Shown: positions 1-64,000 of the stretch, in pieces | Layout: every line of letters starts with the position of its first letter | Numbering within the stretch: the first letter of the stretch is position 1 | Origin: Methanosarcina mazei S-6 | GTDB taxonomy: Archaea; Halobacteriota; Methanosarcinia; Methanosarcinales; Methanosarcinaceae | Length of the DNA: 64,000 nucleotides | Direction: 5' to 3' | Assembly (NCBI RefSeq): GCF_000970205.1 | Contig: NZ_CP009512.1 | Coordinates: 1,488,001 to 1,552,000 of the forward strand | Position numbers and translations under genes: made by a program | Notes under the pieces: model-generated | What the model was told of the DNA's origin: nothing | What the model saw: the letters and a program-made list of their open reading frames with translations, nothing else | The model's database searches: none

Positions 1-120
1 TCTTTGAGTTAACGTCCCGGTCTGTAATCCTGAGTACACTGTAACAACTTTTCCTTATCGAGAAGGTATTTATAATTCAATTTCTTTAGTCCATTTCCAA
101 TTAAGGAGGAAAATGAGCTT

Positions 121-522
121 TTGCTAAAACAATTTTCAATTATTCTCAGCATTTATTTTCTGGGCGAGCTGCTTCAAAAAACATTCGGGCTGCCCATTCC
201 CGGCAATATCCTGGGCATGTTAATCCTTTTTTTCGGTCTTCTTGCAGGTGTGGTCAGGCTTGAAATGATAGACAGGATAAGCGATTTTCTGCTCGATAAC
301 CTGGCTTTTTTCTTTCTCCCTGCAGGGGTCAGCCTCATAACATGCTTTGCCGTGCTTGAAGGTAAATGGACTGCAGTTCTCGGGGTCTCCATTATCTCAA
401 CAGTAATAATCCTGGGAGTTACGGGATTGACAGTTGAATTTGTCAAAAAGTTAAGTGGAAAAGAGGTCATGGTGCATAAAAAAGCGAAGTCATCCGACAG
501 GAAGACAGAAGAGGTGACCTGA
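121..522 (+). CDS. lrgA: LrgA/CidA-family holin-like membrane protein
   Basis: A 133-residue integral membrane protein with about four hydrophobic segments. It carries the family signature near the start: a LGELLQ stretch, then LPIPGNILGMLILF at about residues 24-37. In bacteria LrgA/CidA proteins are small holin-like partners of LrgB/CidB, affecting murein hydrolase activity, and some relatives take part in pyruvate or glycolate transport. An archaeal role is not established. The start is TTG, because a strong AGGAGG-type site lies about 10 nt upstream; the ATG at 113 is in another frame and stops after three codons. lrgB starts 1 nt after the stop, so the two form an operon. A lysine-rich tail follows the last membrane segment. 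Confidence 0.85.
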   Translation: MLKQFSIILSIYFLGELLQKTFGLPIPGNILGMLILFFGLLAGVVRLEMIDRISDFLLDNLAFFFLPAGVSLITCFAVLEGKWTAVLGVSIISTVIILGVTGLTVEFVKKLSGKEVMVHKKAKSSDRKTEEVT

Positions 523-523
523 A

Positions 524-1240
524 GTGCAGGCCGATTTTTTGAATGAATTTCTAGGCACGCCTCTTTTTGGGATTCTTCTTTCCCTTGCTGCTTTTCAGGC
601 AGGCAGCCTGCTCTATAAGAAAACCCGTTTTTCCGTCTTCAATCCTCTCCTTGTGGGCATTGTGCTTGTGATTCTCGTCCTTCTTTACTTCAGGATAGAT
701 TTTGAAACCTATAATGTAGGTGGAGATTACATTTCGTTCTTTCTCGGACCTGCAACTGTAGTCCTTGCCGTTCCCCTCTACAAAAAAATCCAGCTCCTGA
801 AAAATGACGCCGTGCCTATAATTGCAGGCATAAGTGCAGGCTGCATTGCGGGCATTTCAAGCATTTTGATCTTCTCAAGTCTTTTGGGACTTGATAATGT
901 CATAACCAGTTCTCTTGTTCCCAAGTCCGTAACCACGCCCATAGGTATAGAGATTTCAAAACAGATAGGTGGCATGCCTGCAATAACAGTGGCTGCAATT
1001 TCGATAACCGGAATTATAGGAGCTGTACTGGGTCCGTTCATCTGCCGCTCTTTCCGGATAAAAGATAGCGTTGCAGTCGGGATCGCGATCGGGACTTCTT
1101 CTCATGCTCTCGGGACAACCAGGGCAATAGAGCTTGGAGAAACCGAAGGAGCAATGAGCGGACTTGCAATAGGAATCGCCGGGCTAATTACGGTTTTTCT
1201 GGCGCCTGCGCTTCTTTACGTGTTCGGGGTTCTTCCATAA
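524..1240 (+). CDS. lrgB: LrgB-family membrane protein
   Basis: A 238-residue polytopic membrane protein of the LrgB/CidB family, with the usual length (about 230) and the family's conserved PKSVTTPIGIEIS segment near residues 132-144, followed by a G-rich region with SSHALGTTRAIELGE. The bacterial family members work with LrgA; the plant relative PLGG1 exports glycolate/glycerate, so a small-acid transport role is as likely as a lytic one. The start is GTG, 1 nt downstream of the lrgA stop, so translation is probably coupled. No further gene follows in the operon; the next gene points the other way. Confidence 0.85.
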   Translation: MQADFLNEFLGTPLFGILLSLAAFQAGSLLYKKTRFSVFNPLLVGIVLVILVLLYFRIDFETYNVGGDYISFFLGPATVVLAVPLYKKIQLLKNDAVPIIAGISAGCIAGISSILIFSSLLGLDNVITSSLVPKSVTTPIGIEISKQIGGMPAITVAAISITGIIGAVLGPFICRSFRIKDSVAVGIAIGTSSHALGTTRAIELGETEGAMSGLAIGIAGLITVFLAPALLYVFGVLP

Positions 1241-1349
1241 TGATTGTTCTGAAACTATAGGACGATCCCTGATTCTGTCCTGAAACGTCTCCGCATGGTC
1301 TGATTACCGGTATGTTACATACCCGAAATACTGTCATTTCTGAATGCGG

Positions 1350-1754
1350 TCATCTGAAATCAGTATACATCCTCATCTGGAAGTTGCCCTGCTGTATCTT
1401 TTTCCTTATGATCCCTTTTGCTATTCTCACATAGATCTCCCGGATCTGAGGAATAAGCATGGAAAACCCTATGGTATCTGTCAGGAATCCAGGGGTCAGA
1501 AGGGCAAAGCCCCCGATTAATACAAAGAGTCCATGAAGGAGTTCGTTTCCAGGCATGTAACCCTGCATGGTTGCGTCCTGGATCTGACGGAGCACCCTGA
1601 AACCCTGGCTTTTTGTCAGGTAAGCCCCGATGCCTGCGGTGATCAAAATAATGAGAACGGTATTGAGAGCTCCGATTATTTCCCCTACCTTGAGCAGGAG
1701 ATAAATCTCCACAACGGGAATTATCAGAAACAGAGAAAAGAGTTTGAGAAACAT
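1350..1754 (-). CDS. fxsA: FxsA-family membrane protein
   Basis: A 134-residue protein of the FxsA family (the E. coli gene suppresses F exclusion of phage T7). It has an N-terminal membrane segment ending in the typical PVVEIYLLLKVG, a second segment with the GAYLTKSQG motif, and the conserved GGFALLTPGFLTDTIGF stretch around residues 82-98. I start it at the ATG at 1754; an upstream in-frame TTG at 1763 is possible, but neither has a clear Shine-Dalgarno site. The biochemical function of the family is unknown. It stands alone, transcribed towards lrgB. Confidence 0.8.
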   Translation of the reverse strand: MFLKLFSLFLIIPVVEIYLLLKVGEIIGALNTVLIILITAGIGAYLTKSQGFRVLRQIQDATMQGYMPGNELLHGLFVLIGGFALLTPGFLTDTIGFSMLIPQIREIYVRIAKGIIRKKIQQGNFQMRMYTDFR

Positions 1755-1759
1755 GATGA

Positions 1760-2326
1760 TCAATTTCAGGGATATTTAAATTATTACTGTTATCTGTGGT
1801 TATGGTTACTGTTTATCTGTGGCGATAATTATTGAATCTATAGTGATGATTACTGGTGATCTGTGGCGATAGTTATTGAATCTATGTGATGATTACTGTT
1901 TATCTATAGTAATAATTATCGGATATCCGCGGCAAGGCTATTGGATATCTATTTTTTGCCGGTGCAAACGATTATCTCATGCTTTTAAGCAATAAGGAGA
2001 GTAAACTTCTCCTATATTGTTTTTTCTGAACAATAAATAAAAGTTTTTTATGTATGAATATGTTTTCATGCAGGAACATGTTTTCTTGATTAAAAAATAT
2101 TCTATTCAGGTTCAGAATCTGTTTTTCAACCCTGAGGTAAAATATAAGTTTATTTTCTGTTTGCTTTAAGGATTATTAAGTGAAATACAAGCAGAAAGCA
2201 GGAATGAAGAAACAGAATAGATGAATGAAACCGGATTGAAGCAGGATTGAAGAAAGAGATTGAAGCAGGACTGAAGCAGGAATGAAGAAACCTGTTAAAT
2301 AAATGAAATGGGATTAAGTAAGAGAA
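1760..2326. repeat. Gene-free divergent spacer with degenerate repeats
   Basis: The region between fxsA and the next small gene carries no convincing ORF. From about 1800 to 1920 there are three degenerate copies of a roughly 44-47 bp unit built around ATCTGTGGCGATAATTATTG and GTGATGATTACT. From about 2215 to 2300 there is a second, shorter repeat around GATTGAAGCAGGA / GAATGAAGAAAC. The rest is AT-rich and probably holds the promoters of both flanking genes. Confidence 0.6.
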
Positions 2327-2566
2327 ATGAAAGAAACAAATAGCGCAAAAAATGTGGTAAAATCCGGGAAAAAAGAACAGTCTCCCGGAAGATGGATGCC
2401 TGCAGGAATCGGGGCGGGCGCAACAGTCGGAATACTGTTTGGAAACTTTATCCTTGCACCGTCTATGAGTTCTCAGGTTATGGGGCTGGTTCTCGGAATG
2501 TTGATGGGAGCTGGTGCAGGGCTGGTCATGGGACTGTCTTTTGGCTTCAGGAAAAGCTCAGAATAA
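2327..2566 (+). CDS. Small glycine-rich membrane protein
   Basis: A 79-residue protein of no recognised family. A charged N-terminus (about 20 residues, Lys/Ser-rich) is followed by two hydrophobic helices rich in Gly and Ala with GxxxG spacing (MPAGIGAGATVGILFG, then GLVLGMLMGAGAGLVMG), and a short charged tail. This looks like a two-helix membrane hairpin of glycine-zipper type. The start ATG has only a weak purine-rich site (AAGAGAA). The stop codon is followed within 2 nt by a 15-bp tandem repeat array. Confidence 0.6.
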   Translation: MKETNSAKNVVKSGKKEQSPGRWMPAGIGAGATVGILFGNFILAPSMSSQVMGLVLGMLMGAGAGLVMGLSFGFRKSSE

Positions 2567-2568
2567 CT

Positions 2569-2688
2569 AAAGATAATCAAATTAAAGATAATCAAATTAA
2601 AGATAATCAAATTAAAGATAATCAAATTAAAGATAATCAAATTAAAGATAATCAAATTAAAGATAATCAAATTAAAAATAATCAAATT
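2569..2688. repeat. 15-bp tandem repeat, eight copies
   Basis: Eight head-to-tail copies of AAAGATAATCAAATT, seven identical and the last with one change, starting 2 nt after the stop of the small membrane protein. One frame of the array is open and would encode a KDNQI pentapeptide repeat, but it does not belong to a convincing gene. It is downstream of, and co-directional with, the preceding gene. Confidence 0.95.
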
Positions 2689-2699
2689 TAAGGAATATT

Positions 2700-3428
2700 A
2701 CCAGAGGATAGAGATCTACCAGAGTACAGATCTACCAGAGTACAGAGATCTACCAGAGGACAGATCTACCAGAGGACAGAGGTCTAAAACTTTTGACGCC
2801 TGATCTCATCTCTTTTAATTTTCGTTGATTATTATACTTCTCCGTGTCTTCTCAGGTTCTCTTCTTAAATTGACTTTTATTTTTTTAATGACAGACTGCT
2901 TTTTGATCGGATAATTTAGCTGACTATCACTATTCTTTTAATACGGCTGGTTATTTTTTAGTTCCTGGTTTATACCCTATTCGAAATTTTTTAATTTTTA
3001 TCCTTAACTATGGTTACTATCATTCGATGTGCTTTTCTTTTCCAATCGTATTTTTATTTATTTAGTGTTTCCTTTTCCATTCTATTAAATCGTATCATTT
3101 TTTATGTTTTTATAATTGCTATTTTATTTTTATTACCTTTTCTGTCTTGCAATGCTCGATTTTTATCTTGTGGAATTTATTTTTTTAGGAAAACAGTGTC
3201 TCTCGATCCAATTACTGTTTTATTTTAAGTTACAAAGGGATAGAGTGTTATATGATAATTGTAATATTATACTGATTCTCTTATGCACTATTCAAACACT
3301 AATATTATGTCGGATAGTGATACTGACTATTCACTCACTAATATATTCAACTAAATGTAAAACTATACTCTGGATGTTACACTGACAATCCCCCATTAAA
3401 AACACTACCCTTCTGAGGTGCCGGATGT
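2700..3428. repeat. Short repeats, then AT-rich spacer
   Basis: Between 2700 and 2787 a roughly 16-22 bp unit containing GATCTACCAGAG(GA/TA)CA occurs about four times. The remainder up to the TPR gene is T-rich; its small ORFs (3010-3228, 3116-3385) translate to Phe/Leu/Ile-rich strings with no start context and are not called. A pair of similar stretches (CACTATTC...CACTAATATTA and ACTATTCACTCACTAATATA, about 3286-3350) precedes the TPR gene. Confidence 0.6.
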
Positions 3429-4616
3429 ATGGATTTTGAAGTAATTGATGACTTTGTGTACGAAGTAATTGGAATAATCGGGTCTGACCAGAACAACCTG
3501 TCCTGTGCAGCCGATTTTGCTCTGGAAAATTCGAAAGAAAAATCGTTCTCCCCCGAACTCCTGCTCAACCTGTCCAGTGCTTGCAGGAAGCAAAAAATGC
3601 ATATGGAAGAATATGTGTTTGCAAAGGTCTGTTTGACGCAGGCTTCCGGAAAGCTCCGCGAAGATTCCTGTTATGCGCTGGGTACTGCGGCACATCTGCT
3701 TGGCTTTTCCCCTGAAGCCGAAGCAAGCTACCTTGAAGTCCTGAAAGAAAACCCCGGGAATGCGGATGCGCGATGTGCTTATGCTGAACTTCTTTTAGAG
3801 CTTGGAAGGATTGAAGATGCAGAAAATGAGTATAAAACCGTACTTGAAAACTCACCCGAACATGTAAAGGCAAATGCAGGGTACGCTTACCTCCTTACCG
3901 AGTACGGGTATTTCAGGGAAGCAGAAGACCGTTACCTGATAGCTCTTGCCGGCAATCCCGATTATGTTCCTGCCAGAGGTGGGTATGCAAATATGCTTTT
4001 TGAGCTTGGAAGACTCAGGGATGCTGAAAAAGAGTACAGGCTTGCAATGAAGCTTGACCCTGAAGACCCGAGCCTCCACCACAATTTCGGAGTTCTTCTC
4101 TCCTTCCTCGAGCGTTATTCAGAAGCCGAAGAAGAATACAGAAAAGCTCTTTCCCTTAACCCCAGGCACAGGAGGACTCTTTTCAACTACGGAAACCTTC
4201 TTGCAAGGGAAGGCAGAGTCTCGGAAGCTGAAAAACAGTACCTGGAAGCCCTTGCCCTTGACCAGAATGATGCAAAAGTGCATTCCAATTATGCAAACCT
4301 CCTTGCCCGTTTCGGCAGGAGATATGAGGCTGAAATCGAATATAAAAAAGCTCTCAGCCTTGACCCGGAAAGTGCCGAGGGGCATTACAGCTATGGAAAC
4401 CTCCTTTCGGAACTCGGGCGCTTCTCCGAAGCAGAGGAAGAATATAAGAAAGCCCTTAACCTGAACCCCTATTATCCTCCTCTCCACTACAGCTACGGGC
4501 TGCTTATGAGAAAAATGAGGCGTTTCGACGAGGCTAAAATACAGTACATGAAAGCCATGCAGCTTGACCCGGATATCGGGAGCAAAATGACAGAAACCTG
4601 GATTATTCTGGATTAA
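3429..4616 (+). CDS. TPR-repeat protein A
   Basis: A 395-residue soluble protein. An N-terminal helical region of about 95 residues (MDFEVIDDFVYEVIG...) is followed by about eight or nine 34-residue tetratricopeptide repeats of the pattern Y-G/A-x-LL-x-x-x-G-R-x-x-E-A-E-x-x-Y-K-K-A-L-x-L-x-P. Such repeats form a superhelical scaffold for protein binding; no catalytic domain is present. It is a clear paralogue of the TPR gene at 6829, sharing the N-terminal region and the ENPGN junction into the repeats. The last codons (TWIILD and stop) are copied in degenerate repeats downstream. The partner protein is unknown. Confidence 0.85.
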   Translation: MDFEVIDDFVYEVIGIIGSDQNNLSCAADFALENSKEKSFSPELLLNLSSACRKQKMHMEEYVFAKVCLTQASGKLREDSCYALGTAAHLLGFSPEAEASYLEVLKENPGNADARCAYAELLLELGRIEDAENEYKTVLENSPEHVKANAGYAYLLTEYGYFREAEDRYLIALAGNPDYVPARGGYANMLFELGRLRDAEKEYRLAMKLDPEDPSLHHNFGVLLSFLERYSEAEEEYRKALSLNPRHRRTLFNYGNLLAREGRVSEAEKQYLEALALDQNDAKVHSNYANLLARFGRRYEAEIEYKKALSLDPESAEGHYSYGNLLSELGRFSEAEEEYKKALNLNPYYPPLHYSYGLLMRKMRRFDEAKIQYMKAMQLDPDIGSKMTETWIILD

Positions 4617-4700
4617 TAACAAATGCGGAAACCGGAATTATTCTTGATTAACAAAAAATACCGAAACTGGATTATTCCGGATTAATAATACCGAAAATAG
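4590..4700. repeat. Direct repeats spanning the end of TPR gene A
   Basis: Three degenerate copies of a 35-40 bp unit of the type CGAAACTGGATTATTCCGGATTAATAA. The first copy contains the final codons and stop of the TPR gene, so the gene end itself is part of the array. The remainder of the 337-nt gap to the phosphatase gene shows no other feature. Confidence 0.75.
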
Positions 4701-4953
4701 GGTCAGTCAGAAAAGGCAGTTTGAAACATCTTTCAGTACTATTGAAAGAAGACGTTCGCTGCATAAGTCTAGCATCCGTCCTCAGAATTTTAAACTTTAT
4801 ATATTTCTTTCTTAACTTAAAAGCAGTTCACAGCCGGCAAAACATAAAAATTCTGTCTGAAAGAGTGGCTCAGGGTGGTGGTTTTCTACTATTCAAAGTT
4901 TCTTTCAGACCACTAAGTTTTACCTGCACAGCCAAATTTTCATTTTACTGGTC

Positions 4954-5775
4954 TCAGCTTTCGAAAGTAATTATTTTTATTTCCTCTCTTCTCATCATTC
5001 CGAAAGCAGCAGCATTTCCAAGTCCAACATAATCAGGGCAGGAAAAAAGGGAAAGGAGTTTCCCATCAAACCACCATTCATACCCGGTCCTTAAGGCTGT
5101 ATGCCCTCTTATGATTCTTTTCAGGCTATTCACTTTTAAAAAGCCTTCAACGATATCAGGTCCGAATTCCCTGACGGTAGAACCTCTTGATGAGGTGACC
5201 AGCCCCGGGCGTTCAGACGGGTCATTCCAGAGATAAGGAAATGCCCCTTCCTTTGTGATAGTATCGATATTTTCTGTTCCGTTGATTCCCCCGTGTACGC
5301 AGAAAGTATGTCCAGATACCAATGCTGCTACCGGCAGCCTTTCGTATGTCCTGCTGATCTCAAGAAGAAAATCCCTGTCAAAATCTATCTCTTCAAAAAA
5401 GCCGTAATAAATATTCATATCAGCACTTTCATGGTTTCCCCTCAAAAGAAAGACATCCTCAGGCTCTTCGAGTTTCATCCGGAAAAGCTCTATGAGGACT
5501 TCCGTACCCTCCGTTCCGCGGTCCACATAGTCTCCCAGAAAGAGAATTTTTTTACAGCCCAGTTTTTTTCTCATTGCTATAATAAACTCAAGGGCATCAA
5601 GGTTTCCATGTATATCTCCTATCAGCATAATTAATTCGGGATCAATCCTGAGCACAGCAGGTTCGGATTCCAGAATCCCATTTATCTCCGGCATAATCAG
5701 GCGCAATTCTTGCTTTTTTCTTGCTTTTCTCAGGCTGGTCACAATAAACTCCCCCTGATAATCCTTTTTAATCAT
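4954..5775 (-). CDS. PPP-family serine/threonine protein phosphatase
   Basis: A 273-residue phosphoprotein phosphatase. The metal-binding signature is complete and in order: GDIHGN at about residue 53, GDYVDRG about 28 residues later, GNHES, then VHGGI and a late RGHT. These supply the Asp, His and Asn ligands of the two-metal centre shared with PP1/PP2A and the archaeal PP1-arch enzymes. It should dephosphorylate Ser/Thr (perhaps also Tyr) on proteins in the cytoplasm. The first 45 residues precede the catalytic domain. It faces the TPR gene convergently; substrates cannot be read from context. Confidence 0.9.
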   Translation of the reverse strand: MIKKDYQGEFIVTSLRKARKKQELRLIMPEINGILESEPAVLRIDPELIMLIGDIHGNLDALEFIIAMRKKLGCKKILFLGDYVDRGTEGTEVLIELFRMKLEEPEDVFLLRGNHESADMNIYYGFFEEIDFDRDFLLEISRTYERLPVAALVSGHTFCVHGGINGTENIDTITKEGAFPYLWNDPSERPGLVTSSRGSTVREFGPDIVEGFLKVNSLKRIIRGHTALRTGYEWWFDGKLLSLFSCPDYVGLGNAAAFGMMRREEIKIITFES

Positions 5776-6149
5776 TCCTGCTTTATATACTTTCTGAAAA
5801 TTTTTATGTGTTATGTATAAGCAGTTGAATGTATAACTGAGATATGATTTGCTGTTATCTATCAGAGTATAAATCTCTGTATATGTATAGCTATACTCTT
5901 TTTATAGCTATATTCTGCGGGTGCATCTATAAATCCGATGTGCGTATACGCTTAAACATAAATAGACAACCTGATTGTAGAAAATTTGACAGCAACCTTG
6001 TCATAAAAATCCGGTCATAAAAATCCGGTCATACACTATCTGGTCATAAAGATACTTGATTGAAAAGAATACAGAATTATTTAAGATACATTTAAGACCC
6101 CTGCAAAAAAATCACGTCTAAATTCAGGGATAAAAAGGAGGAGTGCTGG
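5776..6149. repeat. Divergent spacer with GGTCATAAA repeats
   Basis: A 374-nt AT-rich spacer. Between 5999 and 6052 the unit GGTCATAAAAATCC or a close variant occurs four times. Several TATA-like stretches (for example around 5880-5905) may be promoters for the phosphatase gene or for the gene at 6150. No ORF is supported. Confidence 0.6.
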
Positions 6150-6542
6150 ACGGTAGAATTTGACATAAGCGAACAGGATCCCGAAGAGATGGATCTTGCA
6201 GATATTGCACTTGAATATGACGAGCTGGTCTCGGCAATATCTGTTCTTGAAAAGCGGCGGGAAGAACTCAGGAACCGTATTCTGAATACTTTTGACGAGA
6301 AAGGAATAGATATCCTGAGAATAGGAAATGTGGAACTTAAGAGGAAAAGAGTGGACTGGAAACTCTGGAAGATAAGAAAGCTGAAATCATATCTTCAGGA
6401 GCGGGAACTCTGGGATATGGTTGAATCCGTTGACAGGAAAACCCTCACTAAACTGATTGAAAGAGGTTTCCTGACCGAACAGGAGCTGGAGGGCATGTAT
6501 GATATCGAGCCGAGGTACAGTCTGTATGTGAACAGGGTTTAA
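6150..6542 (+). CDS. Conserved-looking helical protein, probable near-cognate start
   Basis: The first canonical start, ATG at 6189, gives 117 residues, but it has no ribosome site. An excellent AGGAGG lies at 6136-6141, and the same frame is open from it. The codon at the right distance (8 nt) is ACG at 6150, giving a 130-residue protein whose added residues (VEFDISEQDPEE) read as normal coding sequence. The GTG at 6143 is in another frame and stops after six codons. The protein is acidic at the N-terminus with a probable coiled coil (about residues 25-50, LVSAISVLEKRREELRNR), then a basic middle (LKRKRVDWKLWKIRKLK). I do not recognise the family. Confidence 0.65.
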   Translation, partial: TVEFDISEQDPEEMDLADIALEYDELVSAISVLEKRREELRNRILNTFDEKGIDILRIGNVELKRKRVDWKLWKIRKLKSYLQERELWDMVESVDRKTLTKLIERGFLTEQELEGMYDIEPRYSLYVNRV

Positions 6543-6584
6543 TAAGTAAGTAAGTAAGTAAGTGAGTAAGTAAGTGAGTAAGTA
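6540..6584. repeat. TAAG/TGAG tetranucleotide microsatellite at a stop codon
   Basis: About eleven tandem tetranucleotides (TAAG, with TGAG at two positions) beginning exactly at the TAA stop of the preceding gene. Because the unit is 4 bp and contains TAA or TGA, the array puts stop codons in all three forward frames. Confidence 0.9.
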
Positions 6585-6828
6585 AAAATTAAATTCATGT
6601 GTTTTTATTCGCAGCATGGGATGCGGGAGGAAATCTTTCCCAATTTTCTGAATATATTATCCTGTCGGTCAAACGCTGTTCTATTCTTTAATTTTTATTT
6701 TTTCGGTTTGCTCTGATACCTTGTATTTTGAAATCCATCTTTTCCAATTTATTGTATCCATTTAATATAACTAATTATTTATAGTCTGCCAAATAAATTG
6801 AATCTGGTCATAAATTTTAGGAGGTTTT

Positions 6829-7887
6829 TTGAGCATGGAAATGGATGCCGTAGACAAGCTGGTTTTTCATGTAATCGAGAAGGTCTCTGAAGATGAATGT
6901 GATCTCGATAAGGCAACTGAGTCTGTCATTTCTTTTTCACATGAGAATTTGCTTTCACCTGAGACCCTGCTGAAACTCTCCTTTATTTTCGGCAATGATA
7001 AGATGTTCCGGGAAGAATATGTAGTCTCAAGGGCTTCTGCTTCTCTTTTCTCAGGTAAAATGCGGGAAGAAGCCCATATGGTGGCAGGAAAAACGGCTTC
7101 TTTACTGGGGCTTATGGAATCCGCTGCCAGGGAATTCAAAGAAATTCTTGAAGAAAATCCGGGAAATATAGAAGCCCTCTGCGGATATGGATCTATGCTT
7201 GCCGGGGCAGGGTAGCTGGACGGAGCACGGATTCAGTATGAAAAAGCTCTTGAGTTCAATCCTGACCATGTGGAAACCCTTTGCAGTTATGGCTGCGTGC
7301 TTTACAGGCTCAGCCAGCTGGATAAAGCCGAAGAAGTATATAGAAGAGCCCTTCTTCTTGACCCCGATCATGTCGAATCGCACTGCGGGTATGGAATTTT
7401 GCTCAACAGGCGCGGACAGAAAACCGAAGCAGGCCTCCATTATGCACGTGCTCTTGAAATCGACCCGGAGCACGTTGAATCAAATTTCCGCTATGCACGT
7501 CTGCTTGAGGAAAAAGGGGAGCCAATTGAGGCCGAAACTTATTACATAGTAGCTCTCAAAGCAGACCCCGAAAGCTCTAAACTCCACCTTTATTATGCCC
7601 GCCTGCTTGCACAACACGGACTCATCCATGGGGCAAGAGTGCACTTCAGGTATGCGCTTAAAATTAGCCCTGAAGACGTTGAAGCTCACTGCGAATATGC
7701 AAGGCTGCTTGCCAGGTTCGGGCACAGGCATGAAGCTGAAGTTCAGTACAAAAAAGCCCTTGAACTCAACCCCGGGCATTTTGGGAGCCTTTCCGGTTAT
7801 GGAGATCTGCTTAAAGAAAAGGGGCAGTACACCGAAGCTGAAAAAATTTACAGGCAGGCAGAATGTTTCAGACAGGACGCCTGGTAA
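6829..7887 (+). CDS. TPR-repeat protein B with in-frame TAG (possible pyrrolysine)
   Basis: Two open stretches in the same frame, 6829-7212 and 7216-7887, are separated only by TAG at 7213-7215. Read through, they give 352 residues with the special codon at residue 129. The TAG sits inside a TPR unit: residues before it (ENPGN...LCGYGSMLAGAG) and after it (LDGARIQYEKAL) match one 34-residue repeat, and the paralogue at 3429 has Arg at that place. About seven TPR units follow the N-terminal helical domain. The start is TTG with AGGAGG about 5 nt upstream; an ATG six bases later is possible. UAG as pyrrolysine is known in Methanosarcina. A single C-to-T change of CAG would also produce it, making this a pseudogene; I cannot decide from sequence. 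Confidence 0.75.
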
Positions 7888-7930
7888 TAAATTAATAATC
7901 CCTGTCCGCTCAGGCTGGCAAAGCCAGGAT

Positions 7931-8641
7931 TCAGTAAAGCCGTAGAGGCTCAATTCCTTTTTTTTCCATAAGGCAGGCAGGGATATCAAGTACCTGCCGA
8001 ACTGAATCGATTATAATTCCATCTGAAGTCGCAATGATAAGGTTTTTTTCTGAATTTCCTCCTTCTCTTTTCAGGTCAAAATCCGCAGTTTTTGATGTGT
8101 ATGCGTCTCCCAAAATCCCGTAATTTTCAATTTTGCGGCGGATGAAACCTGCAAGTTCTCCACTCCGGCTAATCTGTGAATCAAGAAGGAAGCTTACTGA
8201 CTTCAGGCTGGCTTCTGATAAAAATTCAAGGACTGAGTCAAGGGCTTCCTCGAGATCTTCAGCCTGGTTTTTTTTGCCGAAATAATAGCGTGTGTCCCTG
8301 ATATATCCGTCGTCGCAGAACCACATGGGTTCGTTTTTGAGGAGGCTGTCGACACTCAGCAGGACATTGTACCCATCAAGCAGAAGGTCTCTGTTATTTA
8401 TGCTATCACAGGCTATTTTCTTCCTGATCCTCGAGACTACTTTTTCCGGGGAAACAATTACTCTGCTGAGAATGTGCCGCTCCTCTGCGCTTAGCCTGGA
8501 ATGCTCAGCTACAAAACGGATAGTTGCGAATTTAGGATAGCCCCAGCGCAGGATACTCCGGATATCTCTGGCAGGCTTCAACAATTTTTCTTTCGGGTCT
8601 GACCCGGGAAAAGAGGCAGTACTCTCTTGCATAATTCTCAT
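7931..8641 (-). CDS. DUF434 protein
   Basis: A 236-residue protein of the DUF434 family found in archaea and some bacteria. Recognisable parts are the N-terminal DIRSILRWGYPK...LSAEERHILSRV segment, the DGYNVLLSV stretch near residue 98, and a C-terminal half with FLLDSQISRSGEL and a SDGIIIDSV strand, arranged like a Rossmann/PIN-type nucleotide-binding or nuclease fold. The function is unknown. It is convergent with TPR gene B and divergent from the alanine dehydrogenase gene. Confidence 0.75.
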   Translation of the reverse strand: MRIMQESTASFPGSDPKEKLLKPARDIRSILRWGYPKFATIRFVAEHSRLSAEERHILSRVIVSPEKVVSRIRKKIACDSINNRDLLLDGYNVLLSVDSLLKNEPMWFCDDGYIRDTRYYFGKKNQAEDLEEALDSVLEFLSEASLKSVSFLLDSQISRSGELAGFIRRKIENYGILGDAYTSKTADFDLKREGGNSEKNLIIATSDGIIIDSVRQVLDIPACLMEKKGIEPLRLY

Positions 8642-8829
8642 TTCACGAAGGAAGTTCTTTAAATGAGTGAAGATATGTTATATATACATATTTGCACAAA
8701 TAAAAATAGCAATCTTGCTACCCGACAGTTAATTTGCCTGTTTATCTGTCGGTTTCTATTCCGGTTTATTCAATTTAAGTCTGGTTTTCAACCGGAAGCC
8801 AGCTTATATTCAGAATGTGAGGTATCTTT

Positions 8830-9834
8830 ATGGCTCCGATTGAGGGTTGTAATATGGAAGTTTTGTGGCTGGCTCAGGAAGAAGTAAAAAGTGTTATGGA
8901 CATGCATTCCGATATGCAGGTAGTTGAAAGGGCTTTCAGGCAGCACGGGCTTGGCAAGGTGCAGATGCCGCCTAAGTCCTATCTTTACTATACTGCTTAC
9001 AACGGCGACCTGCGTACAATGCCTGCATACCTTGAAGAAGAGGACATTACCGGCGTAAAGATTGTAAATGTCCACCCCGGAAACCCCACGCGCAACCTGC
9101 CCACAGTAATGGCGCTGATCATTCTTATTTCCCCTGAGACCGGAGCCCCTGTAGCGATCATGGACGGGACCTACCTGACAGATATCAGGACAGGTGCAGC
9201 CGGTGGAATTGCCGCAAAATACCTTGCAAGGAAAGACTCGAAAGTAATCGGGCTTGTAGGCGCAGGAAACCAGGCAAGGACCCAGCTTGAATCTCTTTGT
9301 GAGGTTTTTGAGCCTGAATCTGTCAGGATTACCTCCAGGACAAAGGAAAGCTGTGAACAGTTTATCCGGGATATGGCAGATATCGTGCCCTGCGAAATTC
9401 ATTATGAAGAAAGCATTGAAAAGGTCTGTGACTGTGATATCCTTGTCACAACAACCCCTTCCAGAAAACCAATTGTAAAAGCCAGCTGGATCAAAGAAGG
9501 CACTCATATAAATGCAATAGGCGCAGATGCAGTAGGAAAAGAAGAACTTGACCCCGAAATTCTCCTCCGTGCCAAGGTTATTGTCGACGACATGATCCAG
9601 GCTCTCCATTCCGGAGAAGTGAACGTCCCCCTATCCAAACACTATATCTCGGAAAATGATATCCATGCCCAGCTCGGAGAAGTGATGGTCGGTCTCAAGC
9701 CCGGAAGGACCAGTGAGGAAGAGATTACGATATTTGATTCCACAGGGCTTGCAATCCAGGATGTAGCAACCGCACACCTGGTCTATGAAAGGGCTGTCCG
9801 TGAAGGGCTTGGCAGACAGGTCCGCATGTTCTGA
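8830..9834 (+). CDS. ala: Alanine dehydrogenase / ornithine cyclodeaminase family
   Basis: A 334-residue cytoplasmic enzyme of the OCD/mu-crystallin family. The substrate-side segment includes KSYLYYTAYNGDLRTMPAYL; the Rossmann motif GLVGAGNQARTQ is at about residues 139-150; STGLAIQDVATAHL at the C-terminus is typical of the family. The archaeal members, such as the Archaeoglobus enzyme, interconvert L-alanine and pyruvate with NAD. Ornithine cyclodeaminase or another imine reductase activity is the alternative. The start at 8830 is supported by a GAGG about 9 nt upstream; an internal ATG at 8854 could also serve. An insertion sequence follows just downstream. Confidence 0.85.
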   Translation: MAPIEGCNMEVLWLAQEEVKSVMDMHSDMQVVERAFRQHGLGKVQMPPKSYLYYTAYNGDLRTMPAYLEEEDITGVKIVNVHPGNPTRNLPTVMALIILISPETGAPVAIMDGTYLTDIRTGAAGGIAAKYLARKDSKVIGLVGAGNQARTQLESLCEVFEPESVRITSRTKESCEQFIRDMADIVPCEIHYEESIEKVCDCDILVTTTPSRKPIVKASWIKEGTHINAIGADAVGKEELDPEILLRAKVIVDDMIQALHSGEVNVPLSKHYISENDIHAQLGEVMVGLKPGRTSEEEITIFDSTGLAIQDVATAHLVYERAVREGLGRQVRMF

Positions 9835-9837
9835 TGG

Positions 9838-9876
9838 TTGTTTAGACCTCTTTACAATTGTTTAGCCCTCTTTACT
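9838..9876. repeat. Near-perfect 18-bp direct repeat next to the IS110 element
   Basis: TTGTTTAGACCTCTTTAC and TTGTTTAGCCCTCTTTAC follow one another with 2 nt between, just after the alanine dehydrogenase stop and about 30 nt before the transposase 3' end. It may lie inside or at the right end of the insertion element. Confidence 0.8.
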
Positions 9877-9892
9877 TGGCATGAAAGTCCAT

Positions 9893-9908
9893 GATGAGAA
9901 AACTCATC
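9893..9908. terminator. Hairpin at the transposase 3' end
   Basis: GATGAG-AAAA-CTCATC, a perfect 6-bp stem with a 4-nt loop that overlaps the transposase stop codon. It could be a terminator or part of the element's right end. Confidence 0.5.
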
Positions 9909-11175
9909 ACGTACTCTCTCCTTCCTTTTTTCCCATAATTGCGATAATTCCACTAATTATTGTTATCCTTTCATCAACCGAGAATATCTCTGCCTCAACA
10001 ATCTTTCTCTTTTTAACTTCTCCCTTTTGGTATCCTGTTTCATCTTCGTACATCTCATCGTTTGTGATCAAATGCCATATTATTGTTGCAATTTTCCTTG
10101 CTAAGGCAATAATTGCCTTAGCATATCCAATTGTCTTCTTTTTCCTGTTAAAAAACTCCTTTAATCTGCTATTTTTCTTTCTTGCTGCTGCTTGAGCAAT
10201 CTGAGTTAGAATCCACCTTGCTACTTTTGATCCTCTCTTAGTGATTCTTCCGTTATGGTATTTATCTGCAGATTGATACACATTAGGAACTATTCCAAGC
10301 CATGAAGCAAGTTTATCTCCCGTTGGAAAATCCCTGAAATCTCCTATTTCAGCAATTAGAGTTGCCGCACCAAGCTCCCCAATACCTGGAACTGACATCA
10401 AAATTTCCATTTCCCTTTTATGCTTTTGATAAGCATAATTGAAAATTTCTCTTTCAAGAACTTCAATTTCTTCATCTAAATGTTTTATAAGATTCAGACA
10501 TATCTGAAGCCTTATTGCAGCACTCTGTGATATTTCTCTATCCAGAATTTCCCTTATCTGAACACTCTTTTTCCGAACATTTGGAGAAAGCGACTCTATA
10601 ATTTGATCAATATTTTTACCTGAAGAGATTCCTGCTAGAATTGCTCTACCATTTTTTCCAAAAATGTCAGTCAGAACATCACCCAGATGTAACATTTCGG
10701 AGGAAAGAATTGCATGAGTTTCATTTTTAATGTCCGTTCTTTTTCTTACAAGAGTTAGGCGAAGCCTGACGTATGACCTGAATTCTCTATGTTTCTTCGG
10801 AAAAACTCTTGATGGTTGAACCATCTTATTCAATGCAAGTTTTGCAATTACTTCGGAATCTATTTTATCTGTTTTTTTATGTGTAAATGCTTTCATATCT
10901 CGAGCATTTCCAACTATAACAGGCAAATGATCTATCAATGCCTCATAAATCGGAACCCAGAAATCACTTGTTGATTCACAGGCAACAACATCACATGATT
11001 CACAGGCAACAACATCACATTTTTCAGAGGTTACCAAATTTTTAAGATCTAAAATCCCATCATCATCTCTGGCAAAACGATGTTGTTGTTTTTCACCGGA
11101 TCTACTGAGGATAGTAGCAATAACAAAACGTTTGTGAATGTCTAAACCACAAGATTTGTTTATTTCTCCGTCCAA
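9907..11175 (-). CDS. IS110-family transposase
   Basis: A 422-residue DEDD-type transposase. The N-terminal RuvC-like domain shows GLDIHK (first Asp), an ACES segment (Glu) and KTDKIDSEVIAKLA (Asp-Asp). A coiled region follows, and the C-terminal Transposase_20 domain has SVPGIGELGAATLIAEIGDF and the serine-bearing YQSADKYHNGRITKRGSK. These enzymes use a bridge RNA and a serine-tyrosine-type intermediate. Oddity: the codons for CDVVACES are tandemly duplicated (10973-11020, two identical 24-bp units), which repeats the catalytic Glu segment. The start is TTG with GGAG 9 nt upstream. The element may or may not be active. Confidence 0.9.
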   Translation of the reverse strand: MDGEINKSCGLDIHKRFVIATILSRSGEKQQHRFARDDDGILDLKNLVTSEKCDVVACESCDVVACESTSDFWVPIYEALIDHLPVIVGNARDMKAFTHKKTDKIDSEVIAKLALNKMVQPSRVFPKKHREFRSYVRLRLTLVRKRTDIKNETHAILSSEMLHLGDVLTDIFGKNGRAILAGISSGKNIDQIIESLSPNVRKKSVQIREILDREISQSAAIRLQICLNLIKHLDEEIEVLEREIFNYAYQKHKREMEILMSVPGIGELGAATLIAEIGDFRDFPTGDKLASWLGIVPNVYQSADKYHNGRITKRGSKVARWILTQIAQAAARKKNSRLKEFFNRKKKTIGYAKAIIALARKIATIIWHLITNDEMYEDETGYQKGEVKKRKIVEAEIFSVDERITIISGIIAIMGKKEGEST

Positions 11176-11340
11176 TTTACATTACTCCATCATTTCCAGG
11201 ACAGTAGAATTGCTTCAAAGGCAATTTGGCATCCGTGATCAAGGTCACATCTGGGCCTTCGATGGCAATTCAATGGTTAGTTTTTTGACGGCTTCGGAGA
11301 ACCAAAGTAAAAACAACCTTCCTGTCCAAAGGTAATGATG
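11176..11340 (-). ncRNA. Candidate IS110 bridge RNA region
   Basis: In the IS110 group the bridge RNA is encoded in the non-coding end upstream of the transposase gene, which is here. The stretch contains local hairpins: ATTGC (11209-11213)/GCAAT (11221-11225), GTGA (11235-11238)/TCAC (11245-11248), and a wider GAATTGC (11207-11213)/GCAATTC (11265-11271) pairing. The guide loops cannot be assigned without the target and donor ends, so this is an inference from the family plus visible pairing. Confidence 0.4.
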
Positions 11341-11744
11341 GAGTTCTATTATCAAAAAAGCTAAGTGAAAAGGATTTTCATTTTTTGGGCATGTTATTCC
11401 AAGAATATCATGTGTGTTTTTTATTTTTCTGGAAGTTTCCGATCTATTTTTTCTATTTCCGGATTCCGAAAGTGGATGTTCCAGTTTTCTTATTCAGAAT
11501 CCCTGAAGACAGGGTTCTGTCCGAGATTCGGGTTAAAAATAGAGTTCAAACTTACGAAATTACAGGGAATTCTGTATCGGATATAGATAAATACAGATAA
11601 TAATGCTAGTTGATGAAGAATACAAAAGACAGTTCGGCATCAGTATTTTCTTTCTATAGAACTGCCTTTTTATTCTTCCTTTCCAGATCTAAAACAGAAT
11701 AAAAATATTTCTTGAATGAAATCAGGAGGCTAATTTAAATCTTT
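11341..11744. other. Spacer without recognisable gene
   Basis: AT-rich. Small ORFs (for example 11365-11586) have no start context or family resemblance. Nothing further seen. Confidence 0.5.
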
Positions 11745-12476
11745 TTACTTCCTTTTTGTTTTACTTTCTTTTTCTTCAGGTCCTTTCTTTTTTTCAGGAT
11801 TCAGGGTTAATTCTTGTTCCATACTTCCCACGGTAATTATATAATCGCCTGCGGGAAGCGAATCAGTATCATAGTTGAATTTGAAATTTCCTTTTTCGTC
11901 AGCTTGTGCAGCTTCGTAACAGGTCTCGAATGTGAGTTTTACCTGTCCATTTTTTGCCTGTCCGGTATTCGAATTACTTTTACACATGTTTTTATTAGAC
12001 TCTTCTTTTTTGCTTACAATATCTCCGTCGATTTTCACGAAATAACTCATCCAGGGGGGTATGTTTGATTGAGATAGTGAGGCTTCGCCTTCCAGGGCAT
12101 TTGAGTGTCTCGTAAACCACCTGAATTTCTTAACTCTTACGTTTATGTCTCTGACCTTAACGCCGTCTTCTCCGGTGGCATTTACTTTGAAGGAGCTTTC
12201 ACCTCCTGATATTGTTTTTGGAATGAACAGCTTATTTATCTGATATTTGTAACCTTTACCTGAAACAGGGACCATTTCTTCATGTAAAATAGTTACTTCA
12301 ATTATTTCATTATTGGATGCCTCTCCTGAAATTGTAATTTCATCCCCTACACAGGGGCAGGCAGGAGATAATTCCCAGTGAGTAACATCAGCAGATGCGG
12401 GTAATATCAGGATTCCCGCGGCAGCACAAAACAGCATTACTATAAAAAGGGATTTTCTCTGAAACTCATATCTCAA
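11745..12476 (-). CDS. Secreted or membrane-anchored protein of unknown function
   Basis: The start is TTG at 12476, because AAGGAGG lies about 7 nt upstream and the protein then begins with a typical signal peptide (basic RYEFQRKS, hydrophobic LFIVMLFCAAAGILIL, cleavage near PASA). An upstream extension to 12554 is open but has no ribosome site. The mature part opens with a beta-sandwich-like region (SPACPCVGDEITISGEAS), which resembles the Ig-like modules of Methanosarcina surface proteins. A second similar region has DSLPAGDYIITVGSMEQELTL. The tail is very basic and charged (KKKGPEEKESKTKRK). I do not recognise a named family; it probably acts outside the cell membrane. Confidence 0.7.
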   Translation of the reverse strand: MRYEFQRKSLFIVMLFCAAAGILILPASADVTHWELSPACPCVGDEITISGEASNNEIIEVTILHEEMVPVSGKGYKYQINKLFIPKTISGGESSFKVNATGEDGVKVRDINVRVKKFRWFTRHSNALEGEASLSQSNIPPWMSYFVKIDGDIVSKKEESNKNMCKSNSNTGQAKNGQVKLTFETCYEAAQADEKGNFKFNYDTDSLPAGDYIITVGSMEQELTLNPEKKKGPEEKESKTKRK

Positions 12477-12961
12477 AATGAATCCTCCTTGAATGCCTGC
12501 CTGATTTTTCATGCAGACCTGAGAAGTGATTTTTATAAATGAAATTCTCTTCAATTATCTTTGAAAAGCATTTTTTAACTAATGTTACTTTATTAGTTTT
12601 AAAATTTTTGCTTAAACTTCTCTCTCAGTAACACTATATAAATTTTTATACTATTTTTCTTTTTGAATTTGTGTTACCCGGGTAAAAGAAGGAAAAAATA
12701 TTATAAGTGTTATTTCAAAAATCGGCATCATTTAAACATCTGCTGTTTATCCCTTAATGATTTTGCATATCGGTAATTTCCGAAAAATAACCAAGGCGTT
12801 TTTAAGAGAAATAAAAATGTTGAACTGGCTCATTAATATAATTAACAGTTTTTCATACTGCAAACTTTTACTTTTAAAGCCTGAATTTAGTGATCTTATA
12901 TAAGTAAAATAAGTAAAACAAGTTCATAAGAGATAAAATACTCAGTATCAAAATATATATT
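12477..12961. other. AT-rich spacer
   Basis: 485 nt with no ORF. TATA-like stretches (for example ACTATATAAAT near 12631, and 12896-12906) may be promoters for the secreted protein. Nothing further seen. Confidence 0.5.
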
Positions 12962-13525
12962 GATGCATCTGTGGCGCGTCAGTTATTGAACTATCATGCC
13001 GCACTGGCGAGAAAGCTGGAGCCAGAGAAAAGAATTTTTGAAGGACTTGGCATCCGGGACTCAATGATGGCGAATAATCTGGAGTATATAGTATCCCGTG
13101 AGCGTGCAGGGGAAAAGTGCTGGTTTTTGCCCACAATAACCATCTCCAGCGAGGAAAAACACAGTGGCAACTTGGAGCTGACCTGCTGGCATGGTGGTCG
13201 GTGGGATCTCACCTCAATGAGGTATTCGGTCCACGCTATGCAGTTATCGGCTCTGCAGTCGGCGTCTCGGATGCAAATGGCATCGGGCAACCTGGAGCCA
13301 GGTACTCTTGAAGCGCACCTTACTGCCGCGCCAGGACCAGTACGGTTTATTCCAACTAACAATGGCAGGAGGCTTCCAATCATGGCAACAACAGATTTTC
13401 CTGCCCGCTCGGGCAGCATGAACCCTACCTATTTTGCACTAACTCCTCGAAGCCTCACCGACTTCGACTGGCTTGCTGTCCTTGACTCAACCCAATACAG
13501 CCGGGGAGGACCGACGCTGAAATAA
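12962..13525 (+). pseudogene. Erythromycin-esterase-family remnant, 5'-truncated and frameshifted
   Basis: Three segments read as the C-terminal half of a bacterial erythromycin esterase-type protein but lie in two frames. Segment 1 (12962-about 13105) has ARQLLNYHAALARK and IRDSMMANNLEYIVSRER. Segment 2 (about 13108-13300, the -1 frame) has GKVLVFAHNNHLQRG, HLNEVFGPRYAVIGSAVG and ANGIGQP. Segment 3 (about 13301-13525, first frame again) has EPGTLEAHLTAAPGP and LTDFDWLAVLDSTQYSRGG. A one-base loss is thus followed by a one-base gain, leaving a 184-codon open frame with a scrambled middle that holds the catalytic His region. The N-terminal half is absent, ending abruptly in AT-rich host sequence. 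Its composition and family point to acquisition from a bacterium. Confidence 0.8.
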
Positions 13526-13861
13526 AATGACTTTAATCTTAGCAGCAATTTGATAGAATATAAAAGTTTTAAAGCGGCCCGGTTTTCAGGGGGGTTTATA
13601 AAAATCGGTGTTTATTCAGGTTTTTAAGATAAATAAACTGGTCTTATCAATCAGTCTTACTTTAATTAAGGAGAACAAATTCACAATGAATAAATAGATA
13701 GGATAGAAATTATTATACATTGAGCGGGTCCTGAGGAAAGTCAGCCTCTGCAAGCATTGTACTTTACCCTAGGTTCCATTTTTTATTCCAGCTATTCCCC
13801 ATACTTCCGCAGAACCTGCTCAAAAACTGTTTTTTATGCTTTATTTCTCTGCGTGTCTGTT
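13526..13861. other. Spacer without recognisable gene
   Basis: 336 nt between the esterase remnant and the cobQ 3' end. No ORF or repeat of note seen. Confidence 0.5.
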
Positions 13862-15319
13862 TCAGACTCCTGCGATCTCGAAGAGCTTTTCCATATCAAT
13901 GTTCTGCTCAACCACATTTGCGAGCTCTTCGTAAGCATCGTTTTCGCTTATTGCCTCATCTGGTTCGTATTCCAGGCCCTTCTTCTCATAAAGATACCGG
14001 ACAAGGGCATTTCTTATATTCCTGTTATCAAAAAGCCCGTGAAGGTATGTGCCGATTACGAAACCGTCCTCATCAATAGCTCCATCGTCTCCGAAAACGG
14101 TGCGGTTTGAATCCGTAACTCCCATATGGATCTCATAACCTTTTATCTCTTCACCATCTATGGGTCTCAGGATAGGGCCGTAACCATTGACTTTTTTTGT
14201 TACCTGGACAGTTCTCTTTTTATATTCTCCGAATCTGGTCCCTATGTCCAGAAGCCCCAGGCCTTCAAACTCGGCTTCGACTCCGTTCTCTACTCCGGAA
14301 TCAAAGATAGTCCTGCCAAGCATCTGGTAACCGCCACAGATCCCGAAGATAGGGACTTTTCCTTTGAAAGCCTGAATTTTTTTGTCCATCCCGCTTGCCC
14401 TGAGGTCAAGAAGGTCATTAACAGTATTTTTCGTCCCAGGAATCATGATTGCATCAGGGTTTCCGAGTTCTTCGTTGATGTCCACATACCTAACTTTTAC
14501 GAGCCCCTCAAGGGGTTCGAAGTCCGTAAAGTTTGAGATCCTTGGCAAGCGGATTACTGCAACCTCTATTTCTTTTTCTGCCTTTGAATCCTCTTTATCT
14601 CCGAGAGAGACCGAATCTTCGGAAGGGATGCGGAGCTTGAAATGAGGAAGGACCCCAAGCACAGGGATTCCGGTTTTATCCTCAAGCTGCTTGAGTCCGG
14701 GTCTCAGGATTTCTATGTCGCCCCTGAACTTGTTGATTATAAACCCTTTGACGTTTTTCCTTACATCTTCAGGCAGAAGGGCAATAGTGCCGTAAAGGCT
14801 TGCAAACACGCCTCCCCTTTCAATATCTCCTACAAGGATTATAGGAGCCTTTGTGAGCCTTGCAGTACCCACATTCACGATGTCCCTCTCATAAAGGTTG
14901 ATTTCTGCAGCTCCCCCGGCTCCTTCCATAACAATAATGTCATGCTCTTTCCAGAGCCTTTCAAGGGCTCCTTTAAGCACTGCGTGCATCTCTTCAATGG
15001 AATCGTAATACTGGCCTGCACTTTTGTCAGCATAGGGCTCGCCCAGCAGGACTACCTGGGAAACGCAGTCCCCTTTTGGTTTCAGGAGAACAGGGTTCAT
15101 ATCTGCAGTGGGTTCAGTGCCTGCGGCTTTTGCCTGAATTGCCTGTGCAATCCCTATCTCCTTTCCGTCCTTTGTAATCCAGGAGTTCAGGCTCATATTC
15201 TGAGCCTTGAAAGGAGCAACCCTGTAGCTTCTGGACAGGATCCTGCATATGGCAGTTACGACTGAACTTTTTCCAACATGAGAGGCGGTTCCCAGGATCA
15301 ATAGGCTTTTTTTCTCCAT
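13862..15319 (-). CDS. cobQ: Cobyric acid synthase (adenosylcobyric acid amidotransferase)
   Basis: A 485-residue CobQ/CbiP enzyme. It amidates four carboxyl groups of adenosylcobyrinate a,c-diamide using glutamine and ATP in cobamide synthesis, needed for the corrinoid methyltransferases of methanogenesis. The N-terminal DTBS-like P-loop domain is seen as GTASHVGKSSVV, with KAQNMSLNSW and MEGAGGAAEINL. The C-terminal triad glutaminase domain has FGICGGYQMLG (nucleophile Cys) and GTYLHGLFDN (His). I place the start at the ATG at 15319, 9 nt after GAAGGT; ATG at 15328 and the longer frame to 15367 are alternatives. Length agrees with the family. It is a single gene here. Confidence 0.95.
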   Translation of the reverse strand: MEKKSLLILGTASHVGKSSVVTAICRILSRSYRVAPFKAQNMSLNSWITKDGKEIGIAQAIQAKAAGTEPTADMNPVLLKPKGDCVSQVVLLGEPYADKSAGQYYDSIEEMHAVLKGALERLWKEHDIIVMEGAGGAAEINLYERDIVNVGTARLTKAPIILVGDIERGGVFASLYGTIALLPEDVRKNVKGFIINKFRGDIEILRPGLKQLEDKTGIPVLGVLPHFKLRIPSEDSVSLGDKEDSKAEKEIEVAVIRLPRISNFTDFEPLEGLVKVRYVDINEELGNPDAIMIPGTKNTVNDLLDLRASGMDKKIQAFKGKVPIFGICGGYQMLGRTIFDSGVENGVEAEFEGLGLLDIGTRFGEYKKRTVQVTKKVNGYGPILRPIDGEEIKGYEIHMGVTDSNRTVFGDDGAIDEDGFVIGTYLHGLFDNRNIRNALVRYLYEKKGLEYEPDEAISENDAYEELANVVEQNIDMEKLFEIAGV

Positions 15320-15630
15320 TTTTACCATACCTTCTGCGCAAACAGGCTTTTTATTATTCAAATACAAGTAATGGTTTTAACTGACAATTTATTAAAATCA
15401 AAGTAAGATTTTTGCTTCTGCAGATATAAATCAAGTAAACTTGTTTAAATTTAATAATTGTCATCTTATACTTCAACTAAAGAATAAATAGTTTCGGATT
15501 CATTGCAGCTTTTGTTTAGTTAATTTTAGAGAAATTTTGATTTTCTGCCTTTTTTCCTTTTCAATTTTTGTTTTCTTATATTTCTCCTTATCTTTGAGTT
15601 CAATTACATTTTATCACACATTTTTTACTA
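15320..15630. other. cobQ upstream region
   Basis: AT-rich region shared by the divergent cobQ gene and the surface protein gene. I looked for a cobalamin-type riboswitch and did not find a convincing conserved core. Confidence 0.4.
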
Positions 15631-15744
15631 TTTTACTATTCATTTACCATTTTACTATTCATTTACCATTTTACTATCCATTTACCATTTTACTATCCAT
15701 TTACCATTTTACTATCCATTTACCATTTTACTATCCATTTACCA
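15631..15744. repeat. 19-bp tandem repeat, six copies
   Basis: Six head-to-tail copies of TTTTACTAT(T/C)CATTTACCA, the first two with T and the other four with C at the variable base. They lie about 180 bp upstream of the surface protein gene, in its promoter region or 5' leader. Confidence 0.95.
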
Positions 15745-15922
15745 TTTTTCCCGTACATTTTTTACCTTACTACGCTTTACTTCCTTACCTCTCTCACTTT
15801 TTTTGCTATAATTTTTCGATTTATCCGCAGCTTCCCGTATGAAAAAATGAATTTATCCGGCTACATTTCTTTTAAATAAGATCAAAACAATCTTTTTGTT
15901 ATCGAATCGGGGAAAAAAGATC

Positions 15923-17071
15923 ATGAAAGCCGTGCTTTTCTTACTTGTTTTACTTCTTCTTTCAGTAATTCCTGCTTCAGCAGCAGACTCTTCCAGGGTA
16001 GATGGAACAGGCTCAGCCCGCATAGACGAACTTTACAGCGATATAGAGTCCTTTGATGTGACATTTTATTCCTCTCAGGAGGAAGAGAACCTGACCCTTG
16101 AAATGTCTCTGGTGAAACCAGGTGTAAATGAAAAGGTCGTCAGTACACAGGAATTTTCAACTGGCAGTTTTCCTGCAAACACAAAAGTTACGAAAGCTGG
16201 CTTCTGGAATGTCAGGAATGCCGAACGAGGGGCTTATACTCTGAAAGCAAAGCTTCTGGATCAGGGGGAGGTGCTTTCGGAATCCGAATATAATTTTGTC
16301 TACGGAAGTAACTCGGCCTTAAGGCTTCAGGTAGATGATCTTGTCCCCAACTCCGAAGGGATTGCTGTTGTAATTTCCCCGAAGCAGGCTTCACTTTTTG
16401 ATATTGAGTACATGCTTGTAGACGGGCATGATGTGGTATACAGGACAAAAACCGAAAAGGCATCCCTCACAAGTGTTCCGGAAACCTTTTCTGCTTCCTG
16501 GGGCACCCTTCTTGAAAACAATAAAGAGTACTCTGGTAGAGTAAAGATCAAGGTCTATTCCCCCAGTCGGGGATTTATAAGCTCAACCGAGAACTTCACC
16601 GCCAGGGATGATGCCGAAATTACTGATATTTATGAGGACGAGACCGGGGCAAGTGCAACTGTTTTTGGGCGTTCCCAGGTGCCTTTTGAAGGAAGCCTGG
16701 TTTTCACCGTTTATAAAGTGAAGGAAGGCTCAGGGCATAACAGTTCTGTGCTCGTAGAGTCTGCCCGTGAAAGAGTCCCAGTGCTTCTCACTGATGACGA
16801 CGAGACAGTTGAAGTCGCCTGGAAAGAAAGGCTTACAGAAGGAGTCTACAGGCTTGAAATCGAACTCACAGGCAACGATGGGGACCTTATCGAACGCAGG
16901 GAAACCATTATTGAGTCTGACCTCCCTCCGGCAAATGCAAGTGAGGTAAGCCCTGACGCAGGGCGTGAAACTCCGGATGAAAATGAAGGTAATGGCATTC
17001 CGGGCTTTTCGTTTACTGCCGGAATTTTAGGTATTTTCATTGTTTTTGGCTTTATTAAAAAGCTGCATTAA
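15923..17071 (+). CDS. Surface protein with C-terminal PGF-CTERM-like anchor
   Basis: A 382-residue exported protein. From the ATG at 15923 there is a classical signal peptide (MKAVLFLLVLLLLSVIPASA). About 320 residues follow, apparently all beta-rich, with repeated modules of roughly 100 residues (for example VDDLVPNSEGIAVVISPKQ, then EITDIYEDETGASATVFGRS). The tail is acidic and ends in IPGFSFTAGILGIFIVFGFIKK, resembling the PGF-CTERM signal recognised by archaeosortase. An in-frame TTG at 15896 is less likely because it puts polar residues before the signal. It lies 49 nt upstream of a permease gene on the same strand, so it may be the extracellular partner of that transporter. Confidence 0.75.
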   Translation: MKAVLFLLVLLLLSVIPASAADSSRVDGTGSARIDELYSDIESFDVTFYSSQEEENLTLEMSLVKPGVNEKVVSTQEFSTGSFPANTKVTKAGFWNVRNAERGAYTLKAKLLDQGEVLSESEYNFVYGSNSALRLQVDDLVPNSEGIAVVISPKQASLFDIEYMLVDGHDVVYRTKTEKASLTSVPETFSASWGTLLENNKEYSGRVKIKVYSPSRGFISSTENFTARDDAEITDIYEDETGASATVFGRSQVPFEGSLVFTVYKVKEGSGHNSSVLVESARERVPVLLTDDDETVEVAWKERLTEGVYRLEIELTGNDGDLIERRETIIESDLPPANASEVSPDAGRETPDENEGNGIPGFSFTAGILGIFIVFGFIKKLH

Positions 17072-17120
17072 TCAAATACGGATAAATCTCAGTGAAAATT
17101 AGAATAAATCTCAAAAATCC

Positions 17121-18299
17121 GTGAATCTCATGAATTATGAACTCTTTATCGCCTTCAGGCAGATTCGGGCAAGAAAATTCCAGACTCTTCTTTCGGTAGG
17201 AGCTATAGCCATTGCTGTAATGGTACTTACGGTTTCCCAGGCACTAATGGTGGGTTTTACAGGAGAACTTTATAAAACTACCGTTGACAAACTCCCGCAT
17301 GTCTCGGTCTCACCTCAGGAAGGCGAGGATTATATCTATCTTTACGGGACTCTCATGGAAAGGATCGGTACGATTGAGGGAGTCACCGCAGTTTCCCCTT
17401 TCCTTACAGGGCAGGCTTCTTTCAGGTTCAAGGACAATTCCCTGAACGCCGAGTTAAGGGGCGTGGTTCCTTCACAGGAAAATGAAATAAGCTCTATTGA
17501 AGAAGATATTGTTGAAGGCAGTTTCAGGGAACTGGAATTTTCAAGAAATACTGTTGTTATAGGCTCAAAACTGGCGGAAAAACTCGAAGTTAACCTTGGG
17601 GATTCCATAGCTGTGTCTTTTCCGAACGCAAATCCCCTCTCTCTCAGGGTTGTAGGGATTTTTCATACGAGATCTCCTCTGGATGAGTCTTTGACCTATA
17701 CATCCCTTGATACTGCCCGGCGGTTCTATGATGTCCCCAATGTGGTTAACGGCGTCTGGGTACGGCTTTCTGATTTTAACAGGGACCGTGAAGTTGCAGA
17801 GGAGATCGAAGAACTCGGTTATAATGCGAGGGGATGGACAGAGACAAACCCTGCAATCCTACGCACGATTGCTATTGAAAGAACATCGAATAACGTTGTA
17901 TACGGGCTTATTATTGTCATAGCTTCTTTTGGTGTGGTAAGCACCCTGAACCTTTCAGTAATAGGCGCGACAGGCCAGATAGGTATGCTCCGCGCTATGG
18001 GCGCCCCGGTTTCAAGTATTCAGAGAATTTTCATACTCCAGAGCGGGATTCTTGGCCTTCTGGGAGCTCTTGTAGGTACTTTTGCTGGGGTTCTCATATC
18101 CCTGGCAATAGGACAGTATGAGATTCCCTCAACGCAGGCAGATGTTTACGCTGGCATGTCCTTTATCCCTATTGTCGTGCGGGCTCAGGACATCCTTATT
18201 ATAATTCTCGCAGTTTTCCTTCTGAACCTTATTACAGGAATTTATCCCGCCAGGCAGGCAGCGAAGCTGGACCCTGTGAAAGCTATAAGCACAAGGTAA
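17121..18299 (+). CDS. ABC transporter permease, FtsX/MacB (LolC/E-like) type
   Basis: A 392-residue permease with the MacB/LolC layout: one N-terminal membrane helix (about residues 22-45), a large extracytoplasmic MacB-PCD domain (about 46-260), then three C-terminal helices beginning near YGLIIVIASFGVVSTLNLSV and including the conserved QIGMLRAMGA coupling segment. The end reads YPARQAAKLDPVKAIS, the usual family close. The start is GTG at 17121 or ATG at 17130. Such permeases work with an ATPase of the LolD type, but no ATPase gene is adjacent: 18300-19364 has no ORF. Substrate unknown; lipoprotein or peptide extrusion is possible. Confidence 0.85.
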   Translation: MNLMNYELFIAFRQIRARKFQTLLSVGAIAIAVMVLTVSQALMVGFTGELYKTTVDKLPHVSVSPQEGEDYIYLYGTLMERIGTIEGVTAVSPFLTGQASFRFKDNSLNAELRGVVPSQENEISSIEEDIVEGSFRELEFSRNTVVIGSKLAEKLEVNLGDSIAVSFPNANPLSLRVVGIFHTRSPLDESLTYTSLDTARRFYDVPNVVNGVWVRLSDFNRDREVAEEIEELGYNARGWTETNPAILRTIAIERTSNNVVYGLIIVIASFGVVSTLNLSVIGATGQIGMLRAMGAPVSSIQRIFILQSGILGLLGALVGTFAGVLISLAIGQYEIPSTQADVYAGMSFIPIVVRAQDILIIILAVFLLNLITGIYPARQAAKLDPVKAISTR

Positions 18300-18494
18300 T
18301 CATGCTGAATATCTTATCATGCGAGCCCCAAAATACTCGATTTTATGCCGGATATTCCGAAGGTCTGATGTGTACGTTAATAGAAAATTAAACCGCAGGA
18401 TTGAAGCTTAAAACTATATAGAAGTGTAAATAAGTAGTTAGGACAGATAAGTACAATAAATCCATGAGCATTTGGATAAAGTTATTAGAGGTAG

Positions 18495-18562
18495 AAATTC
18501 TCCTTTCAGGTAAATTCTCCTTTCAGGTAAATTCTCCTTTCAGGTAAATTCTCCTTTCAGGT
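18495..18562. repeat. 17-bp tandem repeat, four perfect copies
   Basis: Four identical head-to-tail copies of AAATTCTCCTTTCAGGT, with a partial fifth. They are about 200 bp downstream of the permease stop and about 200 bp upstream of the first candidate small RNA. Confidence 0.95.
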
Positions 18563-18757
18563 AAATTCTTCGTTAAAGCAGCAGTTTTTCCCTGTTTTCC
18601 CTTTTATTCATCAAATCATTAGAAATAATTTATGATTGCAAAAAAATTAATGAGGCTCTTAAAATTATCTATCACATTAAACATTTCAACGAGAGCCAAT
18701 ACGTCACCAGGATTGAAATTTCAATTCCGGTAAATATATATCTTTTTTGACGAATGA

Positions 18758-18857
18758 TTACTTACTTAGTAAGCGTAGCGAACAGAAACAAACAAGAACC
18801 TTGTGCAGGAATTCTCATCAACTGATCATTGCATGGGAATTCTCTTTTTTTATTTTT
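18758..18857 (+). ncRNA. Candidate small RNA A
   Basis: No ORF is supported in this stretch. A TATA-like box (TAAATATATA, 18731-18740) stands about 25 nt before a hairpin CTTAC-TTA-GTAAG (18761-18773). A second hairpin ACAAG-AAC-CTTGT (18792-18804) follows. Then two GAATTC elements (18809-18814 and 18837-18842) can pair, followed by a long T-tract (18845 onward). The block CTGATCA...GGGAATTC...T-tract recurs in candidate B about 250 bp downstream. The opposite-strand ORF over this stretch has no start context. Confidence 0.4.
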
Positions 18858-19020
18858 ACAGCCTACCGGCTGAAATAACTTTTTTATAGCTGTAATCTGT
18901 TTTTTCAGACGTACTGTACTTTTTTTAAGGAAGCTCTTCCTGAATTTCAACGACTGTTCTTAATAACTTTAGCTTTTCAGAAGAATTTCGAAAACTTTAT
19001 TTATGCTGATATTATATCTC

Positions 19021-19111
19021 TGTTCGCTAATTTGTAGCACAGACCGAACATTTGGGTGGGGGATTACCGACAGCTGATCACTGTCAAAAGGGAATTCCCT
19101 TTTTATTTTTC
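19021..19111 (+). ncRNA. Candidate small RNA B
   Basis: A TATA-like stretch (around 18997-19019) is followed by TGTTCG (19021-19026)/CGAACA (19045-19050), then GACAG-CTGATCA-CTGTC (19069-19085), then the terminator-like AAAGGG-AATT-CCCTTT (19087-19102) leading into T-rich sequence. It shares the CTGATCA and GGGAATTC elements and T-tract with candidate A. The downstream gene begins 250 nt later, so it may be an independent transcript or a leader. Confidence 0.5.
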
Positions 19112-19364
19112 TTTTCCGAATACTATTTTTTAGCTTGCATTAACCTCTTTTTAAAAATTACTAATTTTTTTGATTTTTCTGCAGTTTTTAAATTTTATTG
19201 CATGGACGTTTTTCCAGAAATTTGATAAATTTTCTGTCTTCGTGAATATACAATTGCAGTTAAACTGCAGTTTGCGCAAAAAAATCTTTTATATAATTTC
19301 GGATATTACGGCTTCTGTCACCGGATACAAATATTTATATTCTTTGGTAGATAATTTTACTTTG

Positions 19365-19586
19365 ATGGATGATAGCAAAGAATACCAGCTTTATCTTGAA
19401 GCCCTTGATGAAGAACGGTCTGCATGGTCCAGGAGGACTGCTATAAAGAGGCTCAGCGAATGCAAAACAGAAGAGTCTCTTTATTATCTTAACGAACTTG
19501 TTGTTGACAGGTATTTTCTGGTTCCGGATTGGCTTAAAAAGGTTGCAAGGGAATATTACGTATCTCTATGCCTCGAGTTCCTCTAA
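19365..19586 (+). CDS. Small charged helical protein
   Basis: A 73-residue protein starting MDDSKEYQLYLEALDEERSAWSRR. It reads as two or three amphipathic helices with RTAIKRLSECKTEESLYYLNELV in the middle, similar in texture to a single HEAT-type repeat. The open frame extends upstream to 19170, but those residues look like translated leader, so I start at ATG 19365 (TTG 19362 is adjacent). No clear ribosome site. No family recognised. Confidence 0.5.
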   Translation: MDDSKEYQLYLEALDEERSAWSRRTAIKRLSECKTEESLYYLNELVVDRYFLVPDWLKKVAREYYVSLCLEFL

Positions 19587-19665
19587 TAGCTTAATTTTTA
19601 ATAAACTACCCTTCAAACCTTTTTCTTTTAATAGCCGTACCCAGGTTTATATTCCAGAAGCTCAG

Positions 19666-19761
19666 GCTCCTTCAAAGGCGGATGATAAGCGACTTTCTAT
19701 TTCAAAAGTCCATGCTCCTTCAAAAGCATACGACAGGCAACTTTCTATTTCAAAAGTGAAT
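19666..19761. repeat. 48-bp direct repeat, two imperfect copies
   Basis: Two adjacent copies beginning GCTCCTTCAAA(A/G)GC and ending with ACTTTCTATTTCAAAAGT. They begin 80 nt after the stop of the small helical protein. The frame through them is open but has no likely start. Confidence 0.85.
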
Positions 19762-20109
19762 TCTTTTTAGTTCAGTTCAGCCAGGATTCAAAATCAAAAA
19801 CTTTAAATTTATTTAGAACCAGAAAAAAGCGTATCTCTGCCAGATCTGGTATATACAAAGCACATAATTCTTAAGCAGCCCGATACTCCTGTAATATCCT
19901 GAGAATCGGTATGCTTAAGGCTGTGAAGGTACCCTTTACTAATATATTCTTATCTCTGGCTACTGTACTAAATTAAGAACCGCTTCTTTCCGCTAACTTA
20001 TATAAAAGATACCTGATTCTTTGTTGAATTCGGGCTTTTATGATTAATGAGCTTATTGATTACTTATAAAGAGTAAGTTGGAAGCAGTAAGTTAAAAACT
20101 TATTTGAAT

Positions 20110-20207
20110 GAATATCTGTTTAAAAGATAATTTGTTTAAAAGATGATTTGTTTAAATGATAATTTGTTTAAACGATAATTCGTTGTAACGATAATCTGCT
20201 GTAATTA
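20110..20207. repeat. 18-bp degenerate tandem repeat upstream of a small membrane protein
   Basis: About five copies of a unit like TTTGTTTAAA(A/T/C)GATAA, drifting in the last copies. It lies directly before the ribosome site of the gene at 20228, so it would be in the 5' leader. The remaining spacer (19762-20110) shows nothing clear. Confidence 0.8.
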
Positions 20208-20227
20208 TCTCAGGAGGAACCATATTT

Positions 20228-20434
20228 ATGCCTAAGGATACCGAAAAGACATTGGGAGTACCGGCAGCAATTCTGTTGCTTATTGGAGGAGTATTCACAG
20301 TTATTTTATTCTATTTTATGTTCCAATTTGCTGAACAGGAAAACCTTATTATGGTCATCTTAACTGCATTATTAATAGGCGTGGTTTCAATGATTGTAGC
20401 TAAAGTTCTGGGCCGCATATCCAGGATCAGATGA
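20228..20434 (+). CDS. Small two-helix membrane protein
   Basis: 68 residues from an ATG preceded by CAGGAGGA, a strong ribosome site. Two hydrophobic helices (about residues 10-32, VPAAILLLIGGVFTVILFYF, and 40-60, IMVILTALLIGVVSMIVA) are joined by a short acidic loop, with a basic end (KVLGRISRIR). No family recognised. It is monocistronic. Confidence 0.65.
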   Translation: MPKDTEKTLGVPAAILLLIGGVFTVILFYFMFQFAEQENLIMVILTALLIGVVSMIVAKVLGRISRIR

Positions 20435-20806
20435 CCGGGGTTAAGTGCACGCTTACTTTTATTAATTTCTTTTCCTCTCTTTTTTCTGCACCATTACCAG
20501 ATCATAAATTTTATTGTTTAATCAGGAATTACTCTGAATTTTTTATCGGGCATCTTGGGCGTCTTATCAATGCTGATATTCCTGAAAGGTCAAGTCTGTA
20601 AAAAATACAATAAAAAATAATTCATTCTGAATTTTCTCTGGTTTGAGGAATAACTATTCAAATATGCTCTGCTTTCAGTTGAATATTCCATCTAAAATTC
20701 CGCTAAACAAAGATTTCAAATGAAATTCCGTTAAACAAGGTTTCAAATGAAAAAGAGTCTCTAAAAAAGGTATCTTAAACCGAAGATCTGGAGAAGAGGT
20801 TAAGGA
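20435..20806. other. Spacer without recognisable gene
   Basis: 372 nt. From about 20690 there are two copies of a (T)CCGTTAAACAAGGTTTCAAATGAAA-like stretch, each under 20 identical bases. Otherwise nothing seen. Confidence 0.4.
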
Positions 20807-21682
20807 ATGCAAAAACGGGCATATTTACTTATTGCTGTGAGTGGTTCCCTTTGGGGTACAATAGGAATTTTTGTCCGGGAGCTCTACGGTTTAGGGTTTT
20901 CTACTCTTCAGATCGTAACCATGAGGGTGTTCTCAGCGGCTGTTATCATGCTGCTATACCTTCTTTTTACAAAACCGGAACTGCTGAAAATCAGATTCCG
21001 GGATTCTCTTTATTTTGTGGGGACAGGTATCCTCAGCATTGTTTTCTTTAACCTCTGTTATTTTATCACCATCAGAGAGACGTCTATAGCAATTGCAGTC
21101 ACCCTCCTGTATACAGCCCCTGCATTTGTTGCAATACTTTCCAGGATTATTTTCAGGGAAAGCCTGGATGCAAAAAAACTTTTTTCTCTGGGCCTTACCC
21201 TCACAGGGTGTGCTTTTGTAACCGGCTACCTTCCTGAACTCGGAAATTCTCCCTCTATCACTCTGCCCTGGCTCCTTACAGGGCTGGGGGCAGGTTTCGG
21301 GTATGCCCTTTACAGTATTTTCGGAAAAGTTGCTCTTAAAAAGTACGATACTGTAACAATCACAGCCTACACTTTCTTTTTTGCCAGCCTTGCCCTCCTG
21401 CCTCTGGTTAGCTTTGAAACTTCAGGAGAGGCTTTCTCTACGGGAAGTTTCTGGACCTACCTTATAGGTCTTGGCTTCTTCCCCACTGTTCTTGCCTATT
21501 TGCTTTACACAAAAGGGCTTGAAGAAGTCGAATCTAGCAGGGCGGCTATAGTAGCGACAGTAGAGCCTGTAGTGGCTACCTTTGCAGGTTTCTTCTTTTT
21601 CAGGGAAATAGTGTCAGGCTGGCAACTGGCAGGGATACTCTTTGTACTTGCAGGTGTGGTGCTTATACAGGAGAGAAAATGA
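20807..21682 (+). CDS. EamA/DMT-family transporter
   Basis: A 291-residue membrane protein with ten predicted helices in two EamA repeats, the usual drug/metabolite transporter layout and length. Family marks are SGSLWGTIGIFVRELY at the start, the first-repeat end with YTAPAFVAILSRIIFRE, and in the second repeat EEVESSRAAIVATVEPVVA before FFFREIVSGWQLAGILFVLAGV. Substrates in the family range over amino acids, sugars and nucleobases; none can be assigned. The start ATG follows GAGGTTAAGGA. Confidence 0.85.
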   Translation: MQKRAYLLIAVSGSLWGTIGIFVRELYGLGFSTLQIVTMRVFSAAVIMLLYLLFTKPELLKIRFRDSLYFVGTGILSIVFFNLCYFITIRETSIAIAVTLLYTAPAFVAILSRIIFRESLDAKKLFSLGLTLTGCAFVTGYLPELGNSPSITLPWLLTGLGAGFGYALYSIFGKVALKKYDTVTITAYTFFFASLALLPLVSFETSGEAFSTGSFWTYLIGLGFFPTVLAYLLYTKGLEEVESSRAAIVATVEPVVATFAGFFFFREIVSGWQLAGILFVLAGVVLIQERK

Positions 21683-22040
21683 AAATTTCCTCAAATTTTC
21701 TCCCTAAACTCTAATTTTTAATCTTTTTTCACTGCATGCTTTCAGTTTTCTTTTTGCTTTCACAGAATCGCTTAGAATAATAACAAGGTTAATATGTCTG
21801 GTAAGTTCTGTATTTAGTCTGATATCTTATCTGATAATGTGAATATCATCTGATATCATACCTTACTTCCCATGTCCTTTACTCCATATGTGCTACGTTT
21901 GATCTTTTCCCGCCACATATTTTCAGATTTTCTGTTAGTTTTCGGCGCTGAAAAAGCCAGCAGAATATCTGGTCCGGGCGAAATAAATTACAATGACATA
22001 ATCATAATTATATTGAGAATGAAAAGGATGGTGTTATTTG
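21683..22040. other. Spacer without recognisable gene
   Basis: 358 nt upstream of the AMP phosphorylase gene. AT-rich; it includes a repeated CTGATATCAT-type stretch near 21815-21860. No ORF supported. Confidence 0.4.
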
Positions 22041-23561
22041 ATGCAGTTGAAGCTGGAACATTATAATATAAAAATTGGACAGCACAAAGTGTTGCTGAAT
22101 ATTGTCGATGCGAAAGAACTGGGAGTCAACCCCGGAGATAGGGTCCGCATCCGGGGGCATCAAAGCCTTTCTGCCATTGTGGACACAACTGATGACATGG
22201 TTCCTCCGGGAACTCTTGGTGTCTTTACTGAAGTTTATGAACATTTCGAAGACTGGGATAAGCCGGTAGAAGTTGTCCCTTCTTTTCGCTCAAAATCCGC
22301 AGCCGTTATCAAAAAAATGCTGGACAAAAAGCCTGTTGTACAGGACGAGATCAAAATGCTTGTAAGCGATATCGTTGATGAAAACCTGAGCGATGTCGAG
22401 CTTTCTGCCTTTATAACAGCTTCATATATCCACGGGATGACCGATGACGAAGTCGAATGGCTGACAAGGGCAATGATAGATACAGGAGACACTATCGAAT
22501 TCGATACGCACCCTATTATGGACAAGCACTCGATAGGTGGGGTTCCCGGAAACAAGATTTCTCTCCTTATTGTCCCCATAGTTGCCGCAAACGGGCTGCT
22601 CATCCCAAAGACCAGTTCAAGGGCTATCACGGGTGCAGGCGGGACTGCCGACCTTATGGAAGTGCTCTCTCCTGTTGAGTTCAGCTCGCAGGAAGTAAAG
22701 GAGATAACCGAAAAGGTAGGAGGAGCACTCGTCTGGGGCGGAGCTACAAATATTGCGCCTGCAGATGATAAGCTCATCAAAATTGAATATCCCCTGTCCA
22801 TTGACCCTTATTACCAGATGCTTGCCTCAATCATGGCAAAAAAAGGAGCCATCGGGGCAGACAATGTGGTAATGGATATCCCTGTCGGGCCGGGCACGAA
22901 GGTCCCCACAGTTCAGGAAGGACAGAAACTGGCCAGAGACCTCATCAACCTCGGGCACAGACTTGGAATGAATGTTGAGTGCGCTATTACTTACGGTTCG
23001 TCTCCTATCGGGAGGAGAGTAGGACCTTCTCTGGAAGTAAAGGAAGCCATGAAAGTCCTTGAGAGCATGGAAGGTCCAAACAGCCTTATTGAAAAGAGCG
23101 CGGCTCTCGCAGGCATTCTTCTTGAAATGGGAGGGGCAGCTCCGAGAGATCAGGGAAAAGAGCTTGCACTTGAAACTCTCAGGAGTGGAAAAGCTCTCGA
23201 GAAAATGAAACAGATCATTGAAGCCCAGGGAGGAGACCCGAACATCAAGTCCGATGATATTCAGACAGGGCAGTACACTGCTGATATTTTTGCTTCTACG
23301 GACGGGTATGTTATGGAGTTCGACAACAAATGGATAATTGAGATTGCCAGGCTTGCAGGAGCTCCAAATGACAAGGGAGCTGGAGTTGCAATACACAAAA
23401 AGAGAGGAGAACAGGTTAAAAAAGGAGATCCGATTCTCACCATATATGCCGAAAAAGAGATCAAACTTGATAATGCACTGGCAACGGCACAGAGGACAAA
23501 CCCGATAATAGTCGAAGGCATGCTTCTCAGAAGAATTCCTGGAACTTATGGGTTCCAGTAA
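22041..23561 (+). CDS. deoA: AMP phosphorylase
   Basis: A 506-residue archaeal AMP phosphorylase of the thymidine phosphorylase superfamily. It converts AMP and phosphate to adenine and ribose 1,5-bisphosphate. In archaea with type III RuBisCO this feeds the pentose bisphosphate pathway of nucleotide breakdown. The extra N-terminal domain (about residues 1-85) separates it from bacterial DeoA. The phosphorylase core has DKHSIGGVPGNKISLL, with KTSSRAITGAGGTADLMEVL and YPLSIDPYYQMLASIMAKKG. I start at ATG 22041 after AAGGATGGT; the TTG one codon earlier is less likely. The isomerase and RuBisCO genes are not in this window. Confidence 0.93.
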   Translation: MQLKLEHYNIKIGQHKVLLNIVDAKELGVNPGDRVRIRGHQSLSAIVDTTDDMVPPGTLGVFTEVYEHFEDWDKPVEVVPSFRSKSAAVIKKMLDKKPVVQDEIKMLVSDIVDENLSDVELSAFITASYIHGMTDDEVEWLTRAMIDTGDTIEFDTHPIMDKHSIGGVPGNKISLLIVPIVAANGLLIPKTSSRAITGAGGTADLMEVLSPVEFSSQEVKEITEKVGGALVWGGATNIAPADDKLIKIEYPLSIDPYYQMLASIMAKKGAIGADNVVMDIPVGPGTKVPTVQEGQKLARDLINLGHRLGMNVECAITYGSSPIGRRVGPSLEVKEAMKVLESMEGPNSLIEKSAALAGILLEMGGAAPRDQGKELALETLRSGKALEKMKQIIEAQGGDPNIKSDDIQTGQYTADIFASTDGYVMEFDNKWIIEIARLAGAPNDKGAGVAIHKKRGEQVKKGDPILTIYAEKEIKLDNALATAQRTNPIIVEGMLLRRIPGTYGFQ

Positions 23562-23652
23562 TATTTCTGTAAGAACAATTTTCTCTTTTTTTCTTTTTTT
23601 CAATGAAAGCTCAGTGAAACCCTTTAATACCTTGTCAGGGTTTTAGCCGGAC

Positions 23653-24186
23653 ATGAAGAGAATTGTATTACTGCGCCTGGGGCACCGCCCTGAGAGGGAC
23701 AAGAGGATTACCACACACGTTGGCTTAACTGCCAGGATGCTTGGAGCTGAAGGCATGCTTCTTGCTTCTGATGACTCCGGGATTGTGCAGAGCCTTGAAG
23801 ATGTGGTCAGGCGCTGGGGTGGAAACTTTTACATTAAAAATAATGTCAGCTTTAAACAGGAAATCAGAAACTGGAAAGAAGGAGGAGGTAAAGTCTGCCA
23901 CCTTTCCATGTACGGAGTCAACCTTCCGGATCTTGCTGACGAGCTTAAAAAGTGCGACAAATTAATGATTGTTGTGGGTGCGGAAAAAGTCCCTCCCGAA
24001 ATTTACCAGCTCGCTGACTGGAATGTGGCCGTGGGAAGCCAGCCTCATTCCGAAGTTGCGGCAGTTGCAATTACAATGGACAGAATCGCCGAGGGTGAGC
24101 CTCTTGAAAAAGAGTTTCCGGGCGCTGAACTGACAATTGTCCCTGCCGAAAGGGGCAAACATGTAATCGAAAATGCCGGGGAATGA
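23653..24186 (+). CDS. trm56: tRNA (cytidine-56-2'-O)-methyltransferase
   Basis: A 177-residue archaeal aTrm56 of the SPOUT superfamily. It methylates the 2'-O of C56 in the T-loop of tRNA using S-adenosylmethionine. The N-terminus MKRIVLLRLGHRPERDKRITTH is characteristic; the knot region near residues 108-140 contains MIVVGAEKVPPEIY and NVAVGSQPHSEVAA. Length fits the family. It lies 91 nt after AMP phosphorylase on the same strand and may be cotranscribed. Confidence 0.92.
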   Translation: MKRIVLLRLGHRPERDKRITTHVGLTARMLGAEGMLLASDDSGIVQSLEDVVRRWGGNFYIKNNVSFKQEIRNWKEGGGKVCHLSMYGVNLPDLADELKKCDKLMIVVGAEKVPPEIYQLADWNVAVGSQPHSEVAAVAITMDRIAEGEPLEKEFPGAELTIVPAERGKHVIENAGE

Positions 24187-24299
24187 AACGGGTTCAGCAG
24201 GTCATGACAGCAGCTTCTCGATTTTTATCTTTTATATTTTTGACTCTATGTTTTGTTACGAATATTTAGAAAAGTGTTAAATATAAGTTCGTCCTAGGA

Positions 24300-24424
24300 T
24301 AGATGTCTACAGGCAGTTATTCCTCCTGCTAACGTCAGGGCCCGGATTTTTCCGTTTTTGTTCCCGCCAGTAGGGGCTGGCAGGTGTGATTTCATCACGG
24401 ATCCGGAGAATTGATTTTTTTTCG
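24300..24424 (+). ncRNA. Candidate structured RNA (three-way junction)
   Basis: A TATA-like box (GTTAAATATAAG, 24275-24286) precedes an ORF-free GC-richer stretch. A closing stem CCGGAT (24342-24347)/ATCCGG (24401-24406) encloses two perfect hairpins: GCCAG (24366-24370)/CTGGC (24377-24381) and GTGAT (24386-24390)/ATCAC (24394-24398). A run of eight T follows at 24415-24422. GC content is well above the flanks. No known RNA family recognised. It could also be a leader for the membrane protein gene at 24545. Confidence 0.5.
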
Positions 24425-24544
24425 ATTGAGGGGTACATGCTGGCAAACTTTTCAAGTCAGACGCTTTATTTGCCAGGCATCCCTCTATTTTTTCCTCTTT
24501 TTTGAAATATAGATACATTCAAATAATATTAAAATGTAAGACTA

Positions 24545-24961
24545 ATGACTCATATGGATCTGGTAGCGCGGGAAATTAATTTATTAGCAGGATCTGTGCT
24601 TCTTTTTGTAGTTCTGGCTCTATTTTTTCATTTTTACAAAATCAGGCTGCTCTCTCATTCCCTCAGGCTCTGCAACTGGATCTGCGGGATGGCAATCAGT
24701 TCTGACAGCCCCTGGGTCAAAATGTTTGTTCTTCACCTTGTGTTTTTCATAAGGTTTCTTATGTACCTTGCAATTATTTCTCTTGAACAGGTGGATAAGC
24801 TTACAACCAGAAGCCTTTTCAGGCATTATATCTCAGGCAGCAGAATTGTTCTCCTTGAGTATATGTCTGCATTCACTCATTCGTCCAGTGAAATTGAAAA
24901 AAATATTTATAGTCGGAACTTCCAGGCTGCAGGCAGAACAGAACAGTTTATCAAAAAATAA
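24545..24961 (+). CDS. Membrane protein of unknown function
   Basis: 138 residues with two strong hydrophobic segments (about residues 13-30, LLAGSVLLFVVLALFFHF, and 60-78, VLHLVFFIRFLMYLAIISL), and a basic loop between them. The C-terminal 50 residues are polar and probably cytoplasmic. I recognise no family. The ATG at 24545 has no strong ribosome site; ATG at 24554 is equally possible. It may be expressed together with the structured region upstream. Confidence 0.55.
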   Translation: MTHMDLVAREINLLAGSVLLFVVLALFFHFYKIRLLSHSLRLCNWICGMAISSDSPWVKMFVLHLVFFIRFLMYLAIISLEQVDKLTTRSLFRHYISGSRIVLLEYMSAFTHSSSEIEKNIYSRNFQAAGRTEQFIKK

Positions 24962-25216
24962 TTTCCTGGAATTCCATATAACATTTTATGCCCGATGCTT
25001 TTTTTCTCAATTTTCGTAAGTATGGACTAATTATTTCTGATATGCGTGAAGTATTTTTAGTACGTCCTATGAATTTTCTTTTTCTTTAAAATATTCACGT
25101 TGTATCTTTTATATAGCAGAAGATTATATTCTGTCCTGAAATTATGGACTGCCGATCTTCATATCTGGAATTTTCGGCGTCTTGTTCTTGATTTTATGGG
25201 CAGGAAGCGTGTGGTA

Positions 25217-25726
25217 ATGAACATAACATTAATCGGTATGGCAGGAGCGGGGAAAAGTACCATAGGAAAAGCGCTTGCAAAACGTCTGGATTATACTTTT
25301 ATTGATGTTGACCGTTTGATCACAGATAGAACTGGAATGCCCCTCCAGGTACTCATTGATAAACAGGGCGATTCTGCTCTTCTCAGATTTGAGGAAGAAG
25401 CTATTCTGGGTCTTGGGCAGGTGGATAACTGTATTATTTCCCCGGGAGGGAGCGTAATTTATTCCGAAAAATCCATGGTCTACTTAAAAAACATCTCAAA
25501 AGTTGTCTTTCTGGACGCTTCTTTCAGGAGCATCGCAAGGCGAATACCGAATGCAAGAAGAAGAGGTATAGTGGGCCTGAGGGATAGAAGCCTTAAAGAA
25601 CTATTTGAAGAAAGGCTGGTTCTGTATAATAAATACGCTGATTTCTCCGTAAAAATCAGGGGAAAGGAAAATATTCAGGGGATTGTAGATCGAGTGATCA
25701 GGCTCTGTTTTATGGTGGAATCCTGA
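25217..25726 (+). CDS. Shikimate-kinase-like P-loop kinase
   Basis: A 169-residue kinase of the bacterial AroK superfamily, starting MNITLIGMAGAGKSTIGK (Walker A at residues 7-14). FIDVDRLI holds the Asp pair that binds shikimate in the family; ALLRFEEEA holds the matching Arg and Glu. The usual GGG of the third motif is SPGGS here, and the lid region reads NARRRGIVGLRDRSLKELFEERLVLYNKYADF. Methanogens normally phosphorylate shikimate with an unrelated GHMP kinase, so this protein may act on another small alcohol. The open frame reaches back to 25100, but the extra residues are not family-like. Confidence 0.75.
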   Translation: MNITLIGMAGAGKSTIGKALAKRLDYTFIDVDRLITDRTGMPLQVLIDKQGDSALLRFEEEAILGLGQVDNCIISPGGSVIYSEKSMVYLKNISKVVFLDASFRSIARRIPNARRRGIVGLRDRSLKELFEERLVLYNKYADFSVKIRGKENIQGIVDRVIRLCFMVES

Positions 25727-25835
25727 TTTGAGCATTAATTTTTCCTGAATAAGAGACTGATCCTGTTTTGTTTGTTTTCCATTCATTTCTATCTGTTTTC
25801 ATACATTATTATATATTATTATACATTATTATATA

Positions 25836-25911
25836 TTTCACATATTATTATATATTTCACATATTATTATATATTTCACATATTATTATATATTTCACAT
25901 ATTATTATATA
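25836..25911. repeat. 19-bp tandem repeat, four copies
   Basis: Four identical copies of TTTCACATATTATTATATA flanked by further TATTATA-rich units (25800-25835 and 25912-25990). The array lies 110 nt after the kinase stop, in the spacer before the ACT protein gene. The rest of the 450-nt spacer shows no gene. Confidence 0.9.
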
Positions 25912-26180
25912 TTTCATATATTTTTGTGCATTTTTATCTGTCTTCATATGTTTTTATCTATTTTCATATAATTTTATATAATTTCATCCATTTGTTTAGC
26001 TGAGACGATCAACACATGTATCGGTCTGAACCTTCTGCTTTAACAGTTTTATACCAGCATGGAGTTTCTACTCTAACAGTTTACTTTATTATCTATCAGG
26101 TCTTCAATCTCGACAAAATTCTTTGCTTACAGTTTTCATACACCGACCTGCAGACAAGCAGGCTTATCAGGAGATATTTC

Positions 26181-26459
26181 ATGACATCAAGCCGTTTTAT
26201 TATCACGGTCATTGGCAGTGACAGAGTAGGAATTGTTGCCAGGATCACCACTGTAATGGCCAGTTACAACGTGAATATTGTCGACATCAGCCAGACCATC
26301 ATGCAGGGCATCTTTACAATGATTATGCTCGCAGAAGCCCCGAAGGAAAACTTTGACCTTGCAGCTTTCCAGCAGGCTATGGACGCCGAAGGCAAAAGCC
26401 TTGGAGTTGAGGTCAAAGTTCAGCATGAAGACGCTTTCCGTTTCATGCACAGGATCTGA
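26181..26459 (+). CDS. ACT-domain protein, UPF0237 family
   Basis: A 92-residue protein that is a single ACT domain ([31 protein letters not shown]), the fold that binds amino acids or other small regulators. The start is ATG 26181, 7 nt after CAGGAGAT; the frame is open to 26016 but the extra residues are not ACT-like. In many archaea and bacteria this family is encoded directly before UPF0210, as here (26 nt spacing), so it is probably a regulatory or ligand-binding partner of that protein. Ligand unknown. Confidence 0.85.
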
Positions 26460-26485
26460 TTTTTCAGGAAGGGAGGATTTTTTTC

Positions 26486-27847
26486 ATGCTTATAAACCCT
26501 AAAGAAATCCTGGAGACAATCCAGATGGTCAGGATGGAACATCTGGACATCAGGACCGTTACCATGGGGATCAGCCTCAGGGACTGCAGCCACCCTGATA
26601 TTGAGATATTTAACGAAAATATCTACGCGAAAATAACCTCGCGGGCAAAAGACCTTGTCCGGACGACAAATGAAATCCAGAGCCTTTACGGGATCCCTAT
26701 CATCAACCGCAGGATTTCTGTGACCCCCATAGCGATAGCAGCAGAAAGCTGCAGGTCTCGGGACTTTGTATCTATTGCAAAGACGATGGACGAAGCTGCA
26801 AAAGAAGCAGGTGTCGATTTTATCGGCGGGTTCAGTGCCCTTGTCCATAAAGGGGAAACTGGCGGGGACCTGAAATTAATAAATTCCATTCCTGAAGCTC
26901 TTGCATCTACAGAAAAGGTCTGCTCGTCCGTTAATGTTGCAACCACAAAGGCGGGAATTAACATGGATGCAGTCGGACTTATGGGAAAAGTAATCAAAAA
27001 GACTGCGGAACTGACCTCTGACAGAGATGGGATAGGCTGTGCTAAACTCGTGGTTTTTGCAAATGCTCCTGATGACAACCCTTTTATGGCAGGAGCTTTT
27101 CACGGAATTGGGGAACCCGAATGTGTAATTAATGTGGGCGTAAGCGGGCCTGGCGTGGTTAACGCAGCTGTTTGCGAGCTCGAAAACCCTGACCTCACGG
27201 AGATTTCCGAGACAATCAAAAGGACAGCCTTTAAAATTACGCGTATGGGAGAAATGGTCGGAAGAGAGGTCTCAAGAAGGCTCGGCGTTGAATTCGGGAT
27301 TCTCGACCTTTCGCTTGCTCCAACTCCGGCGATCGGGGACAGTGTTGCAGCAATTCTGGAAGCTATGGGCCTTGAACGGTGTGGAGCCCATGGCACGACT
27401 GCAGCCCTTGCACTTCTTAATGATGCCGTAAAAAAAGGAGGAGCAATGGCTTCTTCTTCAGTGGGAGGTCTCAGCGGGGCTTTCATTCCTGTAAGTGAAG
27501 ATGCAGGCATGATTGAAGCGGTAAAAGCCGGAGCTCTCTCTCTTGAAAAACTCGAAGCCATGACCTGTGTCTGTTCAGTCGGGCTTGACATGATAGCAGT
27601 CCCGGGAGATACTCCTGCAACTACCCTTTCTGCAATCATTGCTGATGAAATGGCTATAGGGGTAATAAACAAAAAGACAACAGCAGTCAGGGTGATTCCA
27701 GCACCCGGAAAAGAAGTTGGGGATTCTGTGGAATTTGGCGGGTTGCTCGGCAGTGCCCCTGTTATGCCTGTAAGCAATTTCAGTTCAGAAACTTTCATAA
27801 AGCGGGGAGGAAGAATTCCGGCTCCTATCCAGTCATTGACAAACTGA
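26486..27847 (+). CDS. UPF0210 (DUF711, PFL-like) protein
   Basis: A 453-residue protein of the UPF0210/DUF711 family, related in fold to the pyruvate formate-lyase-like group. Conserved stretches include [71 protein letters not shown] and [21 protein letters not shown]. It has no radical-glycine motif that I can see, and its reaction is unknown. The gene follows the ACT-domain gene and surely forms a two-gene operon with it. The hairpin at 27904-27944 probably ends the transcript. Confidence 0.85.
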
Positions 27848-27903
27848 AATATTGTCCTTAAAATTGAATCCACTCTGGCAGGTAGCTCTTCAGTATGTTC
27901 TCA

Positions 27904-27944
27904 TGAACCAGCATATTCCGACTTCATAAGAATATGCTGGTTCA
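27904..27944 (+). terminator. Perfect 15-bp hairpin after the UPF0210 gene
   Basis: TGAACCAGCATATTC (27904-27918) pairs perfectly with GAATATGCTGGTTCA (27930-27944) over an 11-nt loop and is followed by GTTTTC. The position 56 nt after the stop suits a transcript end or 3'-stabilising structure. Confidence 0.7.
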
Positions 27945-27984
27945 GTTTTCATGTATTTGTTTTTTAGAGTGACCTTTTTCATTT

Positions 27985-28130
27985 CAACTATTCTTTCATC
28001 TCATCTATTTTTTCATCTCACCTATTTTTTCATTTCACCTATTTTTTCATCTTAACTATTTTTTCATTTCACCTATTTTTTCATCTTAACTATTTTTTCA
28101 TCTTAACTATTTTTTCTTTCCAACTATTTT
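27985..28130. repeat. 18-bp degenerate tandem repeat
   Basis: About eight copies of a unit like CATCT(C/T)A(C/A)CTATTTTTT, varying at a few positions. It lies between the UPF0210 terminator hairpin and the promoter of the lipocalin-like gene. Confidence 0.85.
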
Positions 28131-28306
28131 TCCAATACCTTCAAAATTAAACGTTATAAAAAAACTATTGTAGATAGAAAAATTTTTTACCTATCAAACT
28201 GTTTACTTATTGATATTGTTTTATTTGTGTCCTCGATTTTTAAAGTCACAGGACGCCTCAAAAACGGGCTTCAATAACAGGAATAAGAAACAGAGGAGAG
28301 AGTTAT

Positions 28307-29461
28307 TTGAACCCGAAGTATCTTAAAATAGTGATTTTGTCGCTCCTTTTAATTTGCTTTACAGACGTATCAGGAGCGAAACCGAGCAGCGGGCATTCAG
28401 GAAATACAGGATTTCCGGACTACACTGAAGGCGCGCAATACGATACTGATTTCGATGCCAGCTTTATGTCGGAATGGTGGTACCAGAATGGGGATATGAG
28501 GCTTGTTGGGGAAGATGGAGATGTGAAAAATCTTGCTTTTTTTACCGTACTTGTTCACCAGGAATCTCCAACGTTTTTTTATGATTCAAAATCAGATACG
28601 CAGCTTTCGAATATGGTAACTTTCTATGGGCTTTATCCTTATGGGGAGGAGCCTTCTGACAACTATACCCTGGTTTTTGTGCCGAGGGATGAAATAGAAA
28701 CCTATATCGGGTTTCATAAGCCATACCTTGATTTCACTTACCCTGAAGGTTTAAGGAAATTTTACGGTTCGGCGTTTAAAGGATACAATCTGGATTACGC
28801 TTACGACAACGTTCAGTTGGACCTGTTTTTCAAACCTCTCGCAGAAAAAACGATCGACAGTGCAACAGATCCCGTCAATTTTACCACATACGAATATGCT
28901 TATGGAAAACTTCACGGCAGTGTTATGCTTGACGGCAAAAAATATAGAGTTACGCAGGCTGACGGGTACTTTGACCACATGACCCCCTATACAAGGGACC
29001 AGCCTGTATGGGAATGGGAGCTTCATGGGTGGAGCTGGTCAGAACTTACAACTGACAGTTATCAGACTGTGTTCTATGGGGTAAGAGGATCTGATGGGTG
29101 TGATGATTATGAATATAAGCACCTGACCCTGATAGACAAAAATAAAGGTAAGGTAATTGCAGAATACTCAGGTGACGAAGTAATCATCAGCGAAAGTGAC
29201 TGGACAGAAGCGAAAGTCAAAGAGCAGACCGTGGAAAGACCAGCCAGCCTTCAAATATCGGCTCCTGACCTGAATATCTCCATAAATGCAGAAAGTGTTA
29301 TCCAGCTTGATAGGTCATCTCAGGAAGAGCCTGTGGGATTTGTTGATTTCATGTCTTTCCAGCCCGATGAGGCAACAATTGAGTACAGGGGTGATCTTGA
29401 ACAGGGAAGCGCCTTCTATGAATATATGGTTTCTGACCGGGTTATTTTCCCGCCGCAGTAA
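28307..29461 (+). CDS. Exported CrtC/AttH-like lipocalin-fold protein
   Basis: A 384-residue secreted protein. The start is TTG 28307, 4 nt after a GAGGAGAGAG site; a signal peptide follows (KYLKIVILSLLLICFTDVSGA). The mature part shows the family marks of CrtC/AttH proteins: SEWWYQNGDMRL near residue 55, LDFTYPEGLRKF, GYFDHMTPYTRDQPVWEWELHGW near residue 235, and FYGVRG. The family includes carotenoid 1,2-hydratase (CrtC) and stress-linked AttH; a lipid or terpenoid ligand is likely but not shown. No carotenoid gene is near. It is convergent with the next gene. Confidence 0.75.
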   Translation: MNPKYLKIVILSLLLICFTDVSGAKPSSGHSGNTGFPDYTEGAQYDTDFDASFMSEWWYQNGDMRLVGEDGDVKNLAFFTVLVHQESPTFFYDSKSDTQLSNMVTFYGLYPYGEEPSDNYTLVFVPRDEIETYIGFHKPYLDFTYPEGLRKFYGSAFKGYNLDYAYDNVQLDLFFKPLAEKTIDSATDPVNFTTYEYAYGKLHGSVMLDGKKYRVTQADGYFDHMTPYTRDQPVWEWELHGWSWSELTTDSYQTVFYGVRGSDGCDDYEYKHLTLIDKNKGKVIAEYSGDEVIISESDWTEAKVKEQTVERPASLQISAPDLNISINAESVIQLDRSSQEEPVGFVDFMSFQPDEATIEYRGDLEQGSAFYEYMVSDRVIFPPQ

Positions 29462-29612
29462 ATACGGTGCAGGTTTACAGAAATAAGGTTCTGAAGGCAA
29501 GTTCACATGGTCTTGAATTTTCAGGGGATTTTCCCCCTTTTCATATTTTTGTCCTGAAATGCGGCACCTCTCATTAATTCTGACCGGGCATGTTATCACG
29601 GCAGTCCAGGAA

Positions 29613-30509
29613 TTATTTCGCATTCACCCACAGTGACCTCATAATTTCTCTTATTTCTTCTATTTTCTTTATACTTTCTTCATTATTTATAACATCAAAA
29701 TCGTTAAAAGTCTCAAGTGCAACCTTTGCTGCAATTGAGGCACCATTAAGGTACCTGTTGCCTGCGCTGCCCACAATTGTCTGGAGGGCTGAAGCAGCCT
29801 GAAAAACGGCACTTTCCATTTCCTCTTCCTCCGCGCTTTTTCCTATCTCTTCGATAGAAGATGCTATGCTTCCCGTAGCGTTCTGGAGGCTTTCCTCCAT
29901 AGCCGCTGCAGCCATTTCTTCCAGCATAATCTCTGCTCCGATGGCAGCTTCTTCAAGCATTTTCTGAGCAGCCAGCTTTCCGGTGTCTCCGAGGCAGGAG
30001 ACACATATGGCAGCGTTTTCCGAAGCATCGGAAAATTTCGTTCTGGCAGCCGCTTTTCCGATCTCTCCAAGCCCTATTGTAACCGCGATAGCTTCCTTTT
30101 CTCTGTTCATGAGAGCTGCCGTATTTCCGCTTTTCCCGAGCATTGACGCTGCTAGCTTTGCAACCGTTTCCAGGTGCTGTTCCATAGCCGTTTTTCCTAT
30201 TGTTCCGAAGGAGAGCAGGACCTTGACAGTCGTATTTTCCATATTTTGCTTCATCGAGCACTGGAGTATTTTATCCAGAGACCTTATAGCACTGACTGCC
30301 GCATTTTCCATTCCCTGAAGGGCAGCAGCCTTTCCTATCTCTTTTATGGAAGCTACCGTTTGCTCGGCTTCCAGTTCCTTTCTCTCATTGAGGTAGCCTT
30401 TGCCTATCTCTGTCAGAGAGGCAAGAGCCCGGCTTACTCCTTCGTCAAACCCTTCATCGATGAAAGCCAGACCTTCCTGAATTATGCTATTGTGATCTTT
30501 TGAAAGCAT
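29613..30509 (-). CDS. Alpha-helical repeat protein, Ala/Glu-rich
   Basis: A 298-residue protein made almost wholly of degenerate units of about 37 residues, each with a core like LxxIGKAAxxxxMExAAxxAxxxLxxI. At least six are visible (for example SIKEIGKAAALQGMENAA, SFGTIGKTAMEQHLETVA, GLGEIGKAAARTKFSDAS). This texture is that of HEAT/armadillo-type helix pairs, so it is probably a protein-binding scaffold. It has no signal peptide or membrane segment. The C-terminus (FNDFDVINNEESIKKIEEIREIMR) is not repetitive. I know no named family. Confidence 0.7.
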   Translation of the reverse strand: MLSKDHNSIIQEGLAFIDEGFDEGVSRALASLTEIGKGYLNERKELEAEQTVASIKEIGKAAALQGMENAAVSAIRSLDKILQCSMKQNMENTTVKVLLSFGTIGKTAMEQHLETVAKLAASMLGKSGNTAALMNREKEAIAVTIGLGEIGKAAARTKFSDASENAAICVSCLGDTGKLAAQKMLEEAAIGAEIMLEEMAAAAMEESLQNATGSIASSIEEIGKSAEEEEMESAVFQAASALQTIVGSAGNRYLNGASIAAKVALETFNDFDVINNEESIKKIEEIREIMRSLWVNAK

Positions 30510-30918
30510 AGCTTTGAAGCTCCTTTTCGACAGTATAGCCTCTATTCCACAATCTTCTGCTTCTTATACTGCAGCCACTTTTAAGACGCAACTTTTACTA
30601 TAATAGCTGCTTAAAATATTCTCTTTTTTATTTCATTTGTTATAGTTCTGCCAGAAAATTAAATATAATAAGGTGTCAGAAAAACAGGAATTATAAGATG
30701 AGATCTAAGTTTGTTCTTCCTGAAAAGTCCTTATTTCATGAATTCTCCTGTTTCTCCCTTATTTGCCATATCTGTTTGCTTTCCCTCACTCAAATATTTT
30801 CAGGTAATAATATGTATTTTCATGTATAATATTGATCCCATCTTTACAACATCGATACGGATGGTAAATAAAATAACAGATAAAACGATATTTTATGTGA
30901 AGAAAGAAGGCGGTTTAT
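30510..30918. other. Divergent spacer
   Basis: 409 nt between the helical repeat gene and the phosphoribosyltransferase gene. A small ORF at 30711-30926 lacks start context. TATA-like stretch near 30659-30668 (TTAAATATAA). Otherwise nothing seen. Confidence 0.4.
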
Positions 30919-31632
30919 CTGAGTAGAGAAAAAGCACCCAGGAAATCAACCTTTTCTCCTGCAGAAAAGAGATCTTTTAAGTGTGAGCTTATAAGCTTTG
31001 AAGATGTTTACCGCATTTCCAGGCTTCTTGCCCGGAAAATCAAGGCTTCAGGATACAAACCCGACCTTATAATTGCTATAGGAAGGGGAGGATATGTCCC
31101 CGGAAGGCTGGTTTCTGACTTCCTGCTTTTCAGTGACCTGACCTCCATAAAGGTCGAACACTATCTAAGAGGTGCTGAAATGAAGGCAGAAGCGAGAATT
31201 CGATTTCCTCTCTCAGTTGATATCAGCGGGAAAAAGGTGCTTATTGTAGATGACGTAACCGATACCGGAGATACCCTGAAGCTTTCTATCGGTTATGTGC
31301 AGAGCCTGAACGCTTCTGAAATCAGAACTGCGGTTCTGCAGCACAAAACATGCTCTTCTTTTGTTCCGGATTTTTATGGCCAGAAGATCATCAGGTGGCG
31401 CTGGATCATTTATCCCTGGGCTCGTTATGAGGATCTGGCAGGTTTTACCAAAAGGATTCTTGAAGATGGGGCTCTTGATGTCTCCCGGATAATATATGAG
31501 CTTAAAGACAGGCATGGTCTTGAGGTAGGGGAAAAAGAAATCCTTGAAATACTGCATGACCTGGCTGAGAGAAAAGAGATCGAGAAAACTGAAGTGGATA
31601 ATCTGGTTAAATGGCAGGTCAGGATGAAATAA
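30919..31632 (+). CDS. Phosphoribosyltransferase with non-canonical start
   Basis: A purine-type phosphoribosyltransferase. The first ATG in frame, at 31180, would cut off the N-terminal half of the fold, yet the sequence upstream in the same frame is clearly coding (LISFEDVYRISRLLARKI, PDLIIAIGRGGYVPGRLVSD). The frame opens after TGA at 30898 with no ATG, GTG or TTG. The best candidate is CTG at 30919, 5 nt after GGCGG, giving 237 residues. The PRPP loop VLIVDDVTDTGDTL is intact. After residue 190 there is a C-terminal helical extension (VGEKEILEILHDLAERKEI). Substrate is probably hypoxanthine or xanthine/guanine; nucleobase not certain. Confidence 0.8.
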   Translation: MSREKAPRKSTFSPAEKRSFKCELISFEDVYRISRLLARKIKASGYKPDLIIAIGRGGYVPGRLVSDFLLFSDLTSIKVEHYLRGAEMKAEARIRFPLSVDISGKKVLIVDDVTDTGDTLKLSIGYVQSLNASEIRTAVLQHKTCSSFVPDFYGQKIIRWRWIIYPWARYEDLAGFTKRILEDGALDVSRIIYELKDRHGLEVGEKEILEILHDLAERKEIEKTEVDNLVKWQVRMK

Positions 31633-31859
31633 AATAGTAAAATTGTTTTATCTGTCTTCCATGAAAGGTTTTTGCTTTTTAGCTGGCAAATCCTATGTTT
31701 TGTTCAATAAACCTTTACTTATTTTGAAAAATATATATTTTTTATCATAACTTATATGCAGGTCCGAAAAATAAAGAAAAATTGTTATCCTGAAAATATC
31801 ACGATCCGGAGGTTCTCAAACTGTCATATATTCTTTTTTGAAGATACCCTCCGCAATTA

Positions 31860-32080
31860 AAAATGGCAGTTTTTCAAAAGCTGTGCATTTAAGAATTTAA
31901 AGGAGAAATGAGGAAATTAGAGGAGTAATCAAAAAATTAGAGGAATACTAAGGAGTTTAAGGGAGGAACAGGCAAATTAAAGGAAAAATAAGGAATTTAA
32001 GGGAGGGATAAGGGAATTAGGGGAAAAAGGGGAGAAATTGGAGGAAAAAGGGAGGAAATTGGAGGAAAAAAGGAGGCGCT
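31860..32080. repeat. Purine-rich degenerate repeats
   Basis: About 200 nt in which the plus strand is almost all A and G, with a drifting unit of 14-20 nt such as GGAATTTAAGGGAGG or GAAATTGGAGGAAAAAGG. It lies between the convergent ends of the phosphoribosyltransferase and metallophosphoesterase genes. Many units resemble ribosome sites but no ORF follows. Confidence 0.8.
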
Positions 32081-32089
32081 TTAAACACC

Positions 32090-32860
32090 TCACATCACTG
32101 TTTCTGTAATAAATTCAATATTTCCTTGAGGGAAAACCCTTGAAACACGGACTTTCCAGCCGCCGTCTTCAATTTTTTCAGATTCTCCATTTCCGTTTTT
32201 CTCGCTGTTCTCTGCCTGGATCAGATTAAAGCACTGAGTGGTTTTGCCTCTGGTCTTGGAAGAACAGAAAGTTCCCGCGTTTACAACAAGCATGTTGTTC
32301 AGGTTCCATACATGCGGAATGTGGCAGTGCCCACAAAGTACAAGGTTTACCCTGCATTTGTTCAGGAGGTCAAGTACATCTCCGGCATCGACAAGGACAG
32401 TATTTTCCCTGCCGGCAAGAGGAATAGGGACAAGGTGATGGTGCAGGGCAAATACCTTGAAATTTTCTCCTGAAAAAGCTTCTTTGATCCAGCCATAATT
32501 TTCCCTTCCCAGATGGCCGTCATCAATGTCAGGTTGAGAGGAATCAGCTCCCACAATAGTCATATTTCCAAGGTTCCGGGTCTGGAACCGGTTTTCGAAA
32601 AGATCTTCAAAGTGCAGATATCCGGCGTTTTTGGAGTCGTGATTTCCAGGGACAAGGACCCTGTTTTTGCACTCGATCCTGTCAATAAACATCTTTACTC
32701 CATCATATTCGGCTGAAAACCCGTTTTCTGTCAGGTCGCCTGTAATTACAACAATGTCCGGATTCAGCTGGTTTATGCTTTGCAGCATGGATTCGGCAAT
32801 TTCCGGGACAAAGTACGCTTCCGAATAATGAATATCTGATAGGTGTACAATCTGTATAAT
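32090..32860 (-). CDS. Calcineurin-like metallophosphoesterase with ATT start
   Basis: A phosphoesterase with motifs DxH, GDL, GNHDSK, ALHHHLVP and CGHCHIPH, the set that binds two metals. The first ATG (32788) lies after the essential DxH. In the same frame upstream the sequence reads IQIVHLSDIHYSEAYF, the standard family start, and the frame is closed by TAG at 32864-32866. An ATT at 32860 stands 8 nt after GAGGG and would give a 256-residue protein beginning MIQIVHLSDIH. So an ATT start is the likeliest reading. Substrate (cyclic nucleotide, nucleic acid or other phosphodiester) unknown. Confidence 0.8.
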   Translation of the reverse strand: MIQIVHLSDIHYSEAYFVPEIAESMLQSINQLNPDIVVITGDLTENGFSAEYDGVKMFIDRIECKNRVLVPGNHDSKNAGYLHFEDLFENRFQTRNLGNMTIVGADSSQPDIDDGHLGRENYGWIKEAFSGENFKVFALHHHLVPIPLAGRENTVLVDAGDVLDLLNKCRVNLVLCGHCHIPHVWNLNNMLVVNAGTFCSSKTRGKTTQCFNLIQAENSEKNGNGESEKIEDGGWKVRVSRVFPQGNIEFITETVM

Positions 32861-33453
32861 TTTCTATTCCCTCTTTTATAGTGAAATTTCTAATACTTAT
32901 TATATTCAGAACCTCTGAATTCAGTCCTATTATATATACCTATCTGATAAAACTACATATTTTCAAAAATCTAATTATAATTTATTAAAAATGCTAGAAT
33001 TGAGGCTTAATCCTTTTTTAAGCAGTATAGGTATTTACTTAATTTACATTCATGTAGAATATGCAGCAAAAGGTCATATAATAATTTCCAAAATCTGTTC
33101 AGTTTTATTTTCTATTCAATCTCAGGGCGCGAGTCAAATACTGACATGGAATAAAATTTCTCGAAAAAAGAATTTTTTTGGGTTGACTAAAATCAAATTT
33201 GATACCTATTTCAGGATCTGGTGTTTAGGAAGACGTGTAAAAACCCCTGAGCTAAAGACTCAGGTTTTACGCTTCGTTATATAAATATGAATTAAATAAG
33301 GATGAATCAGCTAAATACAAAAATTTTAAGTTGTTTCCCGATAATTAAAACCGATAATTAAAAAATAGGGTTCAATTCGGGACGCCTCTTAATTTGACAG
33401 TATTTTTGGTGTGTTTTTTCCTCAAAAAGGATTTTTTAGAGGTCCTGAGAGCA
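32861..33453. other. Gene-free spacer
   Basis: 593 nt, AT-rich, with TATA-like boxes near 32932 (TATTATATATA). The only ORF (32991-33284) has no start context. A hairpin at 33246-33264 is listed separately. Confidence 0.5.
33246..33264. other. Hairpin CCTGAG-CTAAAGA-CTCAGG
   Basis: A 6-bp GC-rich stem, extended by AAAA/TTTT on either side, with a 7-nt loop. The sequence CTGAGCTAAAGACTCAGG reminds me of subterminal hairpins at the ends of IS200/IS605 elements in Methanosarcina, but no tnpA or tnpB gene is present. It may be a leftover end or a terminator. Confidence 0.35.
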
Positions 33454-33714
33454 TCAGTCATTTGGATACAGGCAGACATAGTGTTTAATTATCTCACCGT
33501 TTTTGTTTTCCTCATACTGGAGGGCATAGAGCCATCCTTTCCAGACAATTTCATCTTCAAAAATCATGTCTGGCTTCCAGTCCTTCGGTACTATCCCGGT
33601 TGCTATAAAGGAATCAATATTATGAAGTATTTTTGTTACCCCTTCCTCTTTCATTGTCTTTGTCGGCGCACTTTTACACGCCGGATCAATCTCACTGATA
33701 TCTACTTCACCCAT
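33454..33714 (-). CDS. Small acidic protein of unknown function
   Basis: 86 residues from ATG 33714, with AAGGAGTG about 9 nt upstream. The sequence is acidic and aromatic-rich, starting MGEVDISEIDPACKS, with a middle KILHNIDSFIATGIVPKDWKPD and an end WKGWLYALQYEENKNGEI. It is soluble, with no obvious motif. No family recognised. The good ribosome site and balanced composition support a real gene. Confidence 0.6.
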   Translation of the reverse strand: MGEVDISEIDPACKSAPTKTMKEEGVTKILHNIDSFIATGIVPKDWKPDMIFEDEIVWKGWLYALQYEENKNGEIIKHYVCLYPND

Positions 33715-33940
33715 TGTCAGTCACACTCCTTTATCATAGGGTTGTTTATGACCCAATAAAAACTCTACGTCCTATCCATATATAATCCTCTGAGAGCCAT
33801 CAAACAAGTTTGGAAAGTAAAAAAATAAAACTTCAGGAGGGGAGTTCTGTCAAGTTATAAAAGATCAGAATGTGGATTAATGCTGTCATTTTCCTTATCG
33901 ATTTTTTATTTCACTGATTCATATAAGGAACTCTTCGTAT

Positions 33941-34351
33941 TCAGGCCCCTACAGTTACTTCCCCTTCCATCCAGGGGTGTACTGAACAGATATACGGGTA
34001 AGTTCCTTCCTCTTCAAAAGTATAGATAAATTTCTCTCCTTTCTGAAGGTAATCTGATTCAATACCCGAACCCACCACGTCATGAAGGACAGTATCGTTA
34101 TTAGTCCACATTACAGTCTGCCCAATTTTTACAGTAATATTCTGGGGTATATATGTATAGTTCCTTATCTCTACGTTAGCTATATCAGATTTTGCTCCAC
34201 TGGAAGTTTCCTCGGCTCCTACCGCTCCCCCTTTATCCACTTCCTCTAAAGGTATAGAAGGTTCGGGTTCATCCGAACCCTCATTCTCAACACAACCCGC
34301 AACAAAAAACACACCAAGAATTATTAAAAAAATTAATATTTCCTTTCTCAT
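33941..34351 (-). CDS. Cupredoxin-type copper lipoprotein
   Basis: A 136-residue exported lipoprotein. The lipobox FFVAGC is at about residues 15-20; a flexible acidic and Ser/Gly linker follows (to about residue 55). The remaining 80 residues form a plastocyanin/azurin-like domain, with NYTYIPQNITVKIGQTVMWTN and the type 1 copper ligands in LHDVVG (His), and YICSVHPWMEG (Cys, His, Met). It should carry electrons or copper at the outer face of the membrane. It is monocistronic; no redox partner lies next to it. Confidence 0.88.
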   Translation of the reverse strand: MRKEILIFLIILGVFFVAGCVENEGSDEPEPSIPLEEVDKGGAVGAEETSSGAKSDIANVEIRNYTYIPQNITVKIGQTVMWTNNDTVLHDVVGSGIESDYLQKGEKFIYTFEEEGTYPYICSVHPWMEGEVTVGA

Positions 34352-34868
34352 ACTATTTTTCTCCTCTTAACCTCACAGCCTTTATGCCTGTATCCCATTT
34401 TGGCCCTTTATTTATTTCTTTTCTGATTTTTATCTCTTTAATCCAGTCCTAAAACCTGAACTTAATCATCTGTAAATCAACCTTCTCAGGCATAAAATAA
34501 CTCCTCGACCACAACCACGTCTTCAAAATCAAACCAACAATTCAGTAAACTACTCCGGGAGAAACAAAAGCATTACCAATCCCATAGTCGTCCCTCTGGA
34601 TTTCAGCCTACGATGCAACTGCAAATTAGTCCTTTTAAGGTCAACTCATACTGTTTCTCTATAAATTATATTTTTAAGCTCAACTCATATTGTTTCTTTA
34701 TAAATCAGTCCTCTTGAGCGAGCGAAGCGAGCGAAAAGGACCTCGTGCTCCCGAAGCGAAATTCGGGCGGTGCAACAAATACATTAATAATGAGTTATGA
34801 CTATTCACCTACGTTTCAGCTTCATTCTTATATTTACGTTTAATTTATCCCCTAATTAAGGTGAATTT
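34352..34868. repeat. aspS upstream spacer with repeats and hairpins
   Basis: Two copies of TCAACTCATA(C/T)TGTTTCT(C/T)TATAAAT (about 34641-34667 and 34680-34706). Then GTCCTCTT (34708-34715) pairs with AAAAGGAC (34734-34741), enclosing GAGCGAGCGAAGCGAGCG. Then CCCGAA (34750-34755) pairs with TTCGGG (34762-34767). This resembles the small dispersed elements seen between Methanosarcina genes. The aspS promoter should follow within about 34800-34860. Confidence 0.6.
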
Positions 34869-36203
34869 ATGTCTTTAGCAAATCTCAGAACGCATTATAC
34901 AGCCGATGTCAGACCGGATAAGGTTGAGAACGGTCAGAAAGTAACCCTTGCAGGCTGGGTCCATGAGGTCAGAGACCTCGGAGGGATCTGTTTTGTCGTG
35001 CTCCGGGACAGGGAAGGAAAGGCTCAGGTCACACTTGTAAAGAAAAAGATCGATAAAGATCTCTTTGATGCAGCCAGAAGGCTCGTTCGCGAGTCCGTAA
35101 TTTCCGTGACCGGCTCTGTCAAGTTTGAAGAAAAAGCACCGAACGGCTATGAACTTCTCCCTGACGAGATCAATGTCCTGAACGTCTCAGGTTCTCCTCT
35201 TCCAATGGACACCACCGGAAAGGTTGAAGCAGAACTCGACACAAGGCTTGACTCCCGCTTCATCGATCTGAGAAGAGCAGAGACAACTGCGGTCTTCAAG
35301 ATAAGACACGAATCCCTCCGGGCTATAAGGGAATACTTTGTAAAATACAACTTTATAGAAACCGCAACTCCAAAGGTCGTTGCTACAGCAACAGAAGGCG
35401 GAACTGCCCTTTTCCCGATAACCTATTTTGACAGGGAAGCTTTTCTCAACCAGAGCCCACAGCTTTTCAAGCAGATCCTTATGAGCGGCGGGTTTGACAG
35501 GGTCTTTGAAATAGGGCCGATTTTCAGGGCAGAAGAACATGATACACGCAGGCACTTAAACGAAGCCACTTCTATTGACGTGGAGGTCAGTTTTGCAGAC
35601 CATTTTGATGTAATGGAGCTCCTGGAAAACCTTGTGGCTTATGTTTACACGCGAGTGATCGAGAACTGCAAATCCTCCCTTGAAGTTCTCGGGGTTGACC
35701 TGAAGGTTCCTAAGACTCCTTTCCTCAAGCTCACCTATGATGAAGTGATAGAGATAATAAACAGCCGCTGTGAAGAGAAAATGCACTGGGGAGATGACCT
35801 GGGCACACTTGGAGAGCACACCGTCGGAGACCACGTTTACGAGACCACAGGTGAGTCCCATTACTTCATTATCGACTGGCCCACGGAAATCAAACCTTTC
35901 TATGCCATGCCTTACGAAGACAGGCCTGAATTCAGCAAGTCCTTTGATATGATGCACCGCACAATGGAGCTCTCTTCAGGAGCCCAGCGTATTCACATCC
36001 CTTCCCTGCTTAAGAACAGGATTGAGTCCCAGGGTTTAAACCCTGATGGTTTTGAGTTCTACCTCAAAGCTTTCGAATTCGGGATGCCTCCGCATGCAGG
36101 ATGGGGAATGGGCTGTGAACGTTTTGTCATGACCATGCTGGGGACCGAGAATATCCGGGATACCGTACTCTTCCCGAGGGACAGGAGAAGACTTTCTCCC
36201 TGA
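34869..36203 (+). CDS. aspS: Aspartyl-tRNA synthetase, archaeal type
   Basis: A 444-residue class IIb synthetase. The N-terminal OB-fold (about residues 14-105, [27 protein letters not shown]) binds the anticodon. Motif 2 is seen as [27 protein letters not shown] and motif 3 near the end as [15 protein letters not shown]. The length lacks the bacterial GAD insertion, as expected. It attaches aspartate to tRNA-Asp; whether it also charges tRNA-Asn cannot be settled here. GGTGA precedes the ATG. Confidence 0.96.
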
Positions 36204-36315
36204 TCCCCTCCAATTTTTCATTTAAACTTGGAAGGACTTACTGTTTCTGAAAACATCTGTTGAATATGTTAACTTTTTCAGTTAACTTTTTTAGAGCTGA
36301 AAGGCGGAAAACAAT

Positions 36316-37020
36316 ATGACGGAAAGAAATACTTCTACTGATTCTCCGGAAAAACGGGCGGCAGGAATTGCTGCGGCAGGGCTTGTCAGCTCAGGGATGG
36401 TTGTAGGGCTCGGTACGGGTTCGACAGTTGCATATACTATAAAAGAGCTGGGGCGCAGGGTAAAGGAGGAAGGCCTCGACATCCTCGGGGTTGTTACCTC
36501 CTACCAGTCCGAAATGCTGGCAATAGATGCCGGGATAAGGCTTACCACCCTTTCTCAGGACCCTGAACTGGATATTGCAATTGACGGAGCTGACCAGATA
36601 GACTCCAACCTTTATACCATCAAAGGAGGCGGGGCTGCTCATACAAGGGAAAAGATCGTTTCCGTGTCTGCAAAAAGGTTTGTAGTAGTAGCCGACGACT
36701 CTAAAACCAGTACGCAGCTTGATAAGCCTGTGCCTGTTGAAGTCCTTCCCTTTGCAAAAGAACCTGCAGTGAACAGGATCCGGAAACTTGGGGGAGAACC
36801 CAGACTCAGGTCTGCCGTAAAAAAAGACGGTCCCGTTATAACGGATAATGGAAACTTTGTTCTTGATGTCGAATTTGGCGTTATAAAAGATCCTGAGGCT
36901 CTTGCCCTTCAATTGTCTGCGGTTCCGGGAGTTGTTGAACACGGAATTTTTAGTAATGTTGATGAACTTTACATAGGGAAAAAAGACGGGTCCGTAAAAA
37001 TTATATCCAGACAGAAGTGA
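36316..37020 (+). CDS. rpiA: Ribose-5-phosphate isomerase A
   Basis: A 234-residue RpiA, interconverting ribose 5-phosphate and ribulose 5-phosphate. Family marks are [17 protein letters not shown] (residues 31-47), [26 protein letters not shown] with catalytic residues, and [18 protein letters not shown]. Length fits. GAAAGGCGG lies about 8 nt upstream of the ATG. It follows aspS by 112 nt and may share its transcript. Confidence 0.95.
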
Positions 37021-37043
37021 AGGGTTTCGCGGGCAAACTAATA

Positions 37044-37130
37044 ATTAATTTGCTGAATTATTCTGGTTAATTTGCTGAATTATTCTAGTTAATTTGCTGA
37101 ATAATTCGTAATTAATTCGCTGAATTAATA
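37044..37130. repeat. 22-bp tandem repeat, about four copies
   Basis: A unit like GTTAATTTGCTGAATTATTCT(A/G) repeated about four times with drift in the last two copies, beginning 24 nt after the rpiA stop. The rest of the spacer to the thermosome gene holds its promoter but no ORF. Confidence 0.85.
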
Positions 37131-37496
37131 AAGAGCCCGCAGCTAAGAGCCGAAAAAGCTGATAAAAACCTGATATCTTAAAGGCAGCGTTCTCTCTTAA
37201 TATCTTCTTTTAAAGATTGATTCAGTGAGACGAAGAATACTGTCTTTTTTACTTCAAAGGATAACAGTAAGCGGAAACAGCATTCATTTTGTAAAATAAC
37301 AGGCCTGACCGGTATATTTTTATAGAAGTATTATCAGTTATTTCCTGATAAATTACTACCTGCAAGTCAAAGAAATTGCGCAAAATAAAGTGTCTGGTTT
37401 CGAGATTTCAGATTAAGAAACCGAGCCGGAATGTCTTTCGCATTATCAGTTATTTGTCCTTCAATTCATACCATTATTTCAGGAGGTTTCGTTCAG

Positions 37497-39134
37497 ATGG
37501 ATAAAGGTGGCCAGCCAGTCTTTATAATAGATCCGAGAAAGGAACAGACAAAGGGAAGAGACGCACTCAGCATGAACATTGCAGCCGCAAAGGCAGTAGC
37601 AAACATAGTTAAGAGTACGCTCGGACCCCGGGGAATGGACAAGATGCTTGTAAACCCTCTGGGAGATATCACCATCACCAACGATGGTGCCACTATCTTA
37701 CATGACATGGACATCGAGCATCCTACAGCCAAGATGATTGTGGAAGTTGCCCAGTCTCTGGAAAATTCTGCAGGAGACGGGACAACAAGCGCTGTTGTGT
37801 TCACCGGTGCCCTGCTGGAAAAAGCGGAAAGTCTTATTGAAAAGGGTGTCCACCCGGCGGTAGTCGTTAAAGGTTACAGGCTTGCAGCAGAGAAAGCTGT
37901 TGAGGTTTTTGAGAAGCTTGCAGTCCCAGCAAAAGAAAGGGAGCTGCTTATCAAAGCTGCCAGGACATCCATTACTGGCAAGGCTTCTGAAAAATACAGC
38001 AATTTGATTGCAGAAATCTGTGTGGACGCAGTTCTTGCAATTCATGAGGACGGAAAAGCCGACCTTAAACATGTCATCCTTTCTAAAGATGTCGGCGGGC
38101 TTGTTGAAGACACCGAATTCGTGGAAGGCATTGTGATTGACAAGGTTGCTCTTGATAAAAAAGCCCCTCTGAAGATCGTAAACCCGAATATCGCGCTCAT
38201 TGATGCTCCTATGGAGACTGCAAAGACAGCAAACAAAGCCAAGCTCCAGATCAGCACTGTAAGCGATATCGAAAATTTTGTGAAGCAGGAAGATGCAGCC
38301 CTCTTTGAAATGGCGGATTACATAATCAGGGCAGGGGCAAATGCAGTCTTCTGTTCCAAGGGCATGGATGACAAGGTTGCAGCTTACCTCCAGAACAGGG
38401 GCATATATGCAACCCGCAGGGTGAAGAACGAAGACATGCAGCACCTTGCAGATGCTACGGGAGGAAGGCCTGTCAGAAATATAAAAGAACTTACTGAAAA
38501 AGAACTCGGGCATGCAGGGCTCCTTGAGCAGGACAGGGATGACGAGCAGGGCAAAACCTACCTCAGGGACTGCAAAGGTGCAAAATCAGTCTCAATCGTT
38601 CTCCGCGGAGGAACAGAGCACGTTGTGGACAACCTGGAAAGGGCAGTTGATGACGCTCTCAAGGTTGCCAAATGCGTCGTTGAAGATGGCATGGTAGTTG
38701 CTGGCGGCGGGGCTTCGGAAATGGAAGTTGCGCTCTCTCTCCGTTCTTATGCTTCCAGTGTAGGCGGACGTGAACAGATGGCAATTGCAGCTTTTGCTGA
38801 GGCTCTTGAAGAGATCCCGAGAACGATTGCAAGAAATGCAGGCCTTGACACCATTAATACCATCGTGAACCTGCGTGCAAAACACGCTGACAACAAAAAT
38901 GCAGGTTTGAACGTCCTTACGGGCGCTGCCGAAGATATGCTCGAAAAAGGCATCATCGACCCCCTGAGAGTGAAGGTCAATTCCATCAAAGCAGGGTCAG
39001 AAGCTGCGACAATGGTGCTCCGTGTGGACAGCATGCTCCGCGCCCAGCGTACGGATATGCAGGACGTCAAACCCGAGCACAGGGCAAGCACCTATGAAGG
39101 GATGTCTGCACCTGCACTAAACATGCACAGATAA
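37497..39134 (+). CDS. ths: Thermosome subunit (group II chaperonin)
   Basis: A 545-residue subunit of the cytoplasmic chaperonin that folds proteins with ATP. Marks: VKSTLGPRGMDKMLVNPLGD, GDGTTSAVV (ATP site, residues about 90-98), and in the C-terminal equatorial part VVAGGGASEMEVALSLR. I start at ATG 37497, 9 nt after a perfect AGGAGGT; the frame is open to 37431 but without a ribosome site. The C-terminus SAPALNMHR lacks the Gly-Met-rich tail of many relatives. It is monocistronic, with a long upstream region that probably carries heat-shock control. Confidence 0.95.
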   Translation: MDKGGQPVFIIDPRKEQTKGRDALSMNIAAAKAVANIVKSTLGPRGMDKMLVNPLGDITITNDGATILHDMDIEHPTAKMIVEVAQSLENSAGDGTTSAVVFTGALLEKAESLIEKGVHPAVVVKGYRLAAEKAVEVFEKLAVPAKERELLIKAARTSITGKASEKYSNLIAEICVDAVLAIHEDGKADLKHVILSKDVGGLVEDTEFVEGIVIDKVALDKKAPLKIVNPNIALIDAPMETAKTANKAKLQISTVSDIENFVKQEDAALFEMADYIIRAGANAVFCSKGMDDKVAAYLQNRGIYATRRVKNEDMQHLADATGGRPVRNIKELTEKELGHAGLLEQDRDDEQGKTYLRDCKGAKSVSIVLRGGTEHVVDNLERAVDDALKVAKCVVEDGMVVAGGGASEMEVALSLRSYASSVGGREQMAIAAFAEALEEIPRTIARNAGLDTINTIVNLRAKHADNKNAGLNVLTGAAEDMLEKGIIDPLRVKVNSIKAGSEAATMVLRVDSMLRAQRTDMQDVKPEHRASTYEGMSAPALNMHR

Positions 39135-39154
39135 ACCTGAATCTTATTAAGCCG

Positions 39155-39188
39155 GATTCTTTTTCAGTTTAATAATTGAAAAAGAATC
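39155..39188 (+). terminator. Perfect 12-bp hairpin after the thermosome gene
   Basis: GATTCTTTTTCA (39155-39166) pairs with TGAAAAAGAATC (39177-39188) over a 10-nt loop. Further on, CTGCAG-AAAAAA-CTGCAG (about 39210-39227) followed by CTCTTTTTTC looks like a second terminator. Confidence 0.65.
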
Positions 39189-39330
39189 TACCTGTTTATT
39201 CGGGCAGGCTGCAGAAAAAACTGCAGCTTACTCTTTTTTCTTCGGGAGTTCCTTCTCAGAAATGATTTAACTCTCTTATATTACTTCCAGATAAATTCTC
39301 ATTTCTGTAAATTCTCATTCCGGCAAATTT

Positions 39331-39999
39331 TCAGATTTCCCCGTAAAATTGGCGGTAATCTTCGATAGCTTTCTTTGCCTGCTCAGGAAATTCCTTTTTC
39401 AGGTATTCGATGAACCCTTCCCTTGATTCTGCCTCTTTAAGAACCTCAAGAATACCGGCTACAAACTCCCCTGACCTGAAATTCTCTTTCTGAATCTCAA
39501 AAGAGAGGCAAAGAGCTTCTTTTGGGAAATACTTCTTCCGGATCCAGGGAGAAACCGAACCCAGCAGAACTCCTTCTTTCAGTACGCTGTAAGCAGGAAC
39601 TCCGATTCTATCCATCCTGTCCCTTCCTGAGAGTTTCTCAAAATTCTCTCCGGAATAGGAGTGAAGTTCAATATAGATTTGAGGTTTCAGGGATTCAACG
39701 GCTTCAAGTATGCCTTTTCCCATTCCGGGATAGTAATCCGGGTCAAGAGTTGAGATATATTTTCCTCTTTTTACGAGAGGGATCAATGCAAGAGTCCCTT
39801 TTTCAGGTGGCTTTATTTCCAGAAGGATTTCTGTTGTGTCTTTCCATTCGTCTCCGTGAAGCCCTGCGACAAAAAGTCGGACAGGTTTTCCGTGCCCATA
39901 GATTTTCAGTCCGGTTACATCAGGGTACACACTTTCAACGCATATATCCGTACAGCTGGCTTTTTCCGGAGAGGAGTCGACTTTTTCTTCAGCAGCCAT
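39331..39999 (-). CDS. DUF2119 protein, zinc-carboxypeptidase-like fold
   Basis: A 222-residue methanogen protein of DUF2119. VRLFVAGLHGDEWKDTTEI contains an HxxE pair (GLHGDEW) like the zinc site of aspartoacylase/succinylglutamate desuccinylase, and IYIELHSYSGEN supplies a later His, so a metallohydrolase is plausible though unproven. I start at ATG 39999, 8 nt after AAAAGGA; a longer frame to 40116 lies within the upstream methyltransferase gene. The start is 17 nt after that gene's stop, so the two genes are an operon. Confidence 0.8.
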   Translation of the reverse strand: MAAEEKVDSSPEKASCTDICVESVYPDVTGLKIYGHGKPVRLFVAGLHGDEWKDTTEILLEIKPPEKGTLALIPLVKRGKYISTLDPDYYPGMGKGILEAVESLKPQIYIELHSYSGENFEKLSGRDRMDRIGVPAYSVLKEGVLLGSVSPWIRKKYFPKEALCLSFEIQKENFRSGEFVAGILEVLKEAESREGFIEYLKKEFPEQAKKAIEDYRQFYGEI

Positions 40000-40015
40000 C
40001 CGTTTTAATTCCTTT

Positions 40016-40708
40016 TTATTCGTTTTCTTCAGTTGACTCTTTTCCTTCGAGGAAAGGTCTTTTTGCAACCACATAAATTTCCTGTTTTTCCGAGCTGAGT
40101 ACCTGCTGTATTTCAAGTCCCAGATTCTCTATCCTGCTCAGGATAGGTTTCGGGTTTTTCTTTTTTGGGATTTTTATTACCTGAAGCAGCCTTCCCCCTT
40201 CTTTCAGGAGAGGAAGCATTCTGGAAAGGGCTTTAATCGAGTCCTCGGGTTCGAGAGTCATGTCTGACAGGATAACATCGACAGGTTCCTCAGAGAGCTC
40301 TTTAAGAGGTATTGTAAACACGTCCCCGAATATTATTTCCACATTTTCCCGTTCATATGCGATTTTTCCAAGCTCGCTCCTGAAATCCCTGCTGAACTCT
40401 ATGCCTTTTACATGGTCTGCAATCTCGGAAGCAAAAAGGAGAAAACCGCCTGCACTTGACCCGAGGTCAAGAACCCTGTCTCCGGGTTTAAGGACCCCGC
40501 TTTCTTCCTGAACATATTTGAGTTTGAAGTATCCCTGCGGCTGGTCCAGGCCTTCGGCAACTTCTATTGTATCATCAATTGAGACGTCTCTTGAGACTTT
40601 TGTGACCGCAATGCCATTAACTTTAACTTTTCCGTCAAGAATTGCAGTCTTTGCTCGTCCCCTGGACTTGAAGTGTCCCATCTCTACAAGGTATGCATCC
40701 AGTCTCAT
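40016..40708 (-). CDS. TlyA/FtsJ-like RNA 2'-O-methyltransferase with S4 domain
   Basis: A 230-residue protein. The N-terminal S4 RNA-binding domain (residues 1-60) begins MRLDAYLVEMGHFKSRGRAKTAILDGKVKVNG. It is followed by an FtsJ/RrmJ Rossmann methyltransferase with the SAM motif VLDLGSSAGGFLLFA, VEIIFGDV and VILSDM. The layout is that of TlyA, which methylates ribose in rRNA; the exact site in archaea is not known. I start at ATG 40708; an in-frame extension to 40747 is not S4-like. It is the first gene of a two-gene operon with the DUF2119 gene. Confidence 0.85.
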   Translation of the reverse strand: MRLDAYLVEMGHFKSRGRAKTAILDGKVKVNGIAVTKVSRDVSIDDTIEVAEGLDQPQGYFKLKYVQEESGVLKPGDRVLDLGSSAGGFLLFASEIADHVKGIEFSRDFRSELGKIAYERENVEIIFGDVFTIPLKELSEEPVDVILSDMTLEPEDSIKALSRMLPLLKEGGRLLQVIKIPKKKNPKPILSRIENLGLEIQQVLSSEKQEIYVVAKRPFLEGKESTEENE

Positions 40709-41130
40709 GGGGCATTGTATCGCAGAGCCTGTATATATAGGTAGCAAGTAGAAAAAGATAATAAATAAGAAATTCAGGAAAAATCTCTTAATAAATAGAG
40801 CTTAAAGAACCGTTTTCCGGAAGGATGATCAAAATCTTACAGTTCCTTTAAAGCCCGCAATTTTTTAAAATTATAGAATCTGTTTAATAACTTGAGTTTT
40901 TTAAAACCCTGATTTTTTTAAAATCCTGATTTTGTTATAAACCTTGCAGTTTGTTTAAAACTCATATTTTTCTTTTTAATCGTAACTAGAATGGAATTTT
41001 CCTGCTGTTTATGCAATTTCGAAATTAATTACAACTTTATTATTTATTGGGAATATATAGATATTTATTTAAATAACAATCTTATTTAGTTTATAACTCA
41101 AACGTCTGTTGATGAGACGGTGTACAAAAA
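40709..41130. repeat. Divergent spacer with short T/A repeats
   Basis: 422 nt. From about 40885 to 40970 a drifting unit such as TTTTTTAAAA(C/T)CCTGATT occurs about four times. TATA-like boxes (about 41047-41060) stand ahead of the transporter gene. No ORF supported. Confidence 0.6.
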
Positions 41131-42066
41131 ATGCTTAAAAAGTTTACTTCGTTATTTCCCTTATGGGCGGTGCTTCTATCTGCAGTAGCATATTTATATC
41201 CTGAATATTTTGCTCCCCATAATAATCTCATAGTACCTTTTTTAAGCCTGATAATGCTGGGAATGGGAGTTACACTTTCAGTTGACAGTTTCCTTGAAGT
41301 CCTGAAGCGGCCTCATGTGGTTTTACTGGGCACCCTTATGCAGTATACCCTTATGCCTCTTGCTGCATGGGCAGTCTCCATCGCTTTAAATCTGCCTGCA
41401 GACCTTATGGCGGGTGTGATCCTGCTTGGATGCTGTCCGGGTGGCACTGCTTCAAACGTTATCTGCTACCTTGCAAAAGGCGATGTTGCACTTTCAATAG
41501 TGCTTACGTCCGTATCCACCATGATTGCCTTTCTTGCAACTCCGTTTCTTACCTGGCTCTTTATAGGGCAGACCGTGGAGGTCGACGTTACAGGCATGCT
41601 TGTAAGTGTGATAAATATCGTAGTTTTACCTGTAGCGCTCGGGCTTGCTATCAATTATTTCTTTGAATCACGAATAAAGGCGGTCAGGGACGTTTTTCCT
41701 GCCATTTCAGCTGCTGCCATAGTAATAATTATTGCCATAATTATAGGGACAAATAGTGAAAACCTTGAACAGAGCGGTCCCTTAGTTCTTCTTGCTGTGA
41801 TTCTGCATAATGGTCTCGGGCTTGCAGGAGGCTACGGGGCTGCAAAAGCTCTGAAATTCAGTGAGAAAGAGGCAAGAACCATTGCAATCGAGGTGGGAAT
41901 GCAGAACTCGGGCCTCAGCGTTGCTCTTGCGATAAAACATTTCACTGCTGCGGCAGCTCTGCCGGGTGCTATTTTCAGTATCTGGCATAACCTGTCCGGA
42001 GCTTTCCTTGCAGGGCACTGGTCGAAAGAAACAGAATTTGATCGCGATAAACATGAGATCTCCTGA
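41131..42066 (+). CDS. Bile acid:sodium symporter (BASS) family transporter
   Basis: A 311-residue membrane protein with about ten helices. Family marks: LGMGVTLSVDSFLEVLKRP at residues 47-65, LLGCCPGGTASNVICYLAKGD (sodium-binding crossover region) near 96-116, and IAIEVGMQNSGLSVALAIKHF near 252-272. Known relatives move organic acids such as pyruvate, pantothenate or sterol conjugates with sodium. The substrate here is not known. It is monocistronic, and a strong hairpin follows. Confidence 0.88.
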   Translation: MLKKFTSLFPLWAVLLSAVAYLYPEYFAPHNNLIVPFLSLIMLGMGVTLSVDSFLEVLKRPHVVLLGTLMQYTLMPLAAWAVSIALNLPADLMAGVILLGCCPGGTASNVICYLAKGDVALSIVLTSVSTMIAFLATPFLTWLFIGQTVEVDVTGMLVSVINIVVLPVALGLAINYFFESRIKAVRDVFPAISAAAIVIIIAIIIGTNSENLEQSGPLVLLAVILHNGLGLAGGYGAAKALKFSEKEARTIAIEVGMQNSGLSVALAIKHFTAAAALPGAIFSIWHNLSGAFLAGHWSKETEFDRDKHEIS

Positions 42067-42156
42067 AATAACGGAAATCTCCACCAAGAGGTTGGGGTGA
42101 GACCTGAAAAGGTTTCACACTGAGGTAAAAGAACAAGGGTTGGAGACAAAAGGAAA

Positions 42157-42187
42157 AGTTCAGAGGAGCCCGAAAGTTCTCTGGACT
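42157..42187 (+). terminator. Intrinsic-terminator-like hairpin after the transporter
   Basis: AGTTCAGAGGA (42157-42167) pairs along its whole length, allowing GU pairs, with TTCTCTGGACT (42177-42187) over a 9-nt loop and runs into TTTTCTTTATT. Confidence 0.7.
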
Positions 42188-42622
42188 TTTTCTTTATTCA
42201 CTCCAGAACTCTCAGATTTCTCTTCGGGAGGACGGCGCCCTTTTATTTCTTAATTCTTACTGGATTTATTGATTCACGCTTTTTTATAGCATTAAGGTTG
42301 TACCGTGATTATAAGCTTTAGTCTGGTTTGCAGGAGGCTGCATTTCCCTGCGCATAAAATGGCATAAAAATACAGGTATCCGGACATCAGACAGAATAAG
42401 TACATCCCGGATATTTTCGGGGTTATTCCCTAATAAATATCCTGCAGATTTTTTACAGGACTGCGAATATGGAAACAAAGTAAACACTTTATGGAAACAA
42501 AGTACACACTTATTTCTATACCTAAATCTATTGAAACTGGCTACAAGCCACATTTATTATAAATTTATTAAAGTGAAATAATTGAAGATATATTCATTCA
42601 GGTGAGGATAGGCGAATTGTGA
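42188..42622. other. Spacer before the hydantoinase operon
   Basis: 435 nt without a supported gene. A direct repeat ATGGAAACAAAGTA(A/C)ACACTT occurs twice (about 42469-42511). TATA-like TTTATTATAAAT lies near 42552-42563. Confidence 0.55.
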
Positions 42623-44335
42623 ATGCTAATAGGAATTGATGTAGGGGGCACCACCACGGATGCGGTGCTTATAAGAAACGGAGAGGTATACAGCACAGCC
42701 AAGGTTCCCACGGAGCCGGGAGACCTTTTGAAGTCTCTTCTCGGTGCCCTTGATGAGGTTAGCAGAGGAGTTCCCCCGGAACAGTTTGAGAGGGTGGTGT
42801 TCAGTACAACTGTAATAACAAACCTTATTGCAGAGGGTAAAACCGAGAGGGTAGCTTTACTGCTCATCCCGGGCCCTGGAGTTAACCCCGCAAGTTACGT
42901 TTTTCCCGACAGTTTCTGTATTAAAGGAGCTATGGATTACAGGGGAAGGGAAATACAGCCCATAGACGAGGAAGAGGTTCGGGAGAGTGTAAGCCGGATA
43001 AGAGATCAGGGCTTTTTAAGGGTCGCTGTGGTAAGCAAATTCGGGCAGAGAAACCCTTCTCATGAACTCAGGATAGAAGAAATCATCAGGGAAATGCACC
43101 CGGACTGTAAAGTGGAACTCGGGCATAAAGTTTCAGGCAAACTGAATTTCCCAAGAAGGGTCGCTACTTCTATGCTGGCATCCGCTACAGGAGAGCATTA
43201 CCAGAACTTCGTTTCTGAGATCAAAAAAGCCCTGGAGGAAAGAAAAATCCGGGCTCCTGTCTTTATCCTTAAAGCTGATGGAGGGACTCTGCCAATTGAA
43301 AAATCAGTGGAACTCCCTGTGGAGACTATTTTTTCAGGTCCTGCTGCAAGCACGATAGGAGCCCTTGCCATTACCCCTGAAGGGCAGACATCCGTTGTGG
43401 TGGATATAGGCGGGACGACTACAGACATTGCCCTTATCCTCTCTGGAAAACCGCTTATCGCTTCCAAAGGTGCCAGGCTGGGAGATTTCCTGACCCATGT
43501 CCGGGCTTTTGCTGTCCGCTCGATAGCTGTAGGAGGAGACAGCATTGTAAGGGTTAAAGAAACAGACAGTGGGCTCAGGACGATAAGCATAGGGCCTGAA
43601 AGGGTGGGTCCGGCTTACTGCATGGGAGGAAAAGAGCCAACCCCTACGGATGCTTTGAGAGTTCTCAGGCTTGTGGAAGTAGGGGATTCTCAAAGGGCAA
43701 ATGAGGCAGTATCTTCTGTAGCTTCCAGCCTTGGTAAATCTGTACTGGAAACCGCGTCCCTTATAGTGGACATAACCGCAGAAATGATTGCACAGGCAGT
43801 GAGAGAGATGTTTCTTGAATGGGAACAGGAGCCTGCTTACAGGATATGGGAAGTTCTGCAGAAGAAAAAAGAAAGGCCTGAAAATGTGGTCGGAATAGGC
43901 GGCGGGGCAAAGGGACTGATTGCAGGGGTTGCTGAAAAATTGAACGCTAAACCGGTTATTCCCTCCCATTCGGAGGTTGGAAATGCTATCGGGGCAGCCG
44001 TTGCAAGGCCTACTCTTACTCTCAACCTGCGCATTGATACCGAGCAGAAGGTCTATTCGGTAGCCGAAGATGGAGAGATTGCAAGCCTTAAATTTACGGA
44101 TATCGGGAATTTCAACAGGATGCGTTCGGAAGAAGCCGAAACCCTTGCAGCAAAACTTCTCAGGGACCGTGCAAAAAGGTTTGGGATTTTCGAGTACGTG
44201 GAAGAAGCCGAAGTTGTTAGCAGCGAAGTTTTTAACATAGTGGAAGGCTGGCTTACTGTGGGGAGGCTTTTTGACGTAAGTATGCAGATCCCGGCAGGCC
44301 TCATTCCAGAATGGAGCAGGAGGGAAAAGGCATGA
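42623..44335 (+). CDS. hyuA: Hydantoinase/oxoprolinase-family protein (HyuA-like)
   Basis: A 570-residue ATP-dependent enzyme of the hydantoinase A/oxoprolinase family. The actin-like ATPase core has two phosphate motifs, LIGIDVGGTTTDAVLI at the N-terminus and VVVDIGGTTTDIALIL at about residue 256, plus VVGIGGGAKGLI near residue 427. It is shorter than full hydantoinase A (about 690), as usual for methanogen members. Relatives open cyclic amides such as hydantoins or 5-oxoproline; the substrate here is unknown. Its stop overlaps the start of the histone deacetylase-like gene (ATGA), so they form an operon. Confidence 0.85.
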   Translation: MLIGIDVGGTTTDAVLIRNGEVYSTAKVPTEPGDLLKSLLGALDEVSRGVPPEQFERVVFSTTVITNLIAEGKTERVALLLIPGPGVNPASYVFPDSFCIKGAMDYRGREIQPIDEEEVRESVSRIRDQGFLRVAVVSKFGQRNPSHELRIEEIIREMHPDCKVELGHKVSGKLNFPRRVATSMLASATGEHYQNFVSEIKKALEERKIRAPVFILKADGGTLPIEKSVELPVETIFSGPAASTIGALAITPEGQTSVVVDIGGTTTDIALILSGKPLIASKGARLGDFLTHVRAFAVRSIAVGGDSIVRVKETDSGLRTISIGPERVGPAYCMGGKEPTPTDALRVLRLVEVGDSQRANEAVSSVASSLGKSVLETASLIVDITAEMIAQAVREMFLEWEQEPAYRIWEVLQKKKERPENVVGIGGGAKGLIAGVAEKLNAKPVIPSHSEVGNAIGAAVARPTLTLNLRIDTEQKVYSVAEDGEIASLKFTDIGNFNRMRSEEAETLAAKLLRDRAKRFGIFEYVEEAEVVSSEVFNIVEGWLTVGRLFDVSMQIPAGLIPEWSRREKA

Positions 44336-45876
44336 AACTCGGGATCGGGAAGATTAAGGATGTACTCAAAAGCGGAGCCGGAAAAAGTACCGAATCCGGG
44401 AGAGAAGAACAAAAAATAGAGGAAATTGAGCCTGATAGGGTGGAGGAAGCTACAATGACTGCAAAAATTTCAGAGCAGGAATCAGAAAATACACCCGACA
44501 AGGAACATCTGGTTCCAATGAACAGGACAGAATGTAAAAAAACAGGTCTTATTTTCTTCCCCGCTTTTGACTGGGCAATTTCCCCAACCCACCCGGAAAG
44601 GGAGGAACGTCTCCTCTATACCAGGGACCAGATCTTTGAAGAAGGGCTGATGGATCTCCCGCAGATAGCAGAGTACAAGCCGCGTCTTGCAGAGTTTAAG
44701 GACATTGCAAGGGTCCATTTCTGTATCCCGGACATAGAAGCTCAGGCTACAACCCCACATCTGATTGCGGCTGGCAGCTGTCTTGTACTTGCCGATGCCC
44801 TCATGCGAGGAGAAGTTAAAAACGCTTTCGCCCTCGTCCGCCCTCCGGGCCACCACGCCATGACAGTGGCTCACGGAAACCGTGGTTTTTGCAATATCAA
44901 TAATGAAGCAATCCTTGTAGAGTACCTGAGAAAAAAATACGGGATCCGCAGGATCGCAATTGTGGACACCGACGTCCATCACGGGGACGGGACACAGGAG
45001 ATTTTTTACAATGACCCGGACATACTTTTTATTTCTTTCCACCAGGACGGGAGGACACTCTATCCAGGATCCGGTTTTACGAACGAACTGGGAGGCCCGA
45101 AAGCCCTGGGCAGGACAATAAATATTCCTCTTCCTCCGGGGACTCCGGATGAGGGCATACTCTACGTTCTTGATTCTCTGGTGATGCCCATCCTCGAGGA
45201 CTTCAAACCCGAGCTTGTCCTCAATTCTGCAGGGCAGGACAACCATTATACAGATCCTCTCGCAAACATGCGTTTTTCCGCACAGGGCTATGCAAAACTG
45301 AATGAAAAACTTGGACCTGATATGGCAGTTCTTGAAGGGGGCTATGCGATCCAGAGTGCTCTGCCTTATGTAAATACAGGAATAATCCTTGCCATGGCAG
45401 GGCTTGATTATTCCTGCGTAATGGAGCCCGATTTCAAGCCCGGGATGTTTGTGCAGGCTGCAAGGGACAGGCAGATACTGGAAGGGGTTGTTGCAACCCA
45501 GCTGGAAAACTGGAAAAACCGGAACAGGCTTGTAGAAGAAGAGATCGCAAAACATGGGGACTTTTACCGCCGGAAAAAACAGATCTTCTACGATACCGAT
45601 ATGATTCAGGAAGTCCAGGAAGAAACAATCAAAATGTGCCCTGACTGCCAGGGTTATGTAACCATAGACTCGCGTGCTCACAGAAGCATAAACGACACAA
45701 GGATATTCGGAGTTTCAGTCCCTATCTATGCATGCAATCGCTGCCAGGCAGAAGCGGAGGAGGAATACAAAAAGAGACTCAAATCTCCAGAATATGAATA
45801 TGTCTACCTTCAGGATAAGAAAGCAGATGAATACAGGGCATACAATATGAGAACAAAACAGGAGATAGTCTACTGA
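44332..45876 (+). CDS. Histone-deacetylase-family amidohydrolase with zinc ribbon
   Basis: 514 residues from ATG 44332 (GGAGGG 7 nt upstream; overlaps the hyuA stop). After an Arg/Glu/Lys-rich extension of about 65 residues comes the deacetylase fold: RPPGHHAMTVAHGNRGFCNINNEA and VDTDVHHGDGTQEIFYND (zinc Asp/His), SFHQDGRTLYPGSG, and NSAGQDNHYTDPLA (third ligand). The C-terminal 90 residues add CPDCQGY...YACNRCQ, a probable zinc ribbon not present in ordinary HDAC/AcuC proteins. It may remove acyl groups from protein lysines, polyamines or another amide; pairing with a hydantoinase hints at a small-molecule amide route. Confidence 0.87.
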   Translation: MKLGIGKIKDVLKSGAGKSTESGREEQKIEEIEPDRVEEATMTAKISEQESENTPDKEHLVPMNRTECKKTGLIFFPAFDWAISPTHPEREERLLYTRDQIFEEGLMDLPQIAEYKPRLAEFKDIARVHFCIPDIEAQATTPHLIAAGSCLVLADALMRGEVKNAFALVRPPGHHAMTVAHGNRGFCNINNEAILVEYLRKKYGIRRIAIVDTDVHHGDGTQEIFYNDPDILFISFHQDGRTLYPGSGFTNELGGPKALGRTINIPLPPGTPDEGILYVLDSLVMPILEDFKPELVLNSAGQDNHYTDPLANMRFSAQGYAKLNEKLGPDMAVLEGGYAIQSALPYVNTGIILAMAGLDYSCVMEPDFKPGMFVQAARDRQILEGVVATQLENWKNRNRLVEEEIAKHGDFYRRKKQIFYDTDMIQEVQEETIKMCPDCQGYVTIDSRAHRSINDTRIFGVSVPIYACNRCQAEAEEEYKKRLKSPEYEYVYLQDKKADEYRAYNMRTKQEIVY

Positions 45877-46541
45877 AAAACCGTTTAAAGCAGCCTGTAT
45901 AAAGGCCTGCAATAATTTTGAATAAATTTTTTAGAATCACTTTCTTTTTTTAGGATTACTTTCTTTTTTTTAGAATAAATTTCTTTTTTTAGAATCACTT
46001 TCTTTTTTTAGAATAAATTTCTTTTTTTTAGAATAAATTTCTTTTTATTACTGTATGTTACTTTTCTTCTTTTTTCTGCACTACAATGTATGCATAGCTC
46101 TCTATATCTTTTATTCTTTTTTATTTTAATGTTTATTCGAATTCAATCAAAAACACTTAAAATATATTATTTTTTCTCTTTTAAACTTAATTTATTTTGT
46201 TAACGCCGTATATTACCTCCGAATTTATGATTAACTTCACTCTGCAGTATAATTCTCATATATTCAATGCTATAATCTTTAATCTTTATATCAATTGTAA
46301 TTGAATGCTGATTCCGTCAATATTCTGCTGGATATCCTGTTAATTTTGTCATGGAATGCAGTCTGAATCTTATATCAGTTTTATTTCAATAAAATAACTT
46401 CACTCTGCGTAGTCCTATAACTTTATCTCCTCCTAAAAATATTAATTATCACCAATATGTTTATATTGTATTCGCAGTTAATGTCTAACTAATTGTAGGA
46501 AGTATCTTTGAAAAATTTCTTCTATGACGGGAGGAATTAGA
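45877..46541. repeat. Spacer with TTTCTTTTTTTAGAATAA repeats
   Basis: From about 45928 to 46055 a unit of 18-20 nt (TAGAATAAATTTCTTTTTT or TAGAATCACTTTCTTTTTT) occurs about six times, beginning some 50 nt after the HDAC stop. The rest is very AT-rich and must hold the promoter of the first NosD-like gene. A short TTG-started ORF (46508-46540, ten codons ending in TAG, with AGGAAG 5 nt before) ends 1 nt before the proposed ATA start of that gene. Confidence 0.75.
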
Positions 46542-49500
46542 ATAAACAGAATAAGAATTTTAATACTAGCCACTCTCATATTAACATTGAGCTCCTGTGC
46601 AGGGGCAGCGGCTGATATTTATGTTAATTCTACGGATTCAATACAGGCTGCTGTTACCGCTGCGAATCAGGGCGATGTTATTATCGTTGACCCCGGAACG
46701 TATACGGAAAATGTCGATATAAACGGAAAAACTAACCTTTTAATCAAGTCTTCCGCAGATCCGGCAGATACGGTGATCGCACCTGCTGACGTGAACAAAG
46801 ATGTAATCACTATACGGAACAGTAATACCATAACAATTCAAGGATTGAATATTACTGGAGCAGGAAACGACAAAGCAGGCATTTATGTGTATAAAAGTAA
46901 CAACTGTAAAGTTGAGAACAACATATTACACAATGATGCCCTGGGGATATATCTGAAGGGTTCGGATTTTACTCTGGTGCGCAATAACATAGCCACCAAA
47001 AACAATAACCCAGGCACGGGCAGAGCTATCAATATTGAACAGTCCAATTACACTGATGTTTTGAGCAACAGTGTCTTGAATCAGAGATATGGAATTTATG
47101 TTTCTGATTCCAGAGCTAACAGGGTACTGGAAAATACTGTAAACCTGAGTAGAGACAATGGTATACACGTGCAGTATGCAACAAATATTACTGTCGAAAA
47201 TAACAGATTAAACTCAAATGGAATGTACGGGATAATTCTGTCAAACTCAAACGAAAACTTCCTGAGAAGTAATAATGTGTTTAACAGTACCAATAATAGT
47301 ATTGAGGTTTATACTTCTTCAGGAAATGAAATCTCAGATAACATAGTTTCTGACAGCTCTATAGACACGCTCACTCATGGAATTCACCTGAACACTGCAT
47401 ATAATAATGTCCTGAGAAACAATACTGTTTCAAAAAACGACTATGGAATAGCCATGATATATTCCAACAACAATAATGTTGTCAACAATACTGCATCCGA
47501 TAATAATAGGGGCATTTACCTGGCTTATACGTCAAGCGCAAACACGGTTTCAGGAAATAAGGCGCATTCAAGCTTAAATGGCGGCATAGTTCTCCAGAAC
47601 TGCAGTAACAACAATATTATCAGCAATGAAGCAACACTGAATACCGGCGGCAGTACCACCAATGGTATTATTCTTGGAGGCGCCAGCAACAATAACGTGT
47701 CCAATAATATCGCTTCCGAAAACCGCAGAGGTATTTATATAACCTCAGGATCCAGCGGAAATAAGGTTTCAGGCAATACCTTGAATTCAAATACAGGCCA
47801 CGGTATTTATCTTGAAAATGCAGGTGCCGATAATAACCTTAGCAGCAATGTTGCCAGTTCAAATGGTGTTTACGGGATTTACCTTGTGAATTCGAACAAC
47901 ACCGCCCTGTTCAACAATACCGCTACAGGCAATTCTAAAGGTATCTATGTAATGACTTCAAACGGGAACACTATCTCTGAAAATGAAGTATATAATAATA
48001 ATGTAGATGTTGATAACTCAAATGGGATAATGATCTCGCTTTCCAGCAACAACAAAGTTTCAGGAAATAAGGCTTATAATAATCCGTATGGTATTTCTTT
48101 GAATTCCTCAACAAACAATAATGTCTCAAGCAATCGTGTATATCTGAACAGCAGAGCCGGTGTGTACTTATGCCGTCAGAGTACTCGTAACCTTATTTTC
48201 AATAACTACCTGAATAATTCAGTGAATGCGGACAACAATAACAATCTGAGTACCTGGAACGTAACAAAAACTTCAGGTAGAAACATTGCAGGCGGGTCCA
48301 ATATCGGAGGAAACTACTGGGCTGATCCTGTGCAGTATAATGACCACTCCCAGATATACAAAAATAATGATGCAGACGGGGACGGCATTATTGACATCAT
48401 ATATGAAGGAGATCAATTAACAGACTATCTCCCGCTTTTAGAAGTTTACCTTGTGCTTCCTGAGGCGGACTTCAGCACCAACGTTACCCAGGGATATGCT
48501 CCTCTTACAGTCGAGTTTACCGACCTTTCACAAAATGCAATCGGATGGAACTGGGACTTCGGAGACGGGGCCAGTTCACCCGAAAAGAATACAACGCATA
48601 CTTACTCGACAGCAGGAAACTATACAGTTACCCTGAGAGCAAATAACCTGAATGGTACAGCTTCAAAGACTGCTGCCATAGCTGTACTGCAGCCTGAACA
48701 GGGAGGAAATGGAAGTGCAGTTCTTCCTGTAGCAGACTTTACAGCTAATGTTACCAGAGGATATTACCCCCTTACGGTTCTCTTTACTGACACTTCCCAG
48801 AACTCGGTATCAAGGAGCTGGGACGTTAATGGTGACGGAATAGAGGACTCAAATGAAACAAGCTTCGTTTATACGTACAACTTCAGAGGGATTTATACAG
48901 CTAAACTGACTGCTTTCAATGCAAACGGCACAACTGAAAAAACCGCTACGATAACTGTAGATAAAGAGAGCAGTGGCGGAAGCAGCGGTGGCGGTGGCGG
49001 CGGAGGTTCACCTGAGCCTGCAAAGAACGTCGAAGTAAAAGAGCTCTCACAGGTATTCGTTTCCAACGGAAAAGCCATAAAGTTTGATTTCGCCAAGAAT
49101 GCAACCTGTGTTTATTACGTGGGCTTTGATTCCAAGAAGACCGTCGGCAAGACCACTACGATTGCCGAGCAGTTGAAAAACAAATCCACACTTGTCTCCA
49201 ACCTTTCAGATGGAGAGGTCTACAGGTATTTCAATGTCTGGGTTGGAAATAGCGGGTTTGCAAGCTCAAGTAACATCGAGAATCCCGAAATCGGTTTCAA
49301 GGTTGATAAATCCTGGGTCACAGACAAAAATATAGATCAGGATTCAATCACTCTTAACAGGTACAGCGACAAAAAATGGGAACAGATCCCGGCCAGCCTG
49401 CTGAAAGAAGACAGCAAATACCTGTACTTTACAGCCGATGTTCCGGGATATACTTTCTTCGCGATAACCGGTAAAGCAAACACTTCTCCTGAAAAGACTG

Positions 49501-49682
49501 TAACTGAAACAGAGGCTGATAAGCCTGCAAATGAGCCTGTCAACTCTGATGACCTTCCAGGAGATGCGGGATTGGAACCTGCTCCGGAATCCGATAAGAA
49601 AGAAAACACAGCCATGCCGGGTTTTGAAATTGTTTGCGGAATAGTAAGCCTTTCCGCGGCATTCATGTACAGGCGGAAGTAA
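46542..49682 (+). CDS. NosD-like beta-helix surface protein 1 with PKD domains
   Basis: About 1046 residues. A signal peptide (NRIRILILATLILTLSSCAGAAA) leads to a right-handed parallel beta-helix of NosD/PbH1 repeats (to about residue 600; many NNxVSxNxAxxNxxGIYL turns). Then come two PKD domains (DFSTNVTQGYAPLTVEFTDLS and the copy near residue 740), a Gly/Ser linker, a PGF-pre-PGF-like domain, and the anchor MPGFEIVCGIVSLSAAFMYRRK. A canonical ATG at 46524 has no ribosome site, whereas GGGAGG (46529-46534) is 7 nt before ATA at 46542; the ATA AAC AGA start is shared with the next two paralogues. It is likely anchored to the S-layer side of the membrane. Confidence 0.85.
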   Translation: MNRIRILILATLILTLSSCAGAAADIYVNSTDSIQAAVTAANQGDVIIVDPGTYTENVDINGKTNLLIKSSADPADTVIAPADVNKDVITIRNSNTITIQGLNITGAGNDKAGIYVYKSNNCKVENNILHNDALGIYLKGSDFTLVRNNIATKNNNPGTGRAINIEQSNYTDVLSNSVLNQRYGIYVSDSRANRVLENTVNLSRDNGIHVQYATNITVENNRLNSNGMYGIILSNSNENFLRSNNVFNSTNNSIEVYTSSGNEISDNIVSDSSIDTLTHGIHLNTAYNNVLRNNTVSKNDYGIAMIYSNNNNVVNNTASDNNRGIYLAYTSSANTVSGNKAHSSLNGGIVLQNCSNNNIISNEATLNTGGSTTNGIILGGASNNNVSNNIASENRRGIYITSGSSGNKVSGNTLNSNTGHGIYLENAGADNNLSSNVASSNGVYGIYLVNSNNTALFNNTATGNSKGIYVMTSNGNTISENEVYNNNVDVDNSNGIMISLSSNNKVSGNKAYNNPYGISLNSSTNNNVSSNRVYLNSRAGVYLCRQSTRNLIFNNYLNNSVNADNNNNLSTWNVTKTSGRNIAGGSNIGGNYWADPVQYNDHSQIYKNNDADGDGIIDIIYEGDQLTDYLPLLEVYLVLPEADFSTNVTQGYAPLTVEFTDLSQNAIGWNWDFGDGASSPEKNTTHTYSTAGNYTVTLRANNLNGTASKTAAIAVLQPEQGGNGSAVLPVADFTANVTRGYYPLTVLFTDTSQNSVSRSWDVNGDGIEDSNETSFVYTYNFRGIYTAKLTAFNANGTTEKTATITVDKESSGGSSGGGGGGGSPEPAKNVEVKELSQVFVSNGKAIKFDFAKNATCVYYVGFDSKKTVGKTTTIAEQLKNKSTLVSNLSDGEVYRYFNVWVGNSGFASSSNIENPEIGFKVDKSWVTDKNIDQDSITLNRYSDKKWEQIPASLLKEDSKYLYFTADVPGYTFFAITGKANTSPEKTVTETEADKPANEPVNSDDLPGDAGLEPAPESDKKENTAMPGFEIVCGIVSLSAAFMYRRK

Positions 49683-50240
49683 AAAACTGAAACGGAAATA
49701 TAGCAGATTTAATATCAAAAATGACGGATGGAGGTTTTAATCTTCATCCCGTTTTATTTTATTTTTTGTGCATTTTCACATTTTTTGTTTCTGTTTTTCA
49801 CTTACTTATTTTTATCCTGCTTTTACTCTCTTATTTTTCTTCATATTGTTTCACCCTCACTTTCTAACTCATATTTCTGACTTATCTTGCTTCAAAATCT
49901 TCTTTTCATAGGGAATAGGAGAAAAATATCTTAAATCTGAAAGTGAATAAATTTCAGTGAGACAGGGTATTATTCAGGAGCGTGCCTGCCTGTGATAAAT
50001 AAAATATAAGGCTGGTTCGTGAAGGAGCAACTGTTAGATTGTTATTATGAAAGCTGGTTTCAAACATTGAAAAAGAGAAGGTATGGAATTTACTTAAACA
50101 GACTCGAATCGATTTCCTTTTCTTTATGCACTTTTATCGCTATTATTCTGACATTATTTTCTAATAGATTTATATTATTTCATGTTTATTTCAACATGGG
50201 ATATATAAATCTAAATAATAAATAACATCTGACGTGGGGG
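49683..50240. other. Spacer between NosD genes 1 and 2
   Basis: 558 nt. A GTG-started ORF at 50019-50225 (68 codons) lacks a ribosome site or family and is not called. TATA-like ATATATAAATCTAAAT lies near 50201. Otherwise AT-rich. Confidence 0.5.
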
Positions 50241-52247
50241 ATGAACATAAACAGAGTATTTGCTCTATTTTTAGCCTTAGTGGTCTTTTCATCAGCTTTG
50301 GGTATAGGAGCTGCAGCTGAAATTACTGTCCAGCCCGGACAATCGATACAGGACGTGTTGAATAGCTCAGTCTCGGGTGATGAGATTATCATAAGCCCTG
50401 GAAACTATGCTGACAATCTCAGGATAACGACAGGTGATATTACTGTCAGGTCGGCTTCCGGGAATCCTGAAGATACGATAGTGACAGCGGCCAGTCCGGC
50501 TGAAGATGTTTTTTATGTTGAAGCCAGCAACGTAACAATTACAGGGCTCGGCATAAATGGTGCAGGATATGACCGTGCCGGCGTTTATCTGATAAGATCA
50601 AATAACTGTATTATTGAAAATAACGAATTTTTAAATAACGCTCTCGGAATATACCTCAAGAACTCTACGTATAACCTTATTCTTAATAATACGGCAGTAG
50701 AAGGTAAGCGAGCGGTCAATGTTGAGAGGTCAAACTATAATACAATCTCAGGAAATAATGTTTCAGACCAGAGGTTCGGGATCTATTTCCTTATATCAGA
50801 AGCGAACATAGCTTCGAATAATCAGGTAAGTGGGAGCGTCGACCATGGAATTGTCCTCGAAAGTTGCAGTGATACCAGCCTTGTGAACAATACTGTAAGC
50901 TCAAATGAGGATAACGGCATTCACATAGTTGGTTCGACCAACAACAGCCTTACAGGAAATACAGCGGATTCAAACCTTGTCTATGGGATCTATCTGAGGG
51001 ATTCAAACGGCAACAACCTTACAGACAACAAAGCATTAAACAACAGCAGAGGTATTTTCCTGTTAAGGTCGGGCGAAAGTGAACTGTCGGGTAATGAAGT
51101 TTCAAACAACAGAAACGGCATTCTGCTAACGTCTGCAGGAAACAGCAGTATACTGTATAGCACGGTTTTACAGAACAATGTCTCCGGAATATCTTTACTT
51201 AATTCCACTTACTGCAATATCAGTGAGAATGTGCTTTCCGGCAATACACTCGGAATAGACCTTGCTTTCTCAAGCAACAGTACAATTGTCAATAACAACA
51301 TTCAGGAAGGAGGAAGAGGCCTTAACCTTCAGGACTCGAATTACAATATACTCGTAAACAATACAGCTTTGAAAAACAGGTATGGAGCCTACCTGCTGCG
51401 CTCTGGCTGGAATGTGTTCTCCAATAATATAGCAAGCGAAAGCGATGACCACGGTATCGTCCTGGAGAACTCAAGCAACAGTAACGAACTTAGCGGCAAC
51501 ACAGCAGACTCTAACCGCGCTTATGGCATATACCTCACAGGTTCAAATAATAACGATATCAGTAACAATAAAGTATCCGAAAATTCAAGGGGTATTTACC
51601 TTATGACGTCTAACGGGAACGCCCTTTTGAATAATACGGTGTTGAATAATGGAGAATATGCAATTCTGTTGGCGTATTCATCAGGTAACGATATCCTGGA
51701 AAACGAGGCTTCGAGCAGCAACAGGGGTATTCACCTGAGCACCTCCGATGACAACACGCTTTCAGGCAATAATATTGTCTCAAACGGTGTTTCCGGCTTA
51801 CATATGACTTCTACAAGCAACAATAATACCTTCTTTAACAACTATCTAAACAATAATGTTAATGCGGATGTTAAGCAGGGCAGTGTCGGAAATGTCTGGA
51901 ATACAACAAAAACCAAAGGCACAAGCATAACAGGCGGACCATATCTGGGGGGCAATTTCTGGGGAAAACCTGATGGGACAGGCTTCTCTCAGACAACAGC
52001 CGATTCCGATGTAGACGGTATTGCCGATGGGGAGTTTAATATTTCAAACAGCGGCTATGCGGACTATCTTCCTCTTGTAGCTGTTTCCGATACAGAGCAG
52101 CCCGTAATTCCTGAAAATTTAACGGATGACGAGCCGGAAATGCCAGAAAATGAAACGGAAACGAATATTAACACAACAGAAACTAACACAACGGAAACAA
52201 CTATCAGCGAGACAGAAACGGATACTTACGAAAACGAGACTGCATAA
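50241..52247 (+). CDS. NosD-like beta-helix surface protein 2, no visible anchor
   Basis: 668 residues. A signal peptide (MNINRVFALFLALVVFSSALGIGAAA) and then a long NosD/PbH1 beta-helix (about residues 30-600) with the NNxISxNxVSxNxxGIYL turns. It ends in a Thr/Glu-rich stretch (ETNINTTETNTTETTISETET) without PKD domains or a PGF-CTERM tail, unlike the two paralogues beside it. I see no frameshifted tail in the following sequence. The ATG touches the G-run (GTGGGGG) directly; the ATA two codons on is 6 nt from it and matches the start of the paralogues. Released or otherwise attached to the surface. Confidence 0.8.
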   Translation: MNINRVFALFLALVVFSSALGIGAAAEITVQPGQSIQDVLNSSVSGDEIIISPGNYADNLRITTGDITVRSASGNPEDTIVTAASPAEDVFYVEASNVTITGLGINGAGYDRAGVYLIRSNNCIIENNEFLNNALGIYLKNSTYNLILNNTAVEGKRAVNVERSNYNTISGNNVSDQRFGIYFLISEANIASNNQVSGSVDHGIVLESCSDTSLVNNTVSSNEDNGIHIVGSTNNSLTGNTADSNLVYGIYLRDSNGNNLTDNKALNNSRGIFLLRSGESELSGNEVSNNRNGILLTSAGNSSILYSTVLQNNVSGISLLNSTYCNISENVLSGNTLGIDLAFSSNSTIVNNNIQEGGRGLNLQDSNYNILVNNTALKNRYGAYLLRSGWNVFSNNIASESDDHGIVLENSSNSNELSGNTADSNRAYGIYLTGSNNNDISNNKVSENSRGIYLMTSNGNALLNNTVLNNGEYAILLAYSSGNDILENEASSSNRGIHLSTSDDNTLSGNNIVSNGVSGLHMTSTSNNNTFFNNYLNNNVNADVKQGSVGNVWNTTKTKGTSITGGPYLGGNFWGKPDGTGFSQTTADSDVDGIADGEFNISNSGYADYLPLVAVSDTEQPVIPENLTDDEPEMPENETETNINTTETNTTETTISETETDTYENETA

Positions 52248-52736
52248 AAAAATCCGCTCAAAAAATGAAAAATAATGAAAAATATACCGGGCATGAAGTT
52301 CAGTTTACAGCCTGAAACTGGACGATTCAACCGAATTAAAGAAGACTGGATGGAGGAATAATTCCTTCATCTTAATTTTTCTTTTATTTATTGCCTGCAG
52401 GAAGTCAGAGATTATGAATACTCAGTCTTGCCGGCTGTAATGGAATGAAGTTACTCCTCTTCCTGTTTTCTATTTTTTGTTTAATGGTAGCTTCTTTGTG
52501 AAATGTCGGAAATCGGACAGTGTCTTGATGGTGGAATTGCAATCCCCGGATCAAAGAAACCCTGTTAAAAAGTACTCCGAATCATTTACAGGTAACTGCG
52601 CCGTTTTCAATTTGATTTATATCTATTTTATATGTTAATTTATATTAATCAAGTGCTAATTTAAACAAGTTTATTTATATTAGGTGTAAGGTTTTTCATT
52701 ATTATCAATCATACTGTCTTTGCAGGAGAAGTTACA
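52248..52736. other. Spacer between NosD genes 2 and 3
   Basis: 489 nt, no ORF supported. TATA-like TTTATATGTTAATTTATATTAATC lies near 52625-52650 in the promoter of the third NosD gene. Confidence 0.45.
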
Positions 52737-54200
52737 ATAAACAGATTAATTATTTTACTTGCAGCTTTTTTTGTTCTTCTGTCAATTACCGGCACAGGAA
52801 CTGCAGCTGAGATTTTTGTCCAGAAAGGAGATTCATTGCAGGAAGCTGTAAACAGTGCGCTTCCAGGTGACGTGATTATCGTAAAGCCAGGCAGTTATTA
52901 CGATCACGTTACTGTAACAACGAATAACCTTGTAATAAGGTCAGAATCAGGCAACCCTGAGGATACTGTAATCGAGGGTTACAACCCGACTGCCGATGTG
53001 TTCACGATAGAGGCAGATAATATAACACTTGAAGGGTTCACGATTATGGGAGCCGGAGCTAATTGTTCGGGCTTATGCCTTCATGGGTGCACTAATTGCC
53101 TTATTGACAGCAATACATTTTTTAATGACTTCAGGGGAATATACCTGAAATCCTCTTTGAATAATGATATTTTAAATAATATAGTTATCAAAGGTGGCAG
53201 AGGGATCAGTATTGAGGAGTCTAACCACAACTCAGTTTCAAAAAATAAAGTTTCTGAATGTGGGTATGGGATCAATCTCCTGAACTCGAAGGATAACAGG
53301 ATTTCTAAAAATACAGTTGCTGGAAACAAAGATTACGGCATCCTGGTCCAGTCTTCTGACAGCAATACGTTTTCCAGAAATAATGCTTCTGAAAACGGCA
53401 GAGGCATTCACATAGGAAACTCTGACGGCAACACACTTTCCAATAACAAGATTTCTTTAAACGAGGTTCACGGTCTTTTTGTCTGTCCGAAAAGCGATAA
53501 GAATCTCGTTTATAACAACTATTTCAGTAACACCCTGAATGTAGAGGCAAATAACGGAACTTCAAATGTTTACCATAAGTCCAGGACTAAAGGTGAAAAT
53601 ATCGTAGGCGGGCCTTACATCGGAGGAAATTACTGGGCAACACCCGAAGGGTCAGGCTTTTCGGAAACGGCAGCTGATAACAATGGAGACGGCATTGCTG
53701 ATGAGAAATACCTTTTTGAAACCAGTGATTACTTTGATCCTTTGCCTCTTATAGCTTACAAGCCCCCGGAACCTGTCCTTCCAACAGCAAACCTGAGCAT
53801 CAATACTCCGGAGGATTATGCCCCGCTTTCTGTACAGTTCACTGACCTTTCGGAAAACGCAACTTCAAGAACCTGGGACTTTGAAAACGATGGCGTCATT
53901 GATTCCCCGGATGAGACCCCGGTTTATACATACCCTTCTCCGGGAACCTATACCGTTAATTTGACCGCAGCCTGTGAGAACGGCACGGACACGAAACTTA
54001 TAACAATAAATGTCGGGGAAAATAATGTAGCTGAGATACAGCCGGAATCAGCCCCAGGCGAGGAAAGCATGAGCACTACAGGCTCACAGGCAGAGCAGAA
54101 CTCCGAACAGGAAGGGATCAGCTCTATTCCTGGCTTTGAAATGCTTTACGGGATATTCTGTCTGCTTGCTATATTCCTGTATAAAGAAAGCACAAAATAA
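52737..54200 (+). CDS. NosD-like beta-helix surface protein 3, ATA start
   Basis: The first canonical start (TTG 52836) would remove the signal peptide. The same frame upstream encodes NRLIILLAAFFVLLSITGTGTAA, a clear signal peptide, with no ATG, GTG or TTG back to the stop codon. ATA at 52737 stands 7 nt after AGGAGA, giving 487 residues. A shorter beta-helix (about residues 30-280) with NosD turns is followed by one PKD domain (SINTPEDYAPLSVQFTDLSE) and the anchor SIPGFEMLYGIFCLLAIFLY. It is the shortest of the three paralogues. Cell-surface location; ligand or role unknown. Confidence 0.82.
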   Translation: MNRLIILLAAFFVLLSITGTGTAAEIFVQKGDSLQEAVNSALPGDVIIVKPGSYYDHVTVTTNNLVIRSESGNPEDTVIEGYNPTADVFTIEADNITLEGFTIMGAGANCSGLCLHGCTNCLIDSNTFFNDFRGIYLKSSLNNDILNNIVIKGGRGISIEESNHNSVSKNKVSECGYGINLLNSKDNRISKNTVAGNKDYGILVQSSDSNTFSRNNASENGRGIHIGNSDGNTLSNNKISLNEVHGLFVCPKSDKNLVYNNYFSNTLNVEANNGTSNVYHKSRTKGENIVGGPYIGGNYWATPEGSGFSETAADNNGDGIADEKYLFETSDYFDPLPLIAYKPPEPVLPTANLSINTPEDYAPLSVQFTDLSENATSRTWDFENDGVIDSPDETPVYTYPSPGTYTVNLTAACENGTDTKLITINVGENNVAEIQPESAPGEESMSTTGSQAEQNSEQEGISSIPGFEMLYGIFCLLAIFLYKESTK

Positions 54201-54204
54201 TAGT

Positions 54205-54355
54205 AAATGAGAATAAGCAGCTTCATAAGGAAAATATAACAGTATAAATTGAAGTTTCATAAGGATAAGGATAACAGTATAAATCGAAGCTTCATAAGGA
54301 TACGGATTACAGTATATAAAAAATGAAGCTTCATAAGGAAAAAGCTTCATACGAA
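54205..54355. repeat. GAAGCTTCATAAGGA repeats after NosD gene 3
   Basis: Five occurrences of (G)AAG(C/T)TTCATA(A/C)GGA, the first four spaced about 45 nt with AACAGTATAAAT between them. The array starts within 5 nt of the stop codon region and runs up to the methyltransferase gene. Confidence 0.85.
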
Positions 54356-54392
54356 AAACAGTAGAGTGAATCTTTCATCTGGAGGGATCCTG

Positions 54393-55031
54393 ATAAAGCC
54401 CTGGAAAGCCTTTGAGATGCATGCAGAAGAATACGATGCCTGGTATGAGAAATACAAACCTGCATATGAGTCTGAGCTTCTTGCCCTGAAGACCTTTACT
54501 CCTGAGAATCCGGAAAACCTTAAGGCTCTTGAGGTCGGGGCCGGAACAGGCAGGTTTGCAGCTTCTCTCGGGCTTTCTTACGGACTCGAACCTGCAAGGG
54601 CAATGGCAGAGATTGCAGAAAAAAGAGGCATCCAGATGGTACTCGGGGTTGCAGAAACCCTCCCTTTCAAAAGACAGAGTTTTGATCTTGTTTTGATCGT
54701 GGCTTCACTCTCCCTTTTTAAAGACCCGGTACAGGCACTCCGCGAGGCTGCAGGTGTCCTTAAGCCTGGCGGACAGATTGTTATAGGGATACTTGACAGA
54801 GACAGCTTGCACGGAGATTTTTACGAGTCGAGGAAAAAAGAGGGTAGGTTTTCTTCAGAGGCTAAATTTTTCTCAGCCGCAGAAGTGTCGGGATGGCTTA
54901 CAGGTCTCGGGTTCAAAGAAATTAAAATCTGCCAGACACTCTATATGCAGCCTGAAAAAATAGAACATATAGAACTTCCGCAAAAGGGGTCCGGCACAGG
55001 AAGTTTTGCTGTGATTTCAGCCAGAATATAA
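54393..55031 (+). CDS. SAM-dependent methyltransferase (type 11)
   Basis: A class I methyltransferase. It shows motif I LEVGAGTGRFAASLG near residue 47, then YGLEPARAMAEIAEKRG and LVLIVASLSLFKDPVQALREAAGVLKPGG, a typical type 11 set. A GTG at 54366 begins the open frame but has no ribosome site. Inside it, GGAGGG (54381-54386) lies 6 nt before ATA at 54393, which gives 212 residues beginning (M)KPWKAFEMHAEEYDAWYEKY. The substrate is not predictable; relatives methylate small molecules or quinone precursors. Confidence 0.8.
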   Translation: MKPWKAFEMHAEEYDAWYEKYKPAYESELLALKTFTPENPENLKALEVGAGTGRFAASLGLSYGLEPARAMAEIAEKRGIQMVLGVAETLPFKRQSFDLVLIVASLSLFKDPVQALREAAGVLKPGGQIVIGILDRDSLHGDFYESRKKEGRFSSEAKFFSAAEVSGWLTGLGFKEIKICQTLYMQPEKIEHIELPQKGSGTGSFAVISARI

Positions 55032-55292
55032 ATGAACGAATGATAAACATTTCTGCATCAGACTGGCAGTAACGGCTTATTATGGTGGTTAAGGTTAATC
55101 GTCAAAGATAGATTTTAAGGCAGTGTGCCTAATTTGCTGTAAATTTGAAGTCAATTTTTTGTGTATTATGGGAAAATTGATTTCCCTATATGGAATTTTC
55201 TACCAAAGAACTTCTTGAGATTTGTGATTTTACAGAACTTATGTTACACTGTCGATTTTTTTAAGATCAACTTTCTACTTAAGATCAACCTG

Positions 55293-55577
55293 TTACTTTA
55301 TTTTGCTCTGAATTTCACTCAATCTCTTTTTTCCGATTTCAATTAATTTCATCAGTTTACTGTATTCGTTCTCTGAGACCATGCTTCCCGGGGTTAAAGT
55401 TTTCACGTTACTTCCTTCAGAGTAAAGCAGAATTCCGTTCCAGGCTGCAAAATGTGAACCTGACAGGTACTCGCAGGGCAGTTCCCATCTGGATTTTACG
55501 TTTTCAAAGCCGTCAAAGATATAAAAAACAGTTCCGTTTTTCAGGGTCCGGGTAAATCTAAGGAATACATCAGCCAT
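55293..55577 (-). CDS. Small protein of unknown function
   Basis: 94 residues from ATG 55577. Beta-strand-rich N-terminal part (TVFYIFDGFENVKSRWELPCEYL, SHFAAWNGILLYSEGSN), then a helix with EYSKLMKLIEIGKKRLSEIQ at the end. No family recognised and no membrane segment. It is 133 nt downstream of fwdD on the same strand and could be read from the same transcript, but is separated from it by an AT-rich gap. Confidence 0.6.
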   Translation of the reverse strand: MADVFLRFTRTLKNGTVFYIFDGFENVKSRWELPCEYLSGSHFAAWNGILLYSEGSNVKTLTPGSMVSENEYSKLMKLIEIGKKRLSEIQSKIK

Positions 55578-55710
55578 GCTTTCATCCTTTTATGCCAGAG
55601 AAAAACTGAAAGGGAAGAAGATAAATAAGAAAAAAATTTCCGTTTTTAAGTTCCCTTTAAAGGCTTTTTTGTTTCTTAAGCCTGTCGAGAGACAATTAAA
55701 ACCCGAGCAG

Positions 55711-56109
55711 TTAAAGCCCAAGTTCAGTCAGTTTTTGCCCTTTCGCACTGGTAACGGTCACGGAGATGTCTTTAAATTTAGGAATTCCCGTACCGCCGGT
55801 TTCGTCCGAGACAAGCATATTTGACCATGGGCTTTTAGGCATATACGCAATGCCTCTGTGAGATGGCTCATATCCTGATTCTTCGGCTTTGACCACAACC
55901 GTTCCGAAAGAGTTTTTCAGGATTACGGTTTCACCTTTTTTCACATTCAACTGCTTGAGGTCGGCAGAGTCCATTTTTATTACGGCAGAGCGGTCCCTGT
56001 ACTCTTCCCCGAACCGGTTTTCAATCATGGCTTTGTCCTGAAAGATATCCCTGTAGGTTACAATCTTTACCTTTATTTCAGGGGCTTTAAGAAAAGATCC
56101 GAAATCCAT
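55711..56109 (-). CDS. fwdD: Formylmethanofuran dehydrogenase subunit D
   Basis: A 132-residue FwdD/FmdD, the molybdopterin-dinucleotide-binding domain that complements the FwdB subunit. Marks: MDSADLKQLNVKKGETVILKNSFGTVVV and GIAYMPKSPWSNMLV. The complex reduces CO2 to formylmethanofuran, or runs in reverse when methyl groups are oxidised. Its ATG overlaps the fwdB stop (ATGA). Confidence 0.9.
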   Translation of the reverse strand: MDFGSFLKAPEIKVKIVTYRDIFQDKAMIENRFGEEYRDRSAVIKMDSADLKQLNVKKGETVILKNSFGTVVVKAEESGYEPSHRGIAYMPKSPWSNMLVSDETGGTGIPKFKDISVTVTSAKGQKLTELGL

Positions 56110-57353
56110 CAGAGAGCCTCCATTATCTTTTTGAGAACTGTTTCATCCGAAGGGCGTTTTGTCTCAACGGCAGGCTTAAAGTCAACCTTCACCCCGTCCA
56201 TACGTATTGCACTTCCTCCTGACTCTACTCCATCGATTGCAGTGCTGATGTAAACTTTTGCATTTCTGGATGTGAGGGTTTCACAGGGGTCGAGCACGAT
56301 CACGGGGACTTCAAGCAGGTTCTTTGCAATAGACCTGGGAAGGATTGAGAACGGGTCCGAACCAATGATAAGTGCGGCATCAACTGTTTTTTCTTTAAGA
56401 GATTCAACGACAGAATATTCCGGCCCGTGTTTCACAGTCCCGTCTTCAAATTTTACACTGTTCACGTACCCGGTTTCCTTAAAGAGGTTTTCATTAAAGC
56501 CCCGTGTATTGTACTGTCTTATCATGGGTACGAGATGGAAGTTTGCTTTTTCGTTCAGGGCGTTCATGAGCCGGATAAGAGGTTCGAGGTTATCCAGAGA
56601 ATAAACAAGACCACGCCCTGCGAAAACTACGCCGAATTTTGCTCCTTTGAGGATATTTGCCAGCTCAAGGATTCTCTTGGGGGGGAAGTTGTAAGAGGTT
56701 TTTGGGAGCTTTCCGGCAAGCGCTGCAATAAGGGCGTCAATAAACTCGGCATCTCCTCCAGGAGGGATCTGGAAGAAATAATTCCCACAGATCTTTGCAG
56801 TATGTGACTTCCGGACATCTATGCAAATTGCAGTCCTCTCTTCTTCCCAGCCTCTCTGCTTTTCAGTCCCCCTGGGGAAATAGGCGTATTTAGAAAGTTG
56901 ACGCGGGTGAGAGTCCGAAGGGTCTGTTCCCCAGAAAATAGAAACATCGGCTTTGTTCCTTACATCATCAAGAGTGCAGACCTTGGTTTTGTTGTTAAGG
57001 AGAGCTTCAATTACTTCACCAAGGCTAAATGAAGAAGCATCATCCAGAGTTGCACTGGTTTTTTTTGCAAGCTCGATCGCAAGTTTCTGGGCTTCGTTGC
57101 TGGAAGTCCCAAGCCCGAAAATAAGAGGGTTTTTTGCATTCTTCAGGATAGTTGCAGCCTCGCTGATAGCAGTTGTTTCGTCTACGGGTTTATTGTCTAC
57201 CAGGAAAGCGGCACTTTCCTTCCCGTCTTTCATGTGGGCTACCCCTATCCTGCAGGCAGTATAGACTTTATTTATTTTATTATTTTCAACATCTACTTCT
57301 ATGTCATCGCAGAGCATCCCGCAGCCTGTGCATACGTAATAGTTTTTCTCCAT
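56109..57353 (-). CDS. fwdB: Formylmethanofuran dehydrogenase subunit B
   Basis: The 414-residue catalytic molybdo- or tungstopterin subunit. The N-terminus has the CTGCGMLCDDIEV iron-sulfur motif, and VYTACRIGVAHM carries the metal-ligand residue as Cys (not selenocysteine). Later marks: FWGTDPSDSHPRQLSKYAYFPRG and VIVLDPCETLTSRNAKVYI. Whether the metal is W or Mo cannot be read. The operon is fwdG-fwdB-fwdD on the minus strand. Genes for the amidohydrolase subunit A and subunit C are not in this window, so this set is incomplete unless it uses subunits encoded elsewhere. Confidence 0.93.
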   Translation of the reverse strand: MEKNYYVCTGCGMLCDDIEVDVENNKINKVYTACRIGVAHMKDGKESAAFLVDNKPVDETTAISEAATILKNAKNPLIFGLGTSSNEAQKLAIELAKKTSATLDDASSFSLGEVIEALLNNKTKVCTLDDVRNKADVSIFWGTDPSDSHPRQLSKYAYFPRGTEKQRGWEEERTAICIDVRKSHTAKICGNYFFQIPPGGDAEFIDALIAALAGKLPKTSYNFPPKRILELANILKGAKFGVVFAGRGLVYSLDNLEPLIRLMNALNEKANFHLVPMIRQYNTRGFNENLFKETGYVNSVKFEDGTVKHGPEYSVVESLKEKTVDAALIIGSDPFSILPRSIAKNLLEVPVIVLDPCETLTSRNAKVYISTAIDGVESGGSAIRMDGVKVDFKPAVETKRPSDETVLKKIMEAL

Positions 57354-57362
57354 CCTCTCGCC

Positions 57363-57827
57363 TCACACAAACTCGATTGCCTCTACAGGGCAGGTCACTA
57401 TACAGCCATTACAGAGGATCTTGTTCTTCCCGAATCTGCGGCACTCCCCCAGGTTCTGGGCTTTCACAACTCCATCTTCAACAGTCAGGACAAGCCTGCC
57501 AGGATTCGTTGGGGCTTTTCCCGAGCCCACTCCGTAGGGGTCATTTGCTACATTCGGAGGGCAGGCAACCACGCAGTTCCCGCAACCAAAACAGAGGTCT
57601 TCATGAACTATAAGTCCGGTTTCGGTTGCTCCTTCCGAAGGCTTGAAAATCTCGCTGAGTTTTTCATAACTTTCTTTATATTTGGGTTCCTCTTTCAGGG
57701 GCGGGCAGTCCTCTGGTGTCAGCTCGCGGGCCATAAGGGCAACTGCAAAAGCCATACATGAGGTTTTTCCACATTTTTTGCAGTTAGTCTTTGGAAGCAT
57801 CTGATAGAGTTCCATTGCATTTGTCAT
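57363..57827 (-). CDS. fwdG: Iron-sulfur protein, FwdG-like
   Basis: A 154-residue ferredoxin-type protein and first gene of the fwd set. The N-terminal segment LPKTNCKKCGKTSCMAFAVALMARELTPEDCPPL is the Fe-S motif found in corrinoid/CODH-type proteins. Two four-Cys cluster motifs follow: CFGCGNCVVACPPN near residue 78 and NKILCNGCIVTCPVEA at the end. It probably passes electrons between ferredoxin and FwdB. It lies 9 nt before fwdB. The fused N-terminal domain makes it longer than a plain FwdG. Confidence 0.85.
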   Translation of the reverse strand: MTNAMELYQMLPKTNCKKCGKTSCMAFAVALMARELTPEDCPPLKEEPKYKESYEKLSEIFKPSEGATETGLIVHEDLCFGCGNCVVACPPNVANDPYGVGSGKAPTNPGRLVLTVEDGVVKAQNLGECRRFGKNKILCNGCIVTCPVEAIEFV

Positions 57828-58299
57828 TCCAGGTCACCCTTGAGTCAAATTTGTGATTTAATTTATCTTGAATTTAATTATATTAAAGAGGATGGCAGAT
57901 TAGCCATATGTCATTATCGTCACACAGGCATATGAGGTTAACCGAATATTTCCTCTCTAAGAAGGTCCGGTTTGAAGGAAGCGCTGCTTGATAACATCAG
58001 GTGTTTAAATTCCTGCATATCATGCTTTAATATATTTAGTTAAAGAGATGAATGTAATCTACCTTAAACTATTGCTTTTTAATTCTCAATGTTAATCTTA
58101 ATTTACAGTGTTAACTGTTTCCAGAAACCTGGGAATAATACTAAAGTTCACACTTTCTGCAGGCTGAAAGACAGTACTATGATGTGAGTGAATGATTTGA
58201 GCGGCTGAAAGAAAGGAAAAACTTTCAGGTATTTCCTCTCCCGCCTTCTCCAGCTGTATTTGACACCTGCTTTCCGAGAATGTCTGATATAGCAGCGGA
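57828..58299. other. Spacer before the fwd genes
   Basis: 472 nt. The ORF 58098-58355 on the minus strand overlaps the end of the thioredoxin-reductase-like gene and is not convincing. TATA-like stretches near 57880 could serve the fwd operon. Nothing else seen. Confidence 0.45.
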
Positions 58300-58581
58300 T
58301 CAGGAAGGCTTAAAGAAAAGTTCGCAGTGACAGTTCCCGTCTTTTTCAATTTCATCCTTATGGTATACGCAGGGGCAAACTATTTTCTTGTCCTCGCTCT
58401 CATCCCCGGTTACTATCCTGCAGGGGCAATAACGCCTGCCGAACCTTTCTACCCTTGAAGCGAGCCCGTCAAGGACGTAGTCAAGGGCTTCTTTGTCCGG
58501 ATTAAGCTTGAAGCCTGCCTTGTTTGCATATTTTTCTGTCCATTCGTACATCTTATCTTTTAATTCATCGTGTTCACTCAT
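58300..58581 (-). CDS. Ferredoxin:thioredoxin reductase catalytic-subunit-like protein
   Basis: A 93-residue protein with the FTR-beta cysteine pattern: RYCPCRIVTGD, then IVCPCVYH and NCHCELF, which bind a [4Fe-4S] cluster and form the active disulfide. Such archaeal proteins (FDR) reduce protein disulfides or thioredoxin-like partners with electrons from ferredoxin. It has no rubredoxin extension. ATG 58581 follows a GGAGGG site at about 7 nt (read on the minus strand). It sits between the fwd set and hdrA and suggests ferredoxin-driven redox control here. Confidence 0.85.
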   Translation of the reverse strand: MSEHDELKDKMYEWTEKYANKAGFKLNPDKEALDYVLDGLASRVERFGRRYCPCRIVTGDESEDKKIVCPCVYHKDEIEKDGNCHCELFFKPS

Positions 58582-59401
58582 GTAGAATTCCCTCCTGTTT
58601 TTGTAGGAGTGATACTGGTTATTTACAGGATCTCGTATACGTAAGTATAGTTCTATGGTCAGGAATATTTTTGTTCTTACAATTGCTATATATTTAACTG
58701 TTCAAAGCTCCTTAAATACTATTTCAATCTATTCCCAAAGGAGTTTCCCTCATATACGAGAAATTATTTGATAACATTCGGTACTGATTGATCGATTACG
58801 AATTAAGTTCTCAAACTATAAATCAATTAGTAAGCGGTATAAAAGCTATTGAGCTGTGCTCCTTATTTATTCAGGTTCACCGGAAGCTTATACGTAAAGC
58901 TTGAGAATAATAGGAAAGTTAATATAGATATATTTATAATATTTGTAACATAAATGGCATCTATAATATATAAATCATGTTTTACATATCTTGAAATTAT
59001 CACGGAAACCGCCGGAAAAATTACTTAAAACTACTGCTTCTCTTTCCATTATTATAAGGCGCAGGTCAAAGGGTTCCATAACTTTTACAAATAAAGGTTT
59101 TGATTTTGTATAAAACGGCTACATATTTATCCTGTTTGAGAGAAAATTTATATTGAGATTTATAAACCGAAATCATACTTACTGAAAAGCCAGAAAGAAA
59201 GCTTTTCCAAGATGTGCAGATAATTTGCTGGGCCAGAACTGTTCAGTGACTATTTTTCTGCACGGCTGTTAACCCTGCAGAATATGCTGTGGGACCAGAA
59301 TTCTGAACTTTTAACTTACAAATTATATTATAATCATATAACAAAATATATGCCATAGGTCAAACTCTAGGACTATTCATGGATATCAGGAGTAAACAAG
59401 C
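58582..59401. promoter_or_regulatory. Long hdrA upstream region
   Basis: 820 nt without an ORF, the longest leader region of the window. It is AT-rich, with several TATA-like boxes (for example ATATATAAATC near 58966, TTTATATTGAGATTTATAAACC near 59146, and TATATTATAATCATATAAC near 59323). No clear operator repeat was seen. AGGAG at 59388-59393 is the hdrA ribosome site. Confidence 0.5.
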
Positions 59402-61783
59402 ATGAGAATCGGAGTCTACGTTTGCCATTGCGGACTGAATATTGCAGGAGTAATTGATGTTTCAGCCCTTGAAGAAATGGCAGGTGAACTGGAAGATGTG
59501 GTGCTTGCCCGGGAAGTACAGTTTCTATGTTCCGATTCCGGACAGGAAGGCATCATAAAGGACATAAAAGATAATAAAATCGACAGGGTTGTGATAGCAG
59601 CCTGTTCCCCAAGGCTGCACGAAAAAACATTCAGGCATGTCATGGAAAAAGCTGACCTCAACCCTTACCTTATGGAAATGGTAAACATAAGGGAGCAGTG
59701 CTCCTGGGTACACGCGGATGACCCCCAGATGGCGACCCAGAAGGCTTTTGACCTGATAAGGATGGGAGTTGCAAAAGCCCGTTTCCTTAGGGAATTGAGT
59801 GCGACAAGCTCTAAAGCCAGCAGAAATGTCCTTATCATAGGCGGAGGAGTTGCAGGAATAGAAGCCGCCTTAAACCTCGCAGAAGCCGGCTTTCCCGTAA
59901 CCATGGTAGAAAGGGAATCCACAATCGGGGGCAAAATGGCTCTCATGAATGAGGTATTCCCCACAAACGACTGTTCTATCTGCGTGCTTGCCCCCAAAAT
60001 GACTGAAGTTCAGAACCACCCCAACATTACTCTTTATACATATTCTGAGGTCACAGATATCTCAGGTTCCGTTGGAAAATTCCATGTTAGGGTCACACGC
60101 AAACCCAGGTTCGTTCTTGAAGACAAATGTAAAGGCTGTGTTGACCTTTGCTCAGAGGTCTGTCCCGTAGAAATAGAAAACCCCATGAACTATGGGATTG
60201 GGAAGTCCAGGGCAATCTATATGCCAATTCCGCAGTCAGTCCCGCAGGTAGTACTTATAGATCCTGACCACTGTGTGGGCTGCGGGCTCTGCCAGCTTGC
60301 ATGTCCTGCAGAGGCTGTGGACTACGAGCAGAAACCCGAAGAAATAGAGTTCGAAGCAGGGGCAGTGATTGTTTCAACAGGCTACCAGCTCTTTGATGCT
60401 TCCCGGAAAAAAGAGTACGGGTTTGGAAAATACCCTGATGTCATAACGAATATGCAGCTTGAAAGGATGCTGAACTCTGCGGGACCCACAGGTGGGAGAG
60501 TCCTTGTGCCTTCAACAGGTCAGCCTCCAGAGAGTGTCGCATTTATTCAGTGTGTCGGGTCAAGGGACAAAACCGTAGGCAACGAACACTGTTCAAGAGT
60601 CTGCTGCATGGCAGCCCTTAAAAATTCCCAGATGGTTAAGGAACGCTATCCTGGTACTGATATCACGATCCACTATATAGATATCCGGGCTGCAGGGGAG
60701 ATGTATGAAGAATATTACGCCAGGACGCAGGGGATGGGTGTGGACTTCATCCGGGGAAAGGTCGCTGAGGTCTACGCCGGCGAAGACGGAAGGCCTGTTG
60801 TCCGCTACGAAAATACTCTTGAGTCCAGAGTTGAAGAAGAAGCTCACGACCTTGTTGTGCTTTCCACAGGGTACGAGCCGAGCAAAGCCGCAGAAGGAAT
60901 TGGCAGGATGCTTAACCTTGCCCGGCGCCCTGACCGCTTTTTTGCAAGCGCACACCCGAAAATGCGCCCTGTTGATGCGCCGGTGAGCGGAGTCTTCCTT
61001 GCAGGCTGCGCCTCGGGGCCCAAAGAAATCCAGGTCTCCATAGCTCAGGGCAGTGCCTGTGCTTCCAAAGTTATGCAGCTCCTGGGCACGGGAGAACTTG
61101 AAGCCGACCCCATGGGTGCACATGTTGACCCTGATAAGTGTATAGGCTGCAGGACATGTGTTGAAGTCTGCAAGTTCGGAAAGATAAGCATTGTCGATAA
61201 AAAGGCTGTCGTTGACGAGGTTTCGTGCTACGGCTGCGGTGACTGCAGTGCTGCATGCCCGGTAGGTGCAATCCAGATGCGGAACTTTGAAAATGAGCAG
61301 ATTCTTGCGCAGGTCAGAGCTGCGACAGCTCATAAGTCCCAGTGCCCCTTTGTTGTCGCTTTTCTCTGCAACTGGTGCAGTTATGCCTGTGCAGACCTTA
61401 CCGGAATGTCCAGGATACATTACCCGACAAACATCAGAGTTATCCGTACCATGTGTTCTGCCAGGATAAACCCGGAGTTCGTCCTTGAAGCCCTCAAAGG
61501 CGGAGCTGACGGTGTGCTTGTTGCGGGCTGCAGGATGGACGAATGCCATTATATTCATGGAAATTTTGATGCGAAAAAGCGCATGGACGTTTTAAAAGAG
61601 ATCATAAAGGAAATAGGGCTTGACCCGAAAAGGCTCAGGACACTCTGGATCTCGGCTGCAGAAGGAGAACGTTTCTCGAACACGATTACCGAGTTTGTAA
61701 AGGAACTTGAAGAAATAGGGCCCATAGGGAGTGAACTCAAACGGGAATACACCGCAACCGGACTCGAGGAGGTGGCTAAATGA
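59402..61783 (+). CDS. hdrA: Heterodisulfide reductase HdrA fused to MvhD domain
   Basis: A 793-residue fusion. An N-terminal HdrA domain (CHCGLNIAGVIDV..., CSPRLHEKTF) is followed by the FAD domain with VLIIGGGVAGIEAALNLAEAG at about 145. Four [4Fe-4S] motifs follow: CKGCVDLCSEVCPVEI, CVGCGLCQLACPAEAV, CIGCRTCVEVCKFGKI and CYGCGDCSAACPVGAI. The last 140 residues are an MvhD domain (FLCNWCSYACADLTG, VAGCRMDECHYIHGNFD, a [2Fe-2S] site). This matches HdrA2 of M. acetivorans, which with HdrB2C2 bifurcates electrons between F420H2, ferredoxin and CoM-S-S-CoB. No hdrB or hdrC is near. It overlaps the polyferredoxin start (ATGA). Confidence 0.94.
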   Translation: MRIGVYVCHCGLNIAGVIDVSALEEMAGELEDVVLAREVQFLCSDSGQEGIIKDIKDNKIDRVVIAACSPRLHEKTFRHVMEKADLNPYLMEMVNIREQCSWVHADDPQMATQKAFDLIRMGVAKARFLRELSATSSKASRNVLIIGGGVAGIEAALNLAEAGFPVTMVERESTIGGKMALMNEVFPTNDCSICVLAPKMTEVQNHPNITLYTYSEVTDISGSVGKFHVRVTRKPRFVLEDKCKGCVDLCSEVCPVEIENPMNYGIGKSRAIYMPIPQSVPQVVLIDPDHCVGCGLCQLACPAEAVDYEQKPEEIEFEAGAVIVSTGYQLFDASRKKEYGFGKYPDVITNMQLERMLNSAGPTGGRVLVPSTGQPPESVAFIQCVGSRDKTVGNEHCSRVCCMAALKNSQMVKERYPGTDITIHYIDIRAAGEMYEEYYARTQGMGVDFIRGKVAEVYAGEDGRPVVRYENTLESRVEEEAHDLVVLSTGYEPSKAAEGIGRMLNLARRPDRFFASAHPKMRPVDAPVSGVFLAGCASGPKEIQVSIAQGSACASKVMQLLGTGELEADPMGAHVDPDKCIGCRTCVEVCKFGKISIVDKKAVVDEVSCYGCGDCSAACPVGAIQMRNFENEQILAQVRAATAHKSQCPFVVAFLCNWCSYACADLTGMSRIHYPTNIRVIRTMCSARINPEFVLEALKGGADGVLVAGCRMDECHYIHGNFDAKKRMDVLKEIIKEIGLDPKRLRTLWISAAEGERFSNTITEFVKELEEIGPIGSELKREYTATGLEEVAK

Positions 61784-63282
61784 GCGAGAAACTTCCGGAA
61801 CATCCCGGAGAATGTCCCGAAAAATGCCCGGACCAGGAAATTCACGTATGTAACGGGTGCTGTGGTACCGGAGAAGGAGAAGAGCCTGAAATAGGAGAAA
61901 ACGAGGTTTCGGGTCCGGATTCTGAAGATTTAGAATTTGAAGAGCCTGAAGCTGCAGTTTCCGGGGACAGCGAGGGTGAGGAACAGGAAAAGATCACGGT
62001 CACAACCAGTATGGACATTCAGGGAACTCATTTCATTTACACTCAGGCTACTGAGAAGTCCCTCAAAATCCTCGATTACGATTACAAGCGTTGCAATGGC
62101 TGCGGTATCTGTGCGGAAATCTGCCCTACAAAAGCCCTTGAAATGGGGCCGCTGCATGAGATCGCAACCGGGCTTGATGCCCCTGCCGTGATGATGGACC
62201 TTGAGAAATGTACATTCTGCAGGATGTGCTCAAACCTCTGCCCTGTGCATGCCATTTCTTTTGAAGCGGTCGGAGAGGTCCCTGATGAAAAACAGTACCC
62301 TAAATACGATACCTTTGTAAATATCAATGAAAAATGCCTGCCCTGCCTCCTCTGTGAAGGAGCCTGCCCGCAGGACGCAATAGAAGTGGAATTCACTTTT
62401 CCGAAAAAGGAAGAGATCGCTCCATTTAAAGAAGGTGTGGAAGGTGAGATTGAAATTGATCTCGAAAAATGCAACTTCTGCGGGATCTGTGCTAAATTCT
62501 GCGACGCGGTTATCCTGCTTGAGCGCGAACCCACTCCTGACAACCCTGTACCTTTTGAGCAGATCCTTGTTGATACGGACAGATGTGACTACTGTGTGCT
62601 CTGCCAGGATATCTGCCCTGAAGAAGCAATAAAGGTTAAAGGGGAACGCCCCTGTGAAGCCCCAGAGGTTGGAGGAAAAGTAAAAGTAGACGACCTGAAA
62701 TGTACCCAGTGTGCCCGGTGCCAGGCTGTCTGTCCTTATGAAGCTGTTGACCTCCAGAAGCCCATGGAAGGGAAACTGAGCCTTATCGAGGTTAATTTGA
62801 AGGAATGCGATCCCCAGGGCTGCCGCGGCTGCTTTAATGTCTGCCCCTCGGATCTCTGGTACGTGCCGACAGACCCTGAAGATCCGCGCAAGATAGCTTT
62901 TGCCGAGGAGTACTGCATGTACTGCGGAGCCTGTGTGAAAGCCTGCCACCTTGATGCCATAAAGGTGGAAAGAACTGATGTCCACCACACCGAAATTCCT
63001 GATACTCCCTGGGCAACCCAGTGGAGGGATGCGATCGAGTCCCTGAAAACCGGCTCAAGAAAAGGAGTTGACCGCGCAGTCTTCAGGGAAACGGAAACCC
63101 TCAAAGCCCAGAAGTTTATGGGTATAGAGCCTCCGTGTACTGATGAAGAGGCGCTTGCAGCCGTGCAGGCAAAAATCGATTCTCTCATTCCTGTACTCAA
63201 AAGCGCAAAAGTCAGGAAGCTCTGGGAAACCGACTCCCCGGAAAATACTGCTGCAGCAGTTAAAAAGAAGATTGAGGGCTGA
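61780..63282 (+). CDS. Polyferredoxin with about eight [4Fe-4S] motifs
   Basis: A 500-residue polyferredoxin, start ATG 61780 after GAGGAGG, overlapping hdrA by 4 nt. After an acidic Cys-bearing N-terminus (CPEKCPDQEIHVCNGCCG) I count eight cluster motifs: CNGCGICAEICP, CTFCRMCSNLCP, CLPCLLCEGACP, CNFCGICAKFCD, CDYCVLCQDICP, CTQCARCQAVCP, the unusual CDPQGCRGCFNVCP, and CMYCGACVKACH. The last 100 residues carry none. Coupling to hdrA suggests an electron wire between ferredoxin or another donor and the HdrA complex. The fourth motif lacks its proline, so that cluster may be altered. Confidence 0.92.
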   Translation: MSEKLPEHPGECPEKCPDQEIHVCNGCCGTGEGEEPEIGENEVSGPDSEDLEFEEPEAAVSGDSEGEEQEKITVTTSMDIQGTHFIYTQATEKSLKILDYDYKRCNGCGICAEICPTKALEMGPLHEIATGLDAPAVMMDLEKCTFCRMCSNLCPVHAISFEAVGEVPDEKQYPKYDTFVNINEKCLPCLLCEGACPQDAIEVEFTFPKKEEIAPFKEGVEGEIEIDLEKCNFCGICAKFCDAVILLEREPTPDNPVPFEQILVDTDRCDYCVLCQDICPEEAIKVKGERPCEAPEVGGKVKVDDLKCTQCARCQAVCPYEAVDLQKPMEGKLSLIEVNLKECDPQGCRGCFNVCPSDLWYVPTDPEDPRKIAFAEEYCMYCGACVKACHLDAIKVERTDVHHTEIPDTPWATQWRDAIESLKTGSRKGVDRAVFRETETLKAQKFMGIEPPCTDEEALAAVQAKIDSLIPVLKSAKVRKLWETDSPENTAAAVKKKIEG

Positions 63283-63706
63283 AAATCTGACGAAATCTGT
63301 AAGGTTCCGGATTTACTATCCTTTTCTAAATTTATTACATTTTTCTAAAAAATCTGCGACCGGGCTGAGAAGGCTGAAAAAATACTTTCTTACCCGGAAA
63401 GCCTGTTTTTAATCTCAGGTTTCAGAGCTCTCTTCCATTTATCCCGGTGCCCTGCAAAGAAAACAGAAGGATATTGAAGGATAGAAAACTCTCATGATAT
63501 TCTTGGAATAACATGCCCAAAAAATGAAAGCATCTGAAAGTACTTTTATGCTAAATAAAAGGGAAAATTAGAAAATAATGTTTGAAGAAACTATAAAGAT
63601 AAGAAAGGTGTGTTACAGCCAGTGGCGCTGTTCAAGTCAGATAATTGCTTCCTGTCCCCTAAAAAGCGCTTTTATATTCAATCTCCAGATACACACTTTT
63701 CTATGT
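63283..63706. other. Spacer after the polyferredoxin gene
   Basis: 424 nt between convergent genes. The forward ORF 63143-63412 overlaps the gene end in another frame and is not real. TTCAATTTTCAGATACGCACTTTTC and a near copy (about 63677-63729) form a short repeat just before the stress protein gene end. Nothing else seen. Confidence 0.4.
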
Positions 63707-64000
63707 TCAATTTTCAGATACGCACTTTTCCTTTACAACCAGAACAGGTATCTTTGAGTGCCTGACCATATTTTCCGCAACGCTGCCCAGAAGGAGCCTG
63801 TCAAGTCCGGTTTTTCCCAGGCTGCCCATGACAATGATATCCATTTTTTCCTCTCTGGAATAGCGGATAAGTTCGGCTGCCGGATGCCCTTCAAGCAGGA
63901 CAGGCTCTACCTTTACTCCTCCCATTTCACCTGTTCCTGCTACATAGTTTACAGCCTGGACACCTTCTTTTTTCAAAACTTCGCGCATTCTTTCCCAGTC
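63707..64000 (-). CDS. Universal stress protein, cut by the window end
   Basis: The C-terminal part of a UspA-family protein; the frame runs open through the right edge (DWERMREVLKKEG), so the true start lies outside. The ATP-binding end GSLGKTGLDRLLLGSVAENMVRHSKIPVLVV has the usual G-x-x-G-x-x(9)-G-S/T pattern. Such proteins bind ATP and act in stress survival. It is convergent with the hdrA-polyferredoxin operon. Confidence 0.85.
   Translation of the reverse strand, partial: DWERMREVLKKEGVQAVNYVAGTGEMGGVKVEPVLLEGHPAAELIRYSREEKMDIIVMGSLGKTGLDRLLLGSVAENMVRHSKIPVLVVKEKCVSEN

Follow-up and report, generated by a model that had tools for sequence, protein, structure and literature searches.

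In the methyltransferases MtmB, MtbB and MttB, an in-frame UAG conserved across species and located in the active site is read through in genomes that carry pylTSBCD, and mtmB is present in Methanosarcina mazei as well. Pyrrolysine has also been observed at a species-specific, non-essential UAG in Thg1 (tRNA-His guanylyltransferase) of M. acetivorans (Heinemann et al. 2009, as reported in PMC2933860). Amber-containing transposases have been described in M. acetivorans and M. mazei (PMC2933860), and 16 pyrrolysine proteins, including a Sel1-repeat protein, have been predicted in Ca. Methanomethylophilus alvus (PMC4153887, Table 7). PMC3639795 predicts further drift-like pyrrolysine cases. Our search of full texts returned no paper that connects pyrrolysine with tetratricopeptide proteins of M. 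mazei in this way.

The locus analysed here, a tetratricopeptide-repeat (TPR) gene of M. mazei S-6 with one in-frame TAG, can be placed against each of these systems. It shares with the methyltransferases an in-frame UAG, very probably read, in a pylTSBCD genome, whereas its UAG is unconserved and lies in a surface turn. Like Thg1, its closest known counterpart, it combines one species-specific UAG with sense codons in orthologues and an otherwise intact frame; pyrrolysine was physically observed in Thg1, whereas we infer it for the TPR gene, and an enzyme is here compared with a scaffold of a different family. The amber transposases, of which three copies occur in our 464-kb sample, are likewise non-methyltransferases with one in-frame TAG and an intact downstream frame, but their TAG is common to the whole family and spread by transposition, while the TPR gene is a single chromosomal gene. 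Ca. M. alvus, an archaeon that is likewise pyl-positive, offers drift-like amber codons in unrelated genes, a TPR-like repeat family among them, but it belongs to a different order and ends 1.6% of its genes in TAG, against 4.5% in our M. mazei sample. The kind of event is already known, and the TPR gene adds a candidate case outside methylamine metabolism.

Within the window, by which we mean the whole stretch of 64,000 nucleotides that was analysed, the TPR gene occupies positions 6835..7887 (+), running from ATG 6835 through a single internal TAG (7213..7215, +) to a terminal TAA (7885..7887, +). The in-frame TAG described by the first-pass annotation was borne out by both the sequence and the orthologue alignment. 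A Shine-Dalgarno motif, GGAGG (6820..6824, +), and ATG 6835 are kept in all orthologues whose upstream sequences were compared. Counting from this conserved start places the TAG at codon 127 of 351 and gives the product ending there 126 residues, which corrects the residue 129 and the 128-residue truncated form given previously. The long open frame reported past the TAG (7216..7884, +) stands, with 223 sense codons, the figure of 224 having included the stop. Alignment with the orthologues revealed no second stop, frameshift or deletion in the gene.

If the TAG is read, the product has 350 residues and 10 helix pairs. A Pfam profile search assigned it to the TPR family, and an AlphaFold2 model built with 17 orthologues gave a TPR solenoid of ten helix pairs (mean pLDDT 93.7). 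In this model residue 127 falls in the 3-residue turn 125-127, between helices 112-124 and 128-141, which upholds the proposal that both flanks of the TAG make one TPR unit (7168..7269, +, delimited by AlphaFold2 helices and TPR matches); the product ending at the TAG stops after the first helix of one TPR. A random in-frame TAG has a negligible chance of preceding 223 codons that are homologous to one and the same protein in all relatives, which leaves translation versus recent nonsense mutation as the sole question.

A gene split, with a second coding unit starting anew past the TAG, could draw on an in-frame GTG at 7270, but this codon has no Shine-Dalgarno motif, the ATG closest by (7238) lies in another frame, a start at 7270 would fall in a TPR helix, and no orthologue is split. 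We regard such an arrangement as scarcely credible. The homologues align without a break through the UAG, opposite which they carry a sense codon.

The genome is equipped to decode UAG. M. mazei S-6 is represented by a single contig of 4,142,816 bases (99.97% complete), in which pylT (tRNA-Pyl, anticodon CTA), pylS, pylB, pylC and pylD are all intact and form one cluster adjoining mtmB, so that the presence of pylTSBCD, which the first-pass annotation had asked to be checked, is established. Both pylS and pylB score above curated cut-offs in profile searches, and in its catalytic domain PylRS shows full identity to the solved PDB chain 2q7e_A, which is the M. mazei enzyme. The adjoining mtmB carries its usual in-frame TAG (mtmB was seen at L059 and L076). 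The pylB gene itself ends in TAG, which means that UAG does terminate in this genome; the same pylB end is stated in PMC2933860. Since PylS exceeds the cut-off in 27 of 31 Methanosarcina genomes, other species could also decode a TAG at codon 127.

Published work on Methanosarcina describes the pyl cassette as constitutively expressed (PMC4153887), and M. acetivorans puts pyrrolysine into a foreign reporter (PMC2933860). Decoding of UAG in Methanosarcina competes with termination (PMC8211752), so the 126- and 350-residue products are both expected. A downstream RNA structure is not required for UAG decoding (PMC8211752; PMC2933860); in the 100 nt from the TAG, predicted structure was no stronger than in shuffled sequences (z = 0.10), and no PYLIS-like structure, such as mtmB has, was found.

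Comparison of orthologues locates the change at codon 127 in the M. mazei lineage. Across 26 full-length orthologues from about 24 distinct genomes of Methanosarcina and near relatives, the codon is AAA (Lys) in some 18-20 and GAA (Glu) in six, and TAG is absent at this site from all 26 (about 24 species-level genomes). The two closest orthologues (83% and 79% identity) carry GAA, and the reconstructed ancestor of M. mazei and its sister favours GAA (0.87) over AAA (0.13) under a raised omega for a variable site. With GAA in the sister and the ancestor, two base changes are needed to reach TAG. The route probably ran through GAG (or AAG), the simplest path being a silent GAA to GAG change followed by G to T. 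The first-pass annotation had considered a CAG-to-TAG mutation, which the GAA and AAA codons of the relatives rule out. Its observation that the closest paralogue has Arg at the matching position is correct for the gene at 3429-4616 but draws the wrong comparison, the orthologues having Lys or Glu. A conservative Lys to pyrrolysine swap at codon 127 is not supported either, the nearest relatives having Glu.

A sequencing or assembly error as the source of the TAG is a remote prospect: the codon is known from one genome of M. mazei, but that genome is a nearly complete single contig, and the codon lies two base differences, not one, from the sister's GAA. The UAG is species-restricted, at a varying, exposed residue (K/E in relatives, turn 125-127 in the model). 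An unconserved UAG in a variable, exposed turn does not match selected pyrrolysine of the methyltransferase kind and does match the Thg1 kind. As the UAG is conserved in no orthologue, selection is not readable from the codon itself.

We compared selection on the M. mazei terminal branch with the tree-wide estimate, using a Muse-Gaut codon model and 21 sequences. Past the TAG, omega on the M. mazei branch was 0.216 (95% CI 0.15-0.35) against 0.194 tree-wide; before the TAG, the corresponding values were 0.36 (0.20-0.75) and 0.322. Omega = 1 past the TAG on the M. mazei branch was rejected (2dlnL 31), and a neutral final part could take up at most 17.5% of that branch, larger fractions being rejected. 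The region past the TAG in M. mazei is as constrained as in relatives, and a TAG younger than the last ~17% of the branch escapes this test. Relaxed selection past the TAG was not seen in the codon model of 21 sequences, whose power is limited to neutral periods of more than ~17% of the branch. Neighbouring genes likewise show a long M. mazei branch, which makes a gene-specific event unneeded, and we dropped the notion of a special rate history for the TPR gene. Judged by its sequence, the TPR gene is not a decayed pseudogene. The proposed look at orthologues did bring out ordinary sense codons, and the downstream decay or frameshifts that were to be sought alongside them did not appear; with the pyl genes present, every outcome named in advance as contrary to pyrrolysine decoding was looked for and none was found.

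A rival reading is a recent nonsense allele, with a TAG so young in the strain or species that the gene is a young pseudogene whose downstream part has not yet decayed. Such an allele would be in keeping with the absence of the TAG from all orthologues. The gene is also cleanly missing between conserved neighbours on both sides in one complete Methanosarcina genome (G015; L060, about 13042-13163); it is therefore dispensable in at least one relative, and a null allele could be tolerated. Termination at the TAG of pylB, and a lesion by another stop (TAA) in a Methanosarcina TPR gene of MAG G010, point the same way. Against it stand the lack of a second lesion, a downstream omega like that of relatives and a neutral branch fraction of <=0.175; moreover, with pylTSBCD intact, UAG would be partly suppressed and the allele would fall short of a clean null. 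Coding continuation is, in addition, concentrated at TAG and not at TAA or TGA, as detailed below. Taken together, we consider a recent nonsense allele unlikely, though it deserves real weight.

The usage of stops across the genome was surveyed in 464 kb (the window plus twenty 20-kb stretches, 11% of the genome) containing 379 called genes. TAG ends 17 of these 379 genes (4.5%), in agreement with the 4-5% or so given for Methanosarcina (PMC4153887); as a stop in M. mazei, TAG is rare but normal. The first-pass annotation had proposed avoidance of TAG as a stop; none of 47 other selected window ORFs does end in TAG, but at a frequency of 4.5% this has P = 0.12 and is not significant. In the 464-kb sample, a continuation of the frame past the stop with strong coding signal was found at 5/17 TAG versus 10/362 TAA/TGA (Fisher p = 2e-4), or at 4/16 TAG without the window, which had been picked by the first-pass annotation. 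The five TAG continuations are one mtmB, three amber transposase copies and the TPR gene, whereas at least nine of the ten TAA/TGA continuations look like adjacent genes or non-coding repeats. The tenth, L072:19560-20000 (-), has 293 in-frame ThiF-domain codons after its TAA and lacks a suitable start close by; here M. mazei may have a true nonsense interruption. A second TAG candidate, L086:14373-14876 (TAG plus 77 codons), was set aside, its downstream part being a separate gene family in relatives.

We conclude that the UAG of the TPR gene is very probably read as pyrrolysine, at least part of the time. The account that we favour, and consider probable, is a near-neutral pyrrolysine substitution of the sort seen in Thg1 of M. 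acetivorans. The codon of a variable, exposed residue (probably GAA, via GAG) would have turned into TAG in the lineage of M. mazei, where tRNA-Pyl charged with pyrrolysine would compete with the release factor at the UAG. Part of the ribosomes would insert pyrrolysine and complete the 350-residue solenoid, and the release factor would end the remaining chains as the 126-residue fragment. Pyrrolysine would sit in an exposed turn, at a place where Lys, Glu and Arg are tolerated, and the amount of full-length scaffold made would suffice to hold the gene under selection. Decoding as pyrrolysine, its efficiency and its neutrality are all put forward here from sequence comparison. The predicted tryptic peptide across residue 127 is EILEENPGNIEALCGYGSMLAGAG[O]LDGAR, where pyrrolysine (O) has a residue mass of ~237.15 Da.

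The first-pass reading of the TAG as a pyrrolysine codon is thus partly supported, by the intact pyl genes and by the conserved, constrained downstream frame, even as several of its supporting details fail. Its view that use in a scaffold would be unusual was overstated: the position is a variable exposed turn, the UAG is unconserved, and drift is already on record as yielding species-specific UAGs in unrelated genes. Our data offer no evidence for a chemical role of pyrrolysine in the TPR protein, while its membership among pyrrolysine proteins appears likely on sequence.

Competition between UAG decoding and termination (PMC8211752), which predicts both products, also invites a dual-product switch, in which the 126- and 350-residue forms would both be functional and pyrrolysine supply would set the read-through and so regulate the scaffold. 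However, the cut inside a TPR unit leaves an unpaired helix in the AlphaFold2 model, the TAG is kept in no other species, and downstream RNA structure is indistinguishable from shuffles. We consider this switch very unlikely.

Near-neutral substitution by pyrrolysine gains context from other Methanosarcina TPR genes. Two more full-length members carry exactly one in-frame stop, which is a TAG of independent origin in both. In Methanosarcina sp. KYL-1 (G045, NZ_VOUA01000018; L142/L105), the orthologue of the tandem TPR paralogue has a TAG at residue 75, a position with AAG/AAA in 27 orthologues and AGG in 2; its 395-residue frame is otherwise intact, and omega past the TAG is 0.18 (0.12-0.24). 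A Lys to pyrrolysine swap would fit this paralogue, which probably had AAG/AAA at the site before the TAG. In G040, a 1024-residue TPR protein (L106:2661-5735, = L143) has one in-frame TAG in an inter-repeat turn, at which orthologues have mostly Ser or Pro codons, and omega past the TAG is 0.24 (0.16-0.38). PylS is present in both genomes.

Full-length members of the three TAG-bearing TPR orthogroups contain no inner TAA or TGA. Outside these orthogroups, the counter-example already mentioned comes from MAG G010 (L109, G010:C50, 41-799), where one TAA breaks an otherwise open TPR frame; PylS was not found in this MAG. Other stop-flagged TPR places were discarded: a TAA in G013 and a TGA in G041 are ordinary gene ends, one place in G003 and one in G040 are decayed copies, and a TAG in a TPR gene of G011 was left uncounted because of assembly Ns, with PylS not found. 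TPR genes may be enriched for TAG or merely numerous. Amber codons have arisen independently in three gene families of Methanosarcina TPR scaffolds, one case in each. That they recur because such scaffolds benefit from pyrrolysine, or from a read-through ratio linked to its supply, seems highly improbable to us; if it were true, scaffold length or chemistry would report methylamine metabolism.

Few pyrrolysine proteins are listed that lie outside methylamine metabolism; the TPR gene joins them as a well-constrained candidate, and it comes from the species whose PylRS is a standard tool of genetic code expansion. Together with the two parallel cases, it suggests that UAG drifts as a sense codon into ordinary Methanosarcina genes at a detectable rate. 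Such drift would tie the cell to its pyl genes, and genes with a drifted UAG would be mis-annotated as pseudogenes or split genes.

The surroundings of the TPR gene form a cluster kept genus-wide (window 4954-5775 (-), 6189-6542 (+) and 7931-8641 (-)). Its members are the TPR paralogue, a calcineurin-like phosphoesterase, a 117-residue protein without a family match, a DUF434/DUF5616 protein and an ornithine cyclodeaminase/alanine dehydrogenase-like gene. The tandem paralogue (3429..4616, +), identified from sequence and orthologue comparison, has 395 residues and no TAG in this genome. Further upstream (window 2327-2800), the TAA stop of a small protein gene is followed by an in-frame tandem repeat that reads LKIIK (KDNQI in another frame).
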